Shown here one piece after another: positions 1 through 26,763 of a DNA stretch of 26,763 nt. The DNA is taken from positions 1-26,763 of the IMG/VR virus record IMGVR_UViG_3300048927_000768; one strand, written 5' to 3'. The stretch's first letter is position 1, and each line of letters opens with the position of its first letter. A model generated the notes under the pieces. The model was not told the origin of the DNA, did no database searches, and saw only the letters and a program-made list of their open reading frames with translations. Made by a program: the position numbers and the translations under genes. Origin of the DNA: a virus.

Positions 1-1026
1 ATGTCAAAATTTATATTCACGGATCGGCGTAACAAGACGGGAAAATTCGATTTAGATGCACAAATTGAACGGTTTCTACACGCTAAAAAATTGGAGAAAC
101 GGTCAGCCCGGACGATTCGGACTTACGCGCAAAGTCTCGGTCAGTTTCGCAAATGGTACTTCAGCATCGAAGATAGGCCCGGTATTAACTCGACTATTGT
201 CGGCGAGTTTATCGAGTATTTAACGTTTGAAAAGATACGCTGGGACGATCACCCAACAAACACGTCCGATATCGTAGGATTATCCGCGCGCTCTGTAAAC
301 AATTTACTCCGTAATCTGAGAGTGTTTTTTAACTATCTCGTTGCGGAGCGAATTATTCGGAATAATCCCGCGGAGTTTGTCGGCTATCAAAAGGAAGCGA
401 AAGATACATTCGAGGTATTTGCGGATGACGACGTCGTTAAACTATTATCCGGCCCTAACCGCCGAACGTACACGGGGCTGCGGGATTATTGCATGATGCT
501 TGTTTTATGCGACACGGGCGTAAGGGTAGGCGAGTTAACAGCGTTGCGTACCTCCGATATCAACTTCGGATTGCGACAAATTGTTATACGGGCGGAACAC
601 GCAAAGACCAGTGAGACGCGGATTGTACCGATATCTCAAAAAACGGCGAAAGAGCTGGAACGGTTGATATCGGCGATGAATGTCGTGGAAGACGATGACT
701 TCTTATGGCTATCGCAGTTTGGCGAACGCTATTTTGGCGATTCATTCGCGAAAATGCTGAAGCTGTACGCCAAGCGAGCCGGCGTTTCCGGTGTACGAGT
801 AAGCCCGCACACATTCCGGCATTATTTTGCGGTAAAATTTTTACGGGAAGGCGGCGACCCTTTCACGCTTTCGCGTATACTCGGACATTCATCGCTTGAT
901 ATGACGCAAGTTTATCTGAAATTTACCGAAACGGATTTGCGGACGCAGCACGATAAGGCATCGCCAGTTACGAGTCTGATCGATAAAGGTAATGAGAAGA
1001 AGCGGGGCAAGCGTCGTTTCACCTAA
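1..1026 (+). CDS. int: Tyrosine recombinase / phage integrase
   Basis: A 341-aa tyrosine recombinase that should integrate and excise the phage genome by site-specific recombination. The N-terminal half (about 18-125) is a SAM-like core-binding domain with the usual 'RTIRTYAQSL' and 'NNLLRNLRVFFNYL' helices. The C-terminal catalytic domain shows the full active-site set: R175 (in DTGVRVGEL), K202, H270 and R273 (HTFRH), H296 (LGHSS) and the nucleophile Y305. The length fits XerC/D-like phage integrases. The first base of the window is the ATG, so its ribosome binding site lies outside and the start cannot be verified. It is followed at once by a strong terminator (1033-1068). It points toward the end of the late operon, as expected for an integrase next to attP and the lysis genes, but I could not identify attP. 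Confidence 0.93.
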   Translation: MSKFIFTDRRNKTGKFDLDAQIERFLHAKKLEKRSARTIRTYAQSLGQFRKWYFSIEDRPGINSTIVGEFIEYLTFEKIRWDDHPTNTSDIVGLSARSVNNLLRNLRVFFNYLVAERIIRNNPAEFVGYQKEAKDTFEVFADDDVVKLLSGPNRRTYTGLRDYCMMLVLCDTGVRVGELTALRTSDINFGLRQIVIRAEHAKTSETRIVPISQKTAKELERLISAMNVVEDDDFLWLSQFGERYFGDSFAKMLKLYAKRAGVSGVRVSPHTFRHYFAVKFLREGGDPFTLSRILGHSSLDMTQVYLKFTETDLRTQHDKASPVTSLIDKGNEKKRGKRRFT

Positions 1027-1032
1027 ATTTAT

Positions 1033-1068
1033 AGCACTTATAGACGAAATTTGTCTGTGAGTGCTTTT
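1033..1068 (+). terminator. Intrinsic terminator of the integrase gene
   Basis: The arms 1033-1045 (AGCACTTATAGAC) and 1053-1065 (GTCTGTGAGTGCT) pair over 13 positions with G-U wobbles around a 7-nt loop and run directly into TTTT. It begins 7 nt after the integrase stop codon, so it should end integrase transcription and insulate the next unit. Confidence 0.8.
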
Positions 1069-1085
1069 CATTTTGCGTATATAAT

Positions 1086-1094
1086 TGATATAAT
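1086..1094 (+). promoter_or_regulatory. Extended -10 promoter for the two-gene plus-strand unit
   Basis: TGATATAAT is a perfect extended -10 (TGn plus TATAAT at 1089-1094). A weak -35-like TTTTCA at 1065-1070 lies 18 nt upstream and overlaps the T tract of the integrase terminator. The gene start follows 23-32 nt downstream, depending on the codon used. The placement directly after a terminator argues for independent transcription of the downstream pair. Confidence 0.65.
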
Positions 1095-1117
1095 GGTATA
1101 AAAATGAAAAGATAGAG

Positions 1118-1654
1118 GTGATCTCTATATCGACTGAGCAACATCCGGATGTTTACGAGTTTGATAGCTGTGTTGTCATTTATGAAACAGCAAAAGCGGT
1201 GTATGAAGAAGAGATAGATCGGTTTAAAAACATCGAAACAAAAACCAATATCGCTCTAGCTTTTGCCGGGATATTTTTAGGAATTTTTATCACTTTTACC
1301 AGTACGAACACCACTGGAAGCCCAAATGCTGGGTATCTAATCTACAGTACCTTGTTCAAGGCGCTCGTTTTTGGGTTCTTCATTACTTCGGCTGTGTATT
1401 TTTATCGCTCACTCCGTTCAGAGAGTTATGAACAACTTGACCTAGAAAATATTGTAGATAAAGAGACATCGACAGGAAGTGGGACCAGCGCTTACCTATC
1501 GATCGCATCCACTTATAGAAATGCCGTTGCAGCTAACAAAGCGAAAATAAACAACAAGACTAGGCTGTATGATAAAGGATTGGGTTACATATCAATATCT
1601 TTTCTCGTTTTTATACTACACTTTATTATAGAGGTGGTAATTGGATATGTTTAA
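1118..1654 (+). CDS. Three-helix membrane protein of unknown function (accessory cargo)
   Basis: A protein of about 178 aa that I cannot assign to a named family. It has a charged amphipathic N-terminal helix (about 20-40, YETAKAVYEEEIDRFKNIETK), then TM1 at 44-61, TM2 at 78-98, a polar soluble stretch (99-150) and TM3 at 154-177. The 'IETKTNIALAFAGIFLGIF' pattern, a polar helix running into a membrane helix, recalls small multi-helix membrane effectors of phage-defence systems, but this is only resemblance. The start is uncertain. The listed GTG at 1118 lies inside AGAGGTGA, the best Shine-Dalgarno. An in-frame ATA at 1127 sits 5 nt after it and may be the true start. The gene is visibly more AT-rich than the late genes. 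It has its own promoter and overlaps the next gene by 8 nt, so the two are probably co-translated. Likely a lysogenic-conversion, exclusion or defence gene (inference). Confidence 0.75.
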   Translation: MISISTEQHPDVYEFDSCVVIYETAKAVYEEEIDRFKNIETKTNIALAFAGIFLGIFITFTSTNTTGSPNAGYLIYSTLFKALVFGFFITSAVYFYRSLRSESYEQLDLENIVDKETSTGSGTSAYLSIASTYRNAVAANKAKINNKTRLYDKGLGYISISFLVFILHFIIEVVIGYV

Positions 1655-1811
1655 AAAAGATTCACGAGGTACTTTTACCAGAAATAGCGACCCGCTTAGA
1701 GGGAAAGACACAACGCCAGTGAGAAGAGAGCATTTTAACGATAACCCCAACCCCTCACCTAGAAATGTCCCACAAAGACCAACAGCTCCTCAAAAACCTG
1801 ATAAGAGATAG
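1647..1811 (+). CDS. 54-aa basic, proline/asparagine-rich protein, partner of the upstream membrane protein
   Basis: A small ORF (start MFKKDSRGTF, end QKPDKR) read from ATG at 1647 to TAG at 1809-1811. It has a strong Shine-Dalgarno, GAGGTGG at 1631-1637, 9 nt upstream, and overlaps the 3' end of the membrane protein gene by 8 nt, so translational coupling is likely. The protein has no hydrophobic segment. It is rich in R, K, P, N and D and looks disordered, with 'RNSDPLRGKDTTPVRREHF' as a compact central motif. I do not recognise a family. Its tight linkage suggests a partner, regulator or antidote for the membrane protein; that is inference. A hairpin at 1818-1848 follows directly. Confidence 0.65.
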   Translation: MFKKDSRGTFTRNSDPLRGKDTTPVRREHFNDNPNPSPRNVPQRPTAPQKPDKR

Positions 1812-1817
1812 TCTGAA

Positions 1818-1848
1818 GACGGTACCTGGTTCATTTAAGGGTACCGTC
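1818..1848 (+). terminator. Hairpin between convergent operons, probably bidirectional terminator
   Basis: A perfect 9-bp inverted repeat, GACGGTACC (1818-1826) and GGTACCGTC (1840-1848), with a 13-nt loop. It lies 6 nt after the plus-strand stop codon and between the ends of convergent transcription units. U tracts are weak on both sides (ATCTGTTT on plus, TTCAGAC on minus), so termination efficiency is uncertain. Confidence 0.5.
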
Positions 1849-1877
1849 ATCTGTTTGCCTACTCTCATGGTGCTAGC

Positions 1878-1902
1878 TTACTAATACTACCTTTATTAGT
1901 AA
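1878..1902. repeat. AT-rich inverted repeat downstream of the endolysin gene
   Basis: TTACTAATA (1878-1886) and TATTAGTAA (1894-1902) form a perfect 9-bp inverted repeat with a 7-nt spacer, ending 4 nt before the endolysin stop codon. There is no U tract on either strand, so it is a poor intrinsic terminator. It could be a protein-binding site (integrase arm or core region, or an operator) or an mRNA 3' stabiliser. I have no further support for any of these. Confidence 0.4.
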
Positions 1903-1906
1903 CTTT

Positions 1907-3466
1907 CTAAGATACACGAATACTAACGGTCCTAGTCGCAGCATCCCACTCTACGTCCGCCCCCAGCCGTTCCGCAATCGTACGCGCCGGCAGATACGTT
2001 TTCCCATCCGTTATAAACCCTGCATCGGCTCCCGTCAATTTCTCGCCGTTTATGACGACATTGACCGAGGACAACACGGCCTCTCTCGTTACAATTGGAG
2101 CGGTGGGCTCCGGCGTTTCCGGTTTTCGTAGGCTGTAAACTTCCGCCAAGCCCGCCACAATAGCGGCCGCAACCTTCCGACGATACGAATCCGATTTCAG
2201 CAGCGCCGCCTCGGCCTTGTTCGTCATAAATCCGGCTTCGACGAGGATTGCCGGCATTGTCGTTTTTGCAATAACGGTAAAGTCCGCTCGCTTAACGGAC
2301 CTGTCTCGAAGTCCGGTGGACTTTATCAATGCCTTTTGCACGGCCGCCGCCAGTTTAACGGAAGTCGCACTCGCCACCGTTGCCGCAAACGTTTCAATCC
2401 CGTTCGCATCGTTCCAGTCGGTCCCGAACGCGTTGGCGTGAATTGATACGTAGACGTGAGCTTTAGCAGCATTGGCGCGCGCTACCCTTGTCGATAACGG
2501 AACGTCAATAGTGCCGGAGTCGTCGTGTATATACTTCGTACTCACCTTACCGCCGGCCGACATCGTATAACCCGTTAACTCCTCCGCAACATAGCGGGCG
2601 ACCACGGAATTAAAATGAAACTCGCGCATCGAATCGTCGGGGCACCGTTTGCCCGCCGTATTGGGACCGTGACCCGCGTCAATGGCTACGAGCAATTCCG
2701 TTTCAGGCGGCGTAGGCGCGGCCGGCTTTTTCACGACAACAAGCGCGCAGCCTGTCCCGCGCTCAGCGTTGCGGTTCGACGCTTGATTTACGGCCGCCTT
2801 GACGCTTCCACCAACATACATAATCGAACTCCCGCCGCCGTCGCCGTTAATTGCCGAAACGCAGCCGAGTTGGTCCCGAAATACCAACGCCAGCTCCTCG
2901 AACGTTAACCCAACGTCATAAGACGTCCTCCCGTCCGCCACGACGAAAACGACATCGCCATTACTGCGTATGCCGACCGCTGTCCGCTGGCTCCGGTCCG
3001 TTAACGATATCGACAGTTGATCCCGTTTGTGGGATTCCGCTACAACAACGTTACCGGCTCGCAGTAACTCCGGCGATCCTTGTACCGCGAAGTCTACGGC
3101 GGCAGGAGGCGACGCTGCAATTCCGTATTTACCGGACGGTTCCCGATACAACTCCGCTCGGCCGCGCGTCTTGTCCGTTTCATACGCGAGGGGGCTACCG
3201 GTCCAGTTGACGATAGCCGTACCGAGGAGCGCGCCGTCGGCCCCGTTAAAGTACGGAAAGTTTATCGCCAGCTCCGCGCCGGCTTCGCGCGCTAATACCG
3301 TAGGCTTTGCGCCGATTCGGGCAACCGCTTTAATATCGTACTCAGCGCTAGCTGATGGAATCACGACGTAACGGACATCCGTTGCTTTCCGTGTGTAATC
3401 GCCGTCGCAGCGGATAACCTTTCCGGCGGATACATATACGCGGATTTTCGTTACCGTTAGGCTCAT
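1907..3466 (-). CDS. Three-domain endolysin: phosphodiester-glycosidase-like + N-acetylmuramoyl-L-alanine amidase + stalk domain
   Basis: A 519-aa lysis protein. Residues about 1-245 match the NAGPA/phosphodiester glycosidase domain (NFPYFNG at 69-75; RTAVGI at 161; ADGR at 177; INGDGGGSS at 206-214). Residues about 257-445 are an Amidase_3 zinc amidase with ligands H266 (DAGHG), E282 and H343 (SIHAN) and catalytic E410 (LVEAGF). Residues about 466-518 are a copper-amine-oxidase-N-like stalk domain (TYLPARTIAERLGADVEWD), a likely wall-binding module. The amidase should cut the peptidoglycan amide bond; the role of the first domain is unknown here. No signal peptide, consistent with holin-dependent export. 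ATG at 3466 follows AAAGGGGAG, which overlaps the holin stop codon. It is the last gene of the late operon. Confidence 0.9.
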   Translation of the reverse strand: MSLTVTKIRVYVSAGKVIRCDGDYTRKATDVRYVVIPSASAEYDIKAVARIGAKPTVLAREAGAELAINFPYFNGADGALLGTAIVNWTGSPLAYETDKTRGRAELYREPSGKYGIAASPPAAVDFAVQGSPELLRAGNVVVAESHKRDQLSISLTDRSQRTAVGIRSNGDVVFVVADGRTSYDVGLTFEELALVFRDQLGCVSAINGDGGGSSIMYVGGSVKAAVNQASNRNAERGTGCALVVVKKPAAPTPPETELLVAIDAGHGPNTAGKRCPDDSMREFHFNSVVARYVAEELTGYTMSAGGKVSTKYIHDDSGTIDVPLSTRVARANAAKAHVYVSIHANAFGTDWNDANGIETFAATVASATSVKLAAAVQKALIKSTGLRDRSVKRADFTVIAKTTMPAILVEAGFMTNKAEAALLKSDSYRRKVAAAIVAGLAEVYSLRKPETPEPTAPIVTREAVLSSVNVVINGEKLTGADAGFITDGKTYLPARTIAERLGADVEWDAATRTVSIRVS

Positions 3467-3469
3467 ATG

Positions 3470-3901
3470 TTACTCCCCTTTCTTCGGACCGCCGGCGTCT
3501 CCCTTGCGCTTAAGGACGTCAATAATATCAACGAGCTTAGGCGGCAAAGGAACACGCGCCCGGCCCAGGTTTTCGAGGATACTCAGCAGCTCGTTAGCCA
3601 CGTAGAAATAGACTGCGGCCGTCATGGTGATTGCGTCGAGATCGAGCAAAATGTCGATACGGTGCGCCAGGATAATAACGAGTAATGCGAGCCCTTTTTT
3701 GCCAGCGCCGATACTCGCGATCGAGGACGATAAGCCGCGGCCCTCCGCACGGCTCGCGTAAATCCCCGTAATAACATCGATGACAAATGCAATCAAAAGA
3801 AACGTTAACGCCTCCGTCCAATGCCCGAATGCAAATCCGATTACTGCGCCAGCAATCGACGCCACGCTCCCGGCAGTTCCGTTAATAGTCACGAGATTCA
3901 T
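3470..3901 (-). CDS. Phage holin (TcdE/phage_holin_4 family)
   Basis: A 143-aa membrane protein that should form the inner-membrane hole or trigger release of the endolysin. It has hydrophobic segments at about 12-27, 31-48, 70-86 and 90-107. The family signature is visible: 'FVIDVITGIYAS', 'GKKGLALLVIILAHRID', 'AVYFYVANELLSILEN', then 'VPLPPKLVDIIDVLK' and a basic tail (KRKGDAGGPKKGE). This matches the PF05105 type of holin found next to amidases in Gram-positive phages. Its ATG overlaps the upstream stop codon (ATGA) and its stop abuts the endolysin Shine-Dalgarno, so the lysis genes are tightly coupled. Confidence 0.9.
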   Translation of the reverse strand: MNLVTINGTAGSVASIAGAVIGFAFGHWTEALTFLLIAFVIDVITGIYASRAEGRGLSSSIASIGAGKKGLALLVIILAHRIDILLDLDAITMTAAVYFYVANELLSILENLGRARVPLPPKLVDIIDVLKRKGDAGGPKKGE

Positions 3902-4092
3902 TCCGCCACCGCGCTTTCTGCGTTTGTCGTGTAATGCTCGATTGCCTGCGTAATCTCCGTTTGCAGCTCCGCCAAAATTCCGGCTTCCTTACCGGCGTGA
4001 AACTGTAAGAACGTAAAAATGACGTGATTGATCTCCGTTACCGGGTCGCTCACGTCTACGAGAAATTCTAGTTTTTGCGTAAATTTCGCCAT
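3898..4092 (-). CDS. 64-aa protein preceding the holin (hypothetical)
   Basis: A small soluble acidic protein starting MAKFTQKLEF. I chose ATG at 4092 because TACGGAGG lies 7 nt upstream; an 18-residue longer in-frame version exists but has no such site. There are no membrane segments; it is mostly predicted helix (FTFLQFHAGKEAGILAELQTEITQAIEHY). Small proteins of this kind commonly sit just before the holin in Bacillota phages, but I cannot name the family. It overlaps the holin start by 4 nt (ATGA). The 76-nt gap to the divergent gene at 4169 must hold the upstream signals; no convincing promoter was seen there. Confidence 0.7.
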   Translation of the reverse strand: MAKFTQKLEFLVDVSDPVTEINHVIFTFLQFHAGKEAGILAELQTEITQAIEHYTTNAESAVAE

Positions 4093-4168
4093 GTAAAAAC
4101 CTCCGTAAAAAGGAAATCGCTCCCACGTGTCGAATACAGACAACAAACGACAAAAGGAGCGTGTTAAA

Positions 4169-4795
4169 ATGCTGGATAAGCGCGAAAAAGCATCTGTCGT
4201 ATTTCAGGCAGGATTGCAGGCACTGCCTTACGTTGGCGGTTCTCTTTCCACGCTATTATTTGGATTTAAACAAGAAGTTCGGTTGAAACGCATCGAGACA
4301 TTTTATGAAGATGTTAAATCTAAATTAGAACAAATTGAGAGTGAAGTACCTCCTATTAGCCAGCACAATTCCGAAGAACTCATGTCCCTTATAGAACAAT
4401 TAAACGATTGTATTGAAGTCGAGCATCTTGAAGAAAAACGCGAGTTTTACAAAAATTACTTTATCCGGATTCTAAGATCCCCTGTTAGGCGAGATAATTA
4501 CGATCTAAGAAAACTATACCTGGACATACTAAAGACGCTAACATTGACCCAACTTATTATTTTTCAATTTTTAATCGAACAAGGAAAACCAATAATCGAT
4601 AAGTCAATCGTCATACATGGTACAAGCCCGGCCCTTATCCTTGGCTCTATTGAGCAACTTAAAATGCAGGGGATCGTGGATTCTAGGTTAAACGGAATAC
4701 AAATCGGGTATCAAAGCGAAATTACTTCTCACATCTCTGTGAGTCAACTTGGAGCCGCTTTCCATCGGTTTTGCATGAGCGATAGACTTTCTTAG
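4169..4795 (+). CDS. 208-aa PYVGG-type helical protein, counter-oriented moron, unknown function
   Basis: Start MLDKREK; ATG at 4169 is 9 nt after AAAAGGAG (4152-4159), better supported than an upstream in-frame TTG or ATG. Residues 8-58 hold 'FQAGLQALPYVGGSLSTLLFGF' followed by a charged helix (KQEVRLKRIETFYEDVKSKLEQIE). Then comes a helical region with 'EEKREFYKNYFIRIL' (88-102), and a C-terminal winged-helix-like part (about 124-200, ending HISVSQLGAAFHRFC). This layout recalls a loose set of accessory proteins in prophages and defence islands, some near the Abi-alpha/DUF4393 type; I cannot name the family firmly. It is on the strand opposite the late operon, is clearly more AT-rich, and its 3' end overlaps a minus-strand membrane ORF. 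It behaves like an inserted moron, possibly for exclusion or defence (inference). Confidence 0.78.
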   Translation: MLDKREKASVVFQAGLQALPYVGGSLSTLLFGFKQEVRLKRIETFYEDVKSKLEQIESEVPPISQHNSEELMSLIEQLNDCIEVEHLEEKREFYKNYFIRILRSPVRRDNYDLRKLYLDILKTLTLTQLIIFQFLIEQGKPIIDKSIVIHGTSPALILGSIEQLKMQGIVDSRLNGIQIGYQSEITSHISVSQLGAAFHRFCMSDRLS

Positions 4796-4907
4796 GCACT
4801 CCGCCAGCGAAGATTATTAAGATTGAAAAAGTTACCGCCCACACCCACCAATACTTAATAAATAGCTGGCCGGGCGTCAAGTTGATCAAATCCGATAGAA
4901 ACGTCAT
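4722..4907 (-). CDS. 61-aa single-helix membrane protein, possibly truncated
   Basis: A short ORF (start MTFLSDLINLTPGQLF) with one strong hydrophobic stretch, 'YWWVWAVTFSILIIFAG' at about 19-35, and a basic C-terminus. GGAGG lies 14 nt before the ATG, longer than usual. Its position in the lysis region suggests an accessory lysis or membrane protein. The last ~24 codons (4722-4795) are antisense to the end of the plus-strand gene. This suggests the original C-terminus was replaced when that gene was inserted, so this may be a decayed remnant. No family recognised. Confidence 0.45.
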   Translation of the reverse strand: MTFLSDLINLTPGQLFIKYWWVWAVTFSILIIFAGGVPKKVYRSCKTDGKRLQVDSQRCEK

Positions 4908-4936
4908 AATCAGCGGAACCGCCTCCGTTGCATAAT

Positions 4937-4966
4937 AAAAAGCCCGGACCAGTTACGGTCGGGCTT
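4937..4966 (-). terminator. Intrinsic terminator downstream of the stalk-domain gene
   Basis: Read on the minus strand, AGCCCGACC and GGTCCGGGCT pair with one bulged C around a short loop, then run into TTTTT (complement of 4937-4941). It lies about 35 nt after the stop codon of the secreted stalk-domain gene. It separates that gene, and the late operon behind it, from the lysis block. Confidence 0.75.
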
Positions 4967-5000
4967 CGTTAACGTTGCGTATTAATTTTCAAGCACGGAA

Positions 5001-5516
5001 TTATTTCGTTGCTTCAGCGGCGGCGAGTTCGGCTTCGAGCGTTGCGATTTCTGCTTCGTATTCGGCGATACGCTTCTTCACCTTTTCGATTTCCGCTTTA
5101 TAGAGCAAAACAGCTTCCGACGAGGAATCCTTTTCTTGTTTTATAAGAGTCTCATACGCAGCAATAGCGTTATTACTACTATCTACTAGTGTTTTTACTA
5201 CGCTGATCCTATCTTTTATAACTTCAGGTCTTGATGACTCGCTTATCCCCGCCGCCTCCTTCGTCTCAAGGAACACCTTGCCCGGCTCGAAATCGACGTC
5301 CATACCGGCAATTTCCGCAATTTGACGTACAGGGCCGTAGCTGTTTCCGTTAATAATCGGGACTTCGCCGATAACTTTTCCGTCAACATGAAGCTCCCAA
5401 ACGCTGCCTACCTTCGTCCCTACGAGCTGCTTTACTTCCGCTGCGATTGCGGATCCTGCCGTCATTACGACCGCGCCCACAAGTGTTCCCGCTATAAAAT
5501 ACTTCATCTTTTTCAT
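5001..5516 (-). CDS. Secreted stalk-domain protein with C-terminal coiled coil
   Basis: 171 aa from ATG at 5516, chosen for the Shine-Dalgarno GGAGGGGG 6 nt upstream; a 10-residue longer form lacks one. MKKMKYFIAGTLVGAVVMTAGSAIAAE is a typical signal peptide with likely cleavage after A25 (AIA|AE). Residues about 38-85 are a copper-amine-oxidase-N-like stalk domain (VDGKVIGEVPIINGNSYGPVRQIAEIAGMDVDFEPGK), and 137-170 is a heptad-rich coiled coil (AEIEKVKKRIAEYEAEIATLEAEL). It should be exported to the cell surface. Its own -10 element (5545-5550) and terminator (4937-4966) mark it as a moron expressed by the lysogen or independently of late control. The same domain type ends the phage endolysin. 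Function unknown; wall association is inferred. Confidence 0.82.
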   Translation of the reverse strand: MKKMKYFIAGTLVGAVVMTAGSAIAAEVKQLVGTKVGSVWELHVDGKVIGEVPIINGNSYGPVRQIAEIAGMDVDFEPGKVFLETKEAAGISESSRPEVIKDRISVVKTLVDSSNNAIAAYETLIKQEKDSSSEAVLLYKAEIEKVKKRIAEYEAEIATLEAELAAAEATK

Positions 5517-5544
5517 AACGTTCCCCCTCCGGTTGTTTGCCACC

Positions 5545-5550
5545 ATTATA
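5545..5550 (-). promoter_or_regulatory. Promoter -10 element for the stalk-domain moron
   Basis: On the minus strand a perfect TATAAT lies 28 nt before the ATG at 5516, leaving room for a short leader with the GGAGGGGG site. No recognisable -35 is present at 17±1 nt, so the promoter is weak or activator-dependent. It lies in the 71-nt gap after the tail endopeptidase gene. Confidence 0.45.
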
Positions 5551-5587
5551 CAATAGTTACGCCGCCCGGAGGAGGTAGTTTCGTAGA

Positions 5588-7408
5588 TTAGCCGCCGAGC
5601 GCGGAGATACGGGAACTAAGCGCGCTCAGCTCTGCCCGCAGTCCAGTTACCCGTTCGATAGTAAGTCCAATTATTGTCGCGGAAAGCCCAAACTCAACCC
5701 CGCCGTAAAAAGACGCAAATCCGTAGAAATTTTGGTGAGCCATCGCGTTAATGACTCCACCTGCAATTCCAAGTGTTAGTGGGCCGCCGCGTGGAGTCCA
5801 CAATACCCCTCCGTTACTCTGCCCTGATAACTGCAAACTTGCGGTCGGATGGTTATCTACGTAAAAGTCTAACGTCGAATACCCGCTTGTCATACGAATA
5901 AAATCGCCGTTTGCCGTTGTCTGAATAGTAGCGCCCGTTATCGTACCGCCGACAATAACCGTACCCAAAACGCTACTCCCGATAATTGTCCCGCCAATAA
6001 TCTGCCCGGACCCGGACAAGCTCCCCGTATAGATCGACCAGCCGCCAATCGTGCCGGACAATGCCGTAATATGCCCCGTAAAGTTCCCGTTCGCGGCCTG
6101 CAATGTACCGCTGAAATAAGCGTTCCCCGTTGCGCTATCCTGCCATATCGTCCGGACGCCGGACTTGTTAAACAACGCTAATCCGTACTCGCCCGGAGCC
6201 GTTTGACCTAACCGTACCATCGTCCGGTTCATGTCGTCACTGACCCGCATACCGAATCCGTCGACCAGCGTTACCGAATCGTCATACTTAACGCCTTTGA
6301 GGACGGCATTCTTCGACGTATACGTGATCGCCCGTTTCGATCCGACCGTCGCCTGGAACACGTAATCGGCCGTTTTCATTTCGCGGAAATTGGCGAGGAC
6401 GACGCGGGCCCGGCGCGGTTCAAACGGATAGCGTTCATACTCCGTCACGCGCGCATCAAACCGGTAGCCCATCGACTCGTCAATGATCGTTACCGTATCG
6501 CCGACGTCGCGGATCGCCTCGGCCCGGAAGTCGTCGTCAACCTTTTCGAGTTCCACGAAATCGACTTCGTAGGATACTTTCGGCAGCTCGACCGTTTTAA
6601 GATACTTCTGCATCTCCGCTAAAAGCCGGGCTTGATCGTCGATTTCCGCGAACTCGACGGAGCCTTCGTAAATATGGCCGGCGTCGATATATTCCGAGTC
6701 GATATACTTAACGGCGTGCCCCGGCAGTCCTTCGATAGTGAGCCCGTTTTTACCGTAACCGTACAGCCGGGTAATACGCTCCATATCGTGGCTTTTGCGC
6801 GTAATCCCCGTCAGATTTTTCCGATAACGTATCTCGACGCCATAGTTCCCGCCGCGCCGCGTCGTCAACGTAATTTGCGTATTGTTGTACGCCAACTCGC
6901 CGTTGTAAAGCGTCCGAACTTCGCCGAGCAAGCCAAATTTCCGCTTTTCGCCCCATTCGAATATGTCATCGGCCGCAAAAGAGCCCTCCACCGCGAAAGT
7001 GAAGGGCGTGCCATTTGCTATTAATCCGAGCTGATACGTCGGCGGTTGCGCTGCTAAAAAGTCTACGTAATCATCGAGATAATACCGATTAAGCTCGAAC
7101 GCTAAATGATGCGCCTCGACCCGTTTATATACGCGAAGCCCGCGCCGCTCCTCGTTGACCGATTTAATGACGAAATATTGTCCAGCTACGCCTATGTCGG
7201 TCATATCGCCGGGGAATCGGACCTCGGCGGCTTCCTTTATCGCGTCATAGCGGCTTTTATCGTCCGGCAGCCGCGGGTACGAAAAGGTAACGAAAAATTG
7301 CCCGTTTAACGTCTCCTTTACGCACACGTCCGTAGCCGCCGCGAGAATCTGCCGGGCCGATACTCCGTTGATGACGGAGTGTATTTCGAGTCTACTGCGT
7401 AATTTCAC
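5588..7408 (-). CDS. Tail endopeptidase / tail spike (Prophage_tail family)
   Basis: A 606-aa tail-tip protein. The N-terminal ~340 residues match the Prophage_tail/tail-associated lysin-like family (PF06605), the baseplate hub gp27-type fold: 'NGQFFVTFSYP', 'GQYFVIKSVNEER', 'VEAHHLAFELNRYYLDD', 'ERITRLYGYGKN', 'GDTVTIIDESMGYRFDARVTEYERYPFEP'. The rest is fibre-like, with G/T/I-rich repeats (about 445-500, GGTIIGSSVLGTVIVGGTITGAT) and a short C-terminal coiled coil (VTGLRAELSALSSRISAL) for trimerisation. GTG at 7408 is preceded by AAGGAGG, which overlaps the upstream stop codon. It should dock on the distal tail protein and help contact or open the cell wall. I see no catalytic residues that prove peptidase activity. 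Confidence 0.85.
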   Translation of the reverse strand: MKLRSRLEIHSVINGVSARQILAAATDVCVKETLNGQFFVTFSYPRLPDDKSRYDAIKEAAEVRFPGDMTDIGVAGQYFVIKSVNEERRGLRVYKRVEAHHLAFELNRYYLDDYVDFLAAQPPTYQLGLIANGTPFTFAVEGSFAADDIFEWGEKRKFGLLGEVRTLYNGELAYNNTQITLTTRRGGNYGVEIRYRKNLTGITRKSHDMERITRLYGYGKNGLTIEGLPGHAVKYIDSEYIDAGHIYEGSVEFAEIDDQARLLAEMQKYLKTVELPKVSYEVDFVELEKVDDDFRAEAIRDVGDTVTIIDESMGYRFDARVTEYERYPFEPRRARVVLANFREMKTADYVFQATVGSKRAITYTSKNAVLKGVKYDDSVTLVDGFGMRVSDDMNRTMVRLGQTAPGEYGLALFNKSGVRTIWQDSATGNAYFSGTLQAANGNFTGHITALSGTIGGWSIYTGSLSGSGQIIGGTIIGSSVLGTVIVGGTITGATIQTTANGDFIRMTSGYSTLDFYVDNHPTASLQLSGQSNGGVLWTPRGGPLTLGIAGGVINAMAHQNFYGFASFYGGVEFGLSATIIGLTIERVTGLRAELSALSSRISALGG

Positions 7409-7425
7409 CGTTTACTGCCGCCTCC

Positions 7426-7938
7426 TTATAAGTACCGATCCCGCCAGGTTACGCGAATCTGAACCGTCCTGCTACCGCTACCGTCCGTATACGTAATCGT
7501 ATTCTCGCCCGGATGCAAGTCGAAAAAGTCGCCGTCATAGCCAACGTAAACGCCATTACGAAGCACGCGCAGCCGGCCGGAATCAATCACGAATTTATCG
7601 CCGGGGCCGACCGGACCGTCGACCGAAATCGATTGTACGCGGTATTTACGAGGCTGGGCCGTTAGCGCTCCATCGGCCGCCATTAGTGCCGCAAGAATCC
7701 GTTCGCGAACGAGCGCCGCCGCTAGCTCTCCGTCAGCCGCCATCGCTACAGACTGCGTAATGTCTCGAATGAAATCGGCGGATAGTGCGCCATCTCCGGA
7801 TAGGACGAGCGATCCCGTAAACGTTGCGGAAGGGGCCGCAGAAAGAGCCCCGTCGCCGACGATAATTGCGGAGAAGATTACGTCAGTGATAAACGGCCTG
7901 TTGAACGGAGTAGCGTTAAATGCCGTCTGATTAAACAT
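7426..7938 (-). CDS. Tail protein with four 20-residue DG repeats
   Basis: 170 aa. After an N-terminal segment (MFNQTAFNATPFNRP) come four repeats in which the DG pair recurs exactly every 20 residues (29-30, 49-50, 69-70, 89-90; consensus x-x-D-G-A-L-S-A). The C-terminal ~70 residues look like a Dit/SipTail C-terminal sandwich (VDGPVGPGDKFVIDS, LHPGENTITYTDGSG, VQIRVTWRDRYL). It probably belongs to the tail tip or fibre base. Its ATG overlaps the end of the 36-aa gene upstream by 8 nt with little Shine-Dalgarno of its own, so it is probably translated by coupling. No closer name is justified. Confidence 0.78.
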   Translation of the reverse strand: MFNQTAFNATPFNRPFITDVIFSAIIVGDGALSAAPSATFTGSLVLSGDGALSADFIRDITQSVAMAADGELAAALVRERILAALMAADGALTAQPRKYRVQSISVDGPVGPGDKFVIDSGRLRVLRNGVYVGYDGDFFDLHPGENTITYTDGSGSRTVQIRVTWRDRYL

Positions 7939-8041
7939 CGGCTACGTCGAATAGCGCTTGTACGTCGGACCGCCAGCGGAGCGGAACGTCGGTGATTACG
8001 CGATGATTTGCGATGATTAAGTCGTAGTAAATTTTCGTCAT
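7931..8041 (-). CDS. 36-aa CD1375-like phage micro-protein
   Basis: A very short gene (start MTKIYYDLII, end FDVADV). AGGAGGT lies 8 nt before ATG 8041-8039, one of the best ribosome binding sites in the region. The pattern 'YYDLI...VITDVPLRWRSDVQALFD' resembles the short CD1375-type proteins found among tail-fibre genes of Bacillota phages (family recalled from 'DLI.kg..tid.VP...r..Vq..ld'). Function unknown; perhaps a fibre-assembly or tail-tip accessory protein. It overlaps both neighbours' control regions, with its stop inside the start of the repeat protein. Confidence 0.7.
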   Translation of the reverse strand: MTKIYYDLIIANHRVITDVPLRWRSDVQALFDVADV

Positions 8042-8043
8042 GA

Positions 8044-8283
8044 TTACGCACCTCCTGCGATAATTTCCGCCAGTTCGGCCAGCGCGAGTTGTGTCGCCAA
8101 TTTATCCGCTTCCTGCGTTTCGGCTAGTTCCGCGAGAGCGAGTTTGAGCGCGGTGTTTTCGGACTCAAGCTCCGCCAGTCTATCCGTTTCCGGTTCCGGC
8201 AGCGGGGATGGTTTATACTCCCATTCGCTTCCGTCCTCTTCGATACAGTACAAGACACCTTCGCGTTCTTCGATTCGTGCCAT
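8044..8283 (-). CDS. 79-aa coiled-coil tail accessory protein
   Basis: Start MARIEEREGVLY at ATG 8283, just after CCGAGGTGA. An in-frame GTG three codons upstream falls inside that Shine-Dalgarno and is unlikely. The N-terminal 30 residues form a small acidic strand-rich part (LYCIEEDGSEWEYKP). The rest is a leucine-heptad coiled coil (LAELESENTALKLALAELAETQ and a near repeat LATQLALAELAEI). It lies among the fibre genes; similar short coiled-coil proteins are frequent there. Exact role unknown. Confidence 0.72.
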   Translation of the reverse strand: MARIEEREGVLYCIEEDGSEWEYKPSPLPEPETDRLAELESENTALKLALAELAETQEADKLATQLALAELAEIIAGGA

Positions 8284-8288
8284 TATTT

Positions 8289-9164
8289 TCACCTCGGAAG
8301 AATCATTTTAACTACCATGCCATTACCGCCCGCGCCGCCAGTGCCTCCGATATACTGAGAACCGGTGCCGGATACGCCGCCCGCGCCACCGTTAGCTGTT
8401 ATCGTGGGTAGTGTGATAGATTTTGCAACGAGGATAACCGAACCGCCTCCGCCGCCTCCACCTCCGCCGCCTGCGCCAAAATCATAGGCCGAAACATTAC
8501 CGCTATTAGCTCCAGCAAGTCCATCTGCTCTTATTGCGCCTGAGCCTCGGATACTGCCTCTAGTCATAATTACTATATTTCCGCCGCCTGCTCCGCCGAT
8601 GCCTCCGCTTGATCCATCTCTTACTCCACCGCCACCGCCACCACCTGCTCCTACAGTTGCTAATACAGTAGTTAGTTGGTCATAAGGGAATAGTCCGAAA
8701 TTAACGGCATTGCCTCCTGCTGTACCAACCCCGCCATTACGATTCCCAGATATTCCTTTACTTCCACCAGGACTTAGGGCAGGCTGTGCGTATGATCCGT
8801 AACCGCCACTGCCTGCGGTCCCGTCCCCGTCACTATGTCTCGTGGTGTACCCGCCACCGCCACCGCCGCCTCCTGCGCCTCCGTTAGTTGTTGTTCCGGC
8901 AACCTTGCCTTTGCCGGATGCGGTCAACGTGCCGTCTATGACGATGTCCTCCGTGGCGAGATATATAACCCACTCGCCCTGTTGCGCCGACACTACGCCA
9001 GCCGGAATGTTAATGCTACGACAACGGTAAATGTCGGATATGACGGTTGCATTTGTGCTTGGCGTATAGTCTCCGCCCGATCCGTCATTAAGCGCATCTA
9101 AAAAGCCTATCCACGACGGATAAGACGCCGCTCCTTTTGCTGGCGGAAATGTTAAAATGCCCAT
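8289..9164 (-). CDS. Glycine-rich tail-tip adhesin candidate
   Basis: A 291-aa protein. Residues 1-92 form a beta-rich N-terminal part (IPAGVVSAQQGEWVIYLATEDIVIDGTLTASGKG). Residues about 93-282 are dominated by glycine, with long tracts at 95-105, 172-180 and 230-241 separated by variable S/T/N/A-rich loops. The end is a short hydrophobic strand (VVKMILPR). Glycine-rich arrays with variable loops form polyglycine-II sandwich tips in phage adhesins such as gp38 of T-even-like phages, so receptor binding is a fair inference. AGGAGG lies 8 nt before the ATG. It is preceded by the 106-aa and 845-aa fibre genes in the same operon. Confidence 0.72.
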   Translation of the reverse strand: MGILTFPPAKGAASYPSWIGFLDALNDGSGGDYTPSTNATVISDIYRCRSINIPAGVVSAQQGEWVIYLATEDIVIDGTLTASGKGKVAGTTTNGGAGGGGGGGGYTTRHSDGDGTAGSGGYGSYAQPALSPGGSKGISGNRNGGVGTAGGNAVNFGLFPYDQLTTVLATVGAGGGGGGGVRDGSSGGIGGAGGGNIVIMTRGSIRGSGAIRADGLAGANSGNVSAYDFGAGGGGGGGGGGSVILVAKSITLPTITANGGAGGVSGTGSQYIGGTGGAGGNGMVVKMILPR

Positions 9165-9167
9165 CGC

Positions 9168-9488
9168 TTAAACCTCCTCTATGCCGAAAGCAGTCATAAT
9201 AATGTCCGTGCCTGCGTCTTGATTTGCCGCCAACGTTTGCCCGGCAGCAACGACGATTTTTAAATCTTGCAATATCGTACAGCCGCCTGCCGGGACGGAT
9301 ACGCCGCGCATGATGCGGTTTGTCGCCGCTGTGCCGCCTTGATAGATATCCACCGCCCTATCACTGGCCCCGTTATTGACAAGGTATATTTCGGTGACTT
9401 GAGCCGTTGTAGCCGCTGGTGCTGTATACCTTGCCGTTGCCGTAGTGGATAAAGCTGATTGCGCTAGACGTTTTACTGTACGTGGCAT
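9168..9488 (-). CDS. 106-aa fibre-associated beta-rich protein
   Basis: MPRTVKRLAQSALSTTATARYTAP begins a compact beta-rich domain (AQVTEIYLVNNGASDRAVDIYQGG ... RIMRGVSVPAGGCTILQDLKIVVAAGQTLAANQDAGTDIIMTAFGIEE). Small proteins with this 'A-L-stt-tat-x-Y-t-a-P ... v.l.aGqtl.a' pattern recur next to tail fibres in siphoviruses and probably form jelly-roll-like decorations of the fibre or baseplate (recalled pattern, not a named family). ATG at 9488 directly follows the stop codon of the 845-aa fibre gene, whose end carries the GGGAGGG site. Confidence 0.7.
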   Translation of the reverse strand: MPRTVKRLAQSALSTTATARYTAPAATTAQVTEIYLVNNGASDRAVDIYQGGTAATNRIMRGVSVPAGGCTILQDLKIVVAAGQTLAANQDAGTDIIMTAFGIEEV

Positions 9489-12026
9489 CTATACCATCCC
9501 TCCCATTGATATTGTCCGCATTTGATCGGCTATAGTGTCTACCGCCGCTTTGTCCGCCGCGCTCATAAAGCCTGCCGTGCCTGTCGTTGCTAAAGCGTGG
9601 GCCGCTCCGCCTGCGCCTGCGTGTGCGTCAAAGTCTCGCCGGATGTTTGCCGCATACGCTTCGTCCAGCAGCAATTTCCACTCGTGTACGCCCATTTGGG
9701 CCGTTAAACGAGCGATATCCTGCGTAGCCTGCGCCACGGCTCCGCCTAGTGTGGAGCGGTAGACAAGCGTTGCGTCTACGGCATTGGCGGTGTAGGCGTA
9801 TTTGTCGAGAGTGATATAATCGACAAAGTATTCTGCGGCTGGGTCGTAGTCGGCAGTTGGTATGGTCGCCCACTGATTGCCGTATACGCTGGTTTGCGAT
9901 GTATGCGCGCCAAAAGTCCATTTATCATCCTTTACGCCACCCTTATAGATAGCAATTATGCGGTCAGCCCGATATCCAAGCTTTGATGTCTCGGTAAAAC
10001 GGTTAATACCGTACAATCCGATGCTAGCAACGGGATTAGCTTTCTCGCGCACAATCACGCCCTCCAGTAGCTCAACCGTATTCCCGCCCTTAACCATCGC
10101 CAGCCCGCCAAGATCGCCCGTCAGCGTCTCCGTAATCGGCGTAGCCCGCACGTAATCAAGCGTGGCGTATGCGTCCCAGCCGGGGGCTTTGTTGGCGGCA
10201 ACGTAGGCTTCCGTGTTTGTGGTCGGGGCAGCTCCGGTTAGGATGGATACCCACGAGTTATAGACGCTGCCGTTGTTTCCATTGGCACGCCAGCCGTTCA
10301 TTAAGGCCTTGGCCGCATTACCGTTAGGGTTAAGTGACTCAGTCCACCCGCTATATGCATCGCTAACGTTAAGGTGCAGCGCCGTCGATCCGATATTGAT
10401 AGCTTCGGGTATTGTAGATAACTCAGCATACGAGGATGCCTTAATTATCGCTCCATCATGTCTTACCGCTGACTGCATGGTTATTGCAGGCAAAGCACCA
10501 TTAGCCGCGACCCAGCCTGTAGATATGATAGTTTTAAATCCTGTTTGGTCTATACCAAATGCCCACGCCAAAGAACCGTCCAGCTTAAACCCTGTCCTCC
10601 ACCGCCTAAACACCTGTCCCGTTGCGCTATCGTAGCTGTCCGCTATGCTACGGTCTACGTTGCTAGCTAGGGTTGTGTCGGCGTTGGCGTAGGATGGATT
10701 GTAAGGCATAAAGCTTGCGGGCAATTGATCAGCGCCGCCAAGGACAAGCATCCAATCAGACAGCGTATAGTCTCCGTTACTCGCCGATGCAAAGTATATA
10801 CGTAAGTAAACGGAGTCAGCAGGTGTGGTGAATGTCCTTGGATTTGAGTCGTTGTATGCGAGCACGGTGCTTGCCGTGCCTGCGGAGGAAACAGATAGCA
10901 CCGCTACACGCAAACCGCCCTGAAATCCCACCGTGTAAACTTGATTTGGTTTACTCCTAACTTGAAACGCTATTTCTTGCCCTGATGTTGTCCGTTTTAA
11001 CACGGCTGTATATTGGGCGATTGGCGTCCATTCGGAGTTAATAGCATATGTTTGGGACGATGGCGGCAGTAAGTTTTTTCCCGGCATCAGCACGGACAAG
11101 CCCCGCGTATGTTGTACGCTGTCTACGTAAGGCCAACGGTCATCAATTGCGGCTCCGGTTATAGTTGCACCTATGGCGGCGTAGTCTGCGGCAGATACTT
11201 CGTAGAGACGGATTGCTCCAAAATGTACAGTCATAGTGCCAATCCCATTAGCTCCAAAAAGTAGTCTAAATCCAGTACCCAATGAATTAGAAAGAGGTAC
11301 TTTTGCGTAGATGAACTGCTTTTGACCAACTAAGGCCGTATTTACATTAGCAGCATATCTGGATGTGTTTGTTGCGCTGTCACGTAACGAAAGCGTTACA
11401 GGCGAGCCCGTTGTGTATGATTCAACATACGCCCAGCACCCTACGATGTAGTACTTGCTTGAGTCCAGCGTATAGCCGTAATCTTTATACCTTACACGAG
11501 CTGCGTTCGAGGTTGTAAATTTGAATGATTTAATTCCTTCAAACGACGATAATTCGTCTGTGCCAGCTCCGCTTGAAATAAATGGCGCTAAGCTTTCACA
11601 CCCGCCATCGCGCCCCAAAATGTTGCACAACGTACATCCCCGCACATTAAACGTTGCCCCGCTTGCCTGATCCGATTGGATGACGTTTACTCCCCTGTTT
11701 ATTGGGGCAGGGATGGTTTGGCCTTCGTCAAGCATCGTCCGGATTGTATCGTAATCGTAGGCGGTAAAATTACGTGCAATTTTCGAGCTAATCGGCCATG
11801 TGCGGGCTGTTCCTTGGAATCCGCGTGTTACGGACGATAGCGTATTCCCGGACTTTGCCGCATACATAACGGTTTCCGCATTCTCGCCTTGTCCGATGGT
11901 CGCGATATTCGGCGCGTCAGGCAGCGCGGCTCCGTTTAAAACGGTAATTGTCGTTGCTACTGCGTCAATTGCCGCGGCTAACTCGGTTACTGGCGAGTTC
12001 ACCATCGCTGGGTATAACGTTGACAT
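9489..12026 (-). CDS. Large tail fibre / host-recognition protein
   Basis: An 845-aa modular fibre. Residues 1-100 are a conserved attachment domain (PVTELAAAIDAVATTITVLNGAALPDAPNIATIG ... VTRGFQGTARTWP). A linker then leads to a three-cysteine patch (C131, C134, C143). Next come beta-sandwich, carbohydrate-binding-like modules (about 150-290 and 320-450, the second beginning LMPGKNLLPP), a region of probable receptor-binding variability, and a C-terminal part with 'EWKLLLDEAYAANIRRDFDAHAG' and 'HALATTGTAGFMSAADKAAVDTI', a motif typical of phage fibres. It should project from the baseplate and bind the cell surface. GAGGTGA lies 7 nt before the ATG. Module boundaries are my estimate. Confidence 0.85.
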   Translation of the reverse strand: MSTLYPAMVNSPVTELAAAIDAVATTITVLNGAALPDAPNIATIGQGENAETVMYAAKSGNTLSSVTRGFQGTARTWPISSKIARNFTAYDYDTIRTMLDEGQTIPAPINRGVNVIQSDQASGATFNVRGCTLCNILGRDGGCESLAPFISSGAGTDELSSFEGIKSFKFTTSNAARVRYKDYGYTLDSSKYYIVGCWAYVESYTTGSPVTLSLRDSATNTSRYAANVNTALVGQKQFIYAKVPLSNSLGTGFRLLFGANGIGTMTVHFGAIRLYEVSAADYAAIGATITGAAIDDRWPYVDSVQHTRGLSVLMPGKNLLPPSSQTYAINSEWTPIAQYTAVLKRTTSGQEIAFQVRSKPNQVYTVGFQGGLRVAVLSVSSAGTASTVLAYNDSNPRTFTTPADSVYLRIYFASASNGDYTLSDWMLVLGGADQLPASFMPYNPSYANADTTLASNVDRSIADSYDSATGQVFRRWRTGFKLDGSLAWAFGIDQTGFKTIISTGWVAANGALPAITMQSAVRHDGAIIKASSYAELSTIPEAINIGSTALHLNVSDAYSGWTESLNPNGNAAKALMNGWRANGNNGSVYNSWVSILTGAAPTTNTEAYVAANKAPGWDAYATLDYVRATPITETLTGDLGGLAMVKGGNTVELLEGVIVREKANPVASIGLYGINRFTETSKLGYRADRIIAIYKGGVKDDKWTFGAHTSQTSVYGNQWATIPTADYDPAAEYFVDYITLDKYAYTANAVDATLVYRSTLGGAVAQATQDIARLTAQMGVHEWKLLLDEAYAANIRRDFDAHAGAGGAAHALATTGTAGFMSAADKAAVDTIADQMRTISMGGMV

Positions 12027-12051
12027 TCGTTTTCACCTCGTTAATTTTTCG

Positions 12052-12453
12052 TTAGTTTACGGACAAAGCAACGGACGAGACCGGAAATTTAAGCAAATCG
12101 TTAACCTGAAGCGTACGCGGATTATCGACAGCTCCGTAAAATAGCAAGTTGCCACCGGTAGCCGCATCCCGTATGCCGACGTGCGTAATCGTGCCCCAAT
12201 CGGCCGTCGCGGTCGGAAAAGCAACCTCCGCGTTACTACGTAAGGTTCGCCGGCCTGTCTCCGTAGCTGGCGTGGCAAACGCAATCGCCCGCCTAACATA
12301 CGCCCCGCCGATTACTTCCGTGCCTGTATCGGCCGCCGTCGGATTGCTCGTATAAAGTGCGATATATACCGTAGAGGGCCTCGTCCAGGCAACGTTCCTA
12401 AACGTTTGATTAAGCCATGCGTCCGCAAGATAATTGGATACCGCTAATGCCAT
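12052..12453 (-). CDS. Small tail fibre protein (gp53/minor-tail-like)
   Basis: 133 aa: MALAVSNYLADAWLNQTFRNVAWTRPSTVYIALYTSNPT, then GGAYVRRAIAFATP, TATADWGTITHVGIRDAATGGNLLFYGAVDNPRTLQVNDLLKFPVSSVAL. This is the common phage family in which a ~130-residue beta domain with 'YIALYTSNPT', 'WGTITHVGI' and a final 'v..gd.l.fp...l' forms part of the fibre or baseplate. AAAGGA precedes the ATG by about 10 nt. It lies between the distal tail protein and the main fibre, so a linker role between hub and fibre is plausible. Confidence 0.82.
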   Translation of the reverse strand: MALAVSNYLADAWLNQTFRNVAWTRPSTVYIALYTSNPTAADTGTEVIGGAYVRRAIAFATPATETGRRTLRSNAEVAFPTATADWGTITHVGIRDAATGGNLLFYGAVDNPRTLQVNDLLKFPVSSVALSVN

Positions 12454-12469
12454 TATTCATCCGTCCTTT

Positions 12470-13024
12470 CTATTCGGTTTCATATTCGATCGTCAACGTA
12501 AATCCATCCGTTAGCGCTGTACCTCCCGCGTTTGATAATTCGATAATTGGCGGCGTCGGCTCGGAGCCCTCGGATTCCAACGCAAAAGAAAAAGGAACCG
12601 CCGTCAGGCCGTCCTCGTAGATTCGTTCCGGCCCGTATGCAAACGGGTCCGTGCATTTGAGCGTTACACGGAATTCGCCGTACTGACCGATCTGCTCCGG
12701 AACAAGCCGACCCGAAAGTTTGGCGTAAAAAAAGCGGTCAGGCACCTCGTCGAAAACGAGAATGCCCGCCGCTGTAGTCGGTTTAAGCCACGTTAATATT
12801 TCGGATTGCCGGCGTTTGAACGGGATATCAACGTATGGGTCGATATCCATCGCGATTTCGATTTCGCGTTTGCCGAACTCGGTCCCGAAGTCCAGTACGC
12901 CGGGCAGTCCGGCCGGTTCGTCCTCGTACTCACGAAGGTCCGGGCTGTTAATGGTATAACGAAGAAGGCGCGCACCGAATTCGGAACAGTGCCGCCCTTT
13001 GAACGTAAATCCGTATTCGGCCAA
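12470..13024 (-). CDS. Distal tail protein (Dit, SipTail family)
   Basis: 184 aa. I place the start at TTG 13024 (product MAEYGFTFKGRHCSEFG), because GGGAGGTG lies 6 nt upstream. A longer in-frame version would overlap the tape measure gene by 56 nt without a better site. Family marks: 'FTFKGRHCSEFGARLL', 'RREIEIAMDIDPYVDIPFKRR'-like belt region (FGKREIEIAMDID), 'FYAKLSGRLVPEQIGQYGEFRVTLKCTDPFAYG', then a galectin-like C-terminal domain. It forms the hexameric ring between tail tube and tip, and follows the tape measure as in SPP1-like phages. Its stop is followed by the small fibre gene. Confidence 0.85.
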   Translation of the reverse strand: MAEYGFTFKGRHCSEFGARLLRYTINSPDLREYEDEPAGLPGVLDFGTEFGKREIEIAMDIDPYVDIPFKRRQSEILTWLKPTTAAGILVFDEVPDRFFYAKLSGRLVPEQIGQYGEFRVTLKCTDPFAYGPERIYEDGLTAVPFSFALESEGSEPTPPIIELSNAGGTALTDGFTLTIEYETE

Positions 13025-13025
13025 G

Positions 13026-16000
13026 CTACGCACCTCCCGTATAGTTGTTGCGCGCCATTTCGGCCGCCATATCAACGCCAACGCGCCCGACTGCCCTTAC
13101 GTCGATTTCGTCTTCCAGCGTTGTATCGTTCATCTCCACGCCGACGATGCGCTCGATATTTACCGTTGTTCCAGACCTGCGGTCCGTTGCCCCATCGATC
13201 AAACTGCGGAGCTGTCCCGGAGTGAATACGTACTCGTCGCGTCGCAGGATCGCAGCAACCTCGTCAGGCATTAGCATGTCGCCGGCGTTAAATGTCCGGC
13301 CAGTTAAGCCGTCGCGCCCCGTATGGAATAGCGGCAATCCATCGGCTCCGAACCAGCGGCCCGCCTTGCTATCGTAAGTACCGCCAATGTCAGCGCCCAG
13401 CCGTTTATTCTCGGCGGATAACAACGCCCTAACGTCCGGAGTCGCCGTATGCCATGCGGCCGAGTTAGCCTTCATTTGCGCGATAGTCGACACTTTAAGC
13501 GGATCGATTACCGCTGCCGCCGCGGCTTGTTGACCGGTTATGGCCGACATTTCCGCTTGAAACCGAGCCATTTCCGCCTTGATTTCCGCGTTCGTTTCAA
13601 TAAACGCCTTCAGCCGCGCATCCTCCGTGAGCTGATAAAGCGAAATCATATCGCCATTAAATGATTCGGCTGCTGACTTGAGATCGTTATACCAGACGTC
13701 AATATCCGCTTTTTGCTGATCGAGAGCGGAAAGCTTATCGTCGCGTTCCTGTCGGAGCGCCTCTTTGTTGTCCTCAACGTCCATCTTGCGGAGCTGTTCC
13801 TGTAGTTCCTCGAAACGTTTCCGGCCTTTTTCCGATGTAGCGAACCGGTACTTTTCCATTTCGTCAACTATGGACTTCCGCTCGCGGCCGCGTTCGGCAT
13901 TGTCGATGATTTTCAGGATATCGTCGTAATGCTTTTTCGTATCAGCTTTCCGTTTGTCCAACGCGGCCAGTTCGGCCTTCCGCTGCTTCTCGATATTTTC
14001 GAGGAATGATTTCGTCGACGCCTTCGCGGCCTTTTCGGCTGTGTCGGCGGCTTCCTTCGCTGCCCGCTCGTCCTGCTTGCGTAAGTCCATCCGCGCATTG
14101 TACATCTCACGGTCGGCCCGCTTAAAATACTCCGTATCCTTGCCGTAGCGGTTACGTACTCGCGTCCAGGCTTCGAGCTGCATTTCGGTAATCACCCGTT
14201 CGGATTCGCCGTGCTCCGTCATGCGCCGCGTCTCCAATTCGATCCACTCCGCTGACTTTTCGTAGCTATCGCGCTGCGCTTTTTCGGATGCGCGGGCCGT
14301 CTCCTCGGATGCCTTCGCTTCGGCCGCAGCCATTTGCGACATGATGCGTTGACGACGGGATTCCGCGTCGATCCAGATATCGTCGTACTTTTTGTACGTT
14401 TCGGCCAGCGAGGCGAGCCGGTCAACCTCCTGCTGCTCCGTAAGATCGCCGAGGAGCCGGCGTTTTTCCAGCGCTTGCAATGACGCTCTATACGCAGCTT
14501 GCGCGATTTGTTCGGCCGTCTGCGTTTTGTCCTTTTTACCGGACTTTTTATCGCCGTCGAGATTAAGCGTGCCGGAGCCCGTGCTTAGTCCGCCAGAACC
14601 ACTACCGCCTGAGCCGTCAAGTAGTCCGCGCCATGAGTCGTTTTTTATTGCGTTAAGCTCAGTGTCAAGCTCATTTAACACCGTTTGGTAGCGGTCAATA
14701 TCTTTCTGAACGCCTTCTAAAGCGAATGGTAGCGCGGCTTGTGCGGCTTTGCGCGTCATCATGTCGATAGCGTTGCCTTGGTCCTCGCCTGTCGTTTCCC
14801 ATGGTCGATCTGGATTAACGCCTGAAATGGCTTTAAGCGCCGCAACTTGCTTCCGTGCAGCTTCGAGAGCCGCTGCCGTTTCTCTCCGCCTAGACTCCGT
14901 ATTTTCGGCTTCCGCTTCTAATCGGGCCGCGAGTGCGTCATTTTCAGCGGTAATGATATCGCGTATTAGCGACTCATTAGTGATAAGTAGGCCGCCTTGC
15001 GTATCCAATTCGGAGGCAAGGTCCGGGTAACGTTCGGATAGCGTGCGTACAGTTCGCGTCAGCTCTTCGTTTTCTTCGGCGGTCCGCGACGTTTGACTCC
15101 GTAGCTCGTTATACCGGTCGAGCAACTTTTCGGATTCCGCGATTTGGTCTTGCTTTGCCGCAATATCGCGAAGTTCCTCCATACGTAATTCGCGGAGTGC
15201 TGGCGTAGATTGATTGATTTCACGGTTAATTTCTTCGATTGCCGCCGCTGCTTCTTCCGCAGTCATACCGTATTGCTTTAGTTTATCATTCAGTTCCGAG
15301 AGGGCGTTTGACGCTTCCGTTAACTCTTTCGGAGCCGCGATAAAGCCGCCGCCTGACTCAGACTGCGCCCGCGCAAACTCGGCACGTAACGTTGCCAACC
15401 GTTCTTCAAGTTCCGCTCTCTGTTCGAGGATGTCGTTTAATTCGGCAGCCTTGTCGCGTAACGCCTGTACGTCATCAACCGTTCGGCTTAACGGAGACTG
15501 TTCGAGCATTTCGTTAAACTGGCGCTGCGCTTCGGCTGCCTCCGCTGCTTCAACTTTATACGACATAAACGCGCCAGCCGCTAACCCGACTGCTGCCGAA
15601 ATTGCTCCGATCCAGCCAAGCGCGGCATTTGCAGCAATACCCGCCGCCTGTAGCGCCCTCATTGCCGTAACCATTCCGTAGATTGCAGTAGCGAGAGCGC
15701 CTGCCCCTGTTCCCGCGGCAAGCATCGTTACAATAAACGTCCGCGTTCCGGAGTCCATTTCAGCCAATCCGAGCAGCATCCGCGTTACTTCTTCCGCCGC
15801 GGCCCGCATAGCCGGTTTAAAGTCGTCGCCTACCGCGATTCCAACGCCTTCCAACGCAGACCGCATCTCCTCAAGCGCGCCGTTATACGTGTTCATTTGC
15901 GTTTCGGCGATTTGCTGCGCCGTGCCGCCGGAGTCTTGGAGTTCGCCCGTAAAACGCTCCAACTCGTCTGCACCCGTAGAAACCAGCGTCAAAAAGCCGG

Positions 16001-17240
16001 ACGCCGCTTCGGTGCCTGCGATAAGGGCTGCCGCTTCGGCCTGTGCCGATTGCGTTAAACCGGACATGGCCGTTTGGAGCTGACGGAGGATGTCGGAGAA
16101 GGGCAATATCTTGCCTGACGCATCGGCCGTCTTGATGCCGAGCTGTTCGATCACCTTTTCCGCATCGCCGACCGGATTGACAAGCCGTAAGAACATCGCC
16201 CGGAGTTGCGTACCGGCCATTTCGCCCTGAATGCCAGCGTTTGAGAGGATTCCGATTGCGGCTGCGGTCTCTTCGACACTGACGCCGAGGGAAGCCGCGA
16301 TTGGTGCCGCATAGCGCATAGCATAGCCGAGCTGTTCCATCGACGTATTGGATGACGTAAATGCCTTCGCTAGAACGTCCGAAACGCGCCCGGTCTGCTC
16401 CGCTTCGAGCCGGAATCCCGTTAGGATATTCGACGTAATGTCCGCCGCGCGTCCGAGGTCCATTTGCGCTGCCGCCGCAAGGTCGAGCAATCCAGGCATA
16501 GCCGCTATGATATCGTTCGCCTTAAAGCCGGCTACTGCGAGGTATGCCTGACCTTCGGCTACTTGGCTCGATGAAAACACGGTCGAGACGCCGAGGCTTA
16601 TCGCCTGATCCTCTAACGCTTTAAACTCCGCCGCCGTCGCGCCCGACATCGCTTGTACGCGGGCCATCGACGATTCAAACGCGGCCGCCGTATCTACGGA
16701 CTTCGCGATTATTGCCGTCATGGCAGCCGCCAACGCTCCGTATGCGACGCCCACTTTCGTCAACGAGCTGCTAGTCTTGTTCGACATGTTCTCCGCGCTA
16801 TCGCCTACATTATCGAGTCCGTTTTCGAGTTCTTCAATTTTTGATATCGCTGTCTCGGACTTTTTCTCCATCGATATTATTGCGCCTTCTGTTTTCACGA
16901 TCTGCGCCCACAACTTATCTCGGTCTTTTGCGTCAAACGTCTCGTCCATTTGACGCTTCAAATCCGTAAGGTGCTTCCGCTGTAAATGCAGTTTGGCGTT
17001 TGTATTTTCGAGTACAGCAGAAAGCCGGCTGATCTGCGTTTGTGTATCCGCTAGTTTTTTCGCCGCGGCCGCTGCTTCGTCAAATCCGCTACCGGTCTTC
17101 TTTGCCTTTGCGGACAACTCGTCCATGCCGCTTGCTGCTTTCGCCTTGTTGGCGATGAAATCCGTTATATCGAGGTCGAGCCGGGCTTTAATCGCGCCTA
17201 CCTGTGCTGCCCCGCCGCCTCCGCCTATTGATCCGCTAAT
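13026..17240 (-). CDS. Tail tape measure protein (apparent ATT start)
   Basis: About 1404 aa. The N-terminal third has heptad-rich coiled coil and the PhageMin_Tail TP901-type core (about 165-360: ESSMARVQAMSGATAAEFKALEDQAISLGVSTVFSSSQVAEGQAYLAVAGFK ...). Hydrophobic helices follow, then long charged coiled coils (KADTKKHYDDILKIIDNAERGR), and a C-terminal cap (LFHTGRDGLTGRTFNAGDMLMPDEVAAILRRDEYVFT). It sets tail length; at about 0.15 nm per residue this predicts roughly 200 nm. The first ATG (17126) has no Shine-Dalgarno. An in-frame ATT at 17240 has AAGGAGG exactly 8 nt upstream, adds 38 residues of typical N-terminal sequence (IKARLDLDITDFIANKAKAASG), and no ATG/GTG/TTG lies between it and an in-frame stop. 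Confidence 0.9.
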   Translation of the reverse strand: MSGSIGGGGGAAQVGAIKARLDLDITDFIANKAKAASGMDELSAKAKKTGSGFDEAAAAAKKLADTQTQISRLSAVLENTNAKLHLQRKHLTDLKRQMDETFDAKDRDKLWAQIVKTEGAIISMEKKSETAISKIEELENGLDNVGDSAENMSNKTSSSLTKVGVAYGALAAAMTAIIAKSVDTAAAFESSMARVQAMSGATAAEFKALEDQAISLGVSTVFSSSQVAEGQAYLAVAGFKANDIIAAMPGLLDLAAAAQMDLGRAADITSNILTGFRLEAEQTGRVSDVLAKAFTSSNTSMEQLGYAMRYAAPIAASLGVSVEETAAAIGILSNAGIQGEMAGTQLRAMFLRLVNPVGDAEKVIEQLGIKTADASGKILPFSDILRQLQTAMSGLTQSAQAEAAALIAGTEAASGFLTLVSTGADELERFTGELQDSGGTAQQIAETQMNTYNGALEEMRSALEGVGIAVGDDFKPAMRAAAEEVTRMLLGLAEMDSGTRTFIVTMLAAGTGAGALATAIYGMVTAMRALQAAGIAANAALGWIGAISAAVGLAAGAFMSYKVEAAEAAEAQRQFNEMLEQSPLSRTVDDVQALRDKAAELNDILEQRAELEERLATLRAEFARAQSESGGGFIAAPKELTEASNALSELNDKLKQYGMTAEEAAAAIEEINREINQSTPALRELRMEELRDIAAKQDQIAESEKLLDRYNELRSQTSRTAEENEELTRTVRTLSERYPDLASELDTQGGLLITNESLIRDIITAENDALAARLEAEAENTESRRRETAAALEAARKQVAALKAISGVNPDRPWETTGEDQGNAIDMMTRKAAQAALPFALEGVQKDIDRYQTVLNELDTELNAIKNDSWRGLLDGSGGSGSGGLSTGSGTLNLDGDKKSGKKDKTQTAEQIAQAAYRASLQALEKRRLLGDLTEQQEVDRLASLAETYKKYDDIWIDAESRRQRIMSQMAAAEAKASEETARASEKAQRDSYEKSAEWIELETRRMTEHGESERVITEMQLEAWTRVRNRYGKDTEYFKRADREMYNARMDLRKQDERAAKEAADTAEKAAKASTKSFLENIEKQRKAELAALDKRKADTKKHYDDILKIIDNAERGRERKSIVDEMEKYRFATSEKGRKRFEELQEQLRKMDVEDNKEALRQERDDKLSALDQQKADIDVWYNDLKSAAESFNGDMISLYQLTEDARLKAFIETNAEIKAEMARFQAEMSAITGQQAAAAAVIDPLKVSTIAQMKANSAAWHTATPDVRALLSAENKRLGADIGGTYDSKAGRWFGADGLPLFHTGRDGLTGRTFNAGDMLMPDEVAAILRRDEYVFTPGQLRSLIDGATDRRSGTTVNIERIVGVEMNDTTLEDEIDVRAVGRVGVDMAAEMARNNYTGGA

Positions 17241-17245
17241 GACCG

Positions 17246-17982
17246 TTACCTCCTTCCGAGTTTATTCCGTAGTTCCGCCAGCCCTGACCGGTCAAGTCCC
17301 GGTTCCTTCGGCGCTTCGCTACTACCGTAAATGTCCATTTCCGCCTGCAATCCGATAACAAAGCGCTCGCGCACGTCCTTGTCCGCCGACTGGCTAATCG
17401 TCGCGATACTTAGCGACATCAACCGTTCTTCGGCGCGAACAGCCGCCTTGTAACGGAGTAGTAACGGCAAGTCAACGAGGTAATATTCCGTTTCAATAAC
17501 GTGCTGGCTGACGGACAACCTTATGGCTGTCTGCGCCAGAAACTCGTCAAGCGTTAGTTGCCGTCCGCTGTCGGCCTTACCCGGAAGTGACCGAGGACGG
17601 CTCGGAAGTTTTTTAATGCGCGCTGCAAATCGTTCTTTTCGAGAGTCAGCCGGATAAATTCGCTGATTTCGTCAAATCCGGCATCCTTGTCGATTACTTC
17701 GCGGTCAACATCCGCCAGTACGGAAACAATCGATACGGCTTCATCCATCGCCATATTTGCGCCTACAATCGCGGTCGCGACGAAGTCCTCCGAATGATGC
17801 GAAGTTAGAACGCTAGCGATAATTTGAGGCAACGTTTCAACCCGCTCAAGCAGCGCTTTAAATTTTGCCGGCGTCAGTTTCGGGATTTTAACGGACTTGC
17901 CGGCCAGGATCGTATATTCGGGTGAGGCCGTGCCTGCCGATTTATTAAATAACCGTGATATCACGTTTGTTTTCAGCTCCAA
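17246..17982 (-). CDS. Tail assembly chaperone, -1 frameshift product (gpGT type)
   Basis: This is the extended form made when ribosomes slip -1 at AAAAAAC (17608-17614). It shares residues 1-125 with the short chaperone, then reads 120 more residues to TAA at 17246-17248, about 245 aa in total. The extension starts LPSRPRSLPGKADSGRQLTLDEFLAQTAIRL and continues with SVSQHVIETEYYLVDLPLLLRYKAAVRAEERLM. A helical gpT-like domain in the -1 frame just before the tape measure is the classic G/GT arrangement of lambda-like siphoviruses. A separate gene starting at TTG 17518 is unlikely, as there is no Shine-Dalgarno and coding continues upstream in that frame. The extended form normally recruits tail tube protein to the tape measure. 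Confidence 0.85.
17554..17982 (-). CDS. Tail assembly chaperone, short form (gpG type)
   Basis: 142 aa in the zero frame (MELKTNVISRLFNKSAGTASPEY ... KIPKLTPAKFKALLERVETLPQIIASVL ... VATAIVGANMAMDEAVSIVSVLADVD). The pattern 'vklpkLTp.kfkal.e.ietLP.lia.vl' plus an alpha-helical remainder is typical of TACs of Gram-positive siphophages. It binds tape measure and tail tube proteins during assembly and is not part of the virion. The start is uncertain. TTG 17982 has no clear ribosome site; GTG 17964 (product MISRLFNKS) has TGGAG 12 nt upstream. Either way the gene follows a hairpin (17990-18011) that may lower its expression relative to the major tail protein. Confidence 0.85.
   Translation of the reverse strand: MELKTNVISRLFNKSAGTASPEYTILAGKSVKIPKLTPAKFKALLERVETLPQIIASVLTSHHSEDFVATAIVGANMAMDEAVSIVSVLADVDREVIDKDAGFDEISEFIRLTLEKNDLQRALKNFRAVLGHFRVRPTADGN
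17608..17614 (-). promoter_or_regulatory. Programmed -1 ribosomal frameshift site A AAA AAC
   Basis: On the minus strand the zero frame reads TTA AAA AAC, so the heptamer A AAA AAC fits the X XXY YYZ rule in the correct phase, after codon L123 of the short chaperone. A -1 slip leads into the frame that stays open to 17246. The stop of the short form lies 18 codons after the slip site. Confidence 0.85.
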
Positions 17983-17989
17983 TCATGAA

Positions 17990-18011
17990 GACGGCCCCGT
18001 TAAGAGCCGTC
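17990..18011 (-). terminator. Hairpin after the major tail protein gene (weak terminator or mRNA stabiliser)
   Basis: On the minus strand, GACGGCTC and GGGCCGTC form an 8-bp stem (one G-U) with a 6-nt loop, 12 nt after the major tail protein stop. The following TTCATGATT is a poor U tract, so partial termination or 3'-end protection is more likely than full termination. Confidence 0.5.
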
Positions 18012-18022
18012 CAATTTGCGTC

Positions 18023-18565
18023 TTACTCTTCGGCGTCCGGATCGCCAAACGAAATTAGCAAGCCACCCTGCGTCATGTCCGGAAATGCGCGGAAGGTCGT
18101 ATTTGTAACGAGTTCGTTGTCGTACGAGTACGTATAATTCAAGTTGGATTGCGGGGCCGCCTTGTGGAGAATGATCGTATCGGCCGGCGTTGCGTAAATG
18201 TCGAGTGGTTCGATTTTCACTTTTTTCGCAAACGGAAACAGCCGGGCCACGATAGCCGCGCTAACGTCTACGCGCTGCTTCGTCGGGTCGGTCGCGTCCG
18301 TTACGAGTACAGCACCGGGAATAATTTTCGATAGTTTCGCGAGGTCGCGTTCAGCGATCGGCACCGCGACCGAAGCCGTCCGACCCGTGATAATGACGTC
18401 CGCTGGCGTTGTGCCGAGCTGATCGATAGGTACGTCGCGAGTCGTTTCTTCGTACGTAAGCACGACGCCGCCCTGTGTTTGCTCGAATACGACGGGCGAT
18501 GTGCCCCCGAAGTCGAACGTTACGCGGGCGGGGCCGAGCGCAATTTTGTTAGCATCTACTGCCAT
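18023..18565 (-). CDS. Major tail (tube) protein
   Basis: 180 aa: MAVDANKIALGPARVTFDFGG, 'GGVVLTYEETTRDVPIDQLGTTPADVIITGRTASVAVPIAERDLAKLSKIIPGA', ending in 'NTTFRAFPDMTQGGLLISFGDPD'. The pattern of a short N-terminal strand, 'D..GttPad.iitG..a.v.vpl.E.dl..l' and a C-terminal Ig-less beta end fits tail tube proteins of Gram-positive siphophages; its place between tail terminator and chaperone confirms it. GGGAGG lies 7 nt before the ATG. The gene is bracketed by hairpins: a strong terminator upstream (18594-18624) and a weaker one downstream (17990-18011). It is a very abundant virion protein. Confidence 0.85.
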   Translation of the reverse strand: MAVDANKIALGPARVTFDFGGTSPVVFEQTQGGVVLTYEETTRDVPIDQLGTTPADVIITGRTASVAVPIAERDLAKLSKIIPGAVLVTDATDPTKQRVDVSAAIVARLFPFAKKVKIEPLDIYATPADTIILHKAAPQSNLNYTYSYDNELVTNTTFRAFPDMTQGGLLISFGDPDAEE

Positions 18566-18593
18566 TTAATAGCCTCCCTGCGGCATACAACGC

Positions 18594-18624
18594 AAAAAGC
18601 CCCAACCGCGAGCGGCTGAGGCTT
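18594..18624 (-). terminator. Strong intrinsic terminator inside the operon, before the major tail gene
   Basis: On the minus strand, AAGCCTCAGCCGC pairs with GCGGTTGGGGCTT (13 positions, some G-U; the innermost pair probably opens to a CTCG loop) and runs into TTTTT. It lies between the tail terminator gene and the major tail gene, ending 28 nt before the ATG at 18565. That leaves no room for a full promoter after it, so read-through or antitermination is needed. Confidence 0.78.
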
Positions 18625-18642
18625 AATCGTGTGTTGCCGTTA

Positions 18643-19026
18643 TTAGATTGTTTGTCCGTCAACCAAAGTCACCGTAAAGTTGACGGAGTAGTTCGGACGT
18701 CCACTCACGTCTAGTCCGAGATAAAGCGGCGCAGACTGATCGGCGAATGACGCTTTGATACGCTGCGTGCCGATGACGAAGGATTGCCGTTGATGAAATT
18801 CGCGATATAGCGAATATGCCGTCGCTTCAGCCGCCGGGCCTGAGCGATTCCGTACGATTACCTGAAACGATGGCCGCCGCGTTGGTAGCCACTGGCTCGG
18901 TGCGTATCCGCCAAAAATACGTACAAAGGCCGCATTGTCGCCGGCCGAATCCGGGAACTCGTTGTGATAGTACGTGTACGGTACGACGGATTCTACGAAT
19001 GATTTAAGTTCCGCGATGGTGAACAC
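18643..19026 (-). CDS. Tail terminator / minor capsid-type neck protein
   Basis: 127 aa from GTG 19026 (product MFTIAELKSFVESVVPYTYYHNEF); a longer in-frame version begins inside the upstream gene. AAGGAG lies 13 nt upstream, overlapping the gp10-like gene's end. Middle: 'NAAFVRIFGGYAPSQWLPTRRPSFQVIVRNRSGPAAEATAYSLYREFH'. End: 'GLDVSGRPNYSVNFTVTLVDG'. This matches the 'minor capsid protein from bacteriophage' type (PF12691), now seen as tail terminators that cap the tube and join it to the neck. Position right before the major tail protein supports this. Confidence 0.78.
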   Translation of the reverse strand: MFTIAELKSFVESVVPYTYYHNEFPDSAGDNAAFVRIFGGYAPSQWLPTRRPSFQVIVRNRSGPAAEATAYSLYREFHQRQSFVIGTQRIKASFADQSAPLYLGLDVSGRPNYSVNFTVTLVDGQTI

Positions 19027-19027
19027 G

Positions 19028-19450
19028 TTATAGCCCCAACTCCTTCCGGATTTCGTCCGCGATCCAGGCATTAACCTTGTCCGCATATTGCTTGACGGGC
19101 TGTTCGAGATATTTCGGTTGTGTGCCGGGCGTGGTCGGATTCACAAACGCAGGCTTACCGCCGAATTCGTGCAGCCATAGCGCGTAATTAAAGCGACCGG
19201 ATTTTCCGTCCTCTGTCGCACTATAGTAAATTTCGCCGGACATCGTATCAGCCGTTTCCGAAAACTCCGTCCAGCTCTCGCGACGTAGAGTTCCGTGTTC
19301 AAGGGGCGCTAATTGCCGACTTGCGTCATGTATCGCCTGGACTCCGCCGTATACTCCGTTACGGGCACCGCGCCGCGCCTTCGCTTCTAGTTGCGATGTC
19401 CAGGAGTCAAACCCGGACGTATCCATTGAAACTCCGTTTGTCTTCGTCAT
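19028..19450 (-). CDS. HK97 gp10-like neck/tail-completion protein
   Basis: 140 aa: 'VYGGVQAIHDASRQLAPLEHGTLRRESWTEFSE', 'GEIYYSATEDGKSGRFNYALWLHEFGGKPAFVNPTTPGTQPKYLEQPVKQYADKVNAWIADEIRKEL'. The 'A.dva.......l.r...w.......yA..lHEf........ P..t.pkfle.a......' pattern is the HK97-gp10_like family (PF04883), which joins head and tail. The ATG overlaps the head-closure stop (ATGA), showing coupling. Its end lies 1 nt before the next gene's GTG. Confidence 0.85.
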   Translation of the reverse strand: MTKTNGVSMDTSGFDSWTSQLEAKARRGARNGVYGGVQAIHDASRQLAPLEHGTLRRESWTEFSETADTMSGEIYYSATEDGKSGRFNYALWLHEFGGKPAFVNPTTPGTQPKYLEQPVKQYADKVNAWIADEIRKELGL

Positions 19451-19767
19451 TTCACGTACACCACCGTTAAAATCGGCTTGCTTGAGAGCATCCGTTTCGG
19501 GCCGCCATTAATTGGCCGGTAAACCTTCGTTACGCCGTACTCGTCCGTGTATTCGATCCGGGCCGCCGGCGGAAAGCTGGGATACTTATCGAAGAGGATT
19601 CGCGCGGACGACGTAACTTCGCGGCCTTGGTCATCAGTCACAACGCGGAATCCTTCTTCGACACGGCATCGGTACGTAACAGGCTCCGGGTCCGGCTGCG
19701 GATTCCACGGATCGTTGTGACCGGGCGCGTAAACGGTGACGGTCTGCTTCAGCGGTATGATTGGCAT
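19447..19767 (-). CDS. Head closure (stopper) protein
   Basis: 106 aa beta-rich: MPIIPLKQTVTVYAPGHNDPWNPQPDPEPVTYRCRVEEGF, then 'VTSSARILFDKYPSFPPAARIEYTDEYG' and 'YRPINGGPKRMLSSKPILTVVYVK'. This is the minor capsid/head-tail joining family related to SPP1 gp16, a small beta barrel that plugs the portal channel after packaging. GGGAGG lies about 10 nt before the ATG and overlaps the connector gene's end. Its order after the connector and before gp10-like supports the call. Confidence 0.82.
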   Translation of the reverse strand: MPIIPLKQTVTVYAPGHNDPWNPQPDPEPVTYRCRVEEGFRVVTDDQGREVTSSARILFDKYPSFPPAARIEYTDEYGVTKVYRPINGGPKRMLSSKPILTVVYVK

Positions 19768-19783
19768 ATAGCGTGACCTCCCG

Positions 19784-20182
19784 TCATAGGACCGTAAATT
19801 TCACGGCCCGTTTAGATAGCTTGACGCCATTCTCCGCGCCTATGATGTCAAGCGCAGATTGCGGAATCAGCCGCGATAGGTCAGCATCAGGACCCGTTAC
19901 CAATTCCGCTTTGAACCCGACGTTAAACACGGACGCGAGCCCGAAAACGTTAATCCCCTGCCGCTGCATACGATTCGTATCGTTAAAGGCGATACTAAGG
20001 ACATTAGCAAACTCGTATACGGCGGCGTCCGGGATAACGTAAGTCGCGTACTTAGTCGTCAGCGTTCGTCCGGCCACGTTTAATATTCGGTTTTTACGTG
20101 CCTCGTCGCTGTCCGCCCAATCCTCCACGTCGATACAGTTTTCCGCGATATAGACGTCCGCGTCCGTTATGCTAATCGCCAT
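19784..20182 (-). CDS. Head-tail connector (adaptor) protein
   Basis: 132 aa: MAISITDADVYIAENCIDVEDWADSDEARKNRILNVAGRTLTTKYATYVIPDAAVYEFANVLSIAFNDTNRMQRQGINVFGLASVFNVGF, ending in a strand-rich SKRAVKFTVL. The helical start with 'a..yi.......dW......Kq.lLN.A...l', one set of core helices and the beta C-terminus resemble adaptors of the SPP1 gp15/HK97 gp6 type that sit under the portal. GGAGG lies 7 nt before the ATG. It follows the post-capsid gene and precedes the stopper. Confidence 0.78.
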   Translation of the reverse strand: MAISITDADVYIAENCIDVEDWADSDEARKNRILNVAGRTLTTKYATYVIPDAAVYEFANVLSIAFNDTNRMQRQGINVFGLASVFNVGFKAELVTGPDADLSRLIPQSALDIIGAENGVKLSKRAVKFTVL

Positions 20183-20194
20183 GATATCGCCTCC

Positions 20195-20422
20195 TTATTT
20201 CGCCGTTTTACGGGGACGGGCCGGCGCGGGCGGTTTCGGTTCAACTTCGGTAATTTCCGACTTTTCCTCGTCGGTCGATTTCGTAATCCACCTCGGGACC
20301 AACCGGTCGAGCGCCGCGATTTCGTCCGGGTCATTCGTTACGTATGTGCCGAGCCAATCGAATACAATCGTTTTACCGCCGGCGGATATCGTATATTTAG
20401 GCGCTGCTTTATACGCAGCCAT
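20195..20422 (-). CDS. 75-aa post-capsid protein (hypothetical)
   Basis: Short protein starting MAAYKAAPKYTISAGGKTIVFDWLGTYVTN, with a proline/lysine-rich basic tail (EPKPPAPARPRKTAK). A small beta-rich start with a charged disordered tail is common in genes found right after the capsid gene of siphophages. Its role is unclear; capsid accessory or connector cofactor are options. GGAG lies 9 nt before the ATG. It follows the terminator-like hairpin of the capsid gene (20453-20476). Confidence 0.72.
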   Translation of the reverse strand: MAAYKAAPKYTISAGGKTIVFDWLGTYVTNDPDEIAALDRLVPRWITKSTDEEKSEITEVEPKPPAPARPRKTAK

Positions 20423-20452
20423 TAAGCGTCACTCCTTCGTCAGTATTTCGTT

Positions 20453-20476
20453 AAAAGAGGGCGTAAGGCCCTCTTT
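20453..20476 (-). terminator. Intrinsic terminator after the major capsid gene
   Basis: Perfect 9-bp stem AAAGAGGGC and GCCCTCTTT (20468-20476 and 20454-20462 read on the minus strand) with a 5-nt loop, directly after the capsid stop codon. It is followed by a short T run (TTTT overlapping the stem end) and then AACG. It looks like a good but possibly leaky terminator in the middle of the operon. Confidence 0.72.
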
Positions 20477-20477
20477 A

Positions 20478-21599
20478 TTAAGAGACGGTAGTCGCTACAT
20501 TTTCGAGGATCGCGACTTTTTCTTTCGCGTTTTTTACGGTGATACCGTACTCGCCGCGAATCTGACGAGCAACGAAGTCCGCGCCAGCCGGCGAAGCGTC
20601 TACGTCCCACAGCGCGCGTCCTTGTAGTGCGGACAGGGACAGAATCGAACGGTCGAACAGCGCTACTTTATTTTTCGGGAAGTTCGGATCAACGATAACC
20701 ATCGCCTCGCTGCCGCCGACCAGATCGCCCACTACCGAAGAGATACGATGACCTGTCGTAGTATCCGTACGCACGGTGCGAATTGTGTCCTTCGCCAATG
20801 CCGAGATTTGACGCGCTCCGGCGGTATTCGTCAGGATTGTATTAACGCTACCCCCTCGCAAGTATACTTGCTCCATTGCGTCATTCAGCGCTTTAGCCGT
20901 TACTTCGCCGCCGGCTAGGTTCGCCTTATGCGCGCCGTTCTGATTCGCAAAATACAGTAGACCGCCGGATGTCGACGGTGTAGCAGCTTGGCCTTGGATG
21001 CGGCGACCATAAATCAGCCAATCGTTAAGCTCGCGCGCCAACTCCTTCAGACGGAGCTGAACTTGGTAATCCAGCTCGTTAGTAACGTTGTGTGTACGTA
21101 CGGCTTGTTGCGTACCGGACACGGCTGCATAACGCTCGATGATTTGCGTAAAGTTGTAGTCCGTGTAGCGGTCGTGACTTTCGTCGACTCCTACACCGGC
21201 CCCTTGAAGCTGCGGACGGGATACGATACGCAATTCGTCACCTGCATCAATATCAGCAGCGGTCGTCCCGTCAAAACCGCGGACAACGGTTACTACATCG
21301 CCGGCTACTGCGGTAACCTTCAGATACTCCTCGCCGGCTACTACGATGGCATTAACGCGGAATTTCGCGCCATCTCCCGTAGCGACAGTAACGGACGTTG
21401 CGGAAGCTGTAGCGTTGGCAGCAGCGGTCGCACGATTCGAGTTCAGGTTATCGGACATCCACTCGTATTTCGTTTGGAACAGCGATTCCCCGTTAATTCC
21501 TACGAGGCCGAGTAGCGTCGGTGCGTCGTCGATAATAAGCGAAATACCCGCCTCTAGTTGGCGGACTTGATCCTGAAAGTCATAAGTCAATGCTGGCAT
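20478..21599 (-). CDS. Major capsid protein (SU10/DUF5309-like HK97 fold)
   Basis: 373 aa. Starts MPALTYDFQDQVRQLEAGISLIIDDAPTLLGLVG, then 'TKYEWMSDNLNSNRAT'. Residues about 65-130 form a beta insertion (SVTVATGDGAKFRVNAIVVAGEEYLKVTAV ... VVRGFDGTTAADI). 'RYTDYNFTQIIERYAAVSGTQQAV' and 'LKELARELNDWLIYGRR' form the E-loop and spine helix region, and 'GGLLYF' and 'GEYGITVKNAKEKVAILENVA' close the fold. This is the SU10-type MCP family. No obvious cleaved delta domain is present; a separate scaffold lies upstream. AAGGGGGAA precedes the ATG. Hairpins flank the gene at 21635-21669 and 20453-20476. Confidence 0.88.
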   Translation of the reverse strand: MPALTYDFQDQVRQLEAGISLIIDDAPTLLGLVGINGESLFQTKYEWMSDNLNSNRATAAANATASATSVTVATGDGAKFRVNAIVVAGEEYLKVTAVAGDVVTVVRGFDGTTAADIDAGDELRIVSRPQLQGAGVGVDESHDRYTDYNFTQIIERYAAVSGTQQAVRTHNVTNELDYQVQLRLKELARELNDWLIYGRRIQGQAATPSTSGGLLYFANQNGAHKANLAGGEVTAKALNDAMEQVYLRGGSVNTILTNTAGARQISALAKDTIRTVRTDTTTGHRISSVVGDLVGGSEAMVIVDPNFPKNKVALFDRSILSLSALQGRALWDVDASPAGADFVARQIRGEYGITVKNAKEKVAILENVATTVS

Positions 21600-21634
21600 T
21601 GATTTTCCCCCTTGATATCTTTGTTTTATAAAAT

Positions 21635-21669
21635 AAAAAGACGACTCGCGCAGAGCCGGCCGTCCTCTT
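21635..21669 (-). terminator. Terminator-like hairpin between scaffold and capsid genes
   Basis: On the minus strand, AAGAGGACG (overlapping the scaffold stop codon) pairs with CGTCTTTTT with two G-U pairs, over an inner imperfect stem (GGCTC/GAGT). The 3' arm ends in TTTTT and continues into ATTTTAT. It lies 36 nt before the capsid ATG. It may act as an attenuator or mark a processed 5' end of capsid mRNA. Confidence 0.6.
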
Positions 21670-22345
21670 ATTTAAGGTTAGTTAACTTGTTCGACAACTC
21701 GATCACCTTCGAGAAGTCCTTCCGTTTCTTCGCGTCTTCCAGTTGCGTCTCCAACGTTTTCCGCTCGTCGGGCTTGGGGTTACTCGGACCGCCAATCGGC
21801 TTCGGCGTGTTCGTAGCAATCAAAAACGGTTTTGTCGCCGTCAATGCTGCGATAGCCTCCGCAACGCCTGTAACGCTGCCATCGTCACCTACGCTAACGC
21901 CCGATTTATCCGCGAGCAGGTACGCATCCTCGATAGCGTCTGGCAATACGTTTGCAGCCGCCGCGGCGATTTTAAACTCCGCCTTCAGCAACCGCTCGTT
22001 CGCGGATTTCAGCGCAGCCTGCCGGGCCGTGTCCGCCTCCGCAGCCGCTTGTTTTGCCGCAGCAAGTTCGGCCGCTGCACGTTCTTGTTCCGTCATGGCC
22101 GCCTTCTGACGTTCGGTTTCCGCAGCCTCCAAGTCGGCGAGCTTCGTCTTGAGTTCATCGTAGTCGGCGTACTTCTTACGTTCGCGGCCGAGTCGTTCCG
22201 CAATCTTGGCGTCTAGTTCCGCCTGCGTCATTTCAAGCTTTTTCGGCGGTTCCGGAGTAGGATCGGTACCTGGTTCCAGTTCGCCCTCCGCAAAAAGCTG
22301 AATATCGAGCGGAAATCTATACTTACGTTTAATTACGTCAGTCAT
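21668..22345 (-). CDS. Capsid scaffolding protein (DUF4355/Gp46-like)
   Basis: 225 aa. N-terminus has 'FPLDIQLFAEGELEPGTDPTPEPPKKLEMTQAELDAKIAERLGRERKKYADYDELKTKLADLEAAETERQ', the usual opening of this family. A long alanine/glutamate-rich coiled coil follows (AAELAAAKQAAAEADTARQAAL). A small globular part is seen at about 120-170, then a positively charged C-terminus. It should guide procapsid assembly and be absent from mature virions. GGAGG lies 8 nt before ATG 22345. It sits directly upstream of the capsid gene in the operon. Confidence 0.88.
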   Translation of the reverse strand: MTDVIKRKYRFPLDIQLFAEGELEPGTDPTPEPPKKLEMTQAELDAKIAERLGRERKKYADYDELKTKLADLEAAETERQKAAMTEQERAAAELAAAKQAAAEADTARQAALKSANERLLKAEFKIAAAAANVLPDAIEDAYLLADKSGVSVGDDGSVTGVAEAIAALTATKPFLIATNTPKPIGGPSNPKPDERKTLETQLEDAKKRKDFSKVIELSNKLTNLK

Positions 22346-22413
22346 TCGTCATACCTCCGATTTATGGCCGTCGCCAATATCCGTCAGTTTAAGGACTTAT
22401 CGTAGGTCCAAGC

Positions 22414-22433
22414 GTTGAATATTATTTTTCAAC
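22414..22433. repeat. AT-rich inverted repeat over the minor head protein stop codon
   Basis: GTTGAA (22414-22419) and TTCAAC (22428-22433) form a perfect 6-bp inverted repeat with an 8-nt AT-only spacer; the MuF-like gene's TAA lies inside it. It shares the decamer CGTTGAATAT with the repeat at 24861-24879. Role unknown. Confidence 0.35.
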
Positions 22434-23270
22434 CGGTTCATTACCGGGTTCCGTTCGGCTTTCACCGAGAACACGTTCCGGACTCCGGAGAGCCGTAATT
22501 TGATGACGACAGTTCGGATGAAAAATCTGTCGGCGCGGCAAGTCGCCAATGTAACGGTAATCGCCCGGCGCATCCGGAACGAGTTTGACGATAAGCCGCT
22601 CGTAGTTGCGGCAGGCGTCCGTTGCTCCGTGGCTCGATATGATTCCGTAAAATGCGCCCCGTTGTACGGCTTCGTTAATCGCGGTCTGCCGTTCCGTTTC
22701 CGCCAGTTTGGTCCGCGTCACCATATCGACGTATACTTCCGGTTTCCAGCGGCGACCGCCTGCGTCAATGATCCCCGTGTCCACTGCGTCACCGAGTGTC
22801 TTCCGCATTCCAGCGAGCATATCCCGATTAATCGTGCGACGGCCGTTAATACCAGCGGCCATATTCGCGCGCATCGACTCGGCGGTAACCTGGCGGACAG
22901 CCGCTTTAACTCGCCGGTCAACGTTCTGCGTTACTGCCAGCAAATCCGCCTGCGTATCCGCAATAACTGCGTTCACGTACCGGCTATTCATGCGATTAAA
23001 CTTCGCGATGTCGGCGGCTGCTTTCCGGGACTCCGCGACGCCAAGCGCAACGAGAGTTTCGATGACGCCGGCGGTTCCGGCTTCCGGTACATGCTTTATG
23101 ACCCAGGCGGCCGACTCTTCGTTTAACAACGCAAGGATTCGCGCAACTTCTCGGAGAGCGGCTTCCGTATTCGTCCGCGACATATCCGTAATATCGAGCG
23201 ATAACAATTCCGCCCGAATACGTTTGATGGCGTCTTTATAGGCAGCGACGAGGATGTCCGTATCAGCCAT
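22422..23270 (-). CDS. MuF-like minor head protein (phage minor capsid protein 2)
   Basis: 282 aa, all-helical N-terminal region, then the Phage_min_cap2/MuF signature: 'YVDMVTRTKLAETERQTAINEAVQRGAFYGIISSHGATDACRNYERLIVKL' and the terminal 'FHPNCRHQITAL' (HPNCRH at 251-256). Relatives are minor head proteins bound to the portal, needed for head morphogenesis and sometimes ejected with DNA. There is no C-terminal toxin extension, so this is the short form. The ATG overlaps the portal stop (TAATG), with GGAGG about 10 nt upstream. Confidence 0.88.
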   Translation of the reverse strand: MADTDILVAAYKDAIKRIRAELLSLDITDMSRTNTEAALREVARILALLNEESAAWVIKHVPEAGTAGVIETLVALGVAESRKAAADIAKFNRMNSRYVNAVIADTQADLLAVTQNVDRRVKAAVRQVTAESMRANMAAGINGRRTINRDMLAGMRKTLGDAVDTGIIDAGGRRWKPEVYVDMVTRTKLAETERQTAINEAVQRGAFYGIISSHGATDACRNYERLIVKLVPDAPGDYRYIGDLPRRQIFHPNCRHQITALRSPERVLGESRTEPGNEPVEK

Positions 23271-24844
23271 TAGACGACGACCTCCGTAACCTCTTCGTTA
23301 AATACTGATCCGTTGACGGTTCCGTTAATCCGCGTTTCATCTTCGCGCATTCGCGTCAACACTTCGGCGGCTTGCTGATCGTCAACGGCATCCATGCGCT
23401 TAATAGCGGATTTTACGTCGAGCGTCGGCTTGGCCCCGGTCCGTATCGAGTAAATTTCCGCCTCTTCCTTCTCGTTCTTCGGGATACCGTCGCGCCAATT
23501 AATCTTCGGATAAACAGGCTTATACGGGACGAAACCCTTAACGCCACGGTTCGCGTAGTTTTCGAGTTCCATCGCGGACCACAGCGCGTCCCGAAGCGCT
23601 TTGTCCATATGCGTACGGATACGCTTGACCTTTGACAAGATCGGCATAAAACGGGCTTTGATTGCGACGCCGTCCGTGTGCGACGTACCGGTTCCGCCTT
23701 TATCTGCGCCGGCCATCGTCGTGCCGAACAGCCATTGTGGCGTTTCGGACATGACGAATACTAGCGAAAGCAACGTGTCCAACTCTTTAAATGCAGATTC
23801 GAGCTGCGATTCCCACGTCATATAACCGGGCACGACATCCGTTTTCTCAACCGCGATGTATTTGCCGCCCCAACGTGTTCCGCCGTTGCCGTCATCGTCA
23901 ATTTCGGGCCCGTAGGCAATCGGGTCCGAATGCTTCCATAGGATATAGTCGATCTGGACGAGCCGATCGTTAATCGCTGCTAATACGGATTCGATTTTTT
24001 CGATATTGCCCGTACCCTTCCAATCGTAATCGACCGTTTTGTACGGTGCGTGAAAGACGAGCGGCCGGTTAACGCCTGTTGCAACAACATCTTCGTTACG
24101 TCCGGTCGGAACAGCTTCGCCAATCCGGAAACGCGGAATCTCTGTACCAAAACGATTATCGACGCCGGCGGTTTCTGCCTTATACCGCTCGTATACGATG
24201 TAGCCCGGCAGATGACGCTCGACAACGAGGTAAGGCGTTTTGGTCGACTTGTTACCGGTCATAACACGTTCGACAACTCCCGCACTCTCTTCGACCCATT
24301 CGATATATGCGATATTAATAGCGGTAAACTTCTTCCGGCTGCCGGCAGCCAGTTCCGGAAACACGTACATTGTATCGACCGATTCGATAATCGGCTCCGG
24401 ATTCTGCGGCGGAATCGGAAGGCCAGCGGCAGTCAGCGCGGAAAAGTCCTGCCGGTCGGCAAAGTACGTTTTGAACCACGCGTCGCCTGTAATGCCTCCG
24501 CCCGTTACCGTTTCGTGGATTAGCTGCGTAACGTCGTTTTCCTCGACGATACGGTTAAGCGCGTCCTGTTCGGCGGAGTCGTCAGGGTTGCCGGACTCGT
24601 ACGACGGCGGATCGCCAACCATTAAATCGGCCGGCTTGGCGACGAGTACGTCCATTAAGTTGACCGCGATATAAAGTTTCGCGAGTTGCGGGGCGGCCGG
24701 TGTGTCACGTAATAGTTCCGTGGCCCGGTCGTAAACGTCGAACAGGCGACCTTCGTAGATTGCGCGGGCACGTTTATACTTCGATAGGCGTTCGATGTCG
24801 GCGGATGGCGGATAGAGCGCGCCGGGTACGAATAGCTTCGTCAA
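23270..24844 (-). CDS. Portal protein (SPP1 gp6-like)
   Basis: 524 aa from TTG 24844, chosen for AAAGGAGG 7 nt upstream. Typical segments: 'YKRARAIYEGRLFDVYDRA', 'AVNLMDVLVAKPADLMVGDPP', 'GGGITGDAWFKTYF', 'NRPLVFHAPYKTVDYDWKGTGNIEKIESVLAAINDRLVQIDYILWKHSDP' and 'SLVFVMSETPQWLFGTTMAGADKGGTGTSHTDGVAIKARFMPIL'. These fit the SPP1/phage portal family that forms the dodecameric DNA channel at one capsid vertex and docks the terminase. It lies after the small Tad2-like gene and one nt into the MuF-like gene. Confidence 0.92.
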   Translation of the reverse strand: MTKLFVPGALYPPSADIERLSKYKRARAIYEGRLFDVYDRATELLRDTPAAPQLAKLYIAVNLMDVLVAKPADLMVGDPPSYESGNPDDSAEQDALNRIVEENDVTQLIHETVTGGGITGDAWFKTYFADRQDFSALTAAGLPIPPQNPEPIIESVDTMYVFPELAAGSRKKFTAINIAYIEWVEESAGVVERVMTGNKSTKTPYLVVERHLPGYIVYERYKAETAGVDNRFGTEIPRFRIGEAVPTGRNEDVVATGVNRPLVFHAPYKTVDYDWKGTGNIEKIESVLAAINDRLVQIDYILWKHSDPIAYGPEIDDDGNGGTRWGGKYIAVEKTDVVPGYMTWESQLESAFKELDTLLSLVFVMSETPQWLFGTTMAGADKGGTGTSHTDGVAIKARFMPILSKVKRIRTHMDKALRDALWSAMELENYANRGVKGFVPYKPVYPKINWRDGIPKNEKEEAEIYSIRTGAKPTLDVKSAIKRMDAVDDQQAAEVLTRMREDETRINGTVNGSVFNEEVTEVVV

Positions 24845-24863
24845 TTTTCGTCCTCCTTTCCGT

Positions 24864-24879
24864 TGAATATAAATATTCA
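24864..24879. repeat. Palindrome TGAATAT-AA-ATATTCA between Tad2-like and portal genes
   Basis: TGAATAT (24864-24870) and ATATTCA (24873-24879) form a perfect 7-bp inverted repeat around AA in the 39-nt gap. It is preceded on the plus strand by CGT, giving the same CGTTGAATAT decamer as at 22413. It lies 15-20 nt from the portal Shine-Dalgarno. It may be an operator or an RNA processing hairpin. Confidence 0.35.
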
Positions 24880-24883
24880 GGCG

Positions 24884-25114
24884 TTACTCTACTACCGCCC
24901 AATCTTCCGCAAGGATATCAGCCTGCGACGCTAGCCAGCCTGGTTGCATTTCGTTATTTGCCGTCTTCATTCCGATACAGTCCTGCATTTCATATCCCAT
25001 GAACACCGCGTTACCAGCTTTAATCAGTTTCAACCACATGCCCTTACCGTTCCACCCTTCGCGCGCAACCTTTTGCCCGTCTTTCAGCGCTTCAACCGCT
25101 TGTCCGAAATTCAT
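24884..25114 (-). CDS. Tad2-family (DUF2829) anti-Thoeris protein candidate
   Basis: 76 aa. The family signature is clear at both ends: 'MNFGQAVEALKDGQKVAREGWNGKGMWLKL' and 'MKTANNEMQPGWLASQADILAEDWAVV' (key positions W21, N22, G23, M49, K50, W60, S63, Q64, D66, E70, D71, W72). DUF2829/Tad2 proteins from phages bind and sequester the cyclic ADP-ribose-type signal (gcADPR isomers) made by Thoeris TIR proteins. This copy is short, with a reduced middle part between the two signatures compared with typical ~85-95 aa members. GGAGG lies 7 nt before the ATG. It is embedded between terminase and portal, an unusual late-gene location. Anti-Thoeris activity is inferred from the family only. Confidence 0.85.
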   Translation of the reverse strand: MNFGQAVEALKDGQKVAREGWNGKGMWLKLIKAGNAVFMGYEMQDCIGMKTANNEMQPGWLASQADILAEDWAVVE

Positions 25115-25128
25115 CGTATGACCTCCGT

Positions 25129-26763
25129 CTATTTGTAGAATACTGCTGGCTTACTCCGTACCTTCTTACGCGATGTCTTCGATATACTCACGGCCATTTC
25201 GAGGCTGTCCACGGTATCATCGTGTGATCCCGTTCCATACTGCTCGAATTGTTCGAGAAGCAGCGCATGCTTCCGCGTAAACTGAATAGCCCCGGACTCA
25301 ATGTCGGGGGCTAACGCTTCTATCCGGAGTTCCTTCCGTGACCGCTGATATATCTCTTTAACGCGTGCCCTGGCCGGATACCCAACGTCCGCCAACGCTT
25401 GCTTCAGCTTATGAACGAAAAATTCCTGCGCCGCTTGCGCTTCGGCCGCGACCGCTATCGGTTGCCATCGTTGGACGATCGTGACTATATCCCGAAGGAA
25501 CACGTCCGGATGGACCCGCTGGCCGTACGAATCAACGACGTAGAGCGTACCCGTTTTCTTGTTCCGGGCGACAACGCTAATCGCCGAATAGTCCCCGCGC
25601 GTCTTCCCCATCGCGAAATCGACGCCCAGGTACGTGTCCCACTCGGCCGGGTCCGTAAAGTCGAAATCCTTACCGTCCCAATACGTAAACTTGTCCGGAC
25701 GGAAAACGGCAGACTCTTCGTCAATCGGATTATTCATATACTCCGTGTTAAACGCCTTCGACCCGTTATCCCATTTCCACGTCATCAGCTTCCATAATGG
25801 CTGCACTTCCGGCCACAATACGCGGGCCCCGGCATCCATTTCCGCCTGATTCGCGAGATATAACGCCAGCGCTTCGGCCGCCCGGCTTGCTGCGTCAGCT
25901 TCCGGATTCTGGTATACGAGTCGGCACGCTTCCCACAGGTCCATTCGCGCCGGCCATTCGATAATCGCTCGATACACTTTTGTCTTAAAATCGGCCCGGT
26001 CCCGAAGGATGCGAACGAGTAGCGCGTCATGATGCACCGTCGTTCCCATATATACGATGGCCGTCTTTTTACCGCGGGGATCGCCGAGTGGGATAACGAC
26101 CTGCGCGAACCAGTCCCGCATTTCCTGCCGGAGCTGCTCCGTATTCGTGTTACGTTTATCTTCGAGGTCGTCGCATATAATCAAATCCGGCCGAACTCCG
26201 TTCCAGTTTCGACCCCGGAGCGCTTGGCCGGTCGATGCCGCTTCTACGCGGGCAATCGGGTATTTAACGCCTTCGATCCGCTGTTCGGCCGCGATAAACT
26301 CCGCCGAGTTATCCTTTACGTTTTCCTGCTGCTTAACGGATAGCAAGGGGCCGAAATCGGCCCTTAGCTTCTCGTTATGCTTCAGTTGCGTCGCGATCCA
26401 ATCGAGGTTGCCGCTCGATACCGTCGGCGTCTCCGATATAAGGATTACGTATCTCCTCTTCCGGAAGCACAGTTCCCGCAGCGGAAACGCCTTCGATAAA
26501 TACGTTGACTTGGCGTGAGAGCGCGGGGCCGCTACGGCAATCTTCGCATTGACTTCGTTATTAGATACGTCGTCCATAATATCGGCAATCTCACGGTGAA
26601 AATCCGGCATATCCTCGGTAGATGTCGATTCGAATCCGTCCCAATTACCGATATTGCCGGGGTTCCGTGCTTCCGAAAAGTATTCGAGCGCGAACGTTAA
26701 TAGATCGTCTTCGGCCTCATTTATACGTTGTAGCCGTTCATACTCCGCCGCAGCCCCGTCCAA
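25129..26763 (-). CDS. terL: Terminase large subunit (possibly 5'-truncated by window edge)
   Basis: 544 residues visible. ATPase domain: Walker A-like 'APRSHAKST' (79-87), Walker B 'PDLIICDDLED' (192-202), coupling motif near 'YMGTTVHHDA' (238-247). Nuclease domain: 'GVDFAMGKTRGDYSAI' with D382, 'AAEAQAAQ' with E441, and 'GSHDDTVDSLEMAV' with D515/D516. It packages DNA through the portal and cuts concatemers. The reading frame is open to the last base of the window, where a TTG could be the start; upstream sequence is needed. The small subunit gene must lie outside. It precedes the Tad2-like gene by 14 nt. Confidence 0.92.
   Translation of the reverse strand: MDGAAAEYERLQRINEAEDDLLTFALEYFSEARNPGNIGNWDGFESTSTEDMPDFHREIADIMDDVSNNEVNAKIAVAAPRSHAKSTYLSKAFPLRELCFRKRRYVILISETPTVSSGNLDWIATQLKHNEKLRADFGPLLSVKQQENVKDNSAEFIAAEQRIEGVKYPIARVEAASTGQALRGRNWNGVRPDLIICDDLEDKRNTNTEQLRQEMRDWFAQVVIPLGDPRGKKTAIVYMGTTVHHDALLVRILRDRADFKTKVYRAIIEWPARMDLWEACRLVYQNPEADAASRAAEALALYLANQAEMDAGARVLWPEVQPLWKLMTWKWDNGSKAFNTEYMNNPIDEESAVFRPDKFTYWDGKDFDFTDPAEWDTYLGVDFAMGKTRGDYSAISVVARNKKTGTLYVVDSYGQRVHPDVFLRDIVTIVQRWQPIAVAAEAQAAQEFFVHKLKQALADVGYPARARVKEIYQRSRKELRIEALAPDIESGAIQFTRKHALLLEQFEQYGTGSHDDTVDSLEMAVSISKTSRKKVRSKPAVFYK

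Follow-up and report, generated by a model that had tools for sequence, protein, structure and literature searches.

A convergent prophage gene pair encodes an apparent remote relative of Abi-alpha and a small single-helix membrane protein that is a candidate for its inhibitor

Results

An AT-rich gene runs against the late genes and overlaps a small membrane protein gene tail to tail

The DNA analyzed here, called the window, is the whole of a 26.8-kb virus record (IMGVR_UViG_3300048927_000768; 26,763 nt). Its minus strand carries recognized late genes (those of a 606-aa tail protein, a holin, and an amidase) around a plus-strand gene, the large gene, which converges on a minus-strand ORF, the small gene. 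The features of the locus are as follows.

3470 to 3901, minus strand: holin gene (Phage_holin_4_1, Pfam scan), downstream on the late strand
4154 to 4159, plus strand: AAGGAG, the large gene's ribosome site, 9 nt upstream of the ATG at 4169
4169 to 4795, plus strand: large gene, 208-aa putative Abi-alpha-like defense protein (ORF, structural model, and profile comparison)
4722 to 4795, no strand assigned: tail-to-tail overlap of the large and small genes, 74 nt or about 24 codons
4722 to 4907, minus strand: small gene, encoding a 61-aa single-TM protein; it lies on the late (lytic) strand and converges on the large gene
4722 to 4778, minus strand: stop codon and last 18 codons of the small gene, a C-terminal extension that lies antisense to the large gene's end and that the 42-aa relatives lack
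4779 to 4907, minus strand: conserved core of the small protein, about 43 aa, LINLTPGQLFIKYWWVW (alignments)
4947 to 4960, minus strand: weak terminator-like hairpin with a T run, between a 181-aa late gene and the small gene
5588 to 7408, minus strand: 606-aa tail protein gene, its product 64% identical over 437 aa to that of locus L015

The initial annotation had described the large gene as an AT-rich moron that is oriented against the late operon, has its own ribosome site, and overlaps a 61-aa single-helix ORF on the minus strand, and each of these points held. The G + C content of the large gene is 39.1% compared with 53.0% for the window; of 523 sliding windows 627 nt long, including those that overlap the large gene, 10 were as low or lower. 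The ORF ends with the stop codon at 4795 and reads 208 aa from the ATG at 4169 or 222 aa from a GTG at 4127. Because homologues of the large protein were found in several phyla and its relatives are under purifying selection (pN/pS 0.100/0.612 and 0.011/0.063 in two pairs), the large gene is more than a chance ORF. The small protein contains one hydrophobic stretch of TM length and is likewise under purifying selection (pN/pS 0.039/0.229, pooled over pairs of eight sequences). It had no match at E ≤ 1 in Pfam, NCBIfam, or PADLOC; its best E value was 0.0095 against PHROGs, and its matches in 50,697 phage records were weak, with a best E value of 0.1.

It had also been proposed that late transcription would produce RNA antisense to the large gene and thereby switch between lysogeny and lytic growth. 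The geometry makes such a switch plausible, since two published prophage defense pairs are reported to use it (PMC11087260, PMC11364771), while the scan of the locus for promoters gave none above chance (2 promoter-like sites, with 3.1 expected). Terminator-like sites were no commoner than chance, at 4 between 3300 and 5700 compared with a mean of 2.9 in shuffled sequences.

Two other genes of the window were recorded. The protein at the endolysin position (1907 to 3466, minus strand) has three domains, a phosphodiester glycosidase (NAGPA), an Amidase_3, and a copper amine oxidase N-terminal domain. At 1118 to 1654 on the plus strand, adjoining the integrase, a gene of 38% G + C encodes a 178-aa membrane protein that matched PADLOC models (PycTM, E 2.5e-7; a 2TM effector model, E 9.6e-5) and is possibly a second defense moron.

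The small ORF of the window is extended rather than truncated

According to the initial annotation, the large gene had inserted recently into a longer late membrane gene and replaced its natural end. This reading draws on the last 18 codons of the small ORF, which are antisense of the large gene and have no counterpart in the 42-aa relatives. We searched viral contigs for relatives of the small gene with the first 43 residues of the window protein. With starts set nearest the profile start, the 29 other distinct members measured 37 to 58 aa, the 61 aa of the window being the longest. Where no large gene was adjacent within the locus DNA examined, the small protein was 37 to 53 aa long, and in six loci, all without an intact large gene adjoining, it was 42 aa (L002, L004, L006, L008, L015, and L025). 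At L015, whose tail protein is the closest to the 606-aa protein of the window among five loci compared, the 42-aa gene lies directly behind the tail gene, and no large gene was present within the 7.3-kb locus.

The comparison with relatives lacking the large gene thus yielded no longer membrane protein, and the core was found at the shorter length. Since relatives without an adjoining large gene reach only 37 to 53 aa and none exceeds 61 aa, the window ORF, which surpasses the 42-aa core by 18 to 19 codons, is extended and not cut. Insertion with truncation of the small gene was dropped because of the shorter relatives, L015, and the presence/absence loci described below; together with the age of the pairing, they make it most improbable.

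The large and small genes form a conserved convergent module

Relatives of the large protein were gathered with one sequence and with profiles. The single-sequence scan of viral contigs gave no match, and tblastn with two members (those of the window and of L064) found none in 50,697 phage records. When all six-frame ORFs of the large-gene loci were scanned with the small profile, position being ignored, most of the loci had their match at the large gene's 3' end. A convergent small gene lay within −120 to +150 nt of 20 of the 23 full-length large ORFs in 24 viral loci retrieved with the large-protein profile, compared with none of the 192 other ORFs of at least 100 aa in those loci. For this count the 24 loci were not dereplicated, the large profile (A1) was built partly from paired loci, and the small profile (A4) drew in part on small ORFs from the loci counted, which had first been found by an iterated profile blind to position. 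The misses were L040, L050, and L051; the large ORF of L059 is cut at the contig end and was not counted. After near-identical large proteins (identical or one residue apart) were merged by eye, 11 of 13 full-length ORFs had a partner.

Over all sources, 19 pairs were assembled, with intergenic gaps from −74 to +39 nt; since these include loci found via the small gene, the pairing rate rests on the 24-locus control count. The distances among the large proteins correlated with those among the small proteins in the 19 pairs (Mantel r = 0.62, p = 5e-5) and in 17 pairs with near-duplicates removed (r = 0.46, p = 1e-4); in the 13 pairs left without L003, L005, L009, L011, L052, and L069, r was 0.31 (p = 0.057). 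The paired large proteins reach down to 22% identity with that of the window, and because the pairing recurs over this range in 19 loci, it is old.

The pair was found in Paenibacillus senegalensis, Bacillus sp. RO2, Oceanobacillus damuensis, and Lactiplantibacillus fabifermentans, as well as in a Pediococcus inopinatus plasmid (NZ_CP104770.1) whose small ORF is missing from the PLSDB gene table. Among nine genome loci with the large gene, the small gene was present in four, that is, in four of five from Firmicutes and in none of the four others. Both genes are rare in the genomes sampled. The class of G004 (398 genomes, G004 included) contained 15 large-gene matches at E ≤ 0.001, three of them strong (G004, G248, and G313 with a broken frame), and five small-gene matches, one of them strong (G004). 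In the family of G009 (251 genomes, G009 included), there were three large-gene matches at E ≤ 1e-10 (G009, G008, and G571) and two small-gene matches at E ≤ 1e-4 (G009 and G510), and the family of G001 (104 genomes, G001 included) gave one of each at the same locus.

Each gene also occurs without the other

In a group of near-identical prophages, the small protein is 42 aa long next to the large gene in L003 and L005 and 40 aa long in L009. The DNA of L002, L004, L006, and L008 matches that of paired loci until shortly after the stop codon of the small gene, and the identity resumes just upstream of the large start codon. L025 has an intact small gene and, next to it, a remnant of the large gene 31 codons long. 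These breaks in identity and the remnant reveal that the large gene comes or goes in this group while the small gene stays. For L025 the remnant indicates loss; the alignments of the other four loci are equally compatible with loss and with a large gene never gained.

The neighbors of the small gene change between loci (L002, L004, L006, L008, L025, and L030), so that its flank looks like a cargo-exchange site; they include an HsdR_N-type protein in L002 and, read by eye, lipoprotein-like and other membrane proteins.

Small genes without a large gene in the locus DNA examined were also found in late or lysis regions (after an endolysin gene in L013, and in L015 and L032 to L036), and the small gene may therefore have a function of its own. 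The lone small gene of L013 is convergent with a gene (5153 to 5602) that joins a C-terminal piece of Cas_Csd1 to an HTH domain. Conversely, the large gene occurs without the small one in L050/L051/L068, L040, and L080. In L050, L051, and L068 there is no intact small ORF, and the antisense frame resembles, by eye, a decayed small gene; in L068 the large gene lies just before an integrase-like gene.

These loci bear on the idea of a toxin-antitoxin system in which the small membrane peptide acts as the toxin, with the large protein (or its mRNA) serving as an antitoxin that stabilizes the prophage. Type I toxin peptides are similar in size and have a single helix, and antisense-regulated toxins show the same kind of convergent overlap. 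An orphan toxin should be lost, however, and small genes stay intact without an adjoining large gene, as large genes exist without a small one. We therefore consider a toxin-antitoxin system quite improbable.

Two mirror-image layouts follow one strand rule

When the neighbors were read, the 19 pairs fell into two layouts. In 10 pairs, the small gene pointed the same way as neighboring lytic genes (late or other), the large gene pointing the other way (the window, L014/L056, L016/L061, L029, L031, L038, L041, L064, L065, and L070). The small gene follows an endolysin gene in L061 and L064, and the pair lies inside a tail operon in L029, L031, and L070. In the nine other pairs (L003, L005, L009, L011, L042, L048, L049, L052, and L069), the large gene was codirectional with a repressor-type gene, and with the integrase where the contig reaches it, and the small gene was antisense. 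The neighbors were mostly named by eye, those of L038 and L041 being the least sure. Taken together, the two mirror-image layouts obey one rule that applies to all 19 pairs: the small gene is read in the lytic direction or against the repressor operon, with the large gene being read the other way.

This rule is relevant to whether the small gene is an ordinary late or lysis membrane protein gene beside which the large gene has docked as a moron, the two being linked by antisense transcription only. The small-only copies in the late regions of L013, L015, and L032 to L036 favor this view, but in nine pairs the small gene is antisense in a repressor module, outside any lysis module, and the distances among the large proteins are correlated with those among the small ones, if only weakly once one group is set aside. 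We regard this alternative as unlikely.

The large protein appears to be a remote relative of Abi-alpha

The AlphaFold model of the large protein (22-row alignment) had a pLDDT of 87 and a pTM of 0.78, with lower values of 60 to 63 for the first 30 residues. It shows, in order, a short N-terminal helix, a PxVGG turn, a 33-residue helix (residues 23 to 55), further helices, and a C-terminal winged helix, so that the helical middle and winged-helix-like C terminus read from the sequence earlier were recovered in the prediction. The only likeness shown by VIA-align was to the widespread MarR/HxlR winged helix (Z about 10.6), with most rows falling within residues 73 to 208, and it says nothing about function. 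Foldseek searches of the model against PDB and BFVD gave no match at E ≤ 0.001, and the best E value of an HMM search of PDB sequences was 0.053.

Among sequence families, phrog_11520, a phage family without a name, was matched by 13 of 22 members of the large family (best E 4.4e-14; 2.1e-5 and 2.5e-5 for the window protein in two scans). The window protein itself had no match in Pfam at E ≤ 5 and none in NCBIfam or PADLOC at E ≤ 1. Abi_alpha was the Pfam family matched by the most members (5 of 14, best E 4.2e-4), a match that is weak in itself because Mer2, an unrelated family, reached 5.2e-4 with two members in the same scan. HHalign of the large family against Abi-alpha gave a probability of 85.7 in local mode and 87.8 in global mode (pairwise E 5.4e-6 and 3.8e-7), compared with at most 19.5 for MarR and 10.0 for PadR, the inputs being four Abi-alpha, 11 MarR, and 10 PadR sequences. 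At the profile level, the large protein thus appears to be a remote relative of Abi-alpha, above other winged-helix families.

Outside prophages, the large gene was found in settings typical of defense genes. It lies in an integron array in L062, a gammaproteobacterial MAG (4983 to 5612; integron integrase, E 2e-136), and in another in L063, from Xanthomonas nasturtii (4986 to 5615), beside ilvD and with an integrase fragment (E 4.6e-19). Just behind the large gene of L062 is a repeat of about 55 to 60 bp that matches six further places in L063, including the ends of neighboring ORFs, and that we take to be an attC site. In L067, a Flammeovirgaceae MAG, the large gene is followed by genes for an Mrr-like nuclease and for an MBL-fold protein that partially matches defense models (RTasMBL, 7.2e-13; Avs1a, 1.3e-6), and in L128 a divergent homologue (1468 to 2091) ends 3 bp before a type III restriction (Res) gene. 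The resemblance to proteins of prophages and defense islands that had been suggested initially is thus borne out by the remote Abi-alpha homology and by the integron, Mrr-like, and type III restriction neighbors. No small gene adjoins the large gene in L062, L063, L067, or L128, which would be expected if the small gene were needed only where the defense is borne by a prophage. NYN-domain genes were seen near the large gene in two unrelated genomes (L061, 3709 to 4740; L067, 2850 to 3524).

A further alternative is a two-component abortive infection system in which the small protein is a membrane effector or trigger, and the large protein senses or activates it to open the membrane. The TM-length stretch of the small protein, the action of Abi-alpha on lysis, and the pairing in 20 of 23 ORFs agree with such an effector. 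On the other hand, the two genes lie on opposite strands and, judged by their neighbors in the 19 pairs, belong to opposite expression programs, which is unusual for partners that act together; large-gene homologues stand alone in integron arrays and beside restriction-type genes, and the small gene also occurs alone. An effector role of the small protein is, in our judgment, improbable.

Discussion

The results reported above show that a large and a small gene recur as a tail-to-tail pair, that both proteins are under purifying selection, and that one strand rule governs the pairs. We hypothesize, with the balance of the evidence just in its favor, that the pair is a prophage module made up of an Abi-alpha-like lysogen defense protein and a small membrane protein that neutralizes it in the prophage's own lytic growth. 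The large gene would be expressed in the lysogen and, by analogy with Abi-alpha, its product would cause premature lysis of cells that another phage has infected. Encoded on the lytic strand, the single-helix membrane protein would be the most likely cognate inhibitor, made as its own prophage enters the lytic cycle so that the timing of its own lysis is not spoiled, and converging transcription might reinforce the switch between lysogeny and lysis.

More tentatively, and against our expectation on balance, a wider version may apply. Phages would be guarded against a new Abi-alpha-like lysis-timing defense by membrane inhibitors of a new single-helix family (about 40 aa, LTPGQLFIKYWW), the two genes being set tail to tail in prophages in one of two mirror-image layouts. 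Phages with the small gene only would then use it as counter-defense, and the lone defense gene would move via integron arrays and restriction loci, settings that call for no inhibitor.

A prophage with a defense gene must avoid killing itself on induction, and the solutions described in the literature cited here are Tha/Ith, Tai/Ati, and the DNA element of BstA. No description of the present pair was found in the open-licence PMC literature, among the matches listed. The pair would also offer a way into the question of how early lysis is brought about by Abi-alpha-type proteins, the tiny membrane partner pointing to a membrane or holin step.

Abi-alpha (EF2833; Pfam PF14337, formerly DUF4393; phrog_2232) is a prophage-borne abortive-infection protein of Enterococcus faecalis with which phage-infected cells are reported to lyse about 10 min early; the mechanism was left open in that report, whose authors speculate on the holin or the membrane potential (PMC6356687). 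The large protein resembles Abi-alpha in being prophage-borne in Gram-positives, in its similar size, and in remote profile homology over the helical middle and the winged-helix end. It differs in its PHROG match, which is to phrog_11520, and because the window protein has no Pfam match at the threshold given above, we do not file it as Abi-alpha. None of four true Abi-alpha loci had a convincing small gene beside it (best E 0.0025, inside a 227-aa protein).

In Staphylococcus aureus phage 80alpha, Tha, a HEPN RNase, is made from the repressor operon and is inhibited after induction by Ith, the product of a small antisense gene that was formerly taken for an excisionase (PMC11087260). Our nine repressor-module pairs share this layout of a repressor operon with a defense gene and a small antisense gene. 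The proteins differ, the small partner here being a single-TM protein unlike the once-presumed excisionase Ith; the HEPN motif R-x4-6-H occurs in 5 of 22 large proteins and not in that of the window, and only the near relatives L052 and L069 have it in a shared place. Late-expressed ith was reported to be insufficient against Tha (PMC11087260), whereas a protein that acts on lysis timing could presumably be countered late.

In phi80, the late operon contains taiEcA in antisense orientation as well as atiEcA, which counters it (PMC11364771). The window has this layout, a putative defense gene antisense in the late operon with its partner in that operon, with the difference that the phi80 genes gp52/gp51, which we took as Orf63/Orf64 by our own mapping, overlap head to head and those of the window tail to tail. 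Neither gp52 nor gp51 showed similarity to the large or small family; gp52 scored below zero against the large profile (E 0.13), with an HHalign probability of 0.1 for the TaiEcA version only. Homology of the large protein to Tha or Tai was dropped because of this lack of similarity to gp52 and of a conserved HEPN motif. BstA is a prophage-encoded abortive infection protein with cognate self-immunity (PMC8585504) that is described as a DNA element (PMC11087260), whereas a protein partner is predicted here.

The window genes adjoin on opposite strands, as do those of 20 of the 23 large-profile ORFs, an arrangement expected of a defense/inhibitor pair in a noncontiguous operon. The pair thus appears to have the geometry of Tha/Ith and Tai/Ati with proteins that look unrelated to them. 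The authors of the Tai study predicted more such defense/inhibitor pairs (PMC11364771), and the pair described here is a candidate for one, with proteins different from those described, in several bacterial hosts, and in two mirror-image layouts.

What the first reader, a model, noticed from the sequence alone, without database searches (positions are those of the whole stretch)
24884..25114. Tad2-like anti-Thoeris gene embedded between terminase and portal
The 76-aa product has both Tad2/DUF2829 signatures but a reduced middle region. Its position inside the packaging/head block means expression with late genes unless another promoter exists, which seems late for an anti-defence protein. It may protect against Thoeris triggered by late structural proteins, or bind a different nucleotide signal.
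Basis: partly seen in the sequence, partly recalled or inferred. Interest (0 to 1): 0.6.

Follow-up and report, generated by a model that had tools for sequence, protein, structure and literature searches.

The report
Compact Tad2 anti-Thoeris phage gene
A phage carries a small gene of the Tad2 family, whose known members soak up the alarm molecules of the bacterial Thoeris defence, inserted as a single gene between two head-building genes; this is a real but ordinary member of a known family, notable mainly for its small size and for a gene position that recurs in unrelated phages.

Summary
Window 24884-25114 (-) encodes a 76-aa protein that matches Pfam PF11195 (Tad2-like) over its full length (E 6e-27, 94 bits, cut-off 25). 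Its AlphaFold2 model (pLDDT 94) matches only Tad2 structures above noise (TM 0.80-0.86). The middle stretch is short: 33 residues, against 42 in ModTad2, 54 in SptTad2 and 60 in HgmTad2. A published review assigns cyclic-dinucleotide binding to that insertion and ADPR-type ligand binding to the loops kept here, so I predict a sponge for TIR-made ADPR signals that does not bind dinucleotides. Not tested biochemically. The gene is a one-gene insertion with its own ribosome-binding site, with no promoter match, exactly at a mosaic boundary between terminase and portal: 0 of 74 relatives have it there, and some carry homing-type nucleases instead. Tad2 genes in unrelated phages also sit in packaging, head or tail blocks (at least 16 loci), two of them downstream of terminase and upstream of portal. 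Late expression is not a paradox: staphylococcal and streptococcal Thoeris are triggered by the major capsid protein (PMC12578639). New member of a known kind.

The parts
24884..25114 (-). tad2-like gene, 76 aa, compact Tad2 (PF11195)
   Evidence: Pfam E 6e-27; PDB sequence hits to SPO1, Mod, Spt and HgmTad2; AF2 plus Foldseek TM 0.80-0.86 to Tad2 structures
25122..25126 (-). ribosome-binding site GGAGG of the tad2-like gene
   Evidence: sequence read directly
25129..26763 (-). terminase large subunit, upstream gene, cut by the record end
   Evidence: phrog_38 E 2.7e-96
23270..24844 (-). portal protein, downstream gene, TTG start
   Evidence: phrog_533 E 1.7e-36
24862..24880 (-). near-palindrome CTGAATATTTATATTCAAC in the tad2-portal gap; marks where homology to relative L112 resumes
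22422..23270 (-). minor head protein
   Evidence: phrog_4611 E 1e-46
21668..22345 (-). head scaffolding protein
   Evidence: phrog_2303 E 1.5e-14
20478..21599 (-). major head protein; by analogy with published Thoeris systems a candidate trigger of the defence
   Evidence: phrog_1328 E 6.5e-50; trigger role inferred from PMC12578639

Best explanation
This is a compact member of the Tad2 family of phage signal sponges, picked up as a single-gene insertion at the terminase-portal junction of a temperate Bacillota siphovirus. Shown here: family, fold, retention of the beta1-beta2 loop (EGWNGKGM) and of the beta4-alpha3/alpha3 segment (PGWLASQADILAEDW), loss of most of the beta2-beta5 insertion, its own ribosome-binding site, and insertion at a mosaic boundary. 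Inferred: it is translated from the late packaging/head transcript and assembles as a tetramer. It accumulates together with the portal and capsid proteins that activate TIR-based defences. It binds the ADPR-type signal made by the TIR enzyme (a gcADPR isomer or His-ADPR) so that the Thoeris effector is not switched on before virions are assembled. It should not bind cyclic dinucleotides through the HgmTad2/SptTad2-type second site.
For: Pfam full-length match. phmmer and profile hits to all solved Tad2 proteins, E 1e-13 to 1e-28. AF2 pLDDT 94.2. The top 24 Foldseek matches are all Tad2; the next match has E 0.17. Invariant F3, R18, G20, W21, N22, W60, D66, L68, D71 and W72 in 36 homologues. 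PMC12043709 assigns the gcADPR pocket to loop beta1-beta2, loop beta3-beta4, strand beta4, loop beta4-alpha3 and helix alpha3, and dinucleotide binding to a separate insertion between beta2 and beta5. PDB 8kbk holds both 1',2'-cADPR and cGG (title). Middle length 33, against 42, 54 and 60. No sigma-70-like promoter in 22000-26763 (0 found, 3.6 expected). Homology to L112 (93.9% DNA identity) runs 18275-24885, and homology to L052 starts at 25136. 0 of 74 relatives have tad2 at this junction. Thoeris is triggered by the major head protein (PMC12578639). Purifying selection.
Against: No ligand, activity or expression data. One of the pocket elements, loop beta3-beta4, lies in the shortened part, so affinity or specificity may differ. 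Residue-level pocket contacts and the tetramer could not be modelled with these tools. The host is not identified, and no intact Thoeris locus was shown in a host of this phage; the one ThsB-TIR-like match, in Sporosarcina limicola (which carries the closest homologue), is marginal and has in-frame stops. Promoter scanning covers only sigma-70 consensus. Capsid triggering is documented only for staphylococcal and streptococcal Thoeris.
Confidence: 0.72

Rival explanations
1. A Tad2-fold sponge whose ligand is a signal other than the Thoeris ones (for example N1-cADPR or another TIR, CBASS or Panoptes-type nucleotide), because the pocket was reshaped by the shortened middle.
For: One pocket element (beta3-beta4) falls in the shortened part. 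Tad2 homologues already differ in ligand: gcADPR for SPO1, His-ADPR for Mod, cGG for Spt, 1',2'-cADPR and cGG for Hgm. SpbK, triggered by a portal protein, makes N1-cADPR.
Against: The other pocket elements are intact and invariant, and the insertion credited with dinucleotide binding is missing, so classical CBASS dinucleotides are unlikely.
Confidence: 0.15
2. Anti-CRISPR-type activity: the protein acts like AcrIIA7, a homologue registered as an inhibitor of type II CRISPR-Cas.
For: PDB 8kbi and 9kzr, both homologues, are named AcrIIA7 / Inhibitor of Type II CRISPR-Cas system.
Against: The same protein is also deposited as HgmTad2 with nucleotide ligands bound (8kbj), so its structurally supported role is signal binding; late expression would suit an anti-CRISPR poorly (inference).
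Confidence: 0.05
3. A passenger gene with no current use: a recently inserted moron that is expressed but gives no benefit in the present host.
For: None of 74 terminase-portal relatives, including a 98% portal relative, carries it here. The same junction hosts selfish nucleases.
Against: Intact ORF with a good ribosome-binding site, all invariant residues kept, dN much lower than dS against the closest homologue.
Confidence: 0.06
4. A structural or packaging accessory protein, since it sits between terminase and portal.
For: Position; a similar position in unrelated phages L027 and L172.
Against: Absent from 74 relatives with homologous terminase and portal. The closest homologue sits elsewhere, between tail terminator and major tail protein. 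Other homologues sit in replication or recombination regions.
Confidence: 0.02

Closest known systems
SPO1 Tad2 (gp34.65; PDB 8sme, 8smf, 8smg)
   Same: Same family and fold (TMq 0.80-0.85, 40-46% identity in structural alignment); the two conserved motif blocks align end to end
   Different: 89 aa (PMC13299392) against 76; the middle region is shorter here
ModTad2 (Myroides odoratus prophage; PDB 8v3e, 9eib, His-ADPR bound)
   Same: Best Foldseek match (8v3e_F, TM 0.85/0.88, 46% identity)
   Different: Middle 42 residues against 33; its alpha3 approach reads WTPSVSD, while here it is PGWLASQAD, as in Spt/HgmTad2 (GWLASQTD)
SptTad2 and HgmTad2/AcrIIA7 (PDB 8wjd, 8kbi to 8kbm)
   Same: Best phmmer hit by E-value (SptTad2 4e-16); same GWLASQ motif
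   Different: Lacks most of the 54-60 residue middle that carries the cyclic-dinucleotide-binding insertion
Sporosarcina limicola prophage Tad2 (L002/L047)
   Same: 82% identical protein with the same 33-residue middle: the only close relative found
   Different: Located between tail terminator and major tail protein, not between terminase and portal

Membership tests
Tad2 / PF11195 | Full-length profile match above the curated cut-off | tested here: met
   94.4 bits against a cut-off of 25, profile 1-73 of 73
Tad2 / PF11195 | Tad2 fold | tested here: met
   AF2 pLDDT 94; 24 Foldseek hits with E below 1e-5, all Tad2, TMq 0.80-0.86
Tad2 / PF11195 | Conserved loop beta1-beta2 and beta4-alpha3/alpha3 segments that line the ADPR pocket | tested here: met
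   GWNGKGM and W60...D66xL68xxD71W72 present; invariant positions kept. Individual ligand contacts were not checked
Tad2 / PF11195 | Loop beta3-beta4 pocket element of usual length | tested here: inconclusive
   Middle shortened to 33 residues; the model shows a small hairpin at about 37-42
Tad2 / PF11195 | Homotetramer with two pockets | not testable with these tools
   Only monomers can be predicted here
Tad2 / PF11195 | Binds a TIR-made ADPR signal and rescues phage from Thoeris | not testable with these tools
   Needs a binding assay and plating
HgmTad2/SptTad2 dual-site subtype | Long insertion between beta2 and beta5 that binds cyclic dinucleotides | tested here: not met
   Middle 33 residues against 54 and 60; role of the insertion from PMC12043709
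AcrIIA7 (anti-CRISPR) | Inhibition of Cas9 | not testable with these tools
   Homologue name only

The most novel reading that the evidence does not exclude
Tad2 sponges are repeatedly deployed 'just in time': phages insert them into their packaging/head transcript so that the sponge is made together with the capsid or portal protein that triggers TIR defences. The compact subtype seen here would be a minimal, ADPR-only sponge suited to this use.
Probability: 0.3. Interest if true: 0.55.

Novelty: new member of a known kind. Interest (0 to 1): 0.36.

Why it matters
It removes an apparent paradox (an anti-defence gene among late genes): if the defence senses capsid or portal, the antidote belongs in the same transcript. 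The compact form is also a natural test of which part of Tad2 reads dinucleotides and which reads ADPR signals.

Tried and rejected
Chance ORF or frame artefact: rejected (full-length Pfam match, structure, dN much lower than dS). Core packaging gene: rejected (absent from 74 relatives with linked terminase and portal; closest homologue elsewhere). Own promoter: none matched the sigma-70 consensus in 22000-26763 (0 found, 3.6 expected); a non-consensus promoter is not excluded. 'Uniquely short': rejected, shorter phage homologues exist (L023 and L027, middle of 29 residues). Host Thoeris in the Sporosarcina genome with the closest homologue: only a marginal ThsB-TIR match with stops, no conclusion. 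The key Tad2 structure papers (10.1038/s41586-023-06869-w, 10.1038/s41586-024-08122-4, 10.1038/s41586-025-08930-2) are not held, so residue-level pocket contacts rest on a review. Position enrichment of Tad2 near head genes was not tested statistically: the loci are a convenience sample and not all were annotated.

Full report
What is there. The ORF at 24884-25114 on the minus strand encodes 76 aa (MNFGQAVEALKDGQKVAREGWNGKGMWLKLIKAGNAVFMGYEMQDCIGMKTANNEMQPGWLASQADILAEDWAVVE). It has GGAGG seven bases before the ATG. It starts 14 nt after the terminase stop and ends 39 nt before the portal start. Gene order on the minus strand is terminase large subunit, tad2-like, portal, minor head, scaffold, major head, then tail genes and endolysin. 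Terminase, portal, minor head, scaffold, major head, tape measure and endolysin were identified with PHROGs. A tyrosine integrase lies at 1-1026, so the phage is temperate or derived from one. The record is a 26.8-kb virus fragment.

Family and fold. Pfam PF11195 (Tad2-like) matches at E 6e-27 over the whole profile. All solved Tad2 proteins are hit by sequence. The AlphaFold2 model built with 36 homologues has mean pLDDT 94.2 and pTM 0.80. Its 24 best PDB matches are all Tad2 chains, including gcADPR-, His-ADPR-, cADPR- and cGG-bound forms, with TMq 0.80-0.86; the next match is at E 0.17. Membership in the family is therefore secure.

The shortened middle. Between M26 and W60 the protein has 33 residues, against 42 in ModTad2, 54 in SptTad2 and 60 in HgmTad2; homologues range from 29 to 60. 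According to a review (PMC12043709), the gcADPR pocket of Tad2 is made of loop beta1-beta2, loop beta3-beta4, strand beta4, loop beta4-alpha3 and helix alpha3. The same review says cyclic dinucleotides bind through an insertion between beta2 and beta5, away from the gcADPR pocket. PDB 8kbk, which contains 1',2'-cADPR and cGG together (title), fits that. Here the loop beta1-beta2 and the beta4-alpha3/alpha3 segment are intact, with all ten invariant residues of the family sample, while the insertion is mostly gone. The prediction is binding of ADPR-type signals only. This is inference; contacts and affinity were not measured or modelled.

How it got there. A relative with a 98% identical portal (L112) matches the window at 93.9% DNA identity from 18275 to 24885, and the match stops at the tad2 stop codon. 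Its terminase is only 37% identical to that of the window, and it lacks tad2. A different relative, L052, matches the terminase (82% aa identity) with DNA homology starting at 25136, and it also lacks tad2. The tad2 gene thus sits exactly on a mosaic boundary. Its own closest relative (82% aa, 75% DNA over 24880-25113 only) is in a Sporosarcina limicola prophage between the tail terminator and the major tail protein. So the gene most likely moved as a single unit. Of 74 loci with linked terminase and portal, none has tad2 in between. Several carry other mobile cargo there: Vsr/DUF559-type nucleases (L055, L138), an HNH protein (L142), a LAGLIDADG protein (L150) and, by its sequence motif only, a DNA methyltransferase (L108). 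The junction is a cargo site.

Late expression. No sigma-70-like promoter was found in 22000-26763, so co-expression with packaging and head genes is likely though not shown. This is not a problem for an anti-Thoeris role. In staphylococcal and streptococcal Thoeris the trigger is the major head protein (PMC12578639), and the related TIR defence SpbK is triggered by a portal protein (PMC12847820). A signal sponge is needed only when the signal appears.

The position recurs. Among roughly 45 Tad2 loci inspected, at least 16 non-identical ones have a packaging, head or tail gene close by, most within about 1 kb. Terminase then tad2 then portal: L027, and L172 with small genes between tad2 and portal. 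Downstream of or next to a portal: L048, L044, L043. Just before scaffold and/or major head genes: L040, L036, L039, L049, L051. Before terminase: L008, L035, L037, L042. Tail or connector: L002, L013, L016, L038. Others lie near replication or recombination genes (NinG, Sak4, DNA polymerase, ribonucleotide reductase). I did not test for enrichment, so I claim recurrence, not preference.

Verdict. A real, conserved, compact Tad2 family member. The most likely function is sequestration of a TIR-made ADPR signal during late infection. New member of a known kind; the broader 'made together with its trigger' idea is open and testable.

Noticed in passing
L055, L138, L142, L150, L108 (terminase-portal gaps): In relatives the terminase-portal junction holds mobile cargo: Vsr/DUF559-like nucleases, HNH, LAGLIDADG and a DNA methyltransferase-like gene.
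   Followed up: partly
L012:2275, L022:5302, L040:4458, L164:1946: A small protein with a (K/R)KPVVxEA motif (weak PGDYG match in L040) lies next to tad2 in four of about 45 Tad2 loci, and in only one of over 100 loci without tad2. A possible partner or co-travelling gene of unknown function.
   Followed up: partly
24862-24880 and 22414-22433: AT-rich near-palindrome TTGAATATnTATATTCAAC in two gaps of the head operon (4 strand matches, 0.02 expected); also at the same site in L112, and degenerate in L117. Could be a regulator site, an RNA hairpin or a recombination linker.
   Followed up: partly
L027:5001-5213 and L172:5272-5541: Two unrelated phages also carry a Tad2 gene directly after terminase and upstream of portal.
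   Followed up: yes
L012, L016, L017, L160; phrog_1048 and phrog_872: Tad2 domains at the C-terminus of longer proteins with unknown N-terminal parts.
   Followed up: no
G001 (S. limicola) and G002 (Sporosarcina sp. P13): Each genome has two Tad2 genes. S. limicola also has a marginal ThsB-TIR match with in-frame stops (L162).
   Followed up: partly
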